Below, piece after piece: positions 1-64,000 of a stretch of DNA of 64,000 bases (positions are counted from its first letter, which is position 1; each line of letters opens with the position of its first letter). The notes under the pieces were generated by a model, which saw only the letters and a program-made list of their open reading frames with translations, was not told the DNA's origin and made no database searches. This DNA comes from an uncultured Porphyromonadaceae bacterium (GTDB taxonomy: Bacteria; Bacteroidota; Bacteroidia; Bacteroidales; Muribaculaceae): contig CAMKOE010000008.1 in assembly GCA_946414395.1 (NCBI GenBank), positions 1 through 64,000 on the forward strand, read 5' to 3'. Both the position numbers and the translations under genes were made by a program.

Positions 1-1948
1 GAAGTTTGATAAGAACCTGATGATCAACTTGGAGCAGTCACTGCCCAAGGAGATGTTGCGCACCAACCAGTCGGGGGCCTATCATTGCACCACCATCGTG
101 GGTTGCAACACCCGCAAGCAACACGGCCTGCTGGTGATTCCCGTGCCCGAACTGGACGACAACAACCACGTGCTGCTGTCAACGCTCGACGAGACGGTCA
201 TCCAGCATGGTGCCCCCTTCAACCTGGGCCTGCACCGCTACAAGGGAGACATCTACAGCCCTAACGGCCACAAGTACATCCGCGAGTATGACTGTGAGCG
301 TGTGCCCACGACGACCTACCGCGTGGGCGGTGTGATTCTCAAGAAGGAGAAGATCTTCATCACCCACGAGAACCGCATCCTCATCCGTTACACGCTGGTT
401 GACGCCCACTCGGCAACGACGCTGCAGTTCAGGCCGTTCCTGGCCTTCCGCAACGCCAACGACCTGTGTGTCGAGAATGCCGTGGCCAGCCGTGACTATC
501 AGGAGGTGAGCAATGGCATCGCCACTTGCATGTATGACGGCTACCCGAAACTATACATGCAGATGAACCACAAGCCCCGCTTCGTGTTTGACCCGCACTG
601 GTACAAGAACATCGAGTACACCAAGGACCAGGAGCGCGGCATCCCCTATAGCGAGGACCTTTACGTGCCCGGCTACTTTGAGGTCGAGATCAAGAAGGGC
701 GAACCCTTAATCTTCTCGGCTGGCATCGAGGAGGTCAACACCAGGACGCTGACCAAGATGTATGAGGACGAGATCAAGCCCCGCACGCCCCGCACCAGTT
801 TCTACAACTGCATGAAGAACAGCGCCAAGCAGTTCTATATCACCAACAAGGAGGGCCACTACCTGCTGGCCGGCTACCCGTGGTTCAAGATACGCGCCCG
901 CGACGAGTTCATCGCCCTGCCGGGTTGCACGCTGTCGGTCCACCACCGCCAGGACTTTGAACTCATCATGGACACCGCTCAACGGGCCCTTCAGGACTGG
1001 ATGCGCGACGGCACGCTCGACAAGCACCTCGATGGTCTGGAATTGCCCGACGTGCCCCTGTGGGCCATCTGGGCCGTGCAGCGCTATGCCCACGACCTGA
1101 ACGCCACGGCAGCCCGTGAGCGATATGGCCAATTGGTCAAGGACATCATCAACTTTATCGCCGACGGCCACCATCCCAACCTGAAACTCGACTCCAACGG
1201 CCTGATTACCACCGACGGCACCAAGCGTCCCGTCTCATGGATGAACAGCACCCACCCCGACGGCACACCGCTCATCCCCCGCACGGGCTATCTGGTCGAG
1301 TTCAACGCGCTGTGGTATAACGCATTGAGGTTTGCCGTTGAGGAACTATTCGGTGAACTCGATGAGGAAAAACAGTTTGTCACCCGCTGCAACGAGATTG
1401 CTGCCAAGTGCAAGCCGGCCTTCATCGACACGTTCATGACCGATTATGGCTACCTCTATGACTATGTGAACGGCAGTTACACCGACCTGAGCGTGCGGCC
1501 CAACATGATCATCGCCGCCGCCACCGACTACAGCCCGCTGGACCGCCGCCAGCGCAAGCGCGTGCTTGACATCACCACACGCGAGTTGCTCACACCCAAG
1601 GGCCTGCGCACCCTGAGCCCTAACAGTTACGGTTACATACCCTGGTACCTGGGCACCCCCGAGGAGCGCCAGACGGCCTACTTTGCCGGCAGTGCCCGGC
1701 CCTGGCTGATGGACTTCTACAGCAAGGCCTACATCCGCGTGTTCGGCCTGAACAGCATCTCGTTCATCGAGCGCATGATGATCGGCTTTGAGGACGAGAT
1801 GAAGGAGGGCTGCATCGGCTCGCTGAGCGAACTCTATGACGGCAACCCGCCCTTCATCGGCCGCGGCGCCGTCAGTTTCGCCCCCAACGTGGGCGGCATC
1901 CTGCGTGTGTTGCGCACCTTCAAGAACCTGCACATCATCGACGAATAA
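1..1948 (+). CDS. Glycogen debranching enzyme (amylo-alpha-1,6-glucosidase), 5' partial
   Basis: Removes alpha-1,6 branches from glycogen in the cytoplasm. The N-terminal part (LRTNQSGAYHCTT, NTRKQHGLLV) is the GDE N-terminal domain typical of Bacteroidales; the C-terminal half carries the (alpha/alpha)6-barrel segments (YPWFKIRARDEF, STHPDGTPLIPRTGYLVE, SPNSYGYIPWYLG). The frame is open to the left edge (it reads KFDKNL before the first internal ATG at 20), and relatives start with a short sequence of that kind, so the true start lies outside the window and the ATG at 20 is internal. 648 residues are visible, close to family length. It is 24 bp ahead of a glycosyltransferase and then a GH57 gene in one operon. 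Function is inferred from family. Confidence 0.9.
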   Translation, partial: KFDKNLMINLEQSLPKEMLRTNQSGAYHCTTIVGCNTRKQHGLLVIPVPELDDNNHVLLSTLDETVIQHGAPFNLGLHRYKGDIYSPNGHKYIREYDCERVPTTTYRVGGVILKKEKIFITHENRILIRYTLVDAHSATTLQFRPFLAFRNANDLCVENAVASRDYQEVSNGIATCMYDGYPKLYMQMNHKPRFVFDPHWYKNIEYTKDQERGIPYSEDLYVPGYFEVEIKKGEPLIFSAGIEEVNTRTLTKMYEDEIKPRTPRTSFYNCMKNSAKQFYITNKEGHYLLAGYPWFKIRARDEFIALPGCTLSVHHRQDFELIMDTAQRALQDWMRDGTLDKHLDGLELPDVPLWAIWAVQRYAHDLNATAARERYGQLVKDIINFIADGHHPNLKLDSNGLITTDGTKRPVSWMNSTHPDGTPLIPRTGYLVEFNALWYNALRFAVEELFGELDEEKQFVTRCNEIAAKCKPAFIDTFMTDYGYLYDYVNGSYTDLSVRPNMIIAAATDYSPLDRRQRKRVLDITTRELLTPKGLRTLSPNSYGYIPWYLGTPEERQTAYFAGSARPWLMDFYSKAYIRVFGLNSISFIERMMIGFEDEMKEGCIGSLSELYDGNPPFIGRGAVSFAPNVGGILRVLRTFKNLHIIDE

Positions 1949-1972
1949 CCATAGAGAGGAGGAAACAGAGAT

Positions 1973-3235
1973 ATGAAAGCATTAATGTTTGGCTGGGAAT
2001 TTCCGCCTCACATCCTGGGAGGACTGGGAACAGCAAGTTACGGACTCACCAAGGGCATGTGGGAGAATGGTGACATGGACATCACCTTTGTCATCCCCAA
2101 GCCCTGGGGCGACGAGCCCAAGGATTTTGCCCACATCATCGGCGCCAACAGCACGCCTGTTGCATGGCGAGACGTGAACTGGGACTATGTGCAGAGCCGC
2201 ATCGGCGGCGTGATGGATCCGCAGATGTACTTCAACCTGCGGGATCACATCTACGGTGATTTCAACTACATGAGCACCAACGACCTGGGCTGCATCGAGT
2301 TCTCGGGCCGCTACCCCGACAACCTGCTCGAGGAGATCAACAACTACAGCATCGTGGCAGGCGTCATCGCCCGCACGATCGACTGCGACATCATCCACAG
2401 CCACGACTGGCTCACCTATCCTGCCGGCATCCACGCCAAGCAGGTGACGGGCAAGCCGCTGGTCATCCACGTGCACGCCACCGATTTTGACCGCTCGCGC
2501 GGCAACGTCAACCCCACGGTGTTCAGCATCGAGAAGGACGGCATGAACCATGCCGACCACATCATCACCGTGAGCAACCTGACGCGACGCACGGTCATCG
2601 AGAAATACGGCATCAGCCCCGACAAGGTGACCACGGTGCACAACGCTGTGGAGCCGCTCAACGAGGAACTGCTCAACTTGCCCATCCCGCCGGGCAAGCA
2701 GAACAAGGTCGTCACCTTCCTGGGACGCATCACGATGCAGAAAGGGCCCGAATACTTTGTCGAAGCCGCCGCACAGGTGCTGCACAAGGTCAACGACGTG
2801 CAGTTTGTCATGGCCGGCAGCGGCGACATGATGAACAAGATGATACGCCTGGCCGCCAAGCGCGGCATCGCCGACCGCTTCCACTTCACCGGCTTCCTGA
2901 AGGGCAAGCAGGTGTATGAAATGCTCAAGGCCAGTGACGTCTATATCATGCCCAGCGTGAGCGAGCCGTTTGGCATCTCACCACTGGAGGCCATGCAGAT
3001 GGGCGTGCCGTCAATCATCAGCAAGCAGAGCGGCTGTGCCGAGATTCTGGACAATGTCATCAAGATCGACTACTGGGACATCAACGCCATGGCCGATGCC
3101 ATCTACAGCATCATCAAGTACCCGGCGATGTACAACGAGTTGCGTGACCAGGGCCTGGCCGAGGTCAACCAGATCACATGGGACAAGGCCGGTGCCAAGG
3201 TTATCGACATCTACCGCCGTCTCATCAACCGGTAA
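1973..3235 (+). CDS. GT-B glycosyltransferase of the glycogen cluster (GT4/glycogen-synthase-like)
   Basis: 420 residues. The N-terminus MKALMFGWEFPPHILGGLGT has the glycine-rich loop of GT-B enzymes that bind the nucleotide-sugar phosphates, and the C-terminal half has the donor-site motif EPFGISPLEAMQMG with paired glutamates. Acceptor-domain signatures include HSHDWLTYPAG and HVHATDFDRSRG. The start is set by a purine-rich ribosome site (gaggaggaaa) 7-10 bp upstream. Its position between a debranching enzyme and a GH57 enzyme suggests alpha-1,4-glucan synthesis from an activated glucose donor in the cytoplasm. The specific donor and product are not shown by sequence; a maltosyl- or glucan-synthase role in storage glycogen is the favoured inference. 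Confidence 0.85.
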   Translation: MKALMFGWEFPPHILGGLGTASYGLTKGMWENGDMDITFVIPKPWGDEPKDFAHIIGANSTPVAWRDVNWDYVQSRIGGVMDPQMYFNLRDHIYGDFNYMSTNDLGCIEFSGRYPDNLLEEINNYSIVAGVIARTIDCDIIHSHDWLTYPAGIHAKQVTGKPLVIHVHATDFDRSRGNVNPTVFSIEKDGMNHADHIITVSNLTRRTVIEKYGISPDKVTTVHNAVEPLNEELLNLPIPPGKQNKVVTFLGRITMQKGPEYFVEAAAQVLHKVNDVQFVMAGSGDMMNKMIRLAAKRGIADRFHFTGFLKGKQVYEMLKASDVYIMPSVSEPFGISPLEAMQMGVPSIISKQSGCAEILDNVIKIDYWDINAMADAIYSIIKYPAMYNELRDQGLAEVNQITWDKAGAKVIDIYRRLINR

Positions 3236-3272
3236 TAAATAAAAATCATGGACTAAAACTCAACTAAAAGAT

Positions 3273-4700
3273 ATGAAAGCAATTTGTTTCTATTTCCAGA
3301 TCCACCAGCCGTTCCGCCTGAAGCACTACCGTTTCTTTGACATCGGTAACGACCACTACTACTACGATGACTTTGCCGACGACGACATCATCACGCGCAT
3401 CGCCCAGCGGTCCTATCTGCCCGCCAACCAGATGCTGCTCGACATGATACGTGAGAATGGCAAGAAATTCAAGGTGGCTTTCTCCATCAGCGGCACCGCG
3501 CTGGAGCAGTTGGAACAGTATGTGCCCGAGTTCATCGATTCGATGAAGGAACTTGCCGACACCGGCTGCGTCGAGTTCCTGAGCGAGACCTATGCCCACA
3601 GCCTGTCGGCACTGTATGACCCCGACGAATTTGTCGCCCAGGTCAAGGCTCATGACGAGAAGATATACCAACTTTTCAACCAGCGGCCCAAGGTGTTCCG
3701 CAACACCGAGTTGATCTATGACGACGACATCGCCTCGATGGTCTATTCCATGGGATTCAAGGCCGCCATCACAGCCGATGCCAAGCACGTGCTGGGCTGG
3801 CGCTCACCCAATTTCCTGTATAGCAGCGCCTCGGCGCCCAAACTCAAGTTGTTGTTGAAAAACGGCAAGTTGAGCGACGACATTTCCTTCCGCTTCAGCA
3901 ATCCCGAGTGGGCCTCCTACCCGCTCACGGCCGACAAGTACATCCACTGGATCAACGAGTTGCCCCAAGAGGAGCAGTTGGTGAACCTGTTCATGAACTA
4001 TGATGCCCTGGGCGAATTGCAGCCCCGCGAGAGCGGCATCTTTGAGTTCATGCGTGCCCTGCCCCGCTTTGCCGCCGAGAACGATATCCAGTTCTGGACC
4101 CCGAGCGAGGTGGTTTCCAAGTTCAAACCCGTGGCCGAACTCGCCGTGCCCTACCCCATGTCATGGACCGACGAGGCCCGCGACACGAGCGCCTGGCTGG
4201 GCAATACCCTGCAACAGGAAGCCGTCAAGAAACTGTACTCCATCGGTGAGCGCGTGCGCCTGTGCTCCGACCGCCGCATCAAGCAGGACTGGAACTACCT
4301 GCAGGCCAGCGACCACTTCTTCTACATGTCCACCAAGCACAACGACGACGGCTCGGTACACAGCCACTACAGCCCCTATGACTCGCCCTACACCGCGTTC
4401 ACCAACTACATGAACGTCCTGAGCGACTTCATGACGCGCGTCGAGGAGCAGTACCCCGCCAGCATCGACAACGAGGAGTTGAACTCGCTGCTGTTGACCA
4501 TCCGCAACCAGGAGCAGGAAATCGAGAAACTGCACCGCGAGGTGGAACTGATGCGCAACAACATCGTCAAGGACACCACCGGCGACTTCCCCGTCGATGA
4601 CGAGCCACAGCCCGCACCTGAGGAGAAAAAGGCCGCCAAGAAAAAACCGGCCGCCAAGAAAAAGGCTCCCGCCAAAAAGAAACCCGCGGCCAAGAAATAA
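3273..4700 (+). CDS. GH57 alpha-amylase/glucanotransferase-type enzyme with a lysine/alanine-rich tail
   Basis: 475 residues. GH57 conserved regions are visible: HQPFR near the start, the nucleophile segment FRNTELIYDDD (Glu about residue 150), and FMNYDALGE with the catalytic Asp. There is no signal peptide, so it is cytoplasmic and probably remodels or degrades glycogen with the two genes upstream. Residues about 405-430 form a coiled coil (NQEQEIEKLHREVELM). The last 30 residues are a low-complexity lysine/alanine/proline tail of repeating AAKKKP units resembling histone-H1-type tails, not part of the GH57 fold. A strong terminator follows, ending the operon. Whether it hydrolyses, transfers or branches cannot be decided here. 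Confidence 0.88.
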   Translation: MKAICFYFQIHQPFRLKHYRFFDIGNDHYYYDDFADDDIITRIAQRSYLPANQMLLDMIRENGKKFKVAFSISGTALEQLEQYVPEFIDSMKELADTGCVEFLSETYAHSLSALYDPDEFVAQVKAHDEKIYQLFNQRPKVFRNTELIYDDDIASMVYSMGFKAAITADAKHVLGWRSPNFLYSSASAPKLKLLLKNGKLSDDISFRFSNPEWASYPLTADKYIHWINELPQEEQLVNLFMNYDALGELQPRESGIFEFMRALPRFAAENDIQFWTPSEVVSKFKPVAELAVPYPMSWTDEARDTSAWLGNTLQQEAVKKLYSIGERVRLCSDRRIKQDWNYLQASDHFFYMSTKHNDDGSVHSHYSPYDSPYTAFTNYMNVLSDFMTRVEEQYPASIDNEELNSLLLTIRNQEQEIEKLHREVELMRNNIVKDTTGDFPVDDEPQPAPEEKKAAKKKPAAKKKAPAKKKPAAKK

Positions 4701-4705
4701 CCAGT

Positions 4706-4748
4706 AACGAGGTGTGCCACCAATATTATGACACACCTCGTTTTTTTT
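4706..4748 (+). terminator. Rho-independent terminator of the glycogen operon
   Basis: Stem cgaggtgtg (4708-4716) pairs with cacacctcg (4732-4740), extended by flanking A-T pairs, followed by an eight-T run. It begins 6 bp after the GH57 stop codon. Confidence 0.85.
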
Positions 4749-4770
4749 GGGTTTATGGGCACAACTAGTC

Positions 4771-4801
4771 TTGCGCCATTCGTGATAGTTTTGTAAATTT
4801 G
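4771..4801 (+). promoter_or_regulatory. Bacteroidetes-type promoter of the 5'-nucleotidase gene
   Basis: -33 element TTG (4771-4773), 20-bp spacer, -7 element TAAATTTG (4794-4801). Transcription would begin near 4807, so the in-frame TTG at 4806 cannot be the start codon and the ATG at 4836 is preferred. Confidence 0.75.
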
Positions 4802-4835
4802 CCGATTGAAACTAAAACTTATCTTTTTAACGATT

Positions 4836-6353
4836 ATGACTAAGATCCGCAACTTCATGCTCGTGTGCCTGTGCGCGCTGATGACGGTACCCGCCCTGCG
4901 TGCCGAGCACTTGTTGATTATCGCAGTTAATGACACACACAGCCAGGTTGACCCGGCCAGTGACGGCCAGGGCGGTGTGGCCAGGCGCCGCGCCATCTAT
5001 GACCACCTGCGTGCCACCAACCCCAACACGGCCCTCATCCACGCCGGTGACGCCGTTCAGGGCACTTTATTCTTCTCGCTCTACCGCGGCGAGGTGGAAT
5101 ATGCGTTGATGGACTCGCTGGGTTATGACGCGATCATCCTGGGCAACCATGAGTTTGACAACGGCATGGAGGAGTTGGCCGCACACTACCGCAACGTGGA
5201 TGCCGTGAAGATGAGCGCCAACTATGACTTCAGCGCGACACCGCTCAACGGGCTGTTCCTGCCCTACTGGATCAAGGCCGTGGGGGACAAGCGCGTCGCC
5301 TTCTTCGGCATCAACGTCAACCCCACGGGCCTCATTGCCGACATGAACTGCAAGAACCTGGGCTACCGCAACGCCCCCGACGTGGCCGACGCCACCGCCC
5401 GCTATCTCAAGGAAGTGCAGGGTGTGGACTATGCCATCATGGTCTCGCACATCGGCTACAGCAGTTATGAGCCCACCGAACCCAATGACACGCTCATCAT
5501 CGGCCACAGCCATTATATCGACATGGTCATCAGTTCCCACTCCCACACCACCATCAAGCCCGGCAGCGGCATGGACCGCATCGCCAATGCCGACGGCAAG
5601 ATGATTCCCATCGGCCAGAACGGCAAGAGCGGTAAACTGGTCGCCACCTATGACCTCGACCTCGAGACTGGCGACATCGTCTATAACCAAATCCCCGTCG
5701 ATGAGGCTTGGGACGAGGCCGCCAGCCGCTACACGGCCATGAACAAGTGGCTCGACCACTATCGTCACGGTGTGGACAGCATCATGAACAACCCCATCGC
5801 CACCAGCGCCCGCTTCATGAAGAATTCTAGTGATGCGGCCCAGAACTGGGTAAGCGACGCCACAATGGAAATCATCAAGGACCTCTCGGGTATCAAGAAC
5901 ATCGACTGCGCCATCATGAACAAGGGCGGCATCCGCACCGACATGCCCAAGGGCACCGTCACCGAGGGCGTCATCGGCTCGATGTTCCCCTTCGATAACC
6001 GCTTTGTCGTGCTCGAGATGCCCGGTACCGACCTCATCGAGAGCATCAGGCTGATGTGCGGCCGCGGCGGTGACGCCGTGAGCAAGGAACTGCGCGCCAC
6101 CTATAATGATAAGGGCGAACTCATCAAGGCCACCATCAAGGGCAAGAAAATTGACCCCAAGAAGACCTACATCGTCGCCACGATCGACTATCTGGCCAAC
6201 GGCGGTGACTACATGACGCCCATGAAGCACTGCAAGCGCCTGTTTGTCGATACCCAGAAGTATGGCAACCACATCTTGACCTACCTCAGGAACCTGCAGG
6301 CCAAGGGCAAGGTAATCAACGCCACCGATGAAGTGAGAATCCAGAAAAAGTAA
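4836..6353 (+). CDS. Exported 5'-nucleotidase / 2',3'-cyclic phosphodiesterase family metallophosphoesterase
   Basis: 505 residues from the ATG at 4836, chosen because the promoter just upstream excludes the TTG at 4806. A Sec signal peptide (hydrophobic core LVCLCALMTVPA, cleavage near ALRA-EH) precedes the metallophosphoesterase domain: NDTHSQ, GDAVQG, GNHEFD and SSHSHT are the metal-ligand motifs. The C-terminal substrate-binding domain follows (NKGGIRTDMP, MFPFDN, DYLANGGDYM). Both domains are in one polypeptide. The likely role is periplasmic dephosphorylation of nucleotides for salvage. It is monocistronic by context: own promoter, and a repeat element downstream. Confidence 0.9.
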   Translation: MTKIRNFMLVCLCALMTVPALRAEHLLIIAVNDTHSQVDPASDGQGGVARRRAIYDHLRATNPNTALIHAGDAVQGTLFFSLYRGEVEYALMDSLGYDAIILGNHEFDNGMEELAAHYRNVDAVKMSANYDFSATPLNGLFLPYWIKAVGDKRVAFFGINVNPTGLIADMNCKNLGYRNAPDVADATARYLKEVQGVDYAIMVSHIGYSSYEPTEPNDTLIIGHSHYIDMVISSHSHTTIKPGSGMDRIANADGKMIPIGQNGKSGKLVATYDLDLETGDIVYNQIPVDEAWDEAASRYTAMNKWLDHYRHGVDSIMNNPIATSARFMKNSSDAAQNWVSDATMEIIKDLSGIKNIDCAIMNKGGIRTDMPKGTVTEGVIGSMFPFDNRFVVLEMPGTDLIESIRLMCGRGGDAVSKELRATYNDKGELIKATIKGKKIDPKKTYIVATIDYLANGGDYMTPMKHCKRLFVDTQKYGNHILTYLRNLQAKGKVINATDEVRIQKK

Positions 6354-6365
6354 CATCCGACCACA

Positions 6366-6528
6366 GGAGGGTGTGTCAAAATTCAGATGCCGCAATAATA
6401 ACCGCCCTGCGGGCGGGAAATTTATCAAATTTTTAAAACAAAATTAATACTTGATTTATATTTAATTTGAATAATTTCCCGTGCGATAGCACGGTTATTT
6501 TGCGAGTCGCGATTGCAAGACACCCTCC
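6366..6528. repeat. MITE-like palindromic element, copy 1
   Basis: 163-bp non-coding unit with terminal inverted repeat GGAGGGTGT / ACACCCTCC. Inside are two GC hairpins (CCGCCC-TGC-GGGCGG near 6402-6416; CCGTGC-GATA-GCACGG near 6479-6494) flanking an AT-rich core, so the whole unit is an imperfect long palindrome. The left end (GAGGGTGTGTCAAAATTCA) resembles the left end of the element at 44091 (GAGGCTGTATCATAATTCA), indicating one family. It ends 18 bp before the next start codon. No transposase is present. Confidence 0.65.
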
Positions 6529-6546
6529 CTTAAAGAAACAATAGTA

Positions 6547-9500
6547 ATGACCAAATTCAAACGTATTCTTCTGGCTGTTGCAGCAGTGGCTCTCTCGTTG
6601 AGCGCCATGGCTCGCGGCAACGCCAAGTTGCCCAATCTGTTCAACAATGTGAACCAGGTGGCCATGGAGCAGTGGGTGGACAGTGTGTTTGCTTCACTGT
6701 CTCCCGAGGCTCGCATCGGGCAACTGATTGTCGCAGCCGTTACGCCACGCAGCAACGATGCAACCCGCGACCTGGTGAAGCGCCTCGTTGCCCAGAATCT
6801 CGTGGGGGGCCTCATCTATGAGAACAGCACCATCGCCGAGCAGGCCGAGGTCACCAACCTGGCTCAGTCCCTGGCCGCGGTGCCCTTGATGATTACCATC
6901 GACGGCGAGTGGGGGCTGGGCATGAGGCTCAAGGAGGTGCCCAACTTCCAGCGCAACCTCATCTTGGGGGCCCTGAACGATGACATGCTCCTCTATGAGT
7001 ATGGCCGCGAAGTGGCACGACAGTGCCGCCGCATGGGCATCCAGGTCAACTTTGCCCCTGTGCTCGACGTCAACGACAATCCCCTGAATCCCGTTATCGG
7101 CGACCGTTCCTTCGGCGAGAGTCCCGAATTGGTCGCCCGGCACGCCATCGCCTTTGCCCGCGGACTGGAGGACGGCGGCGTGATGGCCGTGGGCAAGCAT
7201 TTCCCCGGTCACGGCAATTCCAGCGAGGATTCGCACAAGACACTGCCCGTCATCAACAAGACCTTGCAGGAAATCAACACCTGCGAACTGGTGCCCTTCC
7301 GCAAATTTATCGATGCGGGACTGAGTGGTATCCTGACGGCCCACCTGCTGGTTCCCTCGATTGATGGCGGCAAGGCTCCCACCAGTCTGTCGCACGAGTG
7401 CATCGGCACCCTGCTGCGCAACGAGATGGACTTCAATGGCCTCATCTTCACCGACGCGCTCAACATGAAGGGCGCCACACAGATACTCAAGGGCTCGCCC
7501 TGTGTCAACGCCCTGCTGGCCGGCAACGACGTCCTGCTCATGCCCGATAATGTCACCGACGAGATCGCAGCCATCAAGGCCGCTATCGCCAGCGGGAAAA
7601 TTTCACAGAGCATGATCGACGAGCGTTGCAAGAAAATCCTGAGGTACAAGTATGCCCTTGACCTAACCTCACGCCAGCAAGTGAACACGGCCAATCTGGA
7701 AAGCGACATCAACTCCCAGAAGGCCGCGGTGCTCAAGCGCCAACTCACCGCCGGCAGCATCACGGTCATCAAGAACAATGACAACATCCTGCCCATCCAC
7801 AACCTGCAGAGCCGCCGCATCGCTGTAGCCACCATCGGCAACGAGAACGGCACGGCATCCAAGTTCCAGCGCCGTTGCGCCGACTATGCCGAGGTCAAGC
7901 GTTTTGACCTTGACAAGGCCGGTTCGGCCAGCGCACTCGCCGAGCAATTGCACGACGGGCACTTCAACACGATTATCGTCGAGGTGGGCACCGACAATGA
8001 GGACAACCGCGCCGCTCTCAACACGGTAGTCAAGAAATGCAAGAACGTGATTGTGGTGATTACCTGCAAGCCCTATGAAATACGCAACTACGGCATGGCC
8101 ATCACCCACAAGCACGTCAAGGCCGTGGTTCTCACCTACGAGAACTCAACGCTGGCCGAGGACTATGCCGCACAGACCATCTTCGGCGGTAATGCCGCCA
8201 ACGGCAACCTGCCCATCTCGCTGGCCTTTGAAGGCAAGAAGACGCGATATGACGCGGGCCACGGCATCCACTATGACGCCAACCGCCTGGGATACTCCAT
8301 TCCTGCCGAGGTGGGACTGGACAACCGCTTGACGGCCCAGATCGACTCGGTGTGCCGCCTGGGCGTGCAGCAGCATGCCTTCCCCGGCTGCCAGGTGATT
8401 GTGGCCCGTCACGGCAAGATTGTCTATAAGGGCTCGTTCGGCACGATCGACTATGGCAGCACCGTCAAGGTGAACGACAACACGCTGTTTGGCCTGGCAT
8501 CGGTATCCAAGGCCACCGGAACCATCAGCGGTGTGATGAAGGCCTTTGACGACGGCAAGTTCCGCCTTGATGACAAGGCCAGCCACTATATTCCCGGACT
8601 GCGCGACGGTGACAAGCAGGACATCACCTTCCGCGACCTGCTCTATCACGAGACCGGCATGCCCGCGTCGCTCAACATGTGGCAGATGATGATGGATCCC
8701 AACACCTACAGCGGAGTGCTCATCGCCGGGGCCGAGGATGCCAATCACCCCATTAAGGTCATGAACGGCGCATGGGGACACAAGGACGCCAAACTGCGCA
8801 CCGACATCCTCTCGACCACCAAGACTGACAAGTTCAACATCGCCATTGCCGACGGCATCTGGGGCGGCCGCGTGACCTATGACTCCATCATGAACCGCAT
8901 GTACCACGTCAAACTGGGCAAGAAGAAGTACCTGTACAGTTGCTGCAACTTCTCCCTCCTGGCCGACGCCGTGCAGCGCATGACCCACTCGCCGCTCAAC
9001 TACTATGTGAACAACTACATCTTTGCTCCGCTGGGTGCCTATCACACGCTGTACCGCCCCTTGAGCAAATTCTCGCGCGACGAGATTGCCTTTACCGAGA
9101 AGGATACCTTCCTGCGCCGACAGCACATCCACGGTTATGTCCACGACGAACTCGCAGCCTTCTCGGGCGGAGTGCAGGGCAATGCCGGACTCTTCAGCAA
9201 CGCCAACGACCTGGCTAAACTGTTCCAGATGTGGCTGAACGGCGGCACCTATGGCGGCGTGCGCATGCTGAAGGCCTCTACCGTCGAGACCTTCACGACC
9301 CAAAAGAGTCCCAACAGCCACCGCGGCCTGGGCTTCGACAAGCCCGTCGTGGGCGACCCCGAGGCCAGCAACACCTGTCCCGAGGCCACACCCGAGACCT
9401 ACGGCCACACGGGATTCACGGGCACGTGCTTCTGGGTTGACCCCAAGAACGACATGTTCTACATCTTCCTGAGCAATCGTGTGAGCCCCACGCGCAACAA

Positions 9501-9570
9501 CCCCAACTTTGGCCGCATCAGCGCACGCAGCCACATCAATTCACTCATCTACAAGGCCATCCGCGACTAA
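6547..9570 (+). CDS. NagZ-type GH3 beta-N-acetylglucosaminidase fused to a class C beta-lactamase-like serine hydrolase
   Basis: 1007 residues. A signal peptide (about 1-22, ending SAMA) precedes a GH3 N-terminal domain (about 40-370) with the NagZ signature KHFPGHGNSSEDSH (about 217-230, containing the His/Asp dyad) and the nucleophile in FTDALNMKG (about residue 303). A GH3 C-terminal domain (about 390-570) follows, then a serine beta-lactamase/transpeptidase-like domain (about 590-1000) with SVSK (SxxK, about 652) and HTG (about 953). The expected YxN/YSD motif reads YSC in YSCCNFSLL. Such fusions are known in Bacteroidetes annotation and point to periplasmic peptidoglycan turnover: GlcNAc release plus peptide cleavage or binding. 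No promoter is seen; a MITE-like element ends 18 bp upstream. Confidence 0.88.
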   Translation: MTKFKRILLAVAAVALSLSAMARGNAKLPNLFNNVNQVAMEQWVDSVFASLSPEARIGQLIVAAVTPRSNDATRDLVKRLVAQNLVGGLIYENSTIAEQAEVTNLAQSLAAVPLMITIDGEWGLGMRLKEVPNFQRNLILGALNDDMLLYEYGREVARQCRRMGIQVNFAPVLDVNDNPLNPVIGDRSFGESPELVARHAIAFARGLEDGGVMAVGKHFPGHGNSSEDSHKTLPVINKTLQEINTCELVPFRKFIDAGLSGILTAHLLVPSIDGGKAPTSLSHECIGTLLRNEMDFNGLIFTDALNMKGATQILKGSPCVNALLAGNDVLLMPDNVTDEIAAIKAAIASGKISQSMIDERCKKILRYKYALDLTSRQQVNTANLESDINSQKAAVLKRQLTAGSITVIKNNDNILPIHNLQSRRIAVATIGNENGTASKFQRRCADYAEVKRFDLDKAGSASALAEQLHDGHFNTIIVEVGTDNEDNRAALNTVVKKCKNVIVVITCKPYEIRNYGMAITHKHVKAVVLTYENSTLAEDYAAQTIFGGNAANGNLPISLAFEGKKTRYDAGHGIHYDANRLGYSIPAEVGLDNRLTAQIDSVCRLGVQQHAFPGCQVIVARHGKIVYKGSFGTIDYGSTVKVNDNTLFGLASVSKATGTISGVMKAFDDGKFRLDDKASHYIPGLRDGDKQDITFRDLLYHETGMPASLNMWQMMMDPNTYSGVLIAGAEDANHPIKVMNGAWGHKDAKLRTDILSTTKTDKFNIAIADGIWGGRVTYDSIMNRMYHVKLGKKKYLYSCCNFSLLADAVQRMTHSPLNYYVNNYIFAPLGAYHTLYRPLSKFSRDEIAFTEKDTFLRRQHIHGYVHDELAAFSGGVQGNAGLFSNANDLAKLFQMWLNGGTYGGVRMLKASTVETFTTQKSPNSHRGLGFDKPVVGDPEASNTCPEATPETYGHTGFTGTCFWVDPKNDMFYIFLSNRVSPTRNNPNFGRISARSHINSLIYKAIRD

Positions 9571-9635
9571 TCACCTCTAGACAATCCCGATTACTCTGGA
9601 AATCTAGAGCCATAACCAATAAATAATTGATAACA

Positions 9636-10637
9636 ATGAAGAAGTTTTCATTCATTTTCACAGTGTTGTTGCTGCTCGCTTCATGCAGCAAGGGCTACAA
9701 GGTAACCGTCACCATGCCCGATGACAGCAATAATGGCGAAACCGCCTTCCTGACCAACTATGACACAGGCGACACTATCGCCACCGCAACCGTCGAGAAC
9801 CAGATGTGCACCTTTGAGGGCGATGCCGCAGGCGGCTTCTTTGCCCGCCTCTACGTTGGCGGCAACCCTTACGGATTTATCGTTGAACCCGGTGAGGTGA
9901 AACTCAACATCGCCGAGGGTACCGCCGTGAGCCCCTTGAACGACAAGATTGCCGCCTGGAGCAAGGAGATGCAGACCATTGCCGACGATTCCACGCTCAC
10001 CGAGCAAGAGAACGACGCCCGCTATGCCGAGGGACTCAAGAAACTCTATGAGGGCAACAAGGATAACGCCATCGGCCCGTGGGCATTCTGCAACTACTTG
10101 ATGTATAAAGACTTCAGCGAGAGTGAAATCGATGCACTCGTCAAGGAAGCGCCCGCCGAGTATGCCCACCTCAAGCGTGTCGCTAAGGCCAAGAACGCCG
10201 CCCACCAACTCACCATCACCGCCGAGGGCCAGAAGTTCACCGACTTTGAGGTCAAGGCCGAGGACGGTGCCATGCAGAAGTTGTCGGACTACGTCGGCAA
10301 GGGCAAGGTCGTCGTGGTTGACTTCTGGGCCAGTTGGTGCCCTCCCTGCCGTGCCGAGATTCCCAAGTTGCAGGCCCTCAAGCAAAAGTATGGCGACAAG
10401 TTTGATGTCCTGGGCATCGCCGTGTGGGACACCCCCGAGGACACCCGCAAGGCCATCCAGGAACTCAATATCACCTGGCCCGTCATCGTCGGCACCCACA
10501 AGTTGACCGAGCCCACCGACCTGTATGGCATCAAGGCCATTCCTCACATCATCGTCTTCGGCCCCGACGGCACGATCCTGTCGCGTGGCCTCACTGGCGA
10601 CGCCCTGGCCGCCAAACTCGCCGAGGCCTTGAAGTGA
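9636..10637 (+). CDS. TlpA-like thioredoxin-fold lipoprotein with DUF4369-type N-terminal domain
   Basis: 333 residues from ATG 9636; a TTG three codons upstream is rejected because the lipoprotein signal MKKFSFIFTVLLLLASC starts at the ATG. The lipobox LLAS-C predicts an anchored envelope protein. Residues about 20-120 resemble the DUF4369 module common before thioredoxin domains in Bacteroidales, and about 195-333 form an AhpC/TSA-TlpA domain with active site WCPPC (FWASWCPPCRAEIPKL) and the cis-proline segment AIPHIIVF. It likely reduces or shuffles disulfides of envelope proteins. It may be cotranscribed with the upstream fusion gene (65-bp gap with a short palindrome but no T-run). Confidence 0.88.
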   Translation: MKKFSFIFTVLLLLASCSKGYKVTVTMPDDSNNGETAFLTNYDTGDTIATATVENQMCTFEGDAAGGFFARLYVGGNPYGFIVEPGEVKLNIAEGTAVSPLNDKIAAWSKEMQTIADDSTLTEQENDARYAEGLKKLYEGNKDNAIGPWAFCNYLMYKDFSESEIDALVKEAPAEYAHLKRVAKAKNAAHQLTITAEGQKFTDFEVKAEDGAMQKLSDYVGKGKVVVVDFWASWCPPCRAEIPKLQALKQKYGDKFDVLGIAVWDTPEDTRKAIQELNITWPVIVGTHKLTEPTDLYGIKAIPHIIVFGPDGTILSRGLTGDALAAKLAEALK

Positions 10638-10660
10638 CCCTCAATTTCTCAAGATAACAA

Positions 10661-10700
10661 CGAGCGGTTGGATTCCACCAACATGGGGTCCAACCGCTCG
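10661..10700 (+). terminator. Hairpin downstream of the TlpA-like gene
   Basis: Twelve-bp perfect stem cgagcggttgga / tccaaccgctcg (10661-10672, 10689-10700), extendable outward with TAACA/TGTTA. The trailing sequence ctgttatt is only weakly T-rich, so termination strength is uncertain. Confidence 0.55.
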
Positions 10701-10723
10701 CTGTTATTACTGTCGCAATACCG

Positions 10724-10993
10724 TTATAACTGATTAATCACTTCTTGGAGTCTTGCCAAGAATAACCCTGCGTGAGCACCATCCATCTGTGCATGGTGGA
10801 ATTGGTAGGATATGGGGAGTTCGCACCTGAAGAACTCTTTGACCGAGGAAGCGGCTTTGCCAACACGCCAGTCAAGCAGCACGTTGAACTTGTATCCTTT
10901 TTTCCGGCTTATCCTTACCAATCGCGTAACATCAATCGTCTTGAAGAATGTGACCATCGGATTTGGGGCCTTCATCCACAACTCTAAGGCTCA
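10724..10993 (-). pseudogene. Remnant of a chloramphenicol-acetyltransferase-family (CAT-like) gene
   Basis: The minus-strand frame reads two separated parts of a CAT-type acetyltransferase joined in frame. The N-terminal strand region (NPMVTFFKTIDVTRL, KKGYKFNVLLDW, KAASSVKEFF) runs directly into the catalytic-histidine region (LPISYQFHHAQMDGAHAG, with HHxxxDG) and the usual C-terminus (LQEVINQL). Family members are about 210 residues, so roughly 100-120 central residues are missing. The frame has no ATG at the expected N-terminus and is preceded by a stop. The missing core makes activity unlikely. It lies downstream of the Fic gene on the same strand. The assignment rests on motif recognition only. 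Confidence 0.6.
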
Positions 10994-11055
10994 GGCGCGA
11001 CTGGTGTCTTTTGGATCTACTTCAAGCATAAATACCGATTTATCTGTTTATTATG

Positions 11056-12351
11056 CTATTCTCTATTGCCTGCAACAATATATGAGCAGTATTTGCTGAG
11101 CAGATTGGACAATGGCAAATCGCCTTTCTGGTATCTGTCAGCATCGAGTTTGAGAATTCTTTCGCAGATAGTTTTCTTACCTTTATATAAAGCATTGAGA
11201 TATGGAATGCCATTTTCTTCAGTGATGTTTATATCTGTGAAGAATTGCGTCATGTCCTCAGCATCATAGACGATGGAGTAACTTGGACGTTTGGCTCCCG
11301 GAATGTCTTCTATCAGGATATTCTTTTCCACAAGGTCCTGTATATCACGAATGGCCGTATCCTTAGAACATTTTGCCAATGTTGCCCAAGTCTTTGACGT
11401 TATCTTAGCCTCGTAACCGTCTAGAAAGAGGTTGAGCATCTGGGTCTGACGTTCGGTCATTGGTACTGCCGATGCCTTCTGCCAGAAGAAGCTCTTATTC
11501 AGGATTGTGGTGACGATGGTGTCTGCCTCGTCAAGTGCATCAACCAATTTCTGCATGTACCACACCAACCACTCCGTTATATCGCCATCGCCATGCTGCA
11601 TCCGCTCCAGAATGTCATAGTAGTGATTCTTGTCCTTGTTAATCTGTGATGAAACATTGTAGAAACGGAACTCGCTCTTTTCTCCACGAGCAAGAAGCAT
11701 GTCTGAAAGGATGCGGGCCAACCGCCCATTACCATCCTCGAATGGATGAATGCTTACAAACCAGAAATGAGCAATGGCAGAACGGATGACGCTGCTCACA
11801 GGTTCCTCGCTATTAAACCAGGCAAGGAATTTTCCCATCTCCGCTTCTACACGGTCTGGCGAAGGAGCAATATAGTGAATCTTCTCGCGTCCAAACATCC
11901 CGCTGACAATATGCTCCTCGTTTGTACGGTACTGGCCTATTTCTATTTGGCTGCCTTCGCTATAGCCTGTTGGAAAGAAAGCCGCTTGCCATGCGCACAG
12001 TTTTTCTTTGCTGAGGGTCATGTCATAGTGCTGCACCGCTTCGAGCATGACACCTACTACGGAGTCAACATAGTGTGAAGGCGCGGTATATTTCACGTTC
12101 TCAATCCCAAGTTTCCGGGCAATGGAAGAACGAACTTGTTCAACGTTCAGCCGTATGCCTTCTATTTCTGAAGAAAAAACCACATCGTATGTCAGGTTCT
12201 CTGCCATTGCACGCAGTTTGCTGTCAAAGCCCAGCGAACTCAGCCTGCCGTAAAGCAAGCCCTGCTTACGGAATACTTTTTCCTGAAGGAGTGACACCTC
12301 AGAAGCGTCCCAACGGAAGTCCGTCCAATTGTCTCTTTCGTGTATATACAT
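11056..12351 (-). CDS. Fic domain AMPylase-type protein with DUF4172 N-terminus and winged-helix C-terminus
   Basis: 431 residues. The Fic active site HPFEDGNGRLAR (about 203-214) matches HPFx(D/E)GNGRxxR exactly, so nucleotidyl (usually AMP) transfer to a hydroxyl side chain is predicted. The N-terminal DUF4172-type region contains S60-x3-E64-G65, the class II autoinhibitory (S/T)xxxE(G/N) motif, so the enzyme is probably self-inhibited. Residues about 300-375 look like a winged helix (MTERQTQMLNLFLDG, TAIRDIQDLVEKNILI), suggesting DNA binding or autoregulation. No signal peptide; cytoplasmic. No separate antitoxin gene is adjacent. The region is visibly more AT-rich than its neighbours and borders a gene remnant, which suggests horizontal acquisition. 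Confidence 0.88.
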   Translation of the reverse strand: MYIHERDNWTDFRWDASEVSLLQEKVFRKQGLLYGRLSSLGFDSKLRAMAENLTYDVVFSSEIEGIRLNVEQVRSSIARKLGIENVKYTAPSHYVDSVVGVMLEAVQHYDMTLSKEKLCAWQAAFFPTGYSEGSQIEIGQYRTNEEHIVSGMFGREKIHYIAPSPDRVEAEMGKFLAWFNSEEPVSSVIRSAIAHFWFVSIHPFEDGNGRLARILSDMLLARGEKSEFRFYNVSSQINKDKNHYYDILERMQHGDGDITEWLVWYMQKLVDALDEADTIVTTILNKSFFWQKASAVPMTERQTQMLNLFLDGYEAKITSKTWATLAKCSKDTAIRDIQDLVEKNILIEDIPGAKRPSYSIVYDAEDMTQFFTDINITEENGIPYLNALYKGKKTICERILKLDADRYQKGDLPLSNLLSKYCSYIVAGNRE

Positions 12352-12391
12352 AACGCATTCCTACTTTGTGCGACAAAATATTATATATAAC

Positions 12392-12491
12392 GCCGCAAAT
12401 TCTGCGGCAAAAATGCGAAATTATTGTCGAATAGCCAAACAAATCCGCAAATAATCGCATATTATGCGACGTTTTTGTCTCCAAAACGTCG
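12392..12491. promoter_or_regulatory. Cluster of three palindromes upstream of the Fic gene
   Basis: GCCGCA-AATTC-TGCGGC (12392-12408), TCGCATA-T-TATGCGA (12455-12469), and CGACGTTTT-tgtctcc-AAAACGTCG (12467-12491). They lie in the 210-bp gap between the Fic start and the PPDK stop on the same strand. Candidate operators for a DNA-binding regulator, possibly the Fic protein's own winged helix; no promoter consensus was recognised here. Confidence 0.4.
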
Positions 12492-12512
12492 AAAGCATTC
12501 TTGGAGATACAA

Positions 12513-12540
12513 AAAGGGACCTGCCCAAACAGATCCCTTT
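12513..12540 (-). terminator. Rho-independent terminator of ppdK
   Basis: On the minus strand aaaggga (12540-12534) pairs with tccctttt (12519-12512) around a 14-base loop, followed by T residues. It begins about 22 bp after the ppdK stop. Confidence 0.7.
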
Positions 12541-12562
12541 AATTTAACATGTCAGAGTTAAC

Positions 12563-15280
<2,718 letters not shown>

Positions 15281-15337
15281 TTACTTTTAATTATTGAATA
15301 TATTTGCAAATATTTATGTATTTTCGGTTTTGCGGTG

Positions 15338-15345
15338 CAAAGATA
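15338..15345 (-). promoter_or_regulatory. Candidate -7 box upstream of ppdK
   Basis: Minus strand TATCTTTG fits TAnnTTTG. No TTTG sits at the usual 19-21 bp spacing (the nearest, 15361-15358, is 12 bp away), so only the -7 element is supported. Confidence 0.4.
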
Positions 15346-15792
15346 GTTATTTTGCGCCAAACATTAGCATAAACGTCATTAAAAAACACATTTTTTATTT
15401 AAACGGCCTGTTATCTTGCAAATTTGTTACATTTTGCAACAAAAGAGCAAATAATTCATTACAGTTTATCACAGGATCAGGCCGCATCAGCCTTTTGCAA
15501 ACCGCAACCACCCGCCACCAATAACCTGACCGCATGTTACACATTGTGACCATATCATTTACATGAAAAGGCAAACCTTTACCATATAGATACTTAAGTT
15601 CCAAGCGCGACATGGCATCACGGCCGGTCACCATCTCTTGACGCAAGACCGGGGGCCATTTACTGAGTCGGCAACCGCTGTTGACCCAGGCATAAAATCC
15701 GTTTTTGGGGATTTTTTCAATGAAATCGGCTGTGCTATAGAAAAAAGCATTATCTTTGCGGGATATAAATGAAGACATCACTATAAAAGTTT
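15346..15792. other. Gene-poor spacer between ppdK and a small unknown gene
   Basis: About 450 bp between two divergent genes. It holds a plus-strand -7-like box TATCTTTG at 15751-15758 that would give a leader of about 30 nt to the gene at 15793; no matching -33 box was found. A 128-codon minus-strand open frame (about 15395-15781) starts with GTG, shows no recognisable family or signal, and covers the divergent promoter region; I do not call it a gene. Confidence 0.5.
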
Positions 15793-16167
15793 ATGGATAA
15801 TTCGACAAAAAAAATACTGGACAACGACACTAACGGGCTGTTAACCTATGAGTACATTGCCAACAACATGGGCAGTATCGACGACGACATGCCCGCACTG
15901 GTTGACAACATGATCCTCAAAGACCGCACCGGCCAGTTTGTCGTGAGCACAGCGCGCTATCTCAACGCCATCGACCGCGAGAAATTTGCCGACAGCATCG
16001 ACCTGCTGGTCAAGGCCGCTATCGCCAAGGACCGCGACCACGTCTATCTGTCCTACCTGGCCGCCTCGCTGTGGGGTGACGACTTCAAGGACCGTGCTGC
16101 CGAACTCAGCGCTACCGACGACAACTTCCGCCGCATCTACAAGCGCCTCTTTCCCATCGGCATCTGA
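15793..16167 (+). CDS. Small conserved-looking protein of unknown function
   Basis: 124 residues, no signal peptide or membrane segment, acidic, predicted mostly helical. Not recognised. Notable segments are MGSIDDDMPALVDNMILKD and FADSIDLLVKAAIAKDRDH, with a tail FRRIYKRLFPIGI. Codon use matches neighbouring real genes, the frame is clean, and a -7-like TATCTTTG box lies 35 bp upstream, so it is probably expressed. Fifty-one bp downstream begins a cyclophilin lipoprotein gene on the same strand without an intervening terminator, so the two may share a transcript. Confidence 0.65.
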   Translation: MDNSTKKILDNDTNGLLTYEYIANNMGSIDDDMPALVDNMILKDRTGQFVVSTARYLNAIDREKFADSIDLLVKAAIAKDRDHVYLSYLAASLWGDDFKDRAAELSATDDNFRRIYKRLFPIGI

Positions 16168-16218
16168 AGGCGGATACCGAGCGATGCAGCCACACCGATA
16201 ATCATTCAATCACTATAA

Positions 16219-17085
16219 ATGACGACTATGAGACGGAATTATATTTTATCTTTTATTTTGGTTGCGCTGACCCTTCTGTCATGCTCTGCCAGCAACAGCA
16301 GCGAGAGCGCGCCCAAGCAAGTCAAGAACGATAAGAGCAAAATGACAAAAGTTGAACTCCAAACCTCACTGGGCAACATCGTTGTCGAACTCTACAACGA
16401 GACACCCCAGCACCGCGACAATTTCATCAAACTGGTCAAGGATGGCTATTATGACGGCGTGCTGTTCCACCGCGTGATCAAGGACTTCATGATCCAGACC
16501 GGTGACGGCAACTCCAAGACCGCCGGCCCCGATGCCATGCTGGGCGACGGCGACCCGGGCTACACGATTCCCGCCGAGTTTGTTTATCCGCAGTACTTCC
16601 ACAAGCGCGGCGCCCTGGCCGCAGCACGCACCGGCGACCAGGTCAATCCCGAACGCCGCAGCAGTGGCAGCCAGTTCTATATTGTCACCGGCAAAATCTA
16701 CAGCAGCGATGACCTGCAGATGATGGCCAAGCGCATGGCCGACATGAAGAAGCAGGAGATCTTCCGCCGCCTGATTACCGAGAACCGCGCCCGCATCGAG
16801 GAGTTGCAGAAGCAGCAAGACAATGCCGGCCTGCAGACGTTGCAGAACGAACTCATCCAGGCAACCGAGGCCGAGGCCGCGCAACAGGGTCCCGCCAAGA
16901 TGACCGATGAACAGATCAACGCCTATACCATCATCGGCGGCACGCCCCATCTCGATGGCCAGTACACCGTGTTTGGCGAGGTCGTTGAGGGCATGGATGT
17001 CGTTGACAAGATCCAGAATGTCCAGACCGGCAAGGCCGACCGCCCCACCACCGACGTCAAGATCATCAAGGCACGCATCCTGTGA
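16219..17085 (+). CDS. Cyclophilin-type peptidyl-prolyl isomerase lipoprotein with a helical insertion
   Basis: 288 residues. The signal ends in a lipobox (LTLLSC), so it is envelope-anchored. Cyclophilin motifs: LGNIVVELYNETP, FHRVIKDFMIQTGD (catalytic Arg region), SSGSQFYIVTG, then GGTPHLDGQYTVFGEVVEG and a C-terminal VKIIKARIL. Between SQFYIVTG and the GGTPHLDG strand there is an insertion of about 70 residues rich in Glu, Gln and Lys, predicted helical (IEELQKQQDNAGLQTLQNEL), absent from minimal bacterial cyclophilins. Start is at 16219, with a second in-frame ATG at 16228 also possible. It likely assists folding of exported proteins. A terminator follows. Confidence 0.9.
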   Translation: MTTMRRNYILSFILVALTLLSCSASNSSESAPKQVKNDKSKMTKVELQTSLGNIVVELYNETPQHRDNFIKLVKDGYYDGVLFHRVIKDFMIQTGDGNSKTAGPDAMLGDGDPGYTIPAEFVYPQYFHKRGALAAARTGDQVNPERRSSGSQFYIVTGKIYSSDDLQMMAKRMADMKKQEIFRRLITENRARIEELQKQQDNAGLQTLQNELIQATEAEAAQQGPAKMTDEQINAYTIIGGTPHLDGQYTVFGEVVEGMDVVDKIQNVQTGKADRPTTDVKIIKARIL

Positions 17086-17128
17086 TTGCCACTTCAGGGT
17101 AACGTCTATCCCGAATAAATTTCACACC

Positions 17129-17169
17129 GGGCTTATAAGACCTAACGGGCTTATAGGCCCTCGTTTTTT
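17129..17169 (+). terminator. Rho-independent terminator after the cyclophilin gene
   Basis: Stem GGGCTTATAAG (17129-17139) with CTTATAGGCCC (17150-17160), one G-T wobble, followed by tcgtttttt. Confidence 0.75.
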
Positions 17170-17211
17170 GAAAAAAATCAAGCCAAAAACGAAAAAAAAC
17201 CGAAAAATGAG

Positions 17212-17241
17212 TTTGTAATTGGAAAATATTGACTAAATTTG
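17212..17241 (+). promoter_or_regulatory. Bacteroidetes-type promoter of the DUF349 gene
   Basis: -33 TTTG (17212-17215), 18-bp spacer, -7 TAAATTTG (17234-17241). Predicted start of transcription is near 17248, which excludes the TTG at 17246 as a start codon. Confidence 0.65.
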
Positions 17242-17296
17242 GAGTTTGAATATAAACATCATGCTCATTGATGTGCATGAACTAAAATTTCTTATT

Positions 17297-19222
17297 ATGA
17301 TGGAACCGCGTGAACAATCTGAATCGATGAACAATCTCGAGAAAGATCAAATCTTGAACACTGAGGCCCAGAATGAGCCGCAGGAAGTTGTGAATGAAGA
17401 AGTTAAAGTCGAGGAACCCGCTACTCAGGAGACAGCAGTCGCCGAGGACGCCACCCCCGCCGCCGAGGCACCTCAAGCCGAGGCTGCCGAAGGGGCCAAG
17501 GAAGCGCACACCGCTCCGCGACTCGAACTGAATGGCAAAACCAAGAGCGAACTGGTGGACATGATGCGCGAGGCCGCAGCACGTCCCATCGAGGAGGTCA
17601 AGGAAGAGGTGCAAGCCATCAAGGCCGCCTTCTTTGCCCTGCGCCGCGATGAGGTCGCCAAGGAGAAAGAGACTTTCCTTGCCAACGGCAATGACGAGAG
17701 CGACTTCATGCCCAAGGATGATGCCGACGAGAACAACTTGAAAGAATTACTCAATGTGCTCAAGGAAAGGCGCACCGAGTATAACGCGGCCCAGGAGGCC
17801 AACCGCGAGGCCAATCTGGAGAAAAAACGCCAGATCATCGCGCTCATCAACGAGATCGCCAATGACCCCGACAACATCAATCGCCAGTTCAACCGCGTGA
17901 AGCAGTTGCAGCAGGAATTCAAGGATGCCGGCGAGGTGCCCGCCAGTGCCGACACCGAGATCTGGAAAGAATTCCAGCGTGCCACCGAGCGCTTCTATGA
18001 CGTGCTGAAGATGAACAAGGAGTTGCGCGACTACGACTTCAAGAAGAACCTGGAACTCAAGCAGCAACTGTGTGAAGAAGCCGAGGCGCTCGACGAGGAG
18101 AGCGATATCGTGTCGGCCTTCAGGAAGTTGCAGGAACTCCACAACAAGTGGCGCGAGATCGGCCCCGTGGCCAAGGAACTGCGCGAGGAACTGTGGACCC
18201 GCTTCAAGGCTGCCTCCAGTGCCATCAACAAGAAATACCAGACTTTCTTTGAGGACCGCAAGAGCAAGGAGAAGGAGAACGCTGACGCCAAGACCGAACT
18301 GTGTGAAAAGATCGAGCAGATCACGACCGATGACCTGAAGACCTACGCACAGTGGGACGAGGTCACCAAGCAAATCATCGCCCTGCAAGAGGACTGGAAG
18401 AAACTGGGTTACGCTTCCCGCAAGGCCAATGCTGCCCTGTTTGCACGATTCCGTAAGTCCTGTGACGAGTTCTTTGCCAAGAAGGCCGAGTTCTACAAGA
18501 CGATGAAGGAGGAACTCAGCGCCAACCTGGCCAAGAAAGTCGACCTGTGTGAGCGCGCCGAAGCCCTGATGGACTCTACCGACTGGAAAGAGGCTACCGA
18601 CAAGTTCGTCGAGATGCAGAAGGAGTGGAAGACCATCGGCCCCGTTGTCAAGAAATACAGTGACAACGTGTGGAAACGCTTCATCGCCGCCTGTGACCAC
18701 TTCTTTGAACAGAAGAAGAAACAAAACGTCAATGTCCATGCCGTCGAGCACGAGAACCTCAAGGCCAAGAAGGAGGTCATCGCTACCCTCAAGAGCACCA
18801 TCGAGGAGGCCGCCGAGGGTGCAGCCCAGACGGTACGCGAACTGATGGAGCGCTGGCAGTCGATCGGCCACGTCCCCTTCAAGGAGAAGGACAAGATCTA
18901 TGCCCAGTACCGTGAGTTGATTGACAAGGCGTTTGACACACTCAACATGCGCGGCTCTCGCTACTCGGGCGAGGGTGGCTCATCGCGCGGAGCAGGACGC
19001 CAGTCGGGCAGCGACCGTGGCCTGAGCGAGCGCGACCGCCTCGTGCGCACCTATGAGCAGCGCATGAGCGAACTCAAGACTTTCGAGAACAACATGGGAT
19101 TCCTCACCGCCAACACCAAGAGCGGCAACACGCTCGTCCAGGAGATGGAGCGCCGCATCGCGCGCCTCAAGGAGGAAATCGCCGAGTTGGAGGACAAGAT
19201 CAAGGAACTTGACAATGAATGA
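17297..19222 (+). CDS. DUF349 multi-repeat coiled-coil protein
   Basis: 641 residues from ATG 17297 (ATG 17300 is equally possible; ATG 17261 is less likely). After an acidic Glu/Ala-rich N-terminus (about 1-85) the protein has at least five DUF349 repeats of about 70 residues, recognisable by W-x-x-[IL]-G and a downstream F-x-x-[AS]-x-[ND]: for example WREIGPVAKELREELW, WKKLGYASRKANAALF, WKTIGPVVKKYSDNVW, WQSIGHVPFKEKDKIY. The C-terminus is a heptad-rich coiled coil (MERRIARLKEEIAELEDKI). No signal peptide or transmembrane segment, so cytoplasmic. DUF349 proteins are widespread in Bacteroidetes and lack an established biochemical role. It has its own promoter; no clear terminator follows. 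Confidence 0.85.
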   Translation: MMEPREQSESMNNLEKDQILNTEAQNEPQEVVNEEVKVEEPATQETAVAEDATPAAEAPQAEAAEGAKEAHTAPRLELNGKTKSELVDMMREAAARPIEEVKEEVQAIKAAFFALRRDEVAKEKETFLANGNDESDFMPKDDADENNLKELLNVLKERRTEYNAAQEANREANLEKKRQIIALINEIANDPDNINRQFNRVKQLQQEFKDAGEVPASADTEIWKEFQRATERFYDVLKMNKELRDYDFKKNLELKQQLCEEAEALDEESDIVSAFRKLQELHNKWREIGPVAKELREELWTRFKAASSAINKKYQTFFEDRKSKEKENADAKTELCEKIEQITTDDLKTYAQWDEVTKQIIALQEDWKKLGYASRKANAALFARFRKSCDEFFAKKAEFYKTMKEELSANLAKKVDLCERAEALMDSTDWKEATDKFVEMQKEWKTIGPVVKKYSDNVWKRFIAACDHFFEQKKKQNVNVHAVEHENLKAKKEVIATLKSTIEEAAEGAAQTVRELMERWQSIGHVPFKEKDKIYAQYRELIDKAFDTLNMRGSRYSGEGGSSRGAGRQSGSDRGLSERDRLVRTYEQRMSELKTFENNMGFLTANTKSGNTLVQEMERRIARLKEEIAELEDKIKELDNE

Positions 19223-19343
19223 TCGTGCAGTGAGCATCTCATCAACTGCCACAATTCATAATTCATGATGCAGAGGGGGCAACATTGCTCCCCCTGCTTT
19301 CAACGATAGCATTACCGCAAGAAACTACCATTAGCATAGCCAC

Positions 19344-20741
19344 ATGAAGAGCAAGGGCCGTTACGGACAATTCATCAGATGGATATTCAGCAGCATCGAC
19401 GTGCTTATCGTCAATGTTGTCTATTATCTTGTCCTCGCGTGGCATCACAACGCTTTTAACGTCAATACCGAACTCAATTCCCGCCCAGCATGGCTGGTCC
19501 TGAACGTGGCGATGCTCGTCTGCCTGTATTTTTACAGCGATGTGCACGAGAGGCGTGTCTTCTATGCCGAGAAAGTCGTGGGACAGGCCTTCAAGTTGGC
19601 GCTCACCCATGCCGGCATTTTTGTCACGCTCACCTCGTTTCTGGAGCCCCTCGACTGGCCCTGGAAACTGATGCTGCTATTCTATGTCATCTTTTTCCTG
19701 GTGCTGGCGACCTGGTGGGTCCTGTCCAGACAGGTGCTCAAGATCTACCGCAACCAGGGCTTCAACTTCAAGCGGGTCATCGTCATCGGCGGTGGCACGG
19801 TGGGTGTGCGGCTCATCAATGAGATGGTAGCCGACCAGGGCTACGGCTACCACATCGTGGGCTTCTTTGACAACAACCCCAAGGCCCGGTCGGCCTCGGC
19901 CGCCTATCAAGGCACGCTCGACGACGTGGAACAGTTTGTCAAGACCCATCAGGTGGACGAGATGTTTTGCGCTGTCCCCGACATCGAGGACAACCAGAAC
20001 GTGTCAAGGATGATCCGCATCGCCGACAACAATGCCGTCGATTTCTACTATGTGCCGCAATTCGGGCGCACGGTAACCCGCCAGTTTGAACTCAGTTCGG
20101 TGGGCGACGTGCCGATTCTGGCGGTACACCCCTACCCCCTGAAGAATCCCATCAACCGCTTGGTGAAGCGGGCTTTTGACCTGCTCTTGTCAACCGTGAT
20201 GCTGATACTCTCGCCACTGGTCATCATCCCCGTGGCCATCGGCATCAAGTTGTCGTCGCCGGGTCCCATCTTCTTTGTGCAGAAGCGCACCGGCTACCGC
20301 GGCCAGGCGTTCAACTGCTACAAGTTCCGCACCATGCGCCTCAACGACGACAGCGACACGCTGCAAGCCACCAAGGGTGACCCGCGGGTGACCCGTTTCG
20401 GCAACTTCCTGCGCCGCACGAGCATCGACGAGTTGCCCCAGTTCTACAACGTGTGGAGGGGCGAGATGAGCATCGTGGGGCCGCGTCCGCACATGGTTGC
20501 CCAGACCGAGATGTACAGCGAACTCATCGACAAGTACATGCTGCGCCACACCATCAAGCCGGGCATCACCGGCTGGGCTCAGGTGCGCGGCTACCGTGGC
20601 CAGACCGAAGAGTTGTGGCAGATGGAAAAGCGCGTCGAGTTCGACGTGTGGTATGCCGAGAACTGGACCTTCTTCCTGGACCTGAAAATCATCGTCCGCA
20701 CCATCTGGAACGCCCTCACTGGTGAGGATAACGCCTATTAA
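19344..20741 (+). CDS. Undecaprenyl-phosphate sugar-1-phosphate transferase (polyprenyl glycosylphosphotransferase, WcaJ/PglC-like)
   Basis: 465 residues. Four N-terminal transmembrane helices (about 10-125), a Rossmann-like CoA-binding-type domain ([27 protein letters not shown]), a further membrane-associated helix ([20 protein letters not shown]) and the C-terminal bacterial sugar transferase domain: [54 protein letters not shown]. It transfers a sugar-1-phosphate to undecaprenyl phosphate at the inner face of the cytoplasmic membrane, starting an exopolysaccharide or surface glycan. No other glycan assembly genes are adjacent, so it may serve a remote locus. recQ begins 14 bp after its stop. 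Confidence 0.92.
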
Positions 20742-20755
20742 GCACCTATCAAGTC

Positions 20756-22597
20756 ATGGACATGCCGCGAGAGGAATATGCGCTTGCGTTGCTCCGCAGT
20801 TGCTATGGATACGACAGTTTCCGCGGCCAGCAGTGGGAAATCATCAGCCACACGCTGGACGGCGGCGACAGCATCGTGCTCATGCCCACAGGCGGCGGCA
20901 AGTCGCTGTGCTACCAGATTCCCGGCCTGATGAGTGAGGACGGGTTTGCCATCGTCATCTCGCCGCTGCTGGCGCTCATGAATGACCAGATTGACGCCCT
21001 GCAGCAGAACGGCGTGCCCGCACTGGCGCTGAACAGCGAGAAGAGTGACACCGAGAACCGCCAGACCGTCGAACTGCTCATGCAGGGCAAGGTCAAGTTG
21101 CTCTACATCTCGCCCGAGAAACTGCTCAGCGAGATTGACCGCTGGTCACAGGGCATCACCAGCCGCATCTGTCTGTTTGCCGTCGATGAGGCCCACTGCA
21201 TCTCGCAGTGGGGGCACGACTTCAGGCCCGAGTACACCCAACTCGGGGCTCTCAAGCAACGCTTTCCCCACGTGCCCGTCATGGCCCTCACTGCCACTGC
21301 CGACCGCATCACCCGCGACGACATTGCCCGTCAATTGAGGATTCCCCAGGCCAGGCTGTTCATCAGTTCATTTGACAGGCCCAATATCTCGCTCAATGTC
21401 GTGCAGGGCTCAACAGGCAAGCAGAAGTTCCGCCAGATTGTGCAGTTCATCAATCTGCACCGGGGCGAGAGCGGAATCATCTACTGCTTGAGGCGCAAGG
21501 ACACCGAGAAGATGGCGGCCGACCTCACCCGCATGGGCATCAAGGCCGAGCCCTTCCATGCCGCCATGAGCGTGAAAGAGAAACAACGCGTCCAGCGTGA
21601 TTTCATCAACGATGACCTCAAGGTCGTGTGCGCCACGATCGCCTTTGGCATGGGCATCGACAAGAGCAACGTGCGCTATGTCATCCATAGCAACATGCCC
21701 CGCAACATCGAGGGCTATTATCAGGAAATCGGCCGTGCGGGACGTGACGGCCTGCCTGCCGATGCGTTGATGTTCTATAACTACGGCGACATGGTCACCC
21801 TGCAGTTCTTTGCCAAGCAATCGGGCCAAGTGCAGGTCAACATGGACAAGTTGCGCCGCATGCAGCAGTTTGCCGAGAGCGGTGTCTGCCGCCGGCGCGT
21901 CCTGCTCAATTACTTCAACGAGCGGTTTGACCACGATTGCCACAACTGCGACGTGTGTGACAACCCACCCGAGCGATTTGACGGCACACGCCTGGCCCAG
22001 ATGGCCCTCAGCGCCATCAAGCGCACCGACGAGCAGGCGGGCATGTACATGGTGACCGACATCCTGCGCGGATGGCGCAAGGCCGACATCATCGACAAGG
22101 GTTACGACAGGTTGAAGACCTTCGGCGTGGGGCGTTACCTCACCTCAGGCGAGTGGAACGCCTACCTGTTGCAGATGTTGCAGTTGGGCCTGTTCGAGGT
22201 TGCCTATGACGAGAACAATCACCTGAAGATCACCGAGTTTGGCAACGAGGTCCTCTATGGCCGCCGCACGATAGAACTCAACCGCTTCCAGCGGCGCGAC
22301 ATCAAGAAGCGTCCTGCCGAGCAGCCAGCCATCATGCCCGACACGCCAGCCACCTCCACCAAGCAGATGGACAAAGCCCTGTTCGAGCGATTGCGCGACC
22401 TGCGCAAGGCCATTGCCACGGCCAGCCACATAGCCCCCTACATGGTATTCAGCGACAAGTCATTGACGGCCATGGCAATCGAGAAACCCACGACGCAATC
22501 CGAGTTTGCCATCATCTACGGTGTGGGCGAGATGAAGTGCCAGAAGTACTGGCGCCCCTTTACTGCCACCATCCGCGACCACCTCGCCAACCACTAA
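20756..22597 (+). CDS. recQ: ATP-dependent DNA helicase RecQ
   Basis: 613 residues. Superfamily 2 helicase motifs: FRGQQWEII (motif 0), [14 protein letters not shown] (Walker A), [15 protein letters not shown] (DEAH with the aromatic-rich loop), ALTATA (III), [13 protein letters not shown] (IV), [11 protein letters not shown] (V) and [10 protein letters not shown] (VI). A zinc-binding segment with four cysteines (GVCRRR ... [11 protein letters not shown]), an RQC winged helix and a C-terminal HRDC-like domain (about 535-613) follow. It unwinds recombination intermediates in the cytoplasm. The start could be 20756 or 20762. It follows the sugar transferase by 14 bp and may be cotranscribed with it. 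Confidence 0.95.
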
Positions 22598-22669
22598 TCT
22601 CCCTGACGCCTGATCAGGATGGCCGAACCGCTACAGCATTCACTGCGGCAACTATTCAGCGTTTTCAAC

Positions 22670-22986
22670 TCACGCAAAGTCGCAAAGCCGCTAAGATCTT
22701 ATTTATAAGGGGTTTACATTGCATCCTCCTGTTATTCATTTATTTCTTGATACTGATGCGCAACTCTCTGTTTCCTGTCAGCAGCAAATGATAAAATCTT
22801 TAATATTAAGGCAATGATATATCTGTTGGCCCGAACCCTGCGGGGCTAATGCTAATTTCACGAATTATTAATCAATATTTTTCGTGAAACACGTTCATTA
22901 GCGAAATAAGTATTAAAAAACTATTAGGGCCAACTTCTATATCGTTCCCAATATTAAAAAGTTAGCGGCTTGGCGACTTGGCGTGA
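22670..22986. repeat. Composite repeat bounded by an inverted 26-bp motif
   Basis: A 26-bp motif beginning TCACGCAAAGTCGCAAAG (22670-22695) recurs in inverted orientation at 22961-22986, differing at about three positions. The pair encloses copy 1 of a palindromic repeat (22813-22949) and about 115 bp of unrecognised AT-rich sequence. A third diverged copy lies at 39345-39370. There are no genes in the 22598-23085 gap. Confidence 0.65.
22813..22949 (+). repeat. Palindromic repeat family R, copy 1
   Basis: About 137 bp, closely similar along its length to 50769-50905 and, in reverse orientation, to the two halves at 44012-44057 and 44315-44402. Ends are inverted repeats (GATATA-N3-GTTGGCCC); the inner part contains CCCTGCGGGGCTAATGC and TTCACGAA...TTCGTGAA. 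Non-coding. Confidence 0.75.
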
Positions 22987-23085
22987 ATTTGTGATTATGT
23001 GTTTTGGGCGAATAGATACATGCTGTGGCGCAATTGTTATTTATTGTTAAAACCATGCAAATGTTGCCCCGCTACATAAAAATAA

Positions 23086-23116
23086 TTGCCTCTCATGTTT
23101 CTATTATATAAATTTG
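23086..23116 (+). promoter_or_regulatory. Bacteroidetes-type promoter of the BspA-like gene
   Basis: -33 TTG (23086-23088), 20-bp spacer, -7 TAAATTTG (23109-23116). The -33 box coincides with an in-frame TTG, which is therefore not a start codon; the ATG at 23149 is used. Confidence 0.75.
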
Positions 23117-23148
23117 CTTCTATAAACCATAAAAATGATATCGTGACT

Positions 23149-25875
23149 ATGGACAAGGAGAAAAAACTTCACAACTGGCTACGAGCCAACATGTTGTTCG
23201 CCTTCATCACACTAGCCTCGTGCTACAACCAGATCATCGCAGCAACAACCGTGATGGTAGATGGCATCCGTTACAGCATCGAGGGCAACGAGGCCACTGT
23301 CATCGACAATGGCAAGCAACCCGGGCAGTACCGCGACGAAGTGAGTATTCCCGATTGCATCACCATTGACGGTAGCACCTACACGGTCACGGCCATCGGC
23401 GATGAGGCCTTTGTGCGCTGCTTCTACCTGACCCGGCTCTCACTGCCCGCCACCATCCGCACCATCGGCTCGAGGGCCTTCGTCTCTTGCTACCGCCTCT
23501 CCGAGATCACTGTCCCGCAGTCGGTAACCCGCATCGGCGACGAGGCATTCAACAACTGTTCCCTGCTCACCAGCATGACTATTCCCGCAGCAGTGACCAG
23601 CATCGGCACAAACCTTTTCAGCGGATGCGACAACCTCACCACCATCAGCATCGACCCGAACAACACTTGCTATGACTCCCGCCAGGATTGCAACGCCATT
23701 ATCGAGACGGCTACGGGCAAACTGATTGCGGCTTGCCACACGACCACATTCCCCGAGGGGGTGACCGCCATTGCCGATCGCGTCTTCTACCAGATGAAGA
23801 GACTCAAGGAGGTCGTTTTGCCCAACAGCCTGAGGATCATCGGCGAGAGTGCCTTTGCCGAGTGCGACAGTTTGACGAGTGTCACTGTGGGCACCGGGCT
23901 GGACTCCATCGCCCCCGGGGCATTTGACTACGACGATGCGATGACGGCCTTGAACGTCCCCAGTGTGGAATCATGGTGTCATGTAAAGATTGCCGACCCC
24001 TATGCCACGCCACTGGGTGCAGCCGGTCATCTTTTCATCGACGGTCAGGAGGTGACTGAATTGTTGATTCCCAGCACCGTGACAGCCATCGGCAACTACA
24101 CGTTCTCGGGTTGTACCGGCCTTACCATCGTCACCATCCCCGAGACGGTTACCTCGATCGGTATCGACGCCTTCAGCGGTTGCTCCGGCCTCACCTCACT
24201 CTACATTCCCAACAGCGTTTCAAGCATCGGCGACGGAGCCTTCTCGGCCTGCACGGCACTGGCGAGCATCACCCTACCCGATTGTGTTACCGAGATCACT
24301 GATGGGATGTTCCAGTATTGCAAGGAATTGACCACCATTTCCCTGCCTGCGACCCTTTCATCCATTGGAGAGATGGCTTTCTACCGTTGCGGCAAGTTAC
24401 AAAGCATCACGCTACCCGATGGATTGACCGCCATCGGCAAGTATGCCTTCTACCAGTGCGCCAGTCTGACCGAGGTAGAGTTTGGCAATCAGTTGGCAAG
24501 CGTGGGAGAATATGCGTTCCACGACTGCCATGCCATCAACAAGGTCACCACACCCGACATGCGCTCGTGGTGCGACATCCAATTCGAGTCCATTGATGCC
24601 AATCCCGTATGGTACGCCAAGCATCTGATTGTCAATGGAGAGGATATCACCTCTATTGTCATTCCTGATGGTGTGGACAAGATCAAGAACTATGCCTTTG
24701 TCAACCTCAAGTCGGCCACCAGCATCACAATCCCCGAGGGAGTGAGAAGCATCGCCTCGCACGCTTTTCTCGGGTGTTCGGCAGCCACAACAGTATCCAT
24801 CCCCAGTACGATCGACTCTATTGCCTACTATGCGTTCGGTGACTGCAACGGCTTGACACGCGTTGACATCAGGGACCTGTCGCGGTGGTGCCGCATCAAG
24901 TTCAACGACGAGAAGTGCAACCCGCTGCTGTATGCCCACCATCTTTTCCTGAATGGTGAGGAAGTGACCCACCTGATTGTTCCTGCCGACGTTGACACTC
25001 TCGGCGACTATGCCTTTGCCGAGTGTTATGGCATCACCGGCATCAACATGCCACCCACACTCAAGGCCATCGGCTCACAGGCATTTGCCCATTGCATCAA
25101 CCTGGGTAACTTCAACGTGGGCAGCGGTGTGGAAGCCATCTCGTGGGGCGCATTCAGGGACTGCCCCAAGATTACCTGCATTCAAATTCCCGACACGGTC
25201 AAATTGCTCGGTCAAGGCGCATTCCAGAACTGCACCGGACTGCTCAAGGCCAGCATCGGCAAGGGTGTGACCACAATCAGCATGAGCCTGTTTGCCGGCT
25301 GCACCAGCCTGCGCGACGTTATCCTGCCTGACCAGATCACCTATATCGACTGGTGGGCTTTCCAGAATTGCAGAAGCCTCACCAAGGTCATCGTGCCCAA
25401 CAATGTAAAAACCATCTTTGTCGGGGCATTTAGCGGGTGTAGTGGCTTGAGACGGGTGACCATCGGCAGGAGCGTCACCTGGATCAATCAAGCCTTCTCG
25501 TCCTGTGACAATATCAAGTCGGTCATCTGCCGTGCTGCCGAGCCGCCCAGTCAATTTGGAACCGCATTCTCATGCTATGACACGGCCACTCTCTATGTTC
25601 CCCGCAGTTCTTATCACAAATACACAACCGCCGAGGGATGGAAAGAGTTTCAGCATATCTATGGTATCAGCGTCGACTATGAGCCCGACGACTTTGATGT
25701 CGTGGTCGGCGACACCAATGGGGACGGCGAGACCACGCTGGCTGACCTCAACCGGTGCATCCACGCCATCATCGATGGCTGTGATTATGACCTGCTGATG
25801 GACGTCAACAACGACGGTGCAATCAACATCGCCGACGTCAATTGCATTGTGGATTGCATCCTGAATGACAGATAG
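23149..25875 (+). CDS. BspA-like leucine-rich-repeat surface protein with C-terminal dockerin-type domain
   Basis: 908 residues from ATG 23149. A hydrophobic signal region (ANMLFAFITLASCYNQIIAA) follows a charged N-terminus; the cysteine could serve a lipobox-like site but the match is imperfect. About 60-830 consists of more than twenty LRR_5 (BspA-type) repeats of about 23 residues with units such as IGDEAFNNCSLLTSMTIP and variants. The C-terminus (about 850-908) holds two calcium-loop repeats of dockerin type: GDTNGDGETTLADLNR and DVNNDGAINIADVNC, each followed by a short helix. BspA-type proteins bind host or bacterial surfaces; a dockerin implies docking to a cohesin-like partner. None is encoded in this window. 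It is monocistronic, with a convergent transporter gene 28 bp downstream. Confidence 0.85.
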   Translation: MDKEKKLHNWLRANMLFAFITLASCYNQIIAATTVMVDGIRYSIEGNEATVIDNGKQPGQYRDEVSIPDCITIDGSTYTVTAIGDEAFVRCFYLTRLSLPATIRTIGSRAFVSCYRLSEITVPQSVTRIGDEAFNNCSLLTSMTIPAAVTSIGTNLFSGCDNLTTISIDPNNTCYDSRQDCNAIIETATGKLIAACHTTTFPEGVTAIADRVFYQMKRLKEVVLPNSLRIIGESAFAECDSLTSVTVGTGLDSIAPGAFDYDDAMTALNVPSVESWCHVKIADPYATPLGAAGHLFIDGQEVTELLIPSTVTAIGNYTFSGCTGLTIVTIPETVTSIGIDAFSGCSGLTSLYIPNSVSSIGDGAFSACTALASITLPDCVTEITDGMFQYCKELTTISLPATLSSIGEMAFYRCGKLQSITLPDGLTAIGKYAFYQCASLTEVEFGNQLASVGEYAFHDCHAINKVTTPDMRSWCDIQFESIDANPVWYAKHLIVNGEDITSIVIPDGVDKIKNYAFVNLKSATSITIPEGVRSIASHAFLGCSAATTVSIPSTIDSIAYYAFGDCNGLTRVDIRDLSRWCRIKFNDEKCNPLLYAHHLFLNGEEVTHLIVPADVDTLGDYAFAECYGITGINMPPTLKAIGSQAFAHCINLGNFNVGSGVEAISWGAFRDCPKITCIQIPDTVKLLGQGAFQNCTGLLKASIGKGVTTISMSLFAGCTSLRDVILPDQITYIDWWAFQNCRSLTKVIVPNNVKTIFVGAFSGCSGLRRVTIGRSVTWINQAFSSCDNIKSVICRAAEPPSQFGTAFSCYDTATLYVPRSSYHKYTTAEGWKEFQHIYGISVDYEPDDFDVVVGDTNGDGETTLADLNRCIHAIIDGCDYDLLMDVNNDGAINIADVNCIVDCILNDR

Positions 25876-25903
25876 TCCTATCGCTGCATGCACCCGCTGG
25901 CCA

Positions 25904-27247
25904 TCAGATGATGCCCGTCAGGTACAGGAAGATGAAGACAATGGAAACGGGCGCGACATATCGCATGCAGAAGATGAGATAGGGCTCCATCGTGCCCTTG
26001 AGGCGCCCGCCGTTGGTCAACTGGTCATGAATGATCTTGCGGTCCATGATCCATCCCACATAGACAGCCGTGAACAGGCCACCCAACAACATGAAGATAT
26101 TGCTGGCAGCATAATCCATCATGTCGAAGATGTTTTTGCCCCACAACTTGACGTCATCCAGCACATTGAATGACAAGGCCGCCAATGTGGCCAGTACCAA
26201 CGTGAACAGCGCGGTCCAGACGATGGCATGGGGGCGAGAAGTCTTGTGCTCCTCGATCATGAAGGTGATGGGTATCTCGCTCAAGGAGATGGTCGAGGTC
26301 AACGAGGCGAAGAACACCAGCAGGAAGAACAGCAGTGCCCACACATATCCGCCCGTCATCTGCTGGAAAATACCCGGCAACACCTCAAAGATGAGCCGCG
26401 GGCCGGCAGTTGGCTCGACGCCAAAGGAGAAAACGGCAGGGAAAATCATCACACCCGAGAGGATGGCCACCAGCGTGTCGAGCACGGCAACCGTCATGGC
26501 ATCCTTGGTCAGTGAGGTGTCGTCCTTGAAATAAGAACTATAGGTCACCAGGCAAGAAATACCGATGGAGAGCGACAGGAACGCCTGGCCAAAGGCGGCC
26601 AGCACGCCGTGCATCGTCAGGTCGGAAAAGTCGGGATAGAACAGAAAATCCAGTCCCTTGCCGGCTCCTGGCAGCAACAGCGAGTTGACACAGAAGATAA
26701 GGAGAATGACAAACAGCAGTGGCATCATGATGCTCGCCACCCGTTCTATACCCTTCTCGATGCCACGGCTCATCACCAGGAAATTCATGACAAGGAACAA
26801 TATCGTCCACCCCACGCAGCGCCATGGGCTGGCCACCAGCGAGGTGAACATGTCGCTGTACTCCTGAGGCGTGTGCCCGCTCAAGTTGCCCATCAAGGCC
26901 TGATACAAGTACTCGATGATCCAACCACACACCACACTATAGAAGCCGATGACAATGAAACTGCCCAAGATGCAGATATAGGTAAACAGGTAGTACTTCT
27001 TGCCGGGAGAGAGTTTCTTCAAGGCAGCCTTCATGTTGCTGTGGGTGGAACGGCCAATGATAAACTCGCTCAATATCACCGGGATGCCCATCACCAGAAT
27101 GCAACAGATGTAAACCAGGATAAAGGCACCGCCACCATTCTGGCCTGCCTCGAAGGGGAAACGCCAAATGTTTCCCAATCCCACTGCCGAGCCCACGGCT
27201 GCAGCAATGGCTCCAATGCGTGTAGCAAATCCAACTCGTTTTGTCAT
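25904..27247 (-). CDS. Neurotransmitter:sodium symporter (NSS) family transporter
   Basis: 447 residues from ATG 27247. A start 19 codons further upstream is excluded because the promoter's -7 box (27281-27274) lies inside that extension. NSS hallmarks: GSAVGLGNIWRFPF (unwound TM1 sodium/substrate site), GQNGGGAFILVYI and FGQAFLSLSIG; eleven to twelve hydrophobic segments are visible. It is a sodium-coupled importer in the cytoplasmic membrane, likely for an amino acid, as in LeuT/MhsT/TnaT relatives; the substrate is not predictable here. It converges with the BspA-like gene. Confidence 0.9.
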   Translation of the reverse strand: MTKRVGFATRIGAIAAAVGSAVGLGNIWRFPFEAGQNGGGAFILVYICCILVMGIPVILSEFIIGRSTHSNMKAALKKLSPGKKYYLFTYICILGSFIVIGFYSVVCGWIIEYLYQALMGNLSGHTPQEYSDMFTSLVASPWRCVGWTILFLVMNFLVMSRGIEKGIERVASIMMPLLFVILLIFCVNSLLLPGAGKGLDFLFYPDFSDLTMHGVLAAFGQAFLSLSIGISCLVTYSSYFKDDTSLTKDAMTVAVLDTLVAILSGVMIFPAVFSFGVEPTAGPRLIFEVLPGIFQQMTGGYVWALLFFLLVFFASLTSTISLSEIPITFMIEEHKTSRPHAIVWTALFTLVLATLAALSFNVLDDVKLWGKNIFDMMDYAASNIFMLLGGLFTAVYVGWIMDRKIIHDQLTNGGRLKGTMEPYLIFCMRYVAPVSIVFIFLYLTGII

Positions 27248-27273
27248 AGTCTTACACTCTTTAAGAATCTGCA

Positions 27274-27305
27274 CAAAAGTAACATATTCCAGTGGATTAT
27301 TCAAA
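27274..27305 (-). promoter_or_regulatory. Bacteroidetes-type promoter of the NSS transporter gene
   Basis: On the minus strand: -33 TTTG (27305-27302), 20-bp spacer, -7 TACTTTTG (27281-27274). Leader of about 20-25 nt to ATG 27247. Confidence 0.75.
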
Positions 27306-27374
27306 CATCAGCCCCCTTTTTCACAAAAAAACGATGCCCTGCGCCCCTTTACACAGAATCGGTGGGGCGATAGA

Positions 27375-27698
27375 TCAGAACTGCGGGACCGGATCAATGC
27401 GACGGGGTTGAGGTGCAGGCTTCACTTGCTTGGGCTTCTTGGCTCGAGGGCGGCGAGGCTTTTTCTTCCCGGCCTTCGGCTTGCGGGATTTCCCTTGACC
27501 ATCAACTGTTATGGAGACCGTATCCACCTCGTTCTGAAACCGTTGCATCTCGCTCACCTGTTCCGCATCAAGGCTGTCCGAGGGGCATGAGCGCACCATG
27601 GCGGTCATTGCCAGTATCAATGCAATGACGACAAGCACGACTATGGTACCGCGGCGCTCATGTCGTGTCATGGCCAGGAAATCCTTGAGTCCGCTCAT
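27375..27698 (-). CDS. Small single-pass membrane protein with basic low-complexity tail
   Basis: 107 residues. A short N-terminal segment (MSGLKDFLAMTRHERRG) precedes one transmembrane helix (TIVVLVVIALILAMTAMV, about 18-35). A linker follows, then a Lys/Arg/Pro-rich tail (about 68-100). The N-terminus resembles the juxtamembrane start of several small Bacteroidales membrane proteins; no catalytic motif is visible and the function is unknown. A minus-strand -7-like box TATCTTTG lies at 27724-27717, with a poorly spaced -33, leaving a very short leader. The downstream minus-strand gene is the NSS transporter 127 bp away, which has its own promoter. Confidence 0.65.
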   Translation of the reverse strand: MSGLKDFLAMTRHERRGTIVVLVVIALILAMTAMVRSCPSDSLDAEQVSEMQRFQNEVDTVSITVDGQGKSRKPKAGKKKPRRPRAKKPKQVKPAPQPRRIDPVPQF

Positions 27699-27873
27699 TC
27701 CCTTATTTACCGCCTACAAAGATAATACAAAAAACACTCTGGTCATTCAATGGGACACTGTTTCTGGTGACTTTAAAACCGATTCTTGACAATTTTTATT
27801 GAAAATTCAGTTTCATAATATAAAAATGATTATCTTTGCAAGTTGAAATTTTGAAGAAACCATAAAGAGATAT

Positions 27874-28353
27874 ATGAAATCGTTCCTTTTATCCATCCCT
27901 AAAGGTCTGCCTTCAGTGATCATGGTAGTGTTAGTGCTTTACTTCACATTTGCCCCTAACCCTTTCTATATCAATTCACTCAAGGTATTCCCCTTTGCTG
28001 AGCAACTGGGTCATCTTGTGCTCTATTTTGTTACCGCCATGGTCTTCATCTGTGATTATGCCAAGGCGCGCCTGCCCCACCACAGCAAGGTCAACAAGGA
28101 AATCGCGCTTGCGGCCATCGCCGCAACGCTGGCACTGGTGATGGAAATCGCGCTCATGATCTTCACTCATGGTTTCAATTATGATATCTCCAATGTCTAT
28201 GCCGCGTTTGTGGGTGCGACAATAGCCTTCCTGTTCTACCACTTCTGGCTGTACCACCCCTTCCGTCACTACCTGTACCACACGGTGCAACACCACTGGC
28301 GTTACCAGCATCGGCGCAAGAAAAAATCGTCAGACAAAAAGTTCAAACTGTAA
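27874..28353 (+). CDS. VanZ-like integral membrane protein
   Basis: 159 residues with about four hydrophobic segments (VIMVVLVLYFTFAP; FAEQLGHLVLYFVTAMVF; LAAIAATLALVMEIALMIF; VYAAFVGATIAFLFYHFWLY). The sequence EQLGHLVLYF fits the D/E-K-x-x-H-x-x-x-[FY] pattern of VanZ-family membrane proteins, and the paired helices fit that fold. The tail is His/Arg/Lys-rich. The family includes the teicoplanin-resistance protein VanZ but most members are uncharacterised. A -7-like box TATCTTTG at 27831-27838 lies 35 bp upstream. The gene is followed by a 41-bp palindrome. Confidence 0.7.
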   Translation: MKSFLLSIPKGLPSVIMVVLVLYFTFAPNPFYINSLKVFPFAEQLGHLVLYFVTAMVFICDYAKARLPHHSKVNKEIALAAIAATLALVMEIALMIFTHGFNYDISNVYAAFVGATIAFLFYHFWLYHPFRHYLYHTVQHHWRYQHRRKKKSSDKKFKL

Positions 28354-28380
28354 CCCAACTGCGGGTTTGAAATCATATTT

Positions 28381-28425
28381 TTTAGGCAATATTTTTTGTT
28401 TACGCAAAAATATTGCCTAAATTTG
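28381..28425 (+). promoter_or_regulatory. Promoter of the HTH-methyltransferase gene embedded in a 41-bp perfect inverted repeat
   Basis: Arms tttaggcaatattttt (28381-28396) and aaaaatattgcctaaa (28406-28421) are perfectly complementary over 16 bp with a 9-base centre. The Bacteroidetes promoter (-33 TTTG 28395-28398, 19-bp spacer, -7 TAAATTTG 28418-28425) straddles it: the -33 box starts at the end of the left arm and the -7 box overlaps the end of the right arm. A dimeric repressor bound here would occlude the promoter. It could also fold as a terminator for the upstream gene. Confidence 0.7.
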
Positions 28426-28453
28426 TCCGATTCAAACAAATCTTCTCTGTATT

Positions 28454-29632
28454 ATGTTATTCTCGGACAAAATCAAGCAACTGCGCATCGAGAGCGGCAA
28501 GCGGCAAAAGGACCTGGCAAAGGCCATCGGTGTAGATGTGCCGGCCTATAGCCGCTATGAGCACGGCGAACGCCGTCCCAAGCGCGAACAAGTGCTCAGA
28601 TTAGCGCGCATTTTCAAGACCGACGCCGACGAACTGGTCGCCATGTGGCTCGCCGATGAAGCCTATTCCCATATCGCCCACGACAAGATGGCCAACCGTG
28701 CCGCCACATTGCTCAGCGGCATGCTCGACGGCACACCAGCACAGAGCATTGCCGGCGAGAAGAAGCCCGACATAATCCCACCGTCCGGCCAGCAGCATGA
28801 CCGCAACATGGTCACCATGATGGGACACTCGGTCATGCCTCACCTGGTGAACGGTGACGCCGCCACCGTCATGCAGCGCATCGAGGACGACAGCATTGAT
28901 TGTATCGTCACCACACCACCCTACTGGCGCCGTCGCTCACAGGGCACCGAGAGTATCACAGCCACGACTGCCGGGGAGTTTGTCAACGAGTTATTGCAGA
29001 CCATGGCCCAGGCCAAGCGTGTGCTCAAGCCCCAGGGCTCACTGTGGCTCAACATGGGGGACGACACCACCGACGGCTTTGTACAGGGCATTCCATGGCG
29101 TGTTGTGCTTGCCATGATCGACCAGCAGGGCTGGCACCTGGTCAATGAGGTGGTGTGGAACAAGACCACCACGTCGCCCCAGGGCAGCCAGGACCACCTG
29201 CGCAAGGTGCATGAGTTCATGTTCCACCTGGTCAAGGACGACAATTTCTACTATAACGACGATGAACTGCGGCACACCTTCGCCCTCATTGTGCGCAACG
29301 ATGACAAGGGACGCAAGCGCAATGACAAAATCAAGGAACACTACCTGCAGCCCGAGGGCGGGCATGGGCTCATTCCTGCCGACGTGTGGACCATCGGCGT
29401 GCAGCGCTCGGGCATCGCCCACTATTGCGTCGCGCCCGACACGCTCTACCGCCTGCCTCTGGTGGCCACCTGTCCCCGCGGCGGCATCATCCTGGATCCC
29501 TACTGCGGCACGGGCACGGCTTGCAAGATTGCCTACGAGATGAACCTGCGCAGCATCGGCATCGACATCAATCCCGACTACATCAAGCGGGCCAAGGCGA
29601 GCATCGAGCAGAAGCCGCTCAGCCTTTTCTAA
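28454..29632 (+). CDS. DNA methyltransferase fused to an N-terminal XRE-type helix-turn-helix
   Basis: 392 residues. Residues 1-62 are an HTH_XRE domain (DKIKQLRIESGKRQKDLAKA, SRYEHGERRPKREQVLRLAR) of the kind found in Bacteroidetes restriction-modification regulators. The catalytic part has motif IV TTPPYWRRR (about 152) before motif I DPYCGTGTA (about 348), the permuted beta-class order of N6-adenine or N4-cytosine enzymes; the segment KVHEFMFHLVKD is also typical. No restriction endonuclease gene lies beside it, so it looks like an orphan methyltransferase. The palindrome over its promoter suggests autoregulation through the HTH. A terminator follows. Confidence 0.9.
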   Translation: MLFSDKIKQLRIESGKRQKDLAKAIGVDVPAYSRYEHGERRPKREQVLRLARIFKTDADELVAMWLADEAYSHIAHDKMANRAATLLSGMLDGTPAQSIAGEKKPDIIPPSGQQHDRNMVTMMGHSVMPHLVNGDAATVMQRIEDDSIDCIVTTPPYWRRRSQGTESITATTAGEFVNELLQTMAQAKRVLKPQGSLWLNMGDDTTDGFVQGIPWRVVLAMIDQQGWHLVNEVVWNKTTTSPQGSQDHLRKVHEFMFHLVKDDNFYYNDDELRHTFALIVRNDDKGRKRNDKIKEHYLQPEGGHGLIPADVWTIGVQRSGIAHYCVAPDTLYRLPLVATCPRGGIILDPYCGTGTACKIAYEMNLRSIGIDINPDYIKRAKASIEQKPLSLF

Positions 29633-29644
29633 CTCATCTACTAT

Positions 29645-29676
29645 ATCCAGATACTCCAGAATATCTGGATTTTTTT
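29645..29676 (+). terminator. Rho-independent terminator after the methyltransferase gene
   Basis: Nine-bp stem atccagata (29645-29653) / tatctggat (29662-29670) followed by six T. Confidence 0.8.
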
Positions 29677-29707
29677 GTAATTTTGTGCCCAAAATTACAT
29701 TTTACTC

Positions 29708-31648
29708 ATGATTTCGATACAGGGACTCAAGGTGGAATTCGGCAGCCAGGTGCTGTTTGAGAACATCAGTTACGTCATCAACAAGCGGGACAAGATCGCG
29801 CTGGTTGGCAAGAACGGAGCGGGCAAATCCACCATGCTAAAAATCATCACCGGCGAGCAACTGCCCACCAGCGGCACGGTTGCCCGCCAGGCCGACATCA
29901 CCATCGGCTACCTGCCCCAGCAGATGCGGCTCAAGGACGAACTCACCGTCAAGCAGGAAGCGGCAAGAGCCTTCGAGCAACTGCAGCAGATGGATGAAGC
30001 CATCGACCGCATGAACCAGGAACTGGCCGAGCGCACCGACTATGACAGCGAGGACTACCAGGAACTCATCGAGCGCGTGGCCCAGAAGACGGAACTGCGC
30101 GCCCTGATGCAGAGCGAGAATATCGAGGCCGAGATCGAGAAGACGCTGACGGGACTGGGATTTGAGCGTAGCGACTTTGACCGTCCCACGAGCGAGTTCA
30201 GCGGAGGCTGGCGCATGCGCATCGAACTGGCAAAACTGCTGCTGCGACGGCCCGACGTGCTCCTGCTCGACGAGCCCACCAACCACCTGGACATCGAGTC
30301 CATCCAGTGGCTGGAAGCCTTCTTGAAGAACCGCAACGGCGCCCTGCTGCTCGTGTCGCACGACCGCGCGTTTATAGATAATGTGACCAACCGCACTATC
30401 GAGATCTCGCTGGGAAAAATCTATGACTACAAGGTGAGTTACAGCCAGTTTGTGGAACTGCGCAAGGAGCGCGTCGAGCAACAGATGCGCGCATGGGAAA
30501 ACCAGCAGAAACTCATCCACGACACCGAGGATTTCATCGAGAAATTCCGCTACAAGGCGACAAAGGCCGTGCAGGTGCAAAGCCGCATCAAGATGCTCGA
30601 CAAACTGGAGCGCATCGAGGTCGATGAGGTGGACCGCTCACGCATGCGGCTCAAGTTCCCGCCCGCGCCCCGCAGCGGCGACTATCCCGTCATCGCCGAG
30701 GACCTGCGCAAGGACTACGGCAACTTGAACGTGTTCCACGACGTGACATTTACCATCAAGCGCGGCGAGAAGGTTGCCTTTGTCGGCAAGAACGGCGCCG
30801 GCAAGTCCACGCTTGTCAAGTGTATCATGGGCGAGATACCCTATGACGGAAAACTGCAGATCGGCCACAACGTCAAGATTGGCTACTTCGCCCAAAACCA
30901 GGCCCAACTGCTCGACGAGAACCTCACTGTCCACGACACGATCGACTATGTGGCGGTGGGCGACATCCGCACCCGCATCAACGACATCCTGGGAGCCTTC
31001 ATGTTTGGCGGCAAGAATGCCGACAAGAAGGTCAAGGTGCTCAGTGGCGGTGAGAAAAGCCGCCTGGCGATGATACGCCTGCTATTGCAACCCGTCAACC
31101 TGCTCATCCTCGATGAGCCCACCAACCACCTGGACATGCCCAGCAAGGACGTGCTGAAGGAGGCCATTCAGGCCTTTGACGGCACGGTTATCGTCGTTTC
31201 GCACGATCGCGACTTCTTGAACGGCATCGTGGGAAAGGTATATGAGTTCGGCGACCACCGTGTGCGCGAGCACCTGGGCGGCATCTACGACTTCCTGCAC
31301 AAGAAACAACTTGACTCGCTGCAGCAACTCGAGGTCAAGAGCGCGACAGCCTCACCCGCAGCCGACATCGACGTTTCCGAGCCCGTCAGCCAAGGCAAGA
31401 TGGATTACCAGCGGCAGAAGGAACGTGAACGCCGCATACGCCAGGCCGAGAAGAAGGTGAAGACCTGTGAGGCCAGGATTGCCGAACTCGAGCAGCAACT
31501 CGCCGACATCGAGGAGCAGTTGTCAAGGGCCACCAGCGACAACCCCGACATCTACTACAAGCACTCCAAAATCAATAGTGAACTCGAGGACGTCATGACC
31601 CAGTGGGAAGAGGCCAGCGCCGAACTAGAGAAAGTGAGCAAATCATGA
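29708..31648 (+). CDS. ABC-F family ATPase (Uup/EttA-type ribosome-associated)
   Basis: 646 residues with two ABC cassettes and no membrane domain. Walker A GKNGAGKST occurs twice (about residue 36 and 360), with signatures FSGGWRMRIELAKLLL and LSGGEKSRLAMIRLLL and Walker B LLLDEPTNHLD / LILDEPTNHLD. The inter-domain linker (about 240-310, with a basic Y-K-A-T-K stretch) is the P-site-tRNA-interaction-motif region of ABC-F proteins. The C-terminus is a coiled coil (about 565-645). It likely acts on ribosomes in translation control; antibiotic resistance by target protection cannot be inferred. A -7-like box TAATTTTG at 29678-29685 lies upstream. It overlaps the next gene by 4 bp (ATGA). Confidence 0.92.
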   Translation: MISIQGLKVEFGSQVLFENISYVINKRDKIALVGKNGAGKSTMLKIITGEQLPTSGTVARQADITIGYLPQQMRLKDELTVKQEAARAFEQLQQMDEAIDRMNQELAERTDYDSEDYQELIERVAQKTELRALMQSENIEAEIEKTLTGLGFERSDFDRPTSEFSGGWRMRIELAKLLLRRPDVLLLDEPTNHLDIESIQWLEAFLKNRNGALLLVSHDRAFIDNVTNRTIEISLGKIYDYKVSYSQFVELRKERVEQQMRAWENQQKLIHDTEDFIEKFRYKATKAVQVQSRIKMLDKLERIEVDEVDRSRMRLKFPPAPRSGDYPVIAEDLRKDYGNLNVFHDVTFTIKRGEKVAFVGKNGAGKSTLVKCIMGEIPYDGKLQIGHNVKIGYFAQNQAQLLDENLTVHDTIDYVAVGDIRTRINDILGAFMFGGKNADKKVKVLSGGEKSRLAMIRLLLQPVNLLILDEPTNHLDMPSKDVLKEAIQAFDGTVIVVSHDRDFLNGIVGKVYEFGDHRVREHLGGIYDFLHKKQLDSLQQLEVKSATASPAADIDVSEPVSQGKMDYQRQKERERRIRQAEKKVKTCEARIAELEQQLADIEEQLSRATSDNPDIYYKHSKINSELEDVMTQWEEASAELEKVSKS

Positions 31649-32202
31649 CAACCACTATGAGACTGGTCCAAATCAATAGCGGCAATGCCGATAACGAGCA
31701 GTTGAGGCGACTCTACGAGACAGCCTTCCCCGTCGAGGAGCAGATTCCATATGACGACCTCATCTACCTGATGGACAAGTTGGACATCGACTACACGGCC
31801 TACTTTGACGGCGAGTTGTTCGTCGGGCTGACGATGGTGCTGCACTTGCCGCGATACAACTGGGGGTGGTACTTTGCCGTGCGCGAGGACCTGCGAGGCA
31901 GGGGTTACGGGCAAGACATCCTCTCGGCATTGCTGGAAAAGTACCGAGGTGCCCATCCGTTCATCATCGACATCGAGTCGCCCCTGCAGGAAGATGCGCC
32001 CAACCCGGAACAGCGGCGCCGCCGTCACGCCTTCTATCGCCGCAATGGCTTGAAAGACACACCGACAGAGCGCACCTATGACGGCGTCTCCTACACCATC
32101 ATGACCAGCAGCGACGAGCCCTTCACGCAGCAGGACTATGACGACATCATTGCCACCCTGCGCTCGGTGTGGGACAACATGCCCAGCGAGCAAGAACGAT
32201 AA
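31645..32202 (+). CDS. GNAT family N-acetyltransferase
   Basis: 185 residues from ATG 31645, whose ATGA overlaps the stop of the ABC-F gene, indicating translational coupling. The acetyl-CoA binding motif A is VREDLRGRGYGQDILSALL (R-G-x-G-x-G/A pattern), with the preceding beta strand WGWYFAV and a later FYRRNGL motif B segment. A cytoplasmic enzyme that transfers an acyl group from acyl-CoA to an amine; the acceptor is unknown. Pairing with an ABC-F factor might suggest a translation-related substrate, but that is only an association. Confidence 0.85.
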   Translation: MTTTMRLVQINSGNADNEQLRRLYETAFPVEEQIPYDDLIYLMDKLDIDYTAYFDGELFVGLTMVLHLPRYNWGWYFAVREDLRGRGYGQDILSALLEKYRGAHPFIIDIESPLQEDAPNPEQRRRRHAFYRRNGLKDTPTERTYDGVSYTIMTSSDEPFTQQDYDDIIATLRSVWDNMPSEQER

Positions 32203-32222
32203 GACTAATTAACGGTAATCAC

Positions 32223-32253
32223 TTGCCCAATCCAGGGCAAACGCCTAATTTTG
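32223..32253 (+). promoter_or_regulatory. Bacteroidetes-type promoter giving a nearly leaderless transcript
   Basis: -33 TTG (32223-32225), 20-bp spacer, -7 TAATTTTG (32246-32253). The start codon ATG is at 32259, only 5 bp after the -7 box, so the transcript would begin at or next to the start codon. Confidence 0.65.
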
Positions 32254-32258
32254 CCGTC

Positions 32259-33221
32259 ATGAAGCGGGTCATCACCATAGTCATGGCACTCGTCGCCCTC
32301 ATCGGGGTGGCCCAGGAGAGCCAGCCCCTCAGGTTACAGTTTGACCAGTCCAAAATCAGTCCGCAGTTCACTATGCCCCAACTGCCCGCCACGGCCCTTC
32401 CCGCCACCAATCTCAAGCCCACCTTCAATGCCAATCCACCCACGGCGGCCGACCTCAAGTTGGAGTTCAAGGCCAGCCGTCTAACCGACTCTCTGGCCAT
32501 TTACCAGCAGGACTGGCACAGTAATCCCGGCGCCAGCCTGCCCCACTTCCGCTACGACACCAATCCTTACAGCCACGACTGGTCGTCAAGCGGGGTCATC
32601 ACCCGCATTGGCGGCGGTTATCTCACCGGTGCGGGCTCCCACACGACCTATCCCGGCATGGGCAACACGACGAGCGCCAGCGTGGCATTCACGATGCCGA
32701 TGGGCGACCGGCTGTCGGTCACCGCGGGCGTGACAGGCAGCAAGTATCACTTTGACCGCATGGCGTGGAACGACTACGGCGTGTTTGGCAACGCTTCATT
32801 CCGCCTGAGCGACCGCTTCTCGCTCAATGCCTTCGGTCAATACTATGTCAATCAGCAATTCCACTCGATAGCGGCAATGCCCTTCCTGGGCAGCAGTTCC
32901 TACGGCGGCACGCTAGGCTGGAAAGCCAGCGACAAGTTCTCGCTCGACGTGGGTGCCCGCCGTCTCTATGACCCTTACACCGGCAAGTGGCTCACGATGC
33001 CTATTGTGCAGCCCACTATCAACCTGCTGGGAGCCCCCATCTCATTTGACGCGGGACCCTTGATTTACCAAGTCCTGAACAACCTGTTCGGCAGCGGCAA
33101 GAACAACCGCGACTGGGGCGATCCGCGTTACCGCCCCGTGACCGCGCCCGGGGCTGTCCTCAGTCAGCCAGGCTATAATCCCAACAGCCCAGTGCCCATC
33201 CCCGACGCCTTCCGCCACTGA
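32259..33221 (+). CDS. Exported protein, probable outer-membrane beta-barrel, function unknown
   Basis: 320 residues from ATG 32259; longer in-frame options overlap the upstream gene and lack a signal peptide. Signal peptide MKRVITIVMALVALIGVAQ is followed by a Pro/Thr/Asn-rich segment (about 20-65) and then a region of alternating hydrophobic/polar strands (GVITRIGGGYLTGAG, ASVAFTMPMGDRLSVTAGV, NDYGVFGNASFRLSDRFSLN, KASDKFSLDVGARRLY), consistent with a porin-like barrel in Bacteroidales. The C-terminus is Pro/Asn-rich and lacks a classical terminal aromatic strand. No catalytic motif. It has its own promoter. Confidence 0.7.
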   Translation: MKRVITIVMALVALIGVAQESQPLRLQFDQSKISPQFTMPQLPATALPATNLKPTFNANPPTAADLKLEFKASRLTDSLAIYQQDWHSNPGASLPHFRYDTNPYSHDWSSSGVITRIGGGYLTGAGSHTTYPGMGNTTSASVAFTMPMGDRLSVTAGVTGSKYHFDRMAWNDYGVFGNASFRLSDRFSLNAFGQYYVNQQFHSIAAMPFLGSSSYGGTLGWKASDKFSLDVGARRLYDPYTGKWLTMPIVQPTINLLGAPISFDAGPLIYQVLNNLFGSGKNNRDWGDPRYRPVTAPGAVLSQPGYNPNSPVPIPDAFRH

Positions 33222-33256
33222 TTTCTTCGGGTTTTAGGGATTTTTTAGGTTATAGT

Positions 33257-33288
33257 TTTGGGCAGGTGGCAAAGTTGTTGTAATTTTG
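33257..33288 (+). promoter_or_regulatory. Bacteroidetes-type promoter of the Crp/Fnr gene
   Basis: -33 TTTG (33257-33260), 20-bp spacer, -7 TAATTTTG (33281-33288), 19 bp ahead of the ATG at 33308. Confidence 0.75.
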
Positions 33289-33307
33289 CACGTTAAACCA
33301 CTATTGA

Positions 33308-34009
33308 ATGGACATTAAGGGTACTATAGAGGACATCATCAGGGAAGACCTGGCCGACATCTGGTCAATCTTGAACAGCGAGGAGAAGCATCTCATCGCC
33401 GAGCATTTTGTCGTTCACACCTACCGCAAGGGCCAGATCATCTATGCCGAGAAAGACGAGCCCAAGTTCCTGTGGGTACTCATCAAGGGAAAGGTGAAAC
33501 GTTTCAAGAACGGCATCGGCGGCAAGCAGCAGATCCTGCGCCTGTACCGTCCCATCCAGTACTTTGGCTACCGCGCGTGGTTTGCCAGCGAGCCCTATGT
33601 GGCCAGCACGATGGCCATCGAGCCGTCACAGGTGGGCGCCCTGCCCATGACGCTGGTCAAGCGACTCATCGACGGTAACATGAAGTTGGCGTGGTTCTTC
33701 ATTCACGAGTTGTCCAAGCACTTGGGCGGCAGCGACTCCAAGGTGGTCAACCTCACCCAGAAGCACATCCGCGGCCGCCTGGCCGAGGCCTTGTGTATCC
33801 TTGTTGACAATTACGGCTATGAGGACGACGGCAGGACGCTCAAGATTTATATGGCCCGTGAGGACCTGGCCAACCTGTCGAACATGACCACAGCCAATGC
33901 CATACGCACCCTCTCCACCTTTGCCCAGGAACGTATCATCACCGTTGATGGCCGGCGCATCCGCATCGTCGATGAGCCCACATTGCGCAACATCAGCCGC
34001 TTTGGATAA
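33308..34009 (+). CDS. Crp/Fnr-family transcriptional regulator
   Basis: 233 residues. A cyclic-nucleotide-binding-like beta-roll (about 30-130; YRKGQIIYAEKDEPKFLWVL, IKGKVKRFKNG) is followed by a long dimer helix and a winged HTH_Crp (about 155-225; MAREDLANLSNMTTANAIRT as recognition region). The roll lacks a clear cAMP phosphate-binding RSA signature and shows no Fnr-type cysteine cluster, so the ligand is unknown. It is a cytoplasmic regulator with its own promoter, and the next two genes follow closely (5 bp and 4 bp gaps), so it may regulate its own operon. Confidence 0.88.
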   Translation: MDIKGTIEDIIREDLADIWSILNSEEKHLIAEHFVVHTYRKGQIIYAEKDEPKFLWVLIKGKVKRFKNGIGGKQQILRLYRPIQYFGYRAWFASEPYVASTMAIEPSQVGALPMTLVKRLIDGNMKLAWFFIHELSKHLGGSDSKVVNLTQKHIRGRLAEALCILVDNYGYEDDGRTLKIYMAREDLANLSNMTTANAIRTLSTFAQERIITVDGRRIRIVDEPTLRNISRFG

Positions 34010-34014
34010 CCGCT

Positions 34015-34581
34015 ATGATTATCGCTCAACAGAAACGCAAGGAAAATATCGCTGAGTATCTCCTCTACCTGTGGCAGGTCGAGGACTTGCTGCGCGCCTG
34101 CCGACTTGACATCGACACGGTCGAGAAGACGGTCATTGCCCACTATGACGTGGACGACAAAACCCGTCACGACATCAAGGAGTGGTACGAGTCACTCATC
34201 AAGATGATGGAACTGGAGAACGTGCGCGAGAAGGGCCACATCCGCGTGTGCCACAACGTGCTCATCCGCCTGAATGACCTGCACGTGCAACTGCTGGCCG
34301 ACCAGAGCCGCTTTCCTGACTATCATGCCGACTACTACCGCACCCTGCCCTATATCGTGCAACTGCGCGCCACCCTGCCCCAGGACGAGCGCCCCAGCGA
34401 ACTGGAGACCTGCTTCAACGCCCTCTACGGCGTGATGATGCTCCACCTGCAGGGCAAGGAGATCAGCCAGGACACAGCAGCAGCGATTTCACAGATTTCA
34501 CACTTCATCGGACTGCTCGCCGCCTACTTCAAGCGCGACGAGGAAACGCCCCTGTTCGGTGATGACCTTAACGACAATTAA
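34015..34581 (+). CDS. DUF4924 family protein
   Basis: 188 residues. The N-terminus MIIAQQKRKENIAEYLLYLW followed by QVEDLLRACRLDIDTVEK is characteristic of DUF4924, a Bacteroidetes-restricted helical family of unknown function. No signal peptide, membrane segment or metal motif. It begins 5 bp after the Crp/Fnr gene stop and ends 4 bp before rmlD, so it belongs to the same operon; conserved clustering might hint at a role in the response controlled by the regulator. Confidence 0.75.
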   Translation: MIIAQQKRKENIAEYLLYLWQVEDLLRACRLDIDTVEKTVIAHYDVDDKTRHDIKEWYESLIKMMELENVREKGHIRVCHNVLIRLNDLHVQLLADQSRFPDYHADYYRTLPYIVQLRATLPQDERPSELETCFNALYGVMMLHLQGKEISQDTAAAISQISHFIGLLAAYFKRDEETPLFGDDLNDN

Positions 34582-34585
34582 CACA

Positions 34586-35464
34586 ATGGATATCATCCGC
34601 ATACTCATTACTGGCGCCAATGGCCAACTGGGCCATGAGATGCGCAACGTGCTGGCCGGCGACCAGCGCTTCGAGGCCATCTATACCGATGTGGCTGGCG
34701 ACGATGTCACCTTGCTCGACATCACCGACGAGGCCGCTGTCGAGCAAATGGTCGGCCGCAACGCCATCCAGGTCATCGTCAATTGCGTGGCCTATACCGC
34801 CGTTGATGCCGCCGAGGACGACGAGACGACCGCCGCGCGCCTCAATGCCGATGCCGTGGGCATCCTGGCTCGTGTCGCCAAGCGTCACGGCGCCCGCGTG
34901 GTACATGTATCGACCGATTACGTGTTTGACGGCAACGGCTGCATCCCCTACACCGAGGACATGCCCACTTGTCCGCAGTCGGCCTATGGCCGCACCAAAC
35001 TCGAAGGCGAGCGCCTGTTAATCGACACGCTGGGTGACGATGCCATCATCCTGCGCACGGCATGGCTCTATTCGCCCTACGGCAAGAACTTCGTCAAGAC
35101 GATGCTCACCTTGGGGCGGACCAAGCCGGCACTGAAGGTCGTGTTTGACCAGGTGGGATCGCCCACTTGTGCCCGCGACCTGGCCCGCGCCATCGTCACC
35201 GCAGTCACGGCTGGCGAGTGGCATCCCGGCATCTACCACTACAGCAACGAGGGCGTCATCTCATGGTATGACTTCACGCTGGCCATCCACCGCATTGCAG
35301 GCATCACGGCATGTGACGTGCAGCCGTGTCACAGCGATGAATTCCCAGCCAAGGCCCATCGCCCCGCCTACAGCGTGCTGGACAAGACCAAGTTCAAAGC
35401 CACCTTTGGCACACGTGTCCCCTACTGGCTCGACAGCCTCGAGGCCACCATCAAATCATTGTAA
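34586..35464 (+). CDS. rfbD: dTDP-4-dehydrorhamnose reductase-like SDR
   Basis: 292 residues from ATG 34586, chosen over upstream GTG/ATG codons (34559, 34562) because it directly precedes the Rossmann strand and lies just after the previous stop. The NAD(P)-binding loop is ITGANGQLG; the catalytic motif STDYVFDG and the Y-x3-K motif YGRTKLEGE are present, and the RmlD substrate segment ([19 protein letters not shown]) matches. It catalyses the last step to dTDP-L-rhamnose for surface glycans. The other rml genes are not adjacent. Confidence 0.9.
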
Positions 35465-35502
35465 CTCTGCTATTAATAACACTACTAGATAAACAACTCA
35501 AT

Positions 35503-37080
<1,578 letters not shown>

Positions 37081-37128
37081 TATCATCCACAATCATAACA
37101 CAACACATTTAACATCAAGAAGACAGCA

Positions 37129-38592
37129 ATGGAGAGACTTAAAAGATTATATGAGCAATATGTGGGCAGCGAGCCCACCCAGGTAGCACTCATGGACAAG
37201 GCGGGCTCCAACCGCCAGTACTACCGCCTGAGCGGCGAGCGCACCATCGTGGGTGTCATCGGCGAGTCACGTGAAGAGAACGACGCGTTCATCTACATGG
37301 CACGCCACTTCCGCGAGCAAGGGTTATCGGTGCCCGAGGTCTATGGCGTGAGCGAGGACCACATGGCCTATATCCAGGAGGACCTGGGCAAGAAGCCCGA
37401 GAATATCCTGTGGAACAAAATACGCCGCAGTTCCATCACCCATGCCTTCACCAGCGAAGAGAAAGAACTCTTGCGCCGCGCCATGCGCGACCTGGTGGAC
37501 ATCCAGTTCCGTGGGGCTCAAGGATTTGACTACAGCAACTGCTACCCTGCCAGTTGCTTTGACGAGCGCTCCATCAAGTGGGACTTGAACTACTTCAAGT
37601 ATTGCTTCCTCAAGGCCACCGGCATCAACTTCAATGAGGCCAAACTCGAAAATGATTTCGAGCGTTTGACCCAGGACCTGCTCACGGTACCCAGTGACAC
37701 CTTCATGTACCGCGACTTCCAGTCACGCAACGTCATGCTCGTGGGCGATGCCGACCATCCCGCCGACTGCAAGTTGGCCTTCATCGACTTCCAGGGCGGC
37801 CGCCGGGGCCCCTACTACTATGACGTGGCATCGTTTGTGTGGCAGGCGCGCGCCAAGTACCCCGAGGACCTGAAGAAGGAACTTGTCGAGGCCTATCTGC
37901 TGAAACTCAAGGAATACTTGCCCGATCTTGACGATAAGGATTTCTATGAGAACCTGCGCTTGTTTGTGCTCTTCCGCACGTTGCAGGTGCTTGGCGCATA
38001 CGGTTTCCGCGGCTACTTTGAGAAGAAACCCGACTTCATGAAGAACAGCATCGTTCCCGCTATTGCCAACCTGCGCAAACTGGTCATCAACCAGCCATTC
38101 ACCCGCTATCCCTACCTGAGCCTGGTCATTGACGAACTGGTGAACCTCAAGGACTTTGTCAGCGAGGATAAGGGACTCACCGTCAGGGTAATGAGTTTTG
38201 CCTACAAGAAAGGCATACCCCACGACCCGTCGGGCAACGGTGGCGGCTTTGTGTTTGACTGCCGCGCGTTGAACAACCCGGGCAAGTATGACAAGTACAA
38301 GGCTTTCACCGGCCTGGATGCCAATGTCATCGAGTTCCTGCAGAAGGAGAGCACCATCGACAAGTGGCTGGAGCATGTCTATGCCCTGGTTGACGAGTCG
38401 GTAGAACGCTATGTGAAGCGCAACTTCACCGACCTGATGGTGTGCTTCGGGTGTACTGGAGGCCAGCACCGCTCGGTTTATGCCGCCGAGCACCTGGCGC
38501 AGCACATCCACGAGAAATTCAACGTGCGCGTCGAACTCTCGCACCGCGAACAACCCGATCACGAACGCACCCTTAACCCGATTGAACGATGA
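37129..38592 (+). CDS. AmgK-like amino-sugar kinase fused to a RapZ C-terminal domain
   Basis: 487 residues. Residues about 1-335 are an APH-like kinase: the Brenner motif YRDFQSRNVML (catalytic Asp about 195) and the metal motif FIDFQGGRRGPYYYDVAS (about 219) are in the AmgK style (MurNAc/GlcNAc anomeric kinase). Residues about 350-487 are the RapZ C-terminal domain: MSFAYKKGIPHD, GGFVFDCRALNNPG, TGLDANVIEFL and CFGCTGGQHRSVYAAE (about 438-450), the conserved phospho-amino-sugar-binding loop of E. coli RapZ. The RapZ N-terminal P-loop domain is absent. It overlaps a MurU-like gene by 4 bp. Inferred role: a cell-wall recycling kinase that can sense phosphorylated amino sugars. Confidence 0.85.
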   Translation: MERLKRLYEQYVGSEPTQVALMDKAGSNRQYYRLSGERTIVGVIGESREENDAFIYMARHFREQGLSVPEVYGVSEDHMAYIQEDLGKKPENILWNKIRRSSITHAFTSEEKELLRRAMRDLVDIQFRGAQGFDYSNCYPASCFDERSIKWDLNYFKYCFLKATGINFNEAKLENDFERLTQDLLTVPSDTFMYRDFQSRNVMLVGDADHPADCKLAFIDFQGGRRGPYYYDVASFVWQARAKYPEDLKKELVEAYLLKLKEYLPDLDDKDFYENLRLFVLFRTLQVLGAYGFRGYFEKKPDFMKNSIVPAIANLRKLVINQPFTRYPYLSLVIDELVNLKDFVSEDKGLTVRVMSFAYKKGIPHDPSGNGGGFVFDCRALNNPGKYDKYKAFTGLDANVIEFLQKESTIDKWLEHVYALVDESVERYVKRNFTDLMVCFGCTGGQHRSVYAAEHLAQHIHEKFNVRVELSHREQPDHERTLNPIER

Positions 38593-39353
38593 AAGCGCTG
38601 ATTTTTGCCGCGGGCCTGGGCACACGCCTGCGCCCGCTGACCAATGACCGGCCCAAGGCCATGGTCGAGATTGCAGGCAAGCCCATGCTGCAACATGTCA
38701 TTGAGCGACTGGCGGCAGCGGGTTTTGACGACATCACCATCAATATCCACCACTTCGGGCAGACGATCATCGACTTTCTAGAGAGCAACAGCAACTTCGG
38801 GCTGAATATGCACATCAGCGACGAGCGGGGCCTGCTGCTCGACACGGGCGGCGGCATCCTCAAGGCCCGCCAGTGGCTGGATGGCGACGAACCCTTCCTG
38901 GTCCACAACACCGACATCATCAGCACCCTGGACTTGAAGGCATTCTATGACTATCATGTCGAGCACGACGCCCTGGCCACCATCCTGGTCAAGGAGCGCC
39001 AGACCCAGCGCTACCTGCTGCTCGACGAGAACGACCGCCTGTGCGGCTGGACCAACAAGGCGACCGGCGAGTTTAAGCCCGATGCCGAGAAGTTAAAGGG
39101 CCGTGACCTGAAGGAGATGGCCTTCGGTGGGCTGCACGTCATCTCACCGCGCATCTTCCCCTATCTGGAACGCTACCGTCGCCAGGAGGGAGAAAAGTTC
39201 TCGATCATCCCATTCTACGTCAGCGAGTGCAAGCACCATCTGATTCATGGCTACCATCCCGACAGCGACTACCAGTGGCTAGACATCGGCAAACCCGAGA
39301 CGCTGGCCCAGGCACAGGAATTTCTATTGCCTCATCCAGGCACATCACGCTAA
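38589..39353 (+). CDS. Nucleotidyltransferase, MurU-like (MurNAc-1-phosphate uridylyltransferase)
   Basis: 254 residues. N-terminal nucleotide-binding motif FAAGLGTRLRPLTNDRPKAM, the substrate and metal segments GLLLDTGGGI, FLVHNTDI, and the late FGGLHVISPRIF match single-domain sugar-1-phosphate nucleotidyltransferases of the MurU/HddC group. The ATGA overlap with the kinase/RapZ-C gene implies coupled translation, matching the AmgK-MurU pair of peptidoglycan recycling, in which MurNAc-1-P becomes UDP-MurNAc. A mannose- or GlcNAc-1-P substrate is possible. The last codons and stop fall inside a dispersed 26-bp repeat (39345-39370), suggesting a repeat-modified C-terminus. Confidence 0.85.
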   Translation: MKALIFAAGLGTRLRPLTNDRPKAMVEIAGKPMLQHVIERLAAAGFDDITINIHHFGQTIIDFLESNSNFGLNMHISDERGLLLDTGGGILKARQWLDGDEPFLVHNTDIISTLDLKAFYDYHVEHDALATILVKERQTQRYLLLDENDRLCGWTNKATGEFKPDAEKLKGRDLKEMAFGGLHVISPRIFPYLERYRRQEGEKFSIIPFYVSECKHHLIHGYHPDSDYQWLDIGKPETLAQAQEFLLPHPGTSR

Positions 39354-39370
39354 ATCGCAAAAGCGCTAAG
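39345..39370 (+). repeat. 26-bp dispersed motif, diverged third copy
   Basis: Sequence beginning TCACGCTAAATCGCAAAA matches the motif at 22670-22695 at about 20 of 26 positions. It supplies the final codons and TAA stop of the MurU-like gene. Confidence 0.5.
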
Positions 39371-39442
39371 TTTTCTTTTAAACTTTTGAGCCAATTGTCA
39401 ATCAAAACTAAAAACAGGGACTAGAAACTAACAACTGAATAA

Positions 39443-39889
39443 ATGAAAAAGACTATCATCATCGCAGCCATCATGCTGCTCGTTGCAGGCACCGCATCCC
39501 TTGATGCCCGCACCAAGAAGAAGGCCTCTAAATCCAAGGCAAGCACCTCCCAGGTCATCTACACCGGCGAAATTGCCAAGAAGGTGATTGGCTACAACGG
39601 ACCCGTGCCCCTCAACATCACCGTCAAGAACGGTGTAATCGAGAACATCGAGGTGCTCGATAACCAGGAGTCGCCCGGCTACCTCAAGCGCGCCACCGCC
39701 AAGGTGCTGCCGCAGTACATCGGCAAGACCGTCGCCGAGGCCAAGAAACTCGACGCCGACATCGCTACCGGCGCGACCTACACGAGCAAGGCCATCATCC
39801 AAAACATCCAGATGGGACTGGACCAAGCCAAGTCCTCATCGACCACCAAGAAGGCCACCAAAAAGAAATCGTCCAAGAAACGCCGCTAA
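39443..39889 (+). CDS. Exported FMN-binding domain protein with lysine-rich ends
   Basis: 148 residues. A signal peptide (MKKTIIIAAIMLLVAGTASL, cleavage near DA-RT) is followed by a Lys/Ser-rich stretch. The FMN_bind domain (about 40-128) includes VPLNITVKNGVIENIEVLDN and ATGATYTSKAI, close to the (S/T)GATxTS site at which ApbE attaches FMN covalently through a threonine (about residue 110). The C-terminal tail is Lys/Ser/Arg-rich (KKATKKKSSKKRR). It is probably a periplasmic or surface flavoprotein for electron transfer. No apbE or partner oxidoreductase is adjacent. A terminator follows. Confidence 0.82.
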   Translation: MKKTIIIAAIMLLVAGTASLDARTKKKASKSKASTSQVIYTGEIAKKVIGYNGPVPLNITVKNGVIENIEVLDNQESPGYLKRATAKVLPQYIGKTVAEAKKLDADIATGATYTSKAIIQNIQMGLDQAKSSSTTKKATKKKSSKKRR

Positions 39890-39922
39890 AAGCCATTGAC
39901 GTGGCAGTTCACATCACACAAC

Positions 39923-39960
39923 ATCCGCAGTCCCCATGCCAGGCGCTGCGGATTATTTTT
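39923..39960 (+). terminator. Rho-independent terminator after the FMN-binding gene
   Basis: Stem atccgcag (39923-39930) / ctgcggat (39946-39953) followed by tattttt. It separates this gene from the sigma-factor operon. Confidence 0.75.
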
Positions 39961-40030
39961 GCACTTTACCCGGGCGATTGATGCAAGATTGCTGAAAATC
40001 CGCGTTTAATGAGTATAAAAGAACCTATAA

Positions 40031-40576
40031 GTGACCGAGCAACAGATTGTCAACGGCATCAAGAACAATGACCGGAAAGCCATGCGCGCGATGTATGACT
40101 TGCTGGCAGGGCATGCCATGGCCACCGCCATGCGCTACCTCGACAACCGTGACGACTGCCGCGACGTGCTGCAAGAGGGGTTCCTCAAGGCCTTCTCCCA
40201 CATGGGCAACTTCAATTACAGGGGCGAGGGGTCGCTCAAGGCCTGGTTTTCGCGCATCGTGGCCAACGAGTCCATCAACCTGCTGAAACAACGGTCACAC
40301 ATCGCCATCATCGACATCCAGGACGTGGAGATGCCCGCCGATGACCCGCCCCCCGATGTCGCCCACATCCCTCCAGAGGTAATCAACCGCATGATAGCCT
40401 CACTGCCAACGGGATACCGCATTGTGTTCAACCAATTCATTTTTGAGCACAAGAGCCACAAGGAAATCGCCCAATCACTGGGCATCAAGGAAGATTCCTC
40501 AGCATCCCAACTGCTGCGAGCCAAGCGAATGCTGGCCAAGATGATTAACCGATATAAACAAGAGCACGATGACTGA
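40031..40576 (+). CDS. ECF-type RNA polymerase sigma factor (Das-like)
   Basis: 181 residues from GTG 40031, the only plausible start ahead of region 2. Region 2 (about 12-80) includes LDNRDDCRDVLQEGFLKAF and LKAWFSRIVANESINLL; region 4 (about 115-170) includes LPTGYRIVFNQFIFEHKSHK and EIAQSLGIKEDSSASQLLRA. It overlaps the next gene by 8 bp, so the two are translationally coupled. Paired sigma factors and membrane-spanning anti-sigma proteins of this layout are known in Bacteroides as Das (sigma) and Dma (dual-membrane-spanning anti-sigma). It probably drives an envelope-response regulon. No consensus promoter was seen upstream. Confidence 0.9.
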   Translation: MTEQQIVNGIKNNDRKAMRAMYDLLAGHAMATAMRYLDNRDDCRDVLQEGFLKAFSHMGNFNYRGEGSLKAWFSRIVANESINLLKQRSHIAIIDIQDVEMPADDPPPDVAHIPPEVINRMIASLPTGYRIVFNQFIFEHKSHKEIAQSLGIKEDSSASQLLRAKRMLAKMINRYKQEHDD

Positions 40577-41783
40577 CAACGACTGGATCAAGCAATTGCA
40601 ATCAATGATGGAACGGCACGAGCAGGCCGCCCCCGACGGATTGTGGCAGGACATCGAGGCCCGATTGCCCGAACACCGGGCACCCCGGCGCCCGTCGGTG
40701 GCATGGCGACGCATTGCCGCAGCAGCGGCAGCATCGCTGGTCATCATCGGGGGATACATGCTGTGGCCTGAGACCGACAAGACCGACAAGACCGTCAGTC
40801 AACCAGCCATCACCTCGGCGACCGTCCAGGATGAGCCCGTGAATGATCTTATCACGCCAGAAACGGCCGGTGATGGGCCATCCCGTTCCCACACAGTCAT
40901 TCCTGACGCGCATGCGCCACACCATTACACCGTTCATTCCCTCAAGCCCGCCACGCAGCAGCCCACACTCGAGGAAAAAGCAAAATCACTTTCCCAACAA
41001 GCCGCGACGGATACCCCCGACGAGAAGCGGCAAGAAGTAATCGAGCAACCACAGCGACCCATGCCTCCCGCTCCAAAAGATGAGCCGCTGCTGGCGTCCA
41101 GCAAGCCCAATCATGACATCGGGGAAGCACCTGTCAAGTCCTTACGGCAACGGCACAGGCCTGTAACTATGGGACTGCATGCTTCCAATGGCATAAGTAA
41201 TGACGGCATCGGCAGCCAGCCTATCGCCTTTGCCAGCGATGCCTTGTATAAATACTATAAAGCGCCCAAGCAGCCCAACACCTATTTTGCCGATGACATC
41301 TACCAGGCCCATCATCACGCGCCTTACTCAATAGGCTTGAGTGTGAAGTTGCCACTCGATGACCGATGGGCACTCACGAGCGGTGTGGTTTATACCCGGG
41401 TGAAATCGGATTACACCTCACCCAGCAGCACCCGTGTGCAGACGCTCCACTACATGGGCGTGCCCGTCGGCCTCACCTTCAAGATATGGGACCACAAGCG
41501 GCTTCGCACCTATGCCATCGGTGGCGTGCAGGCCGATTTCAACGTCAAGGCCACGCTCACACAAAACGGCAAGGCCGATAAAATGTCAATAGACAAGGAC
41601 CGCGTGCAGTTCTCGGCCATGCTGGGACCGGGCGTGCAACTTGACCTGTCGCGCGGCATTGGCATATACTGCGAGCCCACAGTCCGCTACTATATCGACA
41701 ACCGAAGCGATATTCAGAATTACTTCAAGCACAAGCCGCTTAACGTCAACATCAATGCCGGTCTGCGCCTCACCCTGCAATAG
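40569..41783 (+). CDS. Dual-membrane-spanning anti-sigma factor (Dma-like): cytoplasmic domain, TM helix, linker, beta-barrel
   Basis: 404 residues. A cytoplasmic N-terminus (1-48; RHEQAAPDGLWQDIEARL) that would hold the sigma factor, one transmembrane helix (about 49-67; IAAAAAASLVIIGGYMLW), a long Pro/Thr/Gln-rich periplasmic linker (about 70-195), and a C-terminal outer-membrane barrel-like domain (about 195-404; SIGLSVKLPLDDRWALTSGV, LHYMGVPVGLTFKIW, RTYAIGGVQADFNVKATL, VNINAGLRLTLQ ending on an amphipathic strand). A protein reaching both membranes can relay outer-membrane state to the sigma factor encoded just upstream. Related Dma proteins in Bacteroides thetaiotaomicron are reported to control outer-membrane vesicle output. 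Confidence 0.85.
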   Translation: MTDNDWIKQLQSMMERHEQAAPDGLWQDIEARLPEHRAPRRPSVAWRRIAAAAAASLVIIGGYMLWPETDKTDKTVSQPAITSATVQDEPVNDLITPETAGDGPSRSHTVIPDAHAPHHYTVHSLKPATQQPTLEEKAKSLSQQAATDTPDEKRQEVIEQPQRPMPPAPKDEPLLASSKPNHDIGEAPVKSLRQRHRPVTMGLHASNGISNDGIGSQPIAFASDALYKYYKAPKQPNTYFADDIYQAHHHAPYSIGLSVKLPLDDRWALTSGVVYTRVKSDYTSPSSTRVQTLHYMGVPVGLTFKIWDHKRLRTYAIGGVQADFNVKATLTQNGKADKMSIDKDRVQFSAMLGPGVQLDLSRGIGIYCEPTVRYYIDNRSDIQNYFKHKPLNVNINAGLRLTLQ

Positions 41784-41859
41784 AGCAATCATTCATGCAA
41801 GAATCAGGAGTCAAAACCGTTTATAGAATAGAAAAATCATTGTTAATACTGAATTGGAT

Positions 41860-43134
41860 ATGAAACAGATTTGGAAACCTATCGCCATGGCAGCAGTGCT
41901 GATGACTAGCCTGGCGGCATGTACAATCGATGACACCTCCACGAGCAATAATGAGGTCGCCTATATGCTGCCCGAGAAGAACAACATCACCCTCACTGCC
42001 GAACAACAGCAGATGCGCGACAACAACAACGAGTTTGCCTGCCGACTGTTCCGCACCATCACCCAGCAGCAAGATGAGCCCGGCAGCATCATCTCGTCGC
42101 CCATCAGCGTGACCTACATGCTAGGCATGCTCAACGCGGGTGCCGATGGCGAGACCCGCCAGCAGATCATGGACGTGCTGGGACTGGGCAACGACCCGGC
42201 CGCCATCAATGCCTACTGCAAGAAGATGATTGACGAGGCCCCCTATGTGGACCCGAGTGTAACCGTCAAGATCGCCAACTGCATCGATGTCAATTCGGCT
42301 ATGGGAATCAGCCTGTACCCGCAATACAAGAGCGACATGCAGCAATACTACAATGCCCAGGTCGATGCGCTCGACTTCACCCAGAGTGGCAGCCTGAAGA
42401 AAATCAATGACTGGTGCAACAGCCACACCGACGGCATGATCCCCACAATACTGGACAAAATCAAGGGGGACGCGGTGATGTACCTGCTCAACGCCATTTA
42501 CTTCAAGGCCACCTGGACCGAAAGATTTGATCCCAAGGACACCCGCGACATGGACTTCGCCATGGCAGGCGGCACCACTGCAAAGCGCCAGATGATGCAC
42601 CGCATTGCCCTGGCTGCATACGGGCATAACAGCCTGTACCAGACGTTGTGCCTGCCCTACGGCAGCAATGGATATGCCATGTATGTCTTGTTGCCCAACG
42701 AGGGGAAGACGGTGGATGACGTCATCCAGGGCCTGTCGGCCGAGGGGCTTGATCATCAACTCTTAGAAATGTACCCCCACGAGGTGGATATCCTGATGCC
42801 CCGTTTCTCAACCAGCAGCGAGACAAAACTTGAGCAAGCGCTCTCGTCGATGGGTATGCCACTGGCCTTCGACCCCTATAATGCTCAGTTTCCCCATATG
42901 GCACAAGGCCATTCCCTGTATGTATCGATGATGAAACAGAAAGCCCGCATCGAGGTCAACGAAGAAGGCACCAAAGCCGCCGCTGTCACTATCGCCGAGA
43001 TGGATATGGCAATGGATCCAGGGCCAAGACAATACGAGAAGGTGGACTTCCACGCCACCCGTCCGTTTGTCTATTACATCATGGAAATGAGCACCCGCAC
43101 AGTATTCTTTATGGGAACCTATCAGGGAAATTAA
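41860..43134 (+). CDS. Serpin-family serine/cysteine protease inhibitor, lipoprotein
   Basis: 424 residues from ATG 41860; a TTG six bases upstream is not needed. The signal ends at a lipobox (LMTSLAAC), so it is lipid-anchored. The serpin fold is recognised by SIISSPISVTYMLGMLNAGA, LLNAIYFKATWTERF and the C-terminal RPFVYYIMEMSTRTVFFMG. The reactive-loop hinge EVNEEGTKAAAVTI fits the inhibitory consensus (P17-P8 E-E-G-T-x-A-A-A-x-T), so it is likely inhibitory; by position P1 falls near Ala-Met in MAMD, suggesting elastase-like targets. It begins 76 bp after the anti-sigma gene with no visible terminator or promoter between, so probably in the same operon. Confidence 0.9.
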   Translation: MKQIWKPIAMAAVLMTSLAACTIDDTSTSNNEVAYMLPEKNNITLTAEQQQMRDNNNEFACRLFRTITQQQDEPGSIISSPISVTYMLGMLNAGADGETRQQIMDVLGLGNDPAAINAYCKKMIDEAPYVDPSVTVKIANCIDVNSAMGISLYPQYKSDMQQYYNAQVDALDFTQSGSLKKINDWCNSHTDGMIPTILDKIKGDAVMYLLNAIYFKATWTERFDPKDTRDMDFAMAGGTTAKRQMMHRIALAAYGHNSLYQTLCLPYGSNGYAMYVLLPNEGKTVDDVIQGLSAEGLDHQLLEMYPHEVDILMPRFSTSSETKLEQALSSMGMPLAFDPYNAQFPHMAQGHSLYVSMMKQKARIEVNEEGTKAAAVTIAEMDMAMDPGPRQYEKVDFHATRPFVYYIMEMSTRTVFFMGTYQGN

Positions 43135-43167
43135 AAGTTAATAGTTTACAGTTAATGCACTTAAGTT

Positions 43168-43209
43168 GAAAAAACAGTTGCCCAGGAGTTTCCAGGCAAC
43201 TGTTTTTTC
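43168..43209. terminator. Bidirectional Rho-independent terminator
   Basis: gaaaaaacagttgcc (43168-43182) pairs with ggcaactgttttttc (43195-43209). Poly-A/poly-T flanks serve both the plus-strand serpin operon and the minus-strand gene at 43234-43683. Confidence 0.88.
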
Positions 43210-43233
43210 GGCTATAATTGATTCTTTTAAACC

Positions 43234-43683
43234 TTATTCCGGGTTGGTCTTGATCTCGTAGATGACCTTGGCAGCCTCGGCGACGGTCTCGATGGGCGAA
43301 CCGGCAGGGATGACGCTCTCGGTGTTAGCCATGTCGGGATTGGCATACTGGTCAATGATGCTACCATCCTCGCCATAGACCGACACCTGCACGATGTTGA
43401 AGTTGTTCCAGTCCTCGGTGAACTTGTAGAGCGTCAGTTTATAGGCCACGGTCTTGTCATAGCCGCGATCGCGGGTATAATAGGCTCGTGACTCGGGCAA
43501 GTCAAACGAATTGCGCACCCACACCAGGAAACTCTTGCCATCATCGGTAGTAGAGATATCAGGGTTGACCGCTAAGGTCTCACCACCATCAGACAGGACA
43601 TCAAACCAATCAGTAGCATGGGCCGCGGGGGTGGCCAGCAGGAGCGCGAAGAGCGCTATCAATTTCATTGTGAATTGTTTCAT
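43234..43683 (-). CDS. Small exported protein resembling surface-adhesin E
   Basis: 149 residues from ATG 43683. An ATG at 43710 is excluded because it falls at the predicted transcription start downstream of the minus-strand -7 box TATCTTTG (43723-43716); the chosen ATG follows an A-rich tract. The signal peptide ends TPAAHA-TDW. The mature part (NPDISTTDDGKSFLVWVRNS, AYKLTLYKFTEDWNNF, SVYGEDGSIIDQY, ETVAEAAKVIYEI) follows the order of strands in adhesin-E-like proteins (short exported proteins with D-W, a value-carrying strand, and a closing V-x-x-A/V-x-x-I motif). The function in this organism is unknown and the match is by pattern only. Confidence 0.6.
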   Translation of the reverse strand: MKQFTMKLIALFALLLATPAAHATDWFDVLSDGGETLAVNPDISTTDDGKSFLVWVRNSFDLPESRAYYTRDRGYDKTVAYKLTLYKFTEDWNNFNIVQVSVYGEDGSIIDQYANPDMANTESVIPAGSPIETVAEAAKVIYEIKTNPE

Positions 43684-43915
43684 TCTTTTTTTGTTTTTAA
43701 ATTGTTTCAACTCGGCAAAGATAGTGTTTTTTTGAAAAATAGTCGCAGTTCTGAAGGAATTGTTTACTTTTCCACTGCAATCACATCCCTGTTAGGCCCA
43801 AGCACACCGGAAGGCTGGATAGAGGCTAGAGACCGCCATAAAACCCCGCCAAGGCCCGAAAAGACTACCATTTTCAACAAAAACACGAGGAAATCTGAAG
43901 AAATTGTCTAAAATG

Positions 43916-43947
43916 TTTGCACACCTCTCACTTTTCGCTTATCTTTG
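43916..43947 (+). promoter_or_regulatory. Bacteroidetes-type promoter without an adjacent gene
   Basis: -33 TTTG (43916-43919), 20-bp spacer, -7 TATCTTTG (43940-43947); an exact consensus match with no coding region downstream. Confidence 0.65.
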
Positions 43948-43953
43948 CATCAA

Positions 43954-44011
43954 TATGATACTTTTTTCCTAGCAAGGCTGCTTCGTCGTGAGACGAGGCG
44001 CTTTTCTTTTT
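43954..44011 (+). ncRNA. Candidate small RNA or attenuated leader
   Basis: A transcript from the promoter at 43916-43947 would run about 58 nt to an 8-bp stem GCUUCGUC / GACGAGGC (43980-43987, 43992-43999) capped by a GUGA (GNRA-type) tetraloop and followed by cttttcttttt. No open reading frame of note. It could be an independent small RNA or the remnant leader of a gene displaced by the repeat that begins at 44012. Confidence 0.4.
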
Positions 44012-44402
44012 GGAACGATATAGCAGTTGGCCCATCATTGTTTTTAATGCTGATTTCTGTTCAGCGGAACACCGCCAAGTGCTGTAGTGAGAGGCTGTAT
44101 CATAATTCACTCGCTTGTTTTAAATCGGCCTTACGGCCGAGAAATCAAATAAAAAATTGTATAAAATTAAACACAGTAAATTTTTATTTCAATTTTATTT
44201 ATAATTTCGCTTGATTTCTCGCGCGTAGCGCGATGAATAGTTCCTGTCGACATTTATGGCACAGCCCCACGTTCATCCCCCCACCCTTTATCGGGTGAGC
44301 CCTGATTTCACTATTGAAAACGTATTTCACCAAAAATGTTTAAAACTAATTCGTAAAATTCGAATTAGCCCCGCAGGGTTCAGGCCTGCATCTATATCAT
44401 TG
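44012..44402 (-). repeat. Palindromic repeat family R, copy 3, interrupted
   Basis: Reverse-oriented copy of the unit at 22813-22949 and 50769-50905, present as two halves (44012-44057 and about 44315-44402) separated by about 257 bp containing a MITE-like element. The outer ends keep the GGAACGATATAGCAGTTGG and GCCCCGCAGGGTTC signatures. Confidence 0.6.
44091..44268. repeat. MITE-like palindromic element, copy 2
   Basis: Terminal inverted repeats GGCTGTATCATAA and TTATGGCACAGCC bound an AT-rich core flanked by hairpins CGGCC-TTA-CGGCCG (about 44137-44149) and GCGCG-TA-GCGCG; GAGAAATCAA recurs inverted as TTGATTTCTC. The left end resembles the element at 6366-6528. It lies within the interrupted repeat R copy 3. 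Confidence 0.6.
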
Positions 44403-44489
44403 CTTTTCTTTTTTATAGCGCCACGGCCAGCAACAGGACCGCAGGTAGGGCTTTTTAAAACGTGCTTTTGCTTCAAAAGTCGGTTTTTA

Positions 44490-44521
44490 TTTGGACGATT
44501 GGGGAAAATGCCGTAACTTTG
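44490..44521 (+). promoter_or_regulatory. Bacteroidetes-type promoter of the phosphohexomutase gene
   Basis: -33 TTTG (44490-44493), 20-bp spacer, -7 TAACTTTG (44514-44521). Leader of about 45 nt. Confidence 0.75.
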
Positions 44522-44570
44522 GCAGTTTGAAGAGAAATCAATAAATGACAACCAATAAACCAGACAAATT

Positions 44571-46322
44571 ATGTTTGACGAGAAATTAATTCAAGAAGTG
44601 ACCGCAAAGGCCCAGACGTGGCTCAGTGATGGATATGACGAGAAGACCCGCGCCGAGGTTCAGGCCATGCTCGACAAGGAAGACAAGACCGACCTTGTCG
44701 AGTCGTTCTACAAGACCCTGGAGTTTGGCACTGGCGGCCTGCGTGGCATCATGGGTGCCGGCTGCAACCGCATGAACATCTACACGGTGGGCAGCGCTAC
44801 ACAGGGACTTGCCAACTACTTGAACGAGGCGTTCAAGGATCTGGACCAGATTGCAGTGGTCGTTGGCCATGACGTGCGCAACAATAGCCGCCTGTTTGCC
44901 GAGACTGTTGCCAACATCTTCAGCGCCAACGGCATCAAGGTGTACCTGTTTGAGGGTCCCCGCCCCACTCCCGAGTTGAGTTATGCCATCCGTCGCCTGG
45001 GTTGCCAGAGCGGCGTGAACATCACCGCATCACACAATCCCAAGATCTACAACGGCTACAAGGCCTACTGGGATGACGGTGCCCAGGTGGTAGCCCCCCA
45101 CGACGTGAACATCATCAATCACGTTAACGCCATCGAGGACGTGCGCGACATCAAGTTTGAGGGCAATCCCGACTTGATCCAGAGCATCGGTGAGGACATT
45201 GATGCCCCCTACATCGAGGACATCTACACCCTGTCGCTCAGCCCCGAGGTCAACAAGAAGTATCACGACATGAAGATTGTCTATACGCCCATCCATGGTG
45301 TGGGACGCTACATGGTGCCCCGCTCGATCGAGCGCTGGGGATTTGACAACATCATCCACGTGCCCGAACAGGACGTGATGAGCGGCGAGTTCCCCACCGT
45401 GGAGTCACCCAACCCCGAGACGCCCAGCGCCATGGCCATGGCCATCAAGAAGGCCGAGGAAGTGGATGCCGACCTGGTACTGGCCAGCGATCCCGATGCC
45501 GACCGCATCGGCCTGGTCATCAAGAACACCAAGGGCAAATATGAACTCGTGAACGGCAATCAGATCCAGATCATCTTCCTCTACTACCTGATGGTGCGCA
45601 ACCGCGAGTTGGGCCGCCTCACCGGCGACGAGTACATCGTCAAGACCATCGTCACCAGCGAGACTATCCGCAAGATTGCCGACAAGGAAGGCATCAAGAT
45701 GTTTGACTGCTACACGGGCTTCAAGTGGATTGCCACAGTGATGCGCGAGATGGAAGGCAAGGGTCGCTACCTGGGTGGTGGCGAGGAGAGTTACGGTTTC
45801 CTGCCCGAGACTTTCGCCCGCGACAAGGACTCGGTATCGTCGATTCCCTTGATGTGTGAGATCGCAGCCTGGGCCAAGGACAAGGGCATGACCCTGAACG
45901 ACTTGTTCATTGACCTGTACATCAACTACGGCTACAGCAAGGAGCGCGGCATCAGCGTCGTGCGTCCCGGCAAGAGCGGAGCCGACGAGATTGCCCAGAT
46001 GATGGTCAACTTCCGCGAGAACCCGCAGCAGACCATCGATGGCTCGCCCGTGGTGCTCATCAAGGACTTCCTGAAACTCGAGCAGCGCGACATGCTCACC
46101 GGCGAGGTTACTCCTCTCGACATGCCCGTGACCAGCAATGTGCTGCAATACTACACCCAGGATGGCACCAAGGTATCTATCCGTCCCTCGGGCACCGAGC
46201 CCAAGATCAAGTTCTACATCGAGGTGCATGACCACCTCGACAAGAAGGAGAACTATGATGCCAAGAACGAGTGGGCCGATGAGAAGATCGACCGCATCTG
46301 CCAGTCGCTGGGAATCGCGTGA
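44571..46322 (+). CDS. Phosphoglucomutase/phosphomannomutase (phospho-sugar mutase)
   Basis: 583 residues, a cytoplasmic alpha-D-phosphohexomutase. Active-site phosphoserine loop ITASHNPKIYNGYKAYW, metal-binding loop DPDADRIGLV, sugar-binding loop GGEESYGFL and phosphate-binding loop RPSGTEPKIKFYIE are all intact. The length (above 550) and GEESYG loop fit the PGM/PMM subgroup acting on glucose phosphates, interconverting glucose-1-P and glucose-6-P, which connects to the glycogen and nucleotide-sugar genes in the window. It has its own promoter; no terminator is evident before the MFS genes 100 bp on. Confidence 0.93.
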   Translation: MFDEKLIQEVTAKAQTWLSDGYDEKTRAEVQAMLDKEDKTDLVESFYKTLEFGTGGLRGIMGAGCNRMNIYTVGSATQGLANYLNEAFKDLDQIAVVVGHDVRNNSRLFAETVANIFSANGIKVYLFEGPRPTPELSYAIRRLGCQSGVNITASHNPKIYNGYKAYWDDGAQVVAPHDVNIINHVNAIEDVRDIKFEGNPDLIQSIGEDIDAPYIEDIYTLSLSPEVNKKYHDMKIVYTPIHGVGRYMVPRSIERWGFDNIIHVPEQDVMSGEFPTVESPNPETPSAMAMAIKKAEEVDADLVLASDPDADRIGLVIKNTKGKYELVNGNQIQIIFLYYLMVRNRELGRLTGDEYIVKTIVTSETIRKIADKEGIKMFDCYTGFKWIATVMREMEGKGRYLGGGEESYGFLPETFARDKDSVSSIPLMCEIAAWAKDKGMTLNDLFIDLYINYGYSKERGISVVRPGKSGADEIAQMMVNFRENPQQTIDGSPVVLIKDFLKLEQRDMLTGEVTPLDMPVTSNVLQYYTQDGTKVSIRPSGTEPKIKFYIEVHDHLDKKENYDAKNEWADEKIDRICQSLGIA

Positions 46323-46422
46323 TTGGGGGTTAGGAGTTAGATTATTATACTCTAAAACCTAAATAAAGAAACCATTATCAATAAACCAAACAATAAAAAT
46401 TAAAAAAAAAAAACATCGATTT

Positions 46423-48048
46423 ATGTCAGAAAAAATTCAGACTTTAAGAGATTCGGCTGCAATGCGTTGGACGGCGCTCCTGTTGCTCGCCCTGGGCATG
46501 TTCTGCAGTTACATTTTCATGGACATCCTGTCGCCCATCAAGGACTTGATGGAATCGACACGCGGATGGAGTTCAACGGCATTTGGTACCGAAGAGAGCG
46601 CAGAGGTGTTCCTCAACGTGTTTGTGTTCTTCCTTATTTTCGCCGGTATCATCCTTGACAAGATGGGCGTGCGCTTCACTGCCGTGCTTTCGGGTGCAGT
46701 GATGCTCGTGGGCGCCATCATCAAGTGGTATGCCGTGACCGACGGCTTTGTCGGTTCAGGCCTTGAGACCTGGTTCAACAACCACCTGAATTACATCCCC
46801 CTGTTTGACGAACTGGGCGTATCGCCGTTCTATGAGGGCATGCCCGCGAGTGCCAAATTGGCAGCGTGCGGCTTCATGCTCTTCGGTTGCGGTGTTGAAA
46901 TGGCCGGCATTACCGTCAGCCGCGGTATCGTCAAGTGGTTCAAGGGCCGCGAAATGGCTCTGGCCATGGGTAGCGAGATGGCACTGGCCCGCCTGGGTGT
47001 GGCCACCTGCATGATCTTCTCGCCCTACTTCGCCAAGTTGGGCGGCAACATCAGCGTTAGCCGCGCCGTTGCCTTCGGTGTGGTACTAATGTGCATCGCC
47101 TTGATCATGTTCATCGTTTACTTCTTCATGGACAGCAAACTCGACAAGCAGACCGGAGAGGCCGAGGAGAAGGACGACCCCTTCAAGGTGAGCGACATCG
47201 GCAAGATCCTGACCAACAAGGGATTCTGGCTGGTATCACTGCTATGCGTGCTGTACTACAGCGCCATCTTCCCCTTCCAGAAGTATGCCGTGAACATGTT
47301 GCAGTGCAACATCAATTTCGTTGAGCCCGCCGAGGGTTCGTTCTGGGCAGGTGATTCGGTTGCCATCTGGCAATATATCATCATGCTTGTTGTTGCCGCA
47401 ACGGCATTCATTAGTAACTTCATGAAGAAGAGCAAGAGTGCCAAGTACGGCCTGCTGTGCGTGTCGATTATCGCATTGATCTGCTATTGCTACATGGGTT
47501 ACATGCGTCAGTCGGCCGAGAGCGTCTTTGCCGTATTCCCTCTGCTGGCAGTGGGCATCACCCCCATCCTGGGCAACTATGTTGACCACAAGGGTAAAGC
47601 CGCATCGATGCTCGTACTGGGCTCGTTGCTGCTCATCTTCTGCCACTTGACGTTCGCCTTCATCCTTCCCATGTTCAAGAGCAGCACCGTCGGCGGCATC
47701 ATCATCGCCTATGTCACCATCCTCGTGCTGGGTGCCTCGTTCTCGCTGGTTCCCGCCGCACTGTGGCCCAGTGTGCCCAAGTTGGTGGACTCCAAGATCA
47801 TCGGTAGTGCCTATGCGCTGATTTTCTGGATTCAGAACATCGGCCTGTGGCTCTTCCCGCTGGCCATCGGCAAGGTGCTCGACAATACCAATCCCGGTGT
47901 TACCGACCCGACACAGTATGACTACACCTGGCCGCTCGTGATGCTGGCATGCCTAGGTATCGCAGCCCTGCTCATCGGCCTCTACCTCAAGGTGGTTGAC
48001 CGTCAGAAGCACCTCGGCCTCGAGGAGCCCAACATCAAGCCCGAGTAA
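46423..48048 (+). CDS. Major facilitator superfamily transporter, paralogue 1
   Basis: 541 residues with about twelve transmembrane helices. The MFS motif-A-like loop is LDKMGVRFTAVLSG between TM2 and TM3, and the second half begins near TNKGFWLVSLLCVLYYSAI. It is longer than its neighbour because of extra loops (about 105-140 and in the second half). An adenine tract precedes the ATG; no promoter was recognised. The sequence resembles the MFSD1-like branch of bacterial MFS proteins; the substrate is unknown. A strong hairpin with a T-run separates it from paralogue 2. Confidence 0.88.
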   Translation: MSEKIQTLRDSAAMRWTALLLLALGMFCSYIFMDILSPIKDLMESTRGWSSTAFGTEESAEVFLNVFVFFLIFAGIILDKMGVRFTAVLSGAVMLVGAIIKWYAVTDGFVGSGLETWFNNHLNYIPLFDELGVSPFYEGMPASAKLAACGFMLFGCGVEMAGITVSRGIVKWFKGREMALAMGSEMALARLGVATCMIFSPYFAKLGGNISVSRAVAFGVVLMCIALIMFIVYFFMDSKLDKQTGEAEEKDDPFKVSDIGKILTNKGFWLVSLLCVLYYSAIFPFQKYAVNMLQCNINFVEPAEGSFWAGDSVAIWQYIIMLVVAATAFISNFMKKSKSAKYGLLCVSIIALICYCYMGYMRQSAESVFAVFPLLAVGITPILGNYVDHKGKAASMLVLGSLLLIFCHLTFAFILPMFKSSTVGGIIIAYVTILVLGASFSLVPAALWPSVPKLVDSKIIGSAYALIFWIQNIGLWLFPLAIGKVLDNTNPGVTDPTQYDYTWPLVMLACLGIAALLIGLYLKVVDRQKHLGLEEPNIKPE

Positions 48049-48074
48049 GAATCCATTCACTGATAATGACTTTA

Positions 48075-48116
48075 GGGACCTTAAGGACTTTAAAGACTTT
48101 AAGGTCCCCCTTTTTT
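48075..48116 (+). terminator. Rho-independent terminator between the two MFS genes
   Basis: Stem gggaccttaa (48075-48084) / ttaaggtccc (48099-48108), then cc and six T. The 88-bp spacer downstream of the first MFS gene has no recognised promoter for the second. Confidence 0.8.
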
Positions 48117-48136
48117 AAGTTTAAACCGAAAAAACA

Positions 48137-49510
48137 ATGAGAGAACAGGTTAGAGAGACAATAGCGACCAGGGCGTGGGCACGCTGGACGGTGCTCGCCA
48201 TAGTGTCGTTCACGATGATGGCGGGATATGTCGTCGCCAAGGAGATGTCACCGCTGCAATTCATGCTCGAACGGGCGGCCAGCGACGGCGGCATGGGCTG
48301 GACCAGCGGCGAGTTTGGCATCTTTGCCGGCTCACGCGGATTCTTTAACGTGTTCCTGCTGATGCTCTTTGTGGGCGGCATCATCCTCGACAAGATGGGT
48401 GTGCGCTTCACGGGCATCCTCTCGTGTGTGCTGATGCTGGCAGGCTCGGCCGCCGTCTATGGCGCGATCACGCTGGTCTCGCCCGAGCCCATGATGACCG
48501 TCCCCCTGCTGGGCACCATCAAGCGCCAGGTCGTGCTGGCGGCGCTGGGATTTGCCTTCTTCGGCATCGGCTACGAGATGTGCGGCATCACTGTGTCCAA
48601 GGCCATCGTGCGATGGTTCTCGGGCAAGGAGATGGCACTCGCGATGGGTCTGCAGGTGGCTATGGCCCGCCTGGGAACCGCCCTGGCGCTGGGATTCAGC
48701 CCCATCATTGCCCTCAAGTGGGGTCTTCCCCGTCCCATCCTCATCGGCGTGTTCTGCGTCGGTGTGGGCCTCATCGCCTATCTCTACTACTGCACGATGG
48801 ACCGCCGCCTGGACAAGGAACTGGGCAAGCGGCAAAGCGCCGAGGAGGCCGAGGACGAGAAATTCCATTTCTCCGACATGATGCTCACCATCAAGAACCC
48901 GGGCTTCTGGCTCATCACCCTGTTGTGCCTGTTCTACTACTCGGCACTCTACCCATTCCTTGACTTCGCGACCAAACTGATGATTTCCAAGTATGGCGTC
49001 GAGGCAGGCCTGGCGGGCATGATTCCCGCCATTCTCCCCTTCACGTCGATTGTGCTGACGCCGTTGTTCGGCGGCTGGTGCGACAAGAAGGGCCGCGGCG
49101 CCACGATGATGGTCATCGGCAGCGTGATGCTCACGGTGGTGCTGGCCGTGTTTGCCATGCCGGGCAACTCGAGCGCGCTGGCCGTGACACTGATGTGCGT
49201 GCTGGGCATCGCCTTCTCGCTACTGCCCGCCGCCCTGTGGCCCGCCGTGCCCAAGATCGTGCCGATGAAGCAACTGGGCACCTCCTATTCCATCATCTAT
49301 TACATCCAGAACATCGGCCTGATGCTCATCCCCGTGCTCATCGGCAAGGTACTGGAGCGGGATACCGTGGGCGACAACGTGGATTACACCATGTCGCTCA
49401 TCATCTTTGCCATCATCGGCGTGTGTGCCATCATCACGGCCACGGCCCTGCTGTGGCTCGACCGTCGTCGCCACTACGGCCTTGAAGATCCCAACATCGT
49501 TAACAATTAA
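48137..49510 (+). CDS. Major facilitator superfamily transporter, paralogue 2
   Basis: 457 residues, about twelve transmembrane helices. It is clearly paralogous to the preceding gene: LDKMGVRFTGILSC, GYEMCGITVSKAIVRWFSGK and NPGFWLITLLCLFYYSALYP align with matching segments there. The tandem pair indicates duplication followed by divergence, possibly for different substrates or a heteromer; neither is shown by sequence. It ends 24 bp before the exported nitroreductase fusion gene, so those two are probably cotranscribed. Confidence 0.88.
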   Translation: MREQVRETIATRAWARWTVLAIVSFTMMAGYVVAKEMSPLQFMLERAASDGGMGWTSGEFGIFAGSRGFFNVFLLMLFVGGIILDKMGVRFTGILSCVLMLAGSAAVYGAITLVSPEPMMTVPLLGTIKRQVVLAALGFAFFGIGYEMCGITVSKAIVRWFSGKEMALAMGLQVAMARLGTALALGFSPIIALKWGLPRPILIGVFCVGVGLIAYLYYCTMDRRLDKELGKRQSAEEAEDEKFHFSDMMLTIKNPGFWLITLLCLFYYSALYPFLDFATKLMISKYGVEAGLAGMIPAILPFTSIVLTPLFGGWCDKKGRGATMMVIGSVMLTVVLAVFAMPGNSSALAVTLMCVLGIAFSLLPAALWPAVPKIVPMKQLGTSYSIIYYIQNIGLMLIPVLIGKVLERDTVGDNVDYTMSLIIFAIIGVCAIITATALLWLDRRRHYGLEDPNIVNN

Positions 49511-49534
49511 CATTCACATAACCAACAATTCATT

Positions 49535-50704
49535 ATGAGAATCAAGCAGTTGCTCATGGCGGCGGTACTCGTTGCATCAACCCTCGCGACGACAACGTCC
49601 ACCATGGCACAGAACAACAGACAATACTCAATCGGTATGGAACAGATCATACTTGACAATATACTGGCCCGCACCAGCATCCGCTCCTATCAGGACCGGC
49701 CCGTGGAACAAGACAAAATCGAGAACCTGCTGCGCGCCGGCATGGCAGCCCCGTCGGCCGTCGATAAAAGGCCGTGGCACTTCATCGTCGTGACCGACCG
49801 CCAGGTGCTTAACGGACTGGCCGAGGCCAATCCCAATGCCGGCATGGCCGCGCGTGCGCCGCTGGCTATCGTCGTGTGTGGCGACAAGACCCGGGCCTTG
49901 ACCCGCGTGCCCGACTACTGGGTGCAGGACGTTGCCGCCGCGACCGAGAACATCCTCCTTGCCGCCCAGGGCATGGGCCTGGGAGCCGTGTGGACAGGCA
50001 CCTATCCCACCACCGAGCGTGTCGAGAAAGTGACCGCCGTGCTCAACCTGCCCGAGCACATCGTCCCCTTCTGCACCATCGTCATCGGCTATCCCGAGCG
50101 CTATCAGGCCCCCAAGGACAAGTGGGACGAGGGCAACATCAGTTACAACACCTATGGCGGCAAGAAACCCCAGATCATTGAACCCGAACGCACCCTGCGC
50201 GAGTTCACCGTGACCGAGGATTTCCTGCTTAACCCCTTCAATTACTTTTCTCAGCCTGGTGGCATGCTCGTGTGTGCCGGCAACAGGGAGAAGAGCAACG
50301 CCATGACCATCGGCTGGGGCGCGCTGGGCAACCTGTGGGGCCATGGCACCAGCACGGTGACCGTCTATGTGGCCCAGGCCCGCTACACCCGCGAGTTCAT
50401 GGAGCAGTGCGACTACTTCACCATCATGACCTTCAAGGACATGGACGTGTTGCGCTACATGGGCACCCACAGCGGCCGTGACGGCGACAAGGCTGCCGCC
50501 CTGGGGCTGCACGTGGCCTATACCGAGAACGGCACCCCCTACTATGAGGAGGCCGAGTGTGTCATCGAGTGCAAAACGATGTACAGCGGCACATTTGATC
50601 CCGCCAACTTCCGCGACGACGTGCCGCGCGATTTCTACGATGGTTTCAAGGCCGGTTACCACTCCTTCTACATCGGCAAGATCGTCAAGGCCATGAAGAA
50701 GTAA
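49535..50704 (+). CDS. Exported nitroreductase fused to a flavin-reductase-like domain
   Basis: 389 residues. The N-terminal signal-like segment (MRIKQLLMAAVLVASTLATT, cleavage near TMA-QNN) is followed by a nitroreductase domain (about 38-190; RTSIRSYQDRPVEQDKIENL, MAAPSAVDKRPWHFIVV, GMGLGAVWTGTYP) and a flavin-reductase-like FMN-binding domain (about 210-385; NYFSQPGGMLVCAG, NAMTIGWGALGNLWG). Both domains use FMN and NAD(P)H in known members, which are normally cytoplasmic, so export would be unusual. It could be a Tat-independent periplasmic oxidoreductase, or the signal could act as a membrane anchor. A terminator follows. Confidence 0.85.
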   Translation: MRIKQLLMAAVLVASTLATTTSTMAQNNRQYSIGMEQIILDNILARTSIRSYQDRPVEQDKIENLLRAGMAAPSAVDKRPWHFIVVTDRQVLNGLAEANPNAGMAARAPLAIVVCGDKTRALTRVPDYWVQDVAAATENILLAAQGMGLGAVWTGTYPTTERVEKVTAVLNLPEHIVPFCTIVIGYPERYQAPKDKWDEGNISYNTYGGKKPQIIEPERTLREFTVTEDFLLNPFNYFSQPGGMLVCAGNREKSNAMTIGWGALGNLWGHGTSTVTVYVAQARYTREFMEQCDYFTIMTFKDMDVLRYMGTHSGRDGDKAAALGLHVAYTENGTPYYEEAECVIECKTMYSGTFDPANFRDDVPRDFYDGFKAGYHSFYIGKIVKAMKK

Positions 50705-50723
50705 GGGCTAACTGAGAAAAATT

Positions 50724-50763
50724 ATAGAGTTGCAAAGGAAACACCTCGGCAACTCTATTTTTT
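50724..50763 (+). terminator. Rho-independent terminator after the nitroreductase fusion
   Basis: Stem atagagttgc (50724-50733) / gcaactctat (50749-50758) followed by a T-run. Confidence 0.85.
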
Positions 50764-50768
50764 AGGCG

Positions 50769-50905
50769 ATGATATAGATGTTGGCCCTGACCCTGCGGGG
50801 CTAATGCTAATTACGCGAATTATTTTAAATATTTTTCGTGAAATATGTTTTTCTTAGCGAAATTAGCATTAAAAAACTTTTTAGGGTCAATTGCTATATC
50901 GTTCC
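50769..50905 (+). repeat. Palindromic repeat family R, copy 2
   Basis: Homologous over about 137 bp to 22813-22949, with the same order of CCCTGCGGGGCTAATGC, the CACGAA/TTCGTG hairpin and the TATATCGTTCC end. It lies between convergent genes, just after a terminator. Confidence 0.75.
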
Positions 50906-50938
50906 TTTTTTTTATGCTATTCCACGTTATCACCACGG

Positions 50939-51694
50939 CTAACTCCTGTGGATGACGCTGCCGCTGGCCTGGTGGGTGGCCAAGACAAGCAGTTCGGCAA
51001 CCTGGACGTGGGCGGGAGCGCTTACGGCAAAGGCGACACACTCGGCGATGTCCTGACCCGTGAGGGGCTGGATGCCCTTATAGACGCCGTCGGCACGTTC
51101 CTTGTCGCCATGGAAACGGGTGACCGAGAAGTTGGTCTCGACCAGTCCGGGCTTGATGTTGGTCACGCGCACGCTGGAATGGGCCACGTCGATGCGCAAG
51201 CCGTCGCTCAGCGCCTTGACGGCCGACTTGGTGGCGCAATACACGTTACCGCCGGCATAGGCGGCATCACCAGCCACACTGCCGATGTTCACCACATGGC
51301 CCCGGTCACGCTTGACCATGCCGGGGACGATGAGACGGGTCATCGTCAACAGGCCCTTGATGTTAGTGTCGATCATCGTGTCCCAATCCTCATAGTTGCC
51401 CTCATACTCGGGCTCGAGGCCCCATGCTCCGCCAGCATTATTGACCAGCACGTCAATTTCCTGCCACTCGGGGGGTAAGCCGTTGATGGCCGCGGTGGCC
51501 GCCTCGCGGTCACGCACATCAAACTCAAGAGTAATCACACCAACACCCAATGCCGACAGTTCACGGGCAAGCGCATCCAGGCGCTCGGCCCTGCGGCCGG
51601 TGATAATCATGTTATAGCCAATTATAGCCAATTTGCGCGCACAGGCCTCTCCGATGCCACTTGTCGCGCCAGTCACTAATGCAATCTTGTTCAT
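50939..51694 (-). CDS. Short-chain dehydrogenase/reductase (YdfG-like)
   Basis: 251 residues from ATG 51694; a start 12 codons upstream is excluded by the minus-strand -7 box TAACTTTG (51737-51730). Classical SDR motifs: ALVTGATSGIGEACARKL (cofactor loop), VLVNNAGGAWG, a catalytic Ser in NIGSVAGD, and YCATKSAVK (Y-x3-K). After the catalytic motif, IKPGLVETNFSVTRFHGD matches the YdfG/3-hydroxy-acid dehydrogenase subgroup, which oxidises small hydroxy acids with NADP. Cytoplasmic. It is convergent with the nitroreductase gene and divergent from bipA. Confidence 0.88.
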   Translation of the reverse strand: MNKIALVTGATSGIGEACARKLAIIGYNMIITGRRAERLDALARELSALGVGVITLEFDVRDREAATAAINGLPPEWQEIDVLVNNAGGAWGLEPEYEGNYEDWDTMIDTNIKGLLTMTRLIVPGMVKRDRGHVVNIGSVAGDAAYAGGNVYCATKSAVKALSDGLRIDVAHSSVRVTNIKPGLVETNFSVTRFHGDKERADGVYKGIQPLTGQDIAECVAFAVSAPAHVQVAELLVLATHQASGSVIHRS

Positions 51695-51832
51695 GTCTGT
51701 TAATACAATTAAACTTGGATTCTCGCCCACAAAGTTACAACTTTATTTCCACAACAGGAAGGCCCCCTGAAGTGTTTCCGATCCCAGAGAACTCTCGCTG
51801 TGCCGGCAAAGTCAGAAAAATTAATGAGTTAA

Positions 51833-51863
51833 TTTGTTATGAGGGCAATTTTTAGTACCTTTG
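51833..51863 (+). promoter_or_regulatory. Bacteroidetes-type promoter of bipA
   Basis: -33 TTTG (51833-51836), 19-bp spacer, -7 TACCTTTG (51856-51863), 23 bp before the ATG at 51886. Confidence 0.75.
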
Positions 51864-51885
51864 CAGCCAAATTTAATAAGGCAAT

Positions 51886-53703
51886 ATGCAAAACATCCGC
51901 AACGTGGCCATCATCGCTCATGTCGATCATGGCAAAACAACTCTGGTAGACAAAATGTTAGCGGCAGGTAACCTGTTCCGCGATAACCAACAGATGGGCA
52001 CCCAGATCCTCGATAGCAATGATCTGGAACGCGAACGCGGCATCACCATCCTGTCCAAGAACGTGTCCATATCCTATAACGGCTACAAGATCAACATCAT
52101 CGACACCCCGGGCCATAGCGACTTTGGCGGCGAGGTTGAGCGCGTGCTCAACATGGCCGACGGTTGCTTGCTGCTTGTGGATGCCTTTGAAGGCCCGATG
52201 CCCCAGACTCGTTTCGTCTTGCAGAAGGCCTTGCAACTCGGCCTCAAGCCCATCGTCGTCATCAACAAGGTCGACAAGCCCAACTGCCGTCCCGACGAGG
52301 TGCAGGAGATGGTCTTTGACCTGATGTGCAATCTCGACGCCAGTGAGGACCAGTTGGACTTCCCCACCATCTTCGGGTCGGCCAAGGAAGGCTGGATGAA
52401 CGACGACTGGCAGCAGCCCACCGACAACATCACCGCCGTGCTCGACGCCATCATCAAGTACATTCCCGAGCCCGAGATGCTCGATGGTGACCCCCAGATG
52501 CTCATCACGTCGCTGGACTACAGCAGTTACGTGGGGCGCATCGCCGTGGGCCGTGTGCACCGCGGCACCTTGAAGGACGGCATGGAGGTTGCCCTGTGCA
52601 AGAAGGACGGGGAGGTCGTCAAGCAGAAGATCAAGGAACTGCGCACCTTTGAGGGCATGGGACAGAAGCACGTCGAGAGCGTGAGCAGCGGCGACATCTG
52701 TGCCATCATCGGCCTGGAAGGCTTTGAGATCGGTGACACCGTCTCCATTCCCGCCAATCCCGAGCCCCTGCCCCGCATCGCGATTGACGAACCCACGATG
52801 TCGATGCGATTCTGCATCAACGACTCGCCCTTCTTCGGCAAGGACGGCAAGTATGTGACGTCACGCCACATCTGGGACCGCCTGCAGCGCGAGTTGGACA
52901 AGAACCTGGCCCTGCGCGTCGAGCGCACCGAGAATGAGGACGCCTGGAACGTCTTTGGCCGCGGCGTACTTCACCTGTCGGTGCTCATTGAGGAAATGCG
53001 CCGCGAGGGTTACGAACTCCAGGTGGGCCAGCCCCAAGTCATCATCAAGCAGATTGACGGCGTGAAGTGCGAGCCCATCGAGGAATTGAGCATCAACGTG
53101 CCCGAGGAGTATTCCAGCAAGATGATCGACATGGTCACCCGCCGCAAGGGCGAGATGACCATGATGGAGACCCAGAACGACCGCATCCACCTGCAGTTCA
53201 AGATTCCGTCACGCGGCATCATCGGCCTGCGCACCAATGTGCTCACCGCCAGTGCCGGCGAGGCCATCATGTCACACCGTTTCCTTGACTATGAGCCCTG
53301 GAAGGGTGAAATCTTGCGCCGCACCAACGGTTCACTCGTGGCCATGGAGGGTGGCACGGCCTATGCCTATGCCATCGACAAACTGCAGGACCGTGGACGC
53401 TTCTTCATCTTCCCGCAGGAGGAAGTCTATGGCGGACAGGTCGTGGGCGAGCACACCAAGGAGAAAGACCTGGTCATCAATGTCACCAAGTCCAAGAAAC
53501 TGACCAACATGCGCGCCAGCGGCGCCGACGACAAGGTCAAAATCGTGCCCCCCATCGTGTTCAGCCTCGAGGAGGCACTGGAGTACATCAAGGCCGACGA
53601 GTATGTGGAAATCACACCTAACCACATCCGCATGCGCAAGATTGTCCTTGACGAACTCGAGCGCAAGCGCATCGCCAAGCAGAACGGTCAAGACGACGAC
53701 TAA
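51886..53703 (+). CDS. bipA: Translational GTPase TypA/BipA
   Basis: 605 residues, full length. GTPase motifs G1 AHVDHGKTTLVDKML, G3 DTPGHSDFGGEVERVL and G4 NKVDKPNCRP, then the EF-Tu-like domain II, the EF-G-like domains (EYSSKMIDMVTRRKGEM, FKIPSRGIIGLRTNVLTAS) and the BipA-specific C-terminal domain (FSLEEALEYIKADEYVEITP) are all present. It acts on the ribosome in 50S biogenesis and stress adaptation. It is monocistronic with its own promoter and terminator. Confidence 0.96.
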   Translation: MQNIRNVAIIAHVDHGKTTLVDKMLAAGNLFRDNQQMGTQILDSNDLERERGITILSKNVSISYNGYKINIIDTPGHSDFGGEVERVLNMADGCLLLVDAFEGPMPQTRFVLQKALQLGLKPIVVINKVDKPNCRPDEVQEMVFDLMCNLDASEDQLDFPTIFGSAKEGWMNDDWQQPTDNITAVLDAIIKYIPEPEMLDGDPQMLITSLDYSSYVGRIAVGRVHRGTLKDGMEVALCKKDGEVVKQKIKELRTFEGMGQKHVESVSSGDICAIIGLEGFEIGDTVSIPANPEPLPRIAIDEPTMSMRFCINDSPFFGKDGKYVTSRHIWDRLQRELDKNLALRVERTENEDAWNVFGRGVLHLSVLIEEMRREGYELQVGQPQVIIKQIDGVKCEPIEELSINVPEEYSSKMIDMVTRRKGEMTMMETQNDRIHLQFKIPSRGIIGLRTNVLTASAGEAIMSHRFLDYEPWKGEILRRTNGSLVAMEGGTAYAYAIDKLQDRGRFFIFPQEEVYGGQVVGEHTKEKDLVINVTKSKKLTNMRASGADDKVKIVPPIVFSLEEALEYIKADEYVEITPNHIRMRKIVLDELERKRIAKQNGQDDD

Positions 53704-53736
53704 AAGAGACAGTTTTTCTCTCAAGAACATAAATTG

Positions 53737-53776
53737 AAGGAGCCTTCCATAACATCGACAGAAGGCTCCTTCTTTT
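53737..53776 (+). terminator. Rho-independent terminator after bipA
   Basis: Stem aaggagccttc (53737-53747) / gaaggctcctt (53761-53771) followed by cttttatt. It lies between convergent genes and may serve both. Confidence 0.75.
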
Positions 53777-53782
53777 ATTCCC

Positions 53783-55444
53783 TTACATCCCAATGGCCTT
53801 GACCCGCGACTCAAAGGCGTCACGGTCACCGATGGCGCCATTTTTAATCTTGGCACGGTAATTATAGATTGTGTTAACCGAGTAATGGAGGAACTCGGCA
53901 ATGCGGCCGCTGTCCTCGATGCCCAGTCGGATGAGGGCAAAGATGCGGACATCGGTGTTCAAGACGCCGGCATCGGGCAAGCAGATGCGGTTCTCGGGCT
54001 TGAGCAGGGCATTAAAGTCGTTGACAAAGTTGGGGAACAGGTGCAAGAAGGTGCTGTCGAACATTTCATACAGTTCCGATAAGTTCTTGTCCCTCAATTC
54101 ACTATTGCCCGTGAATTGATATAGCGCGTCCAGGTCGCGGCTTTTCACCATCTTGTTCACGCGCTTGCGCATCTCGTCCAGGCGGTCGATATAGAAAGAG
54201 CACAGATGGATAAAACGTCCCACATACTCGTCCTTGACACGGTTGGACTCGTTGAGTTTGAGATTGGTATCGCTCAACTGGCGGTTCAGATCCGAGAGTT
54301 GGCTGTTGAGTTGGGCCAGGCGGCTATTACCCTCGCTCAACTCGTTGCGCGCACGCGCCAGTTTCTTGCGCTGGCTGTTGCTGTAGAACAGGATGACCAG
54401 GAACAGGCCCGCCAGCAGGCTCGCCACAACGGCCAGGGCCAGCAACATGCGGTTGGCACGCTTGAGCGACGCTTCATAATTATCACTGATGGCCGTCAAG
54501 ACGGGAGAAATCTGATTATTACGCTTCAAGGCGTTGAACTTGGCGGCACATTGCCAGGCGAAACGGATGTAGCGATAGGCACGGTCCATATCCCCGTCGC
54601 CCATGAGTTTGTTGGCCAGTTCCCACATCGCTCCCTGATCCATGACAGCATTCTTGACATCGCTTAATGCCGACTGTGCCACCCAGTAGCGGGTCTGGAC
54701 CGAATCCCCGAGCAGGCTGTAATCCAGATAACGGTAGAAGGCCACAATGGCATACTCTCGCGCTCCCTCCTTGACCTGCTTGAGTCGCATATCGCTATAG
54801 TGCAGGGCACCCTGGGCATCCCCGGCCGCATAGCGCTCAATTTCCTTAATCTGCAGGACCTGGTCGCTACTCAAGCCGGTCGCGCCAGTCAAGAGATTGC
54901 TGTAGTGAGCACGCTTGGCATAGTACTGCTGCTGTAATTCAGGCACTTTGCAGTAGTAACCGAGTTCAGAATACAAGTGCTCCAGCGCGGTATAGTAACG
55001 GTACCTGTTATCGGTATCGCCGATCTGTTTCTCGTCGATGGAATTCAAGATATCCATGGCTTCCTGGTACATGCCCGTCTCGGAGCACTGGTAGGCAAGC
55101 AGTATCGAGCACTCGTCAACATCGGCCTGGTTGCCCAGTTGGCGGGCGAGCGTGATGCAGCGCCCGATGTAATGGAGAGCCGAGTCATTCATGTAGGGCT
55201 TGTACTCGTCATACAAACGACGGCTCATCTCATACTGCATCCCGGCGTCGCTGGCCACATCCAGGGCCGCCTTGAACTTCGAGATGCGTTGCTCCCTCTC
55301 TTGCACATACTGCTCGCTGTGCATGATGGCATCATCCAACTGGCGATAGACTTGATCCAGATCAATTTCATGGGCATAGATTCCCGCAGGTGACAACAGC
55401 ATTATCATCACCAGCGCAAGGTAGTAAAACAGATGTCGTTTCAT
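53783..55444 (-). CDS. Transmembrane one-component regulator: periplasmic TPR sensor, TM helix, coiled coil, cytoplasmic HTH (DUF6377-type)
   Basis: 553 residues from ATG 55444; an in-frame start at 55477 overlaps the promoter and is rejected. The signal peptide region (MKRHLFYYLALVMIMLLSPA) precedes a helical TPR-like periplasmic part (about 30-325). A second hydrophobic segment (LLALAVVASLLAGLFLVILF, about 332-352) and a coiled coil (about 360-400; LNSQLSDLNRQLSDTNLKLN) follow. The cytoplasmic C-terminus ends in a LuxR/HTH-like segment (GRIAEFLHYSVNTIYNYRAK). This is the DUF6377-type regulator layout in Bacteroidales. It is transcribed divergently from the SusC gene with a shared 310-bp spacer, so it probably senses a glycan signal and regulates that locus. 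No kinase or receiver domain is present. Confidence 0.82.
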   Translation of the reverse strand: MKRHLFYYLALVMIMLLSPAGIYAHEIDLDQVYRQLDDAIMHSEQYVQEREQRISKFKAALDVASDAGMQYEMSRRLYDEYKPYMNDSALHYIGRCITLARQLGNQADVDECSILLAYQCSETGMYQEAMDILNSIDEKQIGDTDNRYRYYTALEHLYSELGYYCKVPELQQQYYAKRAHYSNLLTGATGLSSDQVLQIKEIERYAAGDAQGALHYSDMRLKQVKEGAREYAIVAFYRYLDYSLLGDSVQTRYWVAQSALSDVKNAVMDQGAMWELANKLMGDGDMDRAYRYIRFAWQCAAKFNALKRNNQISPVLTAISDNYEASLKRANRMLLALAVVASLLAGLFLVILFYSNSQRKKLARARNELSEGNSRLAQLNSQLSDLNRQLSDTNLKLNESNRVKDEYVGRFIHLCSFYIDRLDEMRKRVNKMVKSRDLDALYQFTGNSELRDKNLSELYEMFDSTFLHLFPNFVNDFNALLKPENRICLPDAGVLNTDVRIFALIRLGIEDSGRIAEFLHYSVNTIYNYRAKIKNGAIGDRDAFESRVKAIGM

Positions 55445-55474
55445 CACAATAATCGTCAATTCAATTAAGCGTTG

Positions 55475-55505
55475 CAAAAGTAAACGTAAAAAGCAACATA
55501 GGCAA
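55475..55505 (-). promoter_or_regulatory. Bacteroidetes-type promoter of the transmembrane regulator gene
   Basis: On the minus strand: -33 TTG (55505-55503), 20-bp spacer, -7 TACTTTTG (55482-55475). Predicted leader about 25-30 nt to ATG 55444. Confidence 0.75.
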
Positions 55506-55787
55506 CAAAAAGGGGGAAATGTTCGTTGAATCCGCCATTTTGAGCGTTTTCGGTAGTCCTATATTTTAACCACTTTTTAACGATTCACAAATTCTAACAA
55601 ATGCCTAATAATCAATAACATACATTTTTTCAGCATCCAAAACTATCCACTTTTTTGCTTTTCAGTCTCATTACACATCTTTTTATTATATATTTTTGCC
55701 TCGCAACTCCTGCCTCACGATAATGCAGGACATAACCAATAAAGATTATTACCATATATATTTTTAACAACCAATAAACAATGTGAC
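55506..55787. promoter_or_regulatory. Divergent regulatory spacer of the glycan locus
   Basis: AT-rich region between the regulator and susC. It contains a plus-strand -7-like box TATTTTTG (55691-55698) about 90 bp before the susC ATG; no -33 TTTG is at the usual distance, which could reflect activator dependence. No clear operator repeat was identified. Confidence 0.5.
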
Positions 55788-58700
55788 ATGAAAGAGAAAA
55801 GATTACTTTCACTGCTGTTGACAGTCATACTGTCTATAGCAGCCTTTGCACAAAACCAGACCTTCACTGGCACCGTCGTTGACCAGAACGGCGAACCGGT
55901 GATTGGCGCTACCATTGTGCAAAAGGGAACGTCGAACACCACCGCAACGGACTTCGACGGCAACTTCTCCATCAACGCACCCGCCGGTGCCGAGTTGGAA
56001 ATCACTTATGTGGGTTATGGTAAGCAGACCGTGCTTGCCAGTGACAACATGCACATCATCATCACCGAGGACTCCGAGTTGCTCAACGAGGTCGTCGTGA
56101 TCGGTTATGGTGTGCAGAAGAAGAGCGTCGTGACGGCCTCCATCGCCAAGGTATCCTCCGAGGACCTGGCTGGCAAGACCCGCCTGCGCGCCGAGGACGC
56201 CCTCAAGGGTATGGCCGCCGGTGTCAACGTCACCTCATCTTCGGGTCAACCTGGATCGCAGTCGATGATCCGCATCCGCGGTATCGGCACCATCAACGAC
56301 TCCAATCCCCTCTACATCATCGACGGCATGCCCACCGACCAGTATGGTATGGAGAGCGTCAACCCCAATGATATCGAGAGTATTGAGGTACTGAAGGATG
56401 CCGCTTCGGGCGCCATCTACGGTGCACGAGCCGCCAACGGTGTCATCCTCGTTACCACCAAGAGAGGCAAGATGGGCCGCGCCAGCATCAACTACGACTT
56501 TTCCTACGGCTGGCAGAGCGCCTGGAGAAAGCGTGACGTGACCGGTGCCACCGACTATGCCATCCTGCAGAACGAGCGCCGCGTGCAGAACGGCCTTGCT
56601 CCCCTCTATCAGGATCCTTACAACCTGACTGACGCCAACGGCGACAAGATCGTGGGCTTCGGCACCAACTGGCAGGACTTGATCTTCAACGACAATGCCC
56701 CCATCATGCAGCACGACGTGAGCATCAGCGGTGCCTCCGAGAAGGTAAACTACTACCTCTCGCTGGGCTACTTCACCCAGGACGGTATCGTGGGCGGCAA
56801 CTATGGCCAGTCCAACTATGACCGTTTGACCATCCGCTCCAACAACCAGTTCAACATCCTGGATGCCACCAAGGAGCGCAACTTCCTCAACAAGATTGAC
56901 TTGGGCGCCAACCTCTCCTACATGCGCGTGCACAACACGGGCATCGAAGCCAACTCCACCTGGGGTTCACCTCTGGGTTCGGCCCTGTATCTGGCTCCCA
57001 CCCTGCCCGTTGTCCTCAAGGGTGACGTGGCACAGGACATGATCGACCACTACAGCGCCTATGACCTGTACAAGGATGAGAATGGCAACCCCTACACCAT
57101 CCCCGGCTACATCGGCAGTTACAATGAGCAGAACAACCCCATCGCCATGATGCATGGCACTCCCAACAAGAACTGGAGCCACAAGTTCATGCCCAAGTTC
57201 TCGATCGACCTGCAATTGTGGGATGCGTTGAAGTATCACTTCACCTACAGCGCCGAACTCTCCTTCTGGGGCTACAGTGGCGCCACCAAGCAGGAGTTCT
57301 ACCTCTCGGGCAACAACAATGCCGACCACACCTCGGCCGTTTCCTTCAAGGGCAACAACAACACCTGGCAGGTGGAGAACACCTTGACCTATGACAAGAC
57401 CTTCGGCAAGCACACCATCGGCGTCGTGCTGGGCCAGAGCGCGTTGAAGTTCAAGGGCGACGAACTGGGTGGCTCACACTGGTATCTCGTGAACCCCGAC
57501 AAGCCCAGCATCAACTACACCACCGGCGGCGATATCGAAATCTCGACCGATGCCGATGGCAAGATGACGGGCGCCACGAGCCTCGTCGGCGTGTGGGGCG
57601 GTCCCTACACCGAGCACCGCCTCTCGTCACTGTTTGCACGCTTGAGTTACAACTATGACGAGCGCTACATGTTCCAGGCTACCGTGCGCCGCGACGGTTC
57701 GAGCCGCTTCGGTGCCAACCACCGTTACGGTATTTTCCCGTCATTCTCACTGGGCTGGAACATCATGAACGAGAAGTTCATGGAAGACCAGCGCGACTGG
57801 CTCAACAACTTGAAGTTGCGCTTCAGTTGGGGTAAGAACGGTAACGACAACATCGGCGACTTTGCCTACACCACGCTGACTGCCCTGGGCAACACCAGCA
57901 ACTACTACTTCGGCCAGACCGCTGCCATGGTCTATGGCTCCAAGGCCAACCGCCTGGCCAACGAGGACTTGAAGTGGGAGGAGAGCGAACAGACCGACCT
58001 GGGTATCGACTTCGGCTTCTGGAACAACAAGTTGACCTTCAGTGTCGATTACTTTATCAAGAAGACCAATGGCATGATCATCGAGATGCCCATCCCGAGT
58101 TACGTCGGTGAGGCTCGCCCGCTGGCCAACGTGGGTGACATGGAGAACAGTGGTGTCGAGTTTGAACTGGGTTACCGCTGGAACGTGTCGGACGTTCACT
58201 TCGCCATCAAGGGCAACGCATCCTATCTGAAGAACAAACTCAAGAACCTGGGTAACGACACTGGCTTCCTGAACTACGGCATCAACCAGTTCAGCGACGG
58301 TGGCACCCGTGCCGAGAACGGCCAGCCCTTCCCCTTCTTCTATGGTTACAAGACCGACGGCATCCTGCAGAACCGTGCCGAGGCCGACGCCTATAATAAG
58401 ATGTATGGCACCTCGTCCAATCCTGGTGACTTCCGCTTTGTTGACACCAACCATGACAACAAGATCACCAGCGACGACCGCACCAACATCGGTAACGGCG
58501 TGCCCGACTGGACCTATGGTCTGACCTTCAACGTTGACTGGAAAGGCATCGACTTTGGCGTCTTCTTCCAGGGCGTGAGCGGTGCCGACGTGTTTGACGC
58601 CACCTACCGTCAGGACATTGCCTCGGGCAACTATCCCACCTGGGTGCTCCAGCGCTGGACCGGTGAGGGCACCAGCAACACCGTGCCCACCCTGGGCGAC

Positions 58701-58976
58701 TCCAAGAACTGGGTAGTCAGCGACATGTACATTCAGGACGGCAGTTACCTGCGCTTGAAGAACATCACGCTGGGCTACACCTTGAATCAGCGCTTGACCA
58801 GCAAGATCGGCATCAGCCGCCTGCGCATCTTCGGCCGCGCCGAGAATCTCCTCACCTGGACCAAGTACTGGGGCTTCGATCCCGAGATTGGTTCCGGTTC
58901 CACCAGCCTGGGTGTTGACTATGGTGTCTATCCGCAGGCCCGCACCTACACTGTCGGATTTAACGTCTCATTCTAA
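55788..58976 (+). CDS. SusC-like TonB-dependent outer-membrane transporter
   Basis: 1062 residues. A signal peptide (LLSLLLTVILSIAAFA-Q) leads to a carboxypeptidase-regulatory-like domain (about 25-100; FTGTVVDQNGEPVIGATI), a TonB-box/linker (NEVVVIGYGVQKKSVVTASI), a plug domain with GSQSMIRIRGIGTINDSNP and YIIDGMP, and a large barrel (about 230-1062) ending in an aromatic residue (YTVGFNVSF). It imports oligosaccharides across the outer membrane with the SusD lid encoded 23 bp downstream. Substrate specificity is inferred from the GH16 and GH3 partners as beta-glucan. Confidence 0.95.
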   Translation: MKEKRLLSLLLTVILSIAAFAQNQTFTGTVVDQNGEPVIGATIVQKGTSNTTATDFDGNFSINAPAGAELEITYVGYGKQTVLASDNMHIIITEDSELLNEVVVIGYGVQKKSVVTASIAKVSSEDLAGKTRLRAEDALKGMAAGVNVTSSSGQPGSQSMIRIRGIGTINDSNPLYIIDGMPTDQYGMESVNPNDIESIEVLKDAASGAIYGARAANGVILVTTKRGKMGRASINYDFSYGWQSAWRKRDVTGATDYAILQNERRVQNGLAPLYQDPYNLTDANGDKIVGFGTNWQDLIFNDNAPIMQHDVSISGASEKVNYYLSLGYFTQDGIVGGNYGQSNYDRLTIRSNNQFNILDATKERNFLNKIDLGANLSYMRVHNTGIEANSTWGSPLGSALYLAPTLPVVLKGDVAQDMIDHYSAYDLYKDENGNPYTIPGYIGSYNEQNNPIAMMHGTPNKNWSHKFMPKFSIDLQLWDALKYHFTYSAELSFWGYSGATKQEFYLSGNNNADHTSAVSFKGNNNTWQVENTLTYDKTFGKHTIGVVLGQSALKFKGDELGGSHWYLVNPDKPSINYTTGGDIEISTDADGKMTGATSLVGVWGGPYTEHRLSSLFARLSYNYDERYMFQATVRRDGSSRFGANHRYGIFPSFSLGWNIMNEKFMEDQRDWLNNLKLRFSWGKNGNDNIGDFAYTTLTALGNTSNYYFGQTAAMVYGSKANRLANEDLKWEESEQTDLGIDFGFWNNKLTFSVDYFIKKTNGMIIEMPIPSYVGEARPLANVGDMENSGVEFELGYRWNVSDVHFAIKGNASYLKNKLKNLGNDTGFLNYGINQFSDGGTRAENGQPFPFFYGYKTDGILQNRAEADAYNKMYGTSSNPGDFRFVDTNHDNKITSDDRTNIGNGVPDWTYGLTFNVDWKGIDFGVFFQGVSGADVFDATYRQDIASGNYPTWVLQRWTGEGTSNTVPTLGDSKNWVVSDMYIQDGSYLRLKNITLGYTLNQRLTSKIGISRLRIFGRAENLLTWTKYWGFDPEIGSGSTSLGVDYGVYPQARTYTVGFNVSF

Positions 58977-58999
58977 CCAATCCATAAAGAATTATCAAT

Positions 59000-60538
59000 A
59001 TGAAAAAGCATATTTCTATCATAGCAGGCCTGTGCGCAGCATTTCTTGCGCTGACTTCCTGCAGCGACGATTTTCTTGAGGTGAAAAACCCGACGGGCGA
59101 GCCCCTCGAGGAATACTACACCACCGAGGAGACCCTCAACGAGGCTCTCACCGCAGCCTATGCTCCCCTGCACTGGCCCGACTGGGACAATGCGGCCTAC
59201 AACGACCTCACCATCGACGGCGAGATCATGGGCGACGACTTCTGGGTAGGCGGTGCCGATAACACCGACAACCAGCACTGGCACCGCCTGTTCAACTTTG
59301 AGGCCGACGGCAACAACACGCTGGCCACCCTGTGGGGCGACTTCTACAGCGGCATCAAGCGCTGCAACGACGCCATCAAGTACGCTTCATGGCCTGGCGA
59401 GGCCAGCGCCGACTTCCGTCGCTCGATGGAGATGCAGGCCCGCTTGCTGCGCGTGTACTACTACAACATCCTGTGGCACTACTACGGCAACGTGCCCTTC
59501 TACCTGGAGAACCTCTCACAGCCCTACACTGCCCCGCAGTTGTCGGCCGACGAGATTTACAACCAGTTGCTGCCCGAACTCGAGGAGATTATCGCCAGCG
59601 GCGTGCTGCCCATGCGCTGGCCGACCGCCGAGAGTGGCCGCGTGAGCCAGGCGTTTGCCTACATGCTCTATGCCGAGATGGTCATGTACCAGAACGACAA
59701 CTCGCGTTATGCTACCGCCCTGGGCTACATGAAGCAGATCATCGCCGACTCCAACTACTCGCTCAACCCCAGTTTCAAGGACTTGTGGCAGGAGAGCGGC
59801 GAGTGGTGCTCCGAGAGTATCTTTGAGATCAACTACAACGACGATCAGGCTCAGCGTGACTGGGGTGCCGCCGCTATGAATGCCGGTGGCACCGTGTTCC
59901 CCACCCTGTGCTCGCCCAATGGTTGGGGCGGTGGCGAAGGCTGGGACAGCGGCAACGATGGCTGGGGTTTCCTGCCCATGCGTGTCGAGACCTACAACAT
60001 GTATGCCGAGAATGACTTGCGCCGTGACGTCACTTGCTGGGACCTGCGCGCCTACAGTTACACCGAGCGCTATCAGGACACTCACATCTGGCACGGCAAG
60101 TATCGCCCCCAGAGCGAGAACAACAAGGATTGTCCCACCAGCAAGAACCTGAACTATAACAACAACAAGCGCATCTACCGCTATGCCGAGACCCTGCTCA
60201 ACGCAGCCGAGTTGCTGCTCCAGACGGGCGGCAGTGCAGCCGAGGCTGCCGGCTATGTGAACCAGGTTCGCAACCGCGCCGGTCTTGAGAGCCTGAACAC
60301 CGTCACCATCGACGACATCTTCACCGAGCGTCACCTTGAATTCTGCGGTGAGGGCAAGCGCTACTTCGACCTCGTGCGCGCCGAGGGTATCGCCGGTGCC
60401 ACCCAGAAGGCCTCGACCGTTCTGGTTCCCGACTCCTACGGCTACCGTACCAACTCGTGGACTCCCAGCAAGAAGCACATTCCTCTGGCTCAGAGCGAAC
60501 TCGATGCTGACCCCACGCTGGTTCAGAACAACTATTAA
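59000..60538 (+). CDS. SusD-like outer-membrane glycan-binding lipoprotein
   Basis: 512 residues. A lipoprotein signal (LAALTSC-type box: ALTSC) is followed by the RagB/SusD fold: N-terminal segment EEYYTTEETLNEALTAAYAP, tetratricopeptide-like helices (RCNDAIKYASWPGEASADFR, RLLRVYYYNILWHYYGNVPF), and the C-terminal RYAETLLNAAELLLQTGG, NQVRNRAGL and GEGKRYFDLVR motifs. It caps the SusC barrel at the cell surface and binds the incoming oligosaccharide. It lies between susC and a glycan-binding protein gene in one operon. Confidence 0.94.
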   Translation: MKKHISIIAGLCAAFLALTSCSDDFLEVKNPTGEPLEEYYTTEETLNEALTAAYAPLHWPDWDNAAYNDLTIDGEIMGDDFWVGGADNTDNQHWHRLFNFEADGNNTLATLWGDFYSGIKRCNDAIKYASWPGEASADFRRSMEMQARLLRVYYYNILWHYYGNVPFYLENLSQPYTAPQLSADEIYNQLLPELEEIIASGVLPMRWPTAESGRVSQAFAYMLYAEMVMYQNDNSRYATALGYMKQIIADSNYSLNPSFKDLWQESGEWCSESIFEINYNDDQAQRDWGAAAMNAGGTVFPTLCSPNGWGGGEGWDSGNDGWGFLPMRVETYNMYAENDLRRDVTCWDLRAYSYTERYQDTHIWHGKYRPQSENNKDCPTSKNLNYNNNKRIYRYAETLLNAAELLLQTGGSAAEAAGYVNQVRNRAGLESLNTVTIDDIFTERHLEFCGEGKRYFDLVRAEGIAGATQKASTVLVPDSYGYRTNSWTPSKKHIPLAQSELDADPTLVQNNY

Positions 60539-60566
60539 TAATCAGTAATTTAGAGACTACAAAATT

Positions 60567-62501
60567 ATGATTACCAAGATAAACAAAATAAGCAGCGCAA
60601 TAGCCATCATGTTGCTGGCTATCGGCTTTACCGCCTGCTCGCCCGATGAATTTGAAGGCGCAGACCCCAACGGCATCCCCACGGTGAGCGGTGTGGACTT
60701 CCAGATCTCCGTTGACCAGGAGACCAACCAGATGATAGCCAGTTACACTCCGGAGCCGGGCACCTATCCCGTCTGGATTCTTGACGGCACATCCTACTCC
60801 ACCCTGCAAGAGGTGGGTTACAAGAACAGCGAGGCCGGCTCACACACCATCGAGTTGCGCCTGGGTAACCGCAACGGCATCAGCCAGACTGGTATCAAGA
60901 AGGAATACACCTTCAACGAGTCAAAGATTGACTATACCAACGACTTCCGCCGCATTACCGAGAAGGAGTGGCGCATCGACTACAGCGAGGTGGCTCACCT
61001 GGCCTGCGGTCCCGCTGGAACGGCAGGTACCGGATGGTGGTCGGCACAGCCTGGCGAGAAGAAGGACTTCGGCGTCTATGACGACCGCTTGACCTTCACC
61101 GCCGAGACCCGCAAGGGCGGCTCCTTCACCTACAATGCAGGTGAGGACGGCCTGACCTATGTCAACACGGGTACCACCAAGTGGGGTCACCAGGATGCTG
61201 ACTGGGATGCCACCATCGGCAACCAGACTGCCGCCTGGAGTTTTGAGGTCTATGACTGGGAGGATGCCGATGGCAACGTCACCAAGCAGACCTATATCCA
61301 ACTGGCCCCCAACACGGCTTTCCCCTACATCAGTTCGGATGCCCAGTACGAGAACCCCAAGTTCCGTATCGAGTCGTTGACGGCCAAGAAGATGGTCCTC
61401 GTCTATGACGCTCCCGACCGCGGCATCGCCTGGCGTTTTGTCTTCACCAGCGAGGAGGAAGAGAAGGGCTTCACCGGATTTGATCCCAACAGCGACTTCA
61501 ACATGTGGAAGAACGTGGATTACAGCATGTTCTTCTGGTACGCTCCCGGCTGGGTACAGATTGCCGACCCGGGCTTTGAGGCCAACGGCAACGACTATAC
61601 CGTCACCCTTCCCGAGGCTACTACCGACCAGTGGCAGGCTCAGATGGCCTTCAAGACCACCAACATCTCCACCTCGGCAGCCCACAACTACGACTTCTCA
61701 TGTATCCTTAACAGCGACAAGGACCTGAACGGTGTAACCGTCAAACTCGTGATGGACGGCGACGACAACGTCTTCTACTTTGCCGACCGCATCAACCTCA
61801 AGGCCGGTGAGGACTACATCTTCTGGAAGAGCGACATGCCCGGTATCGACATGGAGCGCGTGAACCTGTTCTTCGACTTTGGCGGTTGCCAGGCCGGTAC
61901 CACCGTCAATATCTCTAACATCGTGCTCAAGGACCATGCCAACGATGACGGCACCGTGCTGCCCGTTATCCCCGACGAGCCCGCTGTTGAATGGGTTGAC
62001 GTGAACTCCCCCGACAACCTGGGCGCCGGTTTCAATACCGCAGGTCTGATGACCTTCTGGTGGGCTGATGCCGGCTGGCAGCAGGTTGCCGATCCCGGCT
62101 TCTCCTATGCCAACGGTGTTTACACCATCACGGCCAACAATGCTACCGTTTCGGAGTGGCAGGCCCAGTGCTCCATCAATGGTGTGCCCTTGCACATCGA
62201 GAAGGGTCAGCAGTATGACGTGCGTGTGACCATCACCACCAACATGGAACTGGGACGCGCCACTGTCAAGGTCAATAAGGATCCCGACGTGACCAACGAC
62301 CCCAACACCCTCTGCTACAAGGGTGACTTCGCGCTCGAGGACGGAGAAAACGTGCTTGAGTTCGTCGGTGTCGTTGCCAAGAACGGTGATGAGGAGATTG
62401 AGTTTGACCAGGGCAAGTTCATCGTGGACTTCGGTGGTTGTCCCGCCGGATTTGAGGCCAAGGTCAGCAACATCATTATCCAGAAGCACAAAGCGCAATA
62501 A
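60567..62501 (+). CDS. Surface glycan-binding lipoprotein with two CBM-like modules (SusE/F position)
   Basis: 644 residues. A lipoprotein signal (AIMLLAIGFTAC) is followed by an Ig/PKD-like N-terminal domain (about 35-115), a central beta-rich module (about 130-315; WGHQDADWDATIGNQ, FRIESLTAKKMVLVYD), and two similar C-terminal modules of about 150 residues. The repeats align through MFFWYAPGWVQIADPGFEAN / MTFWWADAGWQQVADPGFS, WQAQMAF / WQAQCSI and FDFGGCQAGTTVNISNIVLK / VDFGGCPAGFEAKVSNIIIQ, a beta-sandwich carbohydrate-binding pattern (CBM4/9-like). It likely recruits polysaccharide at the cell surface for the GH16 enzyme. Exact ligand unknown. Confidence 0.85.
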   Translation: MITKINKISSAIAIMLLAIGFTACSPDEFEGADPNGIPTVSGVDFQISVDQETNQMIASYTPEPGTYPVWILDGTSYSTLQEVGYKNSEAGSHTIELRLGNRNGISQTGIKKEYTFNESKIDYTNDFRRITEKEWRIDYSEVAHLACGPAGTAGTGWWSAQPGEKKDFGVYDDRLTFTAETRKGGSFTYNAGEDGLTYVNTGTTKWGHQDADWDATIGNQTAAWSFEVYDWEDADGNVTKQTYIQLAPNTAFPYISSDAQYENPKFRIESLTAKKMVLVYDAPDRGIAWRFVFTSEEEEKGFTGFDPNSDFNMWKNVDYSMFFWYAPGWVQIADPGFEANGNDYTVTLPEATTDQWQAQMAFKTTNISTSAAHNYDFSCILNSDKDLNGVTVKLVMDGDDNVFYFADRINLKAGEDYIFWKSDMPGIDMERVNLFFDFGGCQAGTTVNISNIVLKDHANDDGTVLPVIPDEPAVEWVDVNSPDNLGAGFNTAGLMTFWWADAGWQQVADPGFSYANGVYTITANNATVSEWQAQCSINGVPLHIEKGQQYDVRVTITTNMELGRATVKVNKDPDVTNDPNTLCYKGDFALEDGENVLEFVGVVAKNGDEEIEFDQGKFIVDFGGCPAGFEAKVSNIIIQKHKAQ

Positions 62502-62510
62502 TCCTTTAAA

Positions 62511-63611
62511 ATGAAAAGGTACATGCTTTATACACTATTGCTATCTCTCGCCGCAGTCCTGTGGGGCTGCGGTGGGGACGGCAAGGATGAGCCTGCCGCA
62601 GTGACCATCACCGTCTCACAGGAGAGCATCAGCGCTCCTGCCGCTGGCGGCACCTACACCATCAACGTTAACACCACGGGCAAGGAATGGGGAGCCTATA
62701 GCGAGACCGACTTTATCTCGATCGACACCCGGAATACCCTGTCACAGTCGGGCACGCTGACGATTACGGTCCCCGCCAACCCGGTTACCGATGCCCGCAC
62801 GGGCGTGGTCACCATCATGTCGGGAGCCGCCCGCAAGTCGATCAGCATCAGCCAGGAGGCTGCCGCACAAGCGGCCTACTACGCTCCCGAGGGCTACCAA
62901 CTGGTGTGGCATGATGAGTTTGACGAAGGCTCGGAGTTGAATCCCAACGACTGGACCCATGAGGTGCAGAACAGTGGCTGGGTGAATCATGAGTTGCAGA
63001 ACTATGTGAACCACCTGACCCCTGGCGGCACTCCCGTCACCCAGATCAGGAATGGCCACCTGCGCATCACGGCGCTCAAGGAGAACGGCAAGGTGTACTC
63101 CGGACGTGTCTATGCCAAGCGCAGCACCGGGTGGAAGTATGGCTATATCGAGGCCAGCATCAAGTTGCCCAAGGGCAAAGGCACCTGGCCCGCATTCTGG
63201 ATGATGCCCGTGAACTTCAGGTCATGGCCCGCCGACGGCGAGATCGACATCATGGAAGAGGTGGGTTATCACCCCAACTATGTGTCGTCGAGCCTGCATG
63301 CCAATGCCCATGTTCATTCCAATGGCACCCAGGTGACCCACGAGATGTACTGCGAGGGTGCCGAGGGCGAGTTCCACACCTACGCCATCGAGTGGACAGG
63401 CCAGAATATCACCACCTATGTTGACGGTAAGGTTCAACTGAGTTACGACAACCGCGGGCTGGGTCGCGACGACTGGCCCTATGACGACCCGTTCTATGTC
63501 ATCTTCAACCTCGCTTGGGGTGGTGACTGGGGCGGCGCCATGGGAGTTGACGAGAATGCCCTGCCCGTCACGATGGAAGTGGACTACGTGCGCGTTTTCC
63601 AGAAGAAATAG
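62511..63611 (+). CDS. GH16 endo-beta-glucanase lipoprotein with N-terminal BACON domain
   Basis: 366 residues, starting 10 bp after the upstream stop. A lipoprotein signal (LLLSLAAVLWGC) leads to a BACON domain (about 30-115; SAPAAGGTYTINVNTTGKEW) and a GH16 domain (about 122-366). The catalytic E-x-D-x-x-E is GEIDIMEEVG (about 243-250), with GYIEASIKLPKGKGTWPAFW before it and WAVDENA-like GVDENALPVTMEVDYVRVF at the end, typical of the laminarinase/lichenase subgroup. It probably cleaves beta-1,3 or mixed-linkage glucans at the cell surface, generating oligosaccharides for SusC/D. A hairpin follows before the GH3 gene. Confidence 0.93.
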   Translation: MKRYMLYTLLLSLAAVLWGCGGDGKDEPAAVTITVSQESISAPAAGGTYTINVNTTGKEWGAYSETDFISIDTRNTLSQSGTLTITVPANPVTDARTGVVTIMSGAARKSISISQEAAAQAAYYAPEGYQLVWHDEFDEGSELNPNDWTHEVQNSGWVNHELQNYVNHLTPGGTPVTQIRNGHLRITALKENGKVYSGRVYAKRSTGWKYGYIEASIKLPKGKGTWPAFWMMPVNFRSWPADGEIDIMEEVGYHPNYVSSSLHANAHVHSNGTQVTHEMYCEGAEGEFHTYAIEWTGQNITTYVDGKVQLSYDNRGLGRDDWPYDDPFYVIFNLAWGGDWGGAMGVDENALPVTMEVDYVRVFQKK

Positions 63612-63630
63612 TTCCATATATTTGCTTTAG

Positions 63631-63671
63631 TTTTCAGGCAACCATGGACAGTTGTCCTGGCTGCCTGAAAA
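63631..63671 (+). terminator. Long hairpin between the GH16 and GH3 genes
   Basis: Outer stem ttttcaggca (63631-63640) / tgcctgaaaa (63662-63671) with inner GGACA/TGTCC pairing, followed by cttctttt. With no promoter recognised before the GH3 gene, it may be a partial terminator or mRNA-stability structure inside the operon. Confidence 0.5.
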
Positions 63672-63699
63672 CTTCTTTTGATAAAAAAGATTGTTATTC

Positions 63700-64000
63700 A
63701 TGAAGTATTTTCATTTCACTCTACTGGTCATAGCGATGGCAATCGTTGCGAGCGCCAGCGCACAACAGTTGCCGCTATACCTCAACGACAACGCGCCCAT
63801 CGAGCAACGTGTCGAGGATGCGTTGGCTCGCATGACGCTAGATGAGAAAATCGCGGTCATCCATGCCCAGAGCAAGTTCTCTTCCCCTGGTGTGAAGCGT
63901 CTGGGGTTTCCTGACTTCTGGACTGACGACGGGCCTCACGGCGTGAGACCCGATGTGCTGTGGGACGAATGGGAACAGGCCGGCCAGACCAACGACTCGT
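63700..64000 (+). CDS. GH3 beta-glucosidase-type enzyme, 3' partial
   Basis: 100 residues are visible before the window ends. A signal peptide (LLVIAMAIVASASAQ) leads to the GH3 N-terminal start: NAPIEQRVEDALARMTLDEK, then IHAQSKFSSPGVKRLGFPDF and WTDDGPHGVRPD, the conserved substrate-loop region of exported GH3 beta-glucosidases (it lacks NagZ features). It would complete the locus by trimming beta-glucan oligosaccharides to glucose in the periplasm. The catalytic nucleophile region lies outside the window. Being cut by the edge, its end and domain composition are unknown. Confidence 0.9.
   Translation, partial: MKYFHFTLLVIAMAIVASASAQQLPLYLNDNAPIEQRVEDALARMTLDEKIAVIHAQSKFSSPGVKRLGFPDFWTDDGPHGVRPDVLWDEWEQAGQTNDS

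Follow-up and report, generated by a model that had tools for sequence, protein, structure and literature searches.

Fusion of an AmgK-like sugar kinase with a RapZ C-terminal domain, paired with a MurU-like nucleotidyltransferase, in Bacteroidota

In the 64,000-nucleotide stretch analysed here (the window; contig CAMKOE010000008.1 of assembly GCA_946414395.1, from an uncultured Porphyromonadaceae bacterium), a gene for an APH-type sugar kinase continues into a RapZ C-terminal domain (RapZ-C) and is followed by a gene for a nucleotidyltransferase. The E. coli relative of the added domain senses an amino-sugar phosphate, which raises the question of what such a domain does on a sugar kinase, and in which bacteria and alongside which pathway the combination occurs.

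Architecture of the fusion and identity of its parts

The preliminary description of this DNA had recognized a kinase of the APH fold that runs on into a complete RapZ-C, without the RapZ N-terminal domain, and a MurU-like gene overlapping it through an ATGA. Both features were confirmed (Table 1). A promoter and terminator scan at the locus gave nothing above chance.

Table 1. Positions of the fusion gene, its domains and motifs, and the partner gene in the window.
Feature	Position	Strand	Basis or conservation
APH-type sugar kinase + RapZ C-terminal domain, 487 aa	37129..38592	+	ORF, domain profiles
Kinase domain, AmgK-like, residues ~1-330	37129..38118	+	
Catalytic loop YRDFQSRN, residues 194-201	37708..37731	+	R195, D196, F197, N201 invariant in 40 rows of A2
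Presumed metal-binding motif IDFQGG, residues 219-224	37783..37800	+	I219, D220, Q222, G223 invariant in A2
RapZ C-terminal domain, residues 347-475	38167..38553	+	
Inserted loop GNGGG, residues 369-373	38233..38247	+	Missing from E. coli RapZ (gap of 5 residues); no variation at G371-G373 in A1 or A2
NPG, residues 383-385	38275..38283	+	Gly at E. coli RapZ pocket His190; invariant in A1 and A2
Phosphate loop GCTGGQHRS, residues 441-449, strand-loop-helix	38449..38475	+	Sequence and secondary structure
Two-gene overlap ATGA, 4 bases	38589..38592	+	
MurU-like sugar-1-phosphate nucleotidyltransferase, 254 aa	38589..39353	+	Best NCBIfam model MurU, best PDB match 4y7t

Conservation was read from three alignments: A1 (27 of 30 loci; L014, L027 and L030, split or stand-alone, were left out), A2 (39 of the 80 named loci described below plus the window, 40 rows) and A3 (the nucleotidyltransferase; 28 of the 80 named loci plus the window, 29 members). 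The kinase and RapZ-C search profiles were built from A2, and the nucleotidyltransferase profile drew on 48 sequences from these named loci.

The window kinase scored 42.4 bits against the AmgK model NF045759 (cut-off 550) and 36.8 bits against NF045698, also AmgK (cut-off 500), reaching neither cut-off. At E <= 0.001, these models matched 40/40 and 38/40 of the fused proteins in A2, respectively, and other kinase families matched at most 6/40. The catalytic loop (RDF...N) and the Asp of IDFQ, a residue that we take to bind metal by analogy with the APH fold, are kept and align to HRDF..QN and IDFQ of 3csv. 3csv is the PDB kinase closest in sequence (E 7.5e-10), and its own best profile is AmgK, with 205 bits over a 249-aa stretch, under the cut-off of 500. 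For the window nucleotidyltransferase, the best model was MurU NF045761 (141.9 bits, below its cut-off of 250), and MurU NF045697 gave 124.2 bits (cut-off 370, not reached). Across the 29 members of A3, MurU had the best E-value (7e-45, next family 1e-27), although many other nucleotidyltransferase families also match 29/29. The signature residues G9, G11, R13, L14, P16, T18, P22 and K23 and the acidic pair D109 and D232 are invariant in A3, and the protein aligns with its best PDB sequence match, 4y7t (E 3.3e-25). Judged by these profiles, the two proteins look most like AmgK and MurU, yet lie outside both families by curated score; the enzymology is likely ordinary and the architecture unusual.

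Against the RapZ model NF003828, the fusion scored 109.9 bits through its C-terminal part only (cut-off 244, not reached). The C-terminal fold and the phosphate loop are common to the fusion and E. coli RapZ, with an rmsd of 1.5 Å over 123 residues at 36% identity, whereas the N-terminal P-loop NTPase domain of RapZ is absent from the fusion and the APH kinase stands in its place. Of the residues lining the E. coli pocket, T248, G249, H252 and R253 are kept; the fifth, H190, corresponds to Gly385, which is invariant in the fusion family. The phosphate loop lies between a strand (E435-442) and a helix (H448-464), and CTGG[QRK]HRS occurs in 145/147 distinct RapZ-C domain strings from the loci collected. 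With this placement, GCTGGQHRS fits the CX5R(S/T) loop pattern of CX5R cysteine phosphatases. One fusion (L138, 2332-3729, minus strand) has a degenerate phosphate loop in which His and Arg are lost, and represents a natural variant.

The C-terminal domain of E. coli RapZ alone is reported to bind GlcN6P with a KD of 10 nM (PMC7073468), and its pocket to be occupied by sulfate or malonate (PMC5737377). Since His190 is replaced by an invariant Gly and a conserved insertion (GNGGG) lies in the neighbouring loop, the ligand in the fusion family may be a different, larger phospho-sugar. From these residue changes, GlcN6P specificity of RapZ-C cannot be assumed, and a MurNAc-phosphate would be at least as likely a ligand. 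A role as a phospho-amino-sugar sensor, as the preliminary description had proposed, is plausible by homology; GlcN6P and hexosamine supply are the weakest parts of that idea. None of the four residues that bind RNA in E. coli RapZ is conserved in the fusion: K270 aligns with V466, and K281, R282 and K283 fall on D477, H478 and E479 if the structural match ends ungapped. This agrees with the earlier suggestion of a route other than RNase E.

Spread of the fusion and its linkage to the nucleotidyltransferase

In a phylum draw of 296 genomes including the window's own, RapZ-C was found in 36, in 27 frames of at least 478 aa and 9 of 134-155 aa. Seven of the nine short frames have a kinase ORF directly upstream (L014, L141-L146). 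Two stand-alone RapZ-C frames in this draw (L139, 5435-5836, and L140, 5083-5493, both on the minus strand) have no kinase or nucleotidyltransferase within ~5 kb. In the window's order, 101 of the 119 sampled genomes carry RapZ-C, 93 of them in frames of fusion length (at least 466 aa); eight of these 93 were read, and all eight are kinase plus RapZ-C. Fusions cut at contig ends in G401 and G459 were also read as kinase-RapZC, and six carriers (L127-L132) have a separate RapZ-C ORF with an adjoining kinase ORF. Canonical RapZ was not seen among the 119 genomes, where all RapZ-length frames were otherwise explained. A scan of named genomes gave at least 587 relatives, and the 80 best were taken as the named loci. 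These 80 come from Bacteroides, Parabacteroides, Phocaeicola, Prevotella and kin, Muribaculum and many MAGs, and include one record titled Ignavibacteriales and one titled Calditrichia. The distribution can be patchy: among 41 genomes of the genus to which a termite-gut Tannerella MAG belongs, 13 have the fusion. The fusion, first described from a single genome, is thus not confined to it and forms a widespread family. Because it recurs in many genomes, an origin by chance or by assembly error was ruled out.

The three domains also occur in other arrangements. Kinase, RapZ-C and nucleotidyltransferase are three adjacent genes in, for example, L014, L128, L130 and L142-L146, and a single 760-aa frame in one MAG (L084). 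In a quick tree built from 81 kinase domains, which took in 36 of the 80 named loci, the split label has to change 7 times, and well-supported branches force at least 3 of these changes. Another joined form is a 736-aa frame with a B3/4 domain ahead of kinase-RapZC (L133, 2573-4783, minus strand).

A nucleotidyltransferase counted as the downstream neighbour when its domain started -20 to 500 bases from the fusion end. This was the case in 20/26 fused loci of the phylum draw (L002-L030, the window's own left out) and in 56 of the 76 named loci that had enough room (900 bases or more), from the best 80 of at least 587 relatives; 4 of the 80 lacked room for the check. The preliminary description had called for a genome survey of co-occurrence. 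At E <= 1e-50, the MurU-like gene was present in 96/101 RapZ-C carriers and 6/18 non-carriers of the 119 genomes (p 9e-9, uncorrected for kinship), with both in 96, RapZ-C alone in 5, the nucleotidyltransferase alone in 6 and neither in 12. One of the six nucleotidyltransferase-only genomes has an adjoining kinase without RapZ-C (L122), and the other five have no kinase within the 5.5-7 kb read. Comparative evidence from profiles and co-occurrence supports the earlier view that an AmgK-like sugar kinase works with a MurU-like nucleotidyltransferase, in genomes that showed no canonical RapZ.

Relatives of the window's crp, DUF4924, rmlD and prfC genes were each found in only 3/80 named loci (best 80 of at least 587), namely L031-L033, the three closest among the matches listed; for rmlD, both flanks of ~4 kb were available in 58/80. 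These other neighbours do not belong to the fusion-nucleotidyltransferase unit. A serpin gene (window 41854-43134, Pfam E 3.9e-91) lies ~2.5 kb downstream of the nucleotidyltransferase, and no serpin relative was found in the 80 named loci (best 80 of at least 587).

MurNAc salvage and genomes without MurA and MurB

The anabolic MurNAc route of Pseudomonas is described as comprising AnmK, MupP, AmgK and MurU, in a genus that lacks MurQ as many Gram-negative bacteria do (PMC5371407). In the 119 genomes of the window's order, AnmK was present in 78/101 RapZ-C carriers and 4/18 non-carriers (p 1e-5, uncorrected for kinship), and MurQ in 18/101 and 9/18, respectively (p 0.005, likewise uncorrected). 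The MurQ threshold was set at E < 1e-20 because weaker matches resemble other SIS proteins; it gave 27/119, a count in which the matches of G399, G426 and G464 are partial or lie in long frames. At the curated cut-off, the MurQ counts were 12/101 and 7/18 (p 0.009). AnmK is present and MurQ absent in 70 carriers; the window's own genome is an exception, with MurQ present and no AnmK match.

Among 12 genomes behind named loci, MurA over the cut-off was missing in G304 (titled Calditrichia) and G305 (Ignavibacteriales), which have no MurB match either and both carry the fusion. We then considered 59 genomes of the order of G305, in which MurA over the cut-off was found in 51 and MurB in 52. Six of these have neither a MurB match nor MurA over the cut-off (G305, G466, G467, G478, G498 and G517). 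The fusion is present in 6/6 of them and in 17/53 of the others (p 0.002, uncorrected for kinship), a count that includes the kinase-only G465 and leaves out G512 (E 7e-4). The 17 comprise 15 genomes with both MurA and MurB, G465, and G494, in which MurA is absent and MurB falls just under the cut-off (142.7 against 144.5 bits). In G519, MurA is absent, MurB present and the fusion absent. G305, G466 and G467 are apparently the same as G216, G267 and G132 of the phylum draw, each listed as 99% complete, and G132 is a single contig of 3.67 Mb. G305, G466, G467, G478, G494 and G517 each have a nucleotidyltransferase downstream of the fusion, in G478 with a small ORF in between; in G498 the contig ends too soon for the check. 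Since G467 and G517, and likewise G466 and G478, share neighbourhoods, the genomes without MurA and MurB represent about four independent lineages. In this order, a GNAT acetyltransferase gene lies directly upstream of kinase-RapZC in L173 (8646-9182) and L180 (8859-9392; Pfam-checked), and the gene at 10693-11226 of L177 has similar first residues. The substrate of this GNAT protein might be an amino sugar from the same pathway.

These genomes resemble the case of Tannerella forsythia in that both are without MurA and MurB. The species is held to use these two enzymes without MurA/MurB (PMC7670621), and AmgK does not figure in the accessible portion of the paper on its MurK (PMC5790795). The gene content suggests that genomes with the fusion and without MurA and MurB may depend on salvaged MurNAc, outside Tannerella; the fusion would serve as a marker for such genomes. 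AnmK enrichment, MurQ depletion and the presence of the fusion in genomes lacking MurA and MurB all fit UDP-MurNAc salvage.

Proposed role of the RapZ-C domain and alternative readings

The architecture, its conservation and co-occurrence, the fold and the residue changes are observed; for the substrates, ligand and regulation of the fusion, we infer the following. The kinase domain would phosphorylate recycled MurNAc, perhaps also GlcNAc, at the anomeric position, and the nucleotidyltransferase would convert the product to UDP-MurNAc, bypassing MurA and MurB. RapZ-C would be a phospho-amino-sugar-binding module fixed to the kinase, most likely binding a hexosamine phosphate of the pathway (MurNAc-6-P, MurNAc-1-P or GlcN6P), and would adjust the activity of the kinase or the passage of its product to the nucleotidyltransferase, by an effect on the protein rather than through RNA. 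A cell-wall salvage unit of this kind, made up of both genes, is in our view probable.

RapZ-C could instead serve mainly as a dimerisation or docking scaffold for channelling between the kinase and the nucleotidyltransferase, without a sensing role. The E. coli domain is reported to dimerise by itself (PMC7073468), split, joined and three-domain forms interchange on the tree, and the window genes overlap; but the nearly invariant phosphate loop goes beyond what a scaffold needs, and the nucleotidyltransferase is not the downstream neighbour in 20/76 named loci with room (best 80 of at least 587), which makes a pure scaffold rather unlikely. Synthesis of some other nucleotide sugar by the pair (UDP-GlcNAc/GalNAc or an activated sugar for a capsule, for instance), or activity on a substrate that is no sugar, we regard as improbable: AmgK and MurU lead the curated models, the fusion is associated with AnmK and with the loss of both MurA and MurB, and rmlD relatives turned up in only three of the 80 named loci (best 80 of at least 587).

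Another reading makes RapZ-C a catalytic domain, a cysteine phosphatase that takes the 6-phosphate off MurNAc-6-P, so that the operon would carry out dephosphorylation, 1-phosphorylation and uridylylation. This is quite unlikely in our judgement, and it is a long shot that RapZ-C is a cysteine-dependent hexosamine-6-phosphate phosphatase in a compact three-step UDP-MurNAc machine, with E. coli RapZ descending from part of a metabolic enzyme. If the phosphatase reading holds, the step is possibly that of MupP, the Pseudomonas MurNAc-6-P phosphatase, which is described as an HAD enzyme, unlike RapZ-C (PMC5371407). It is scarcely credible that the fusion binds RNA and serves as an RNase adaptor in the manner of E. 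coli RapZ. The RapZ-C domain is common to both, and the copies of Bacteroides finegoldii and Parabacteroides distasonis bear the product name 'RNase adapter RapZ' in RefSeq, but the RapZ N-terminal domain is missing, the four RNA-binding residues are not conserved, and the RNA-binding part of RapZ is reported to be restricted to Enterobacteriaceae (PMC7073468). We rejected this name on domain and residue evidence.

The salvage unit that we favour shares with AmgK-MurU recycling (Pseudomonas, Legionella, Caulobacter, and reported for T. forsythia) an APH-type kinase with a MurU-like nucleotidyltransferase, the association with AnmK and the MurA/MurB bypass, but its kinase bears a C-terminal RapZ-C and its sequences score far under the equivalog cut-offs. 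The AmgK-MurU route is described as seen in few species only: P. aeruginosa, Legionella, Tannerella forsythia and Caulobacter (PMC13046382). The fusion would place a distinct version of it widely in Bacteroidota, including records of Bacteroides, Parabacteroides and Prevotella, and lets one ask directly which function RapZ-C had before its incorporation into an RNA regulator. A published description of the kinase-RapZC fusion was not found in the literature searched, a search that reached few subscription papers. Its identity would correct the RefSeq name of such genes; the neighbour of the B. finegoldii and P. distasonis copies is named 'nucleotidyltransferase family protein'. Two records labelled as Bacteroides/Parabacteroides plasmids (NZ_OY725912.1 and NZ_OY725790.1) carry the fusion-nucleotidyltransferase pair, which is of housekeeping type, and are perhaps chromosomal pieces.
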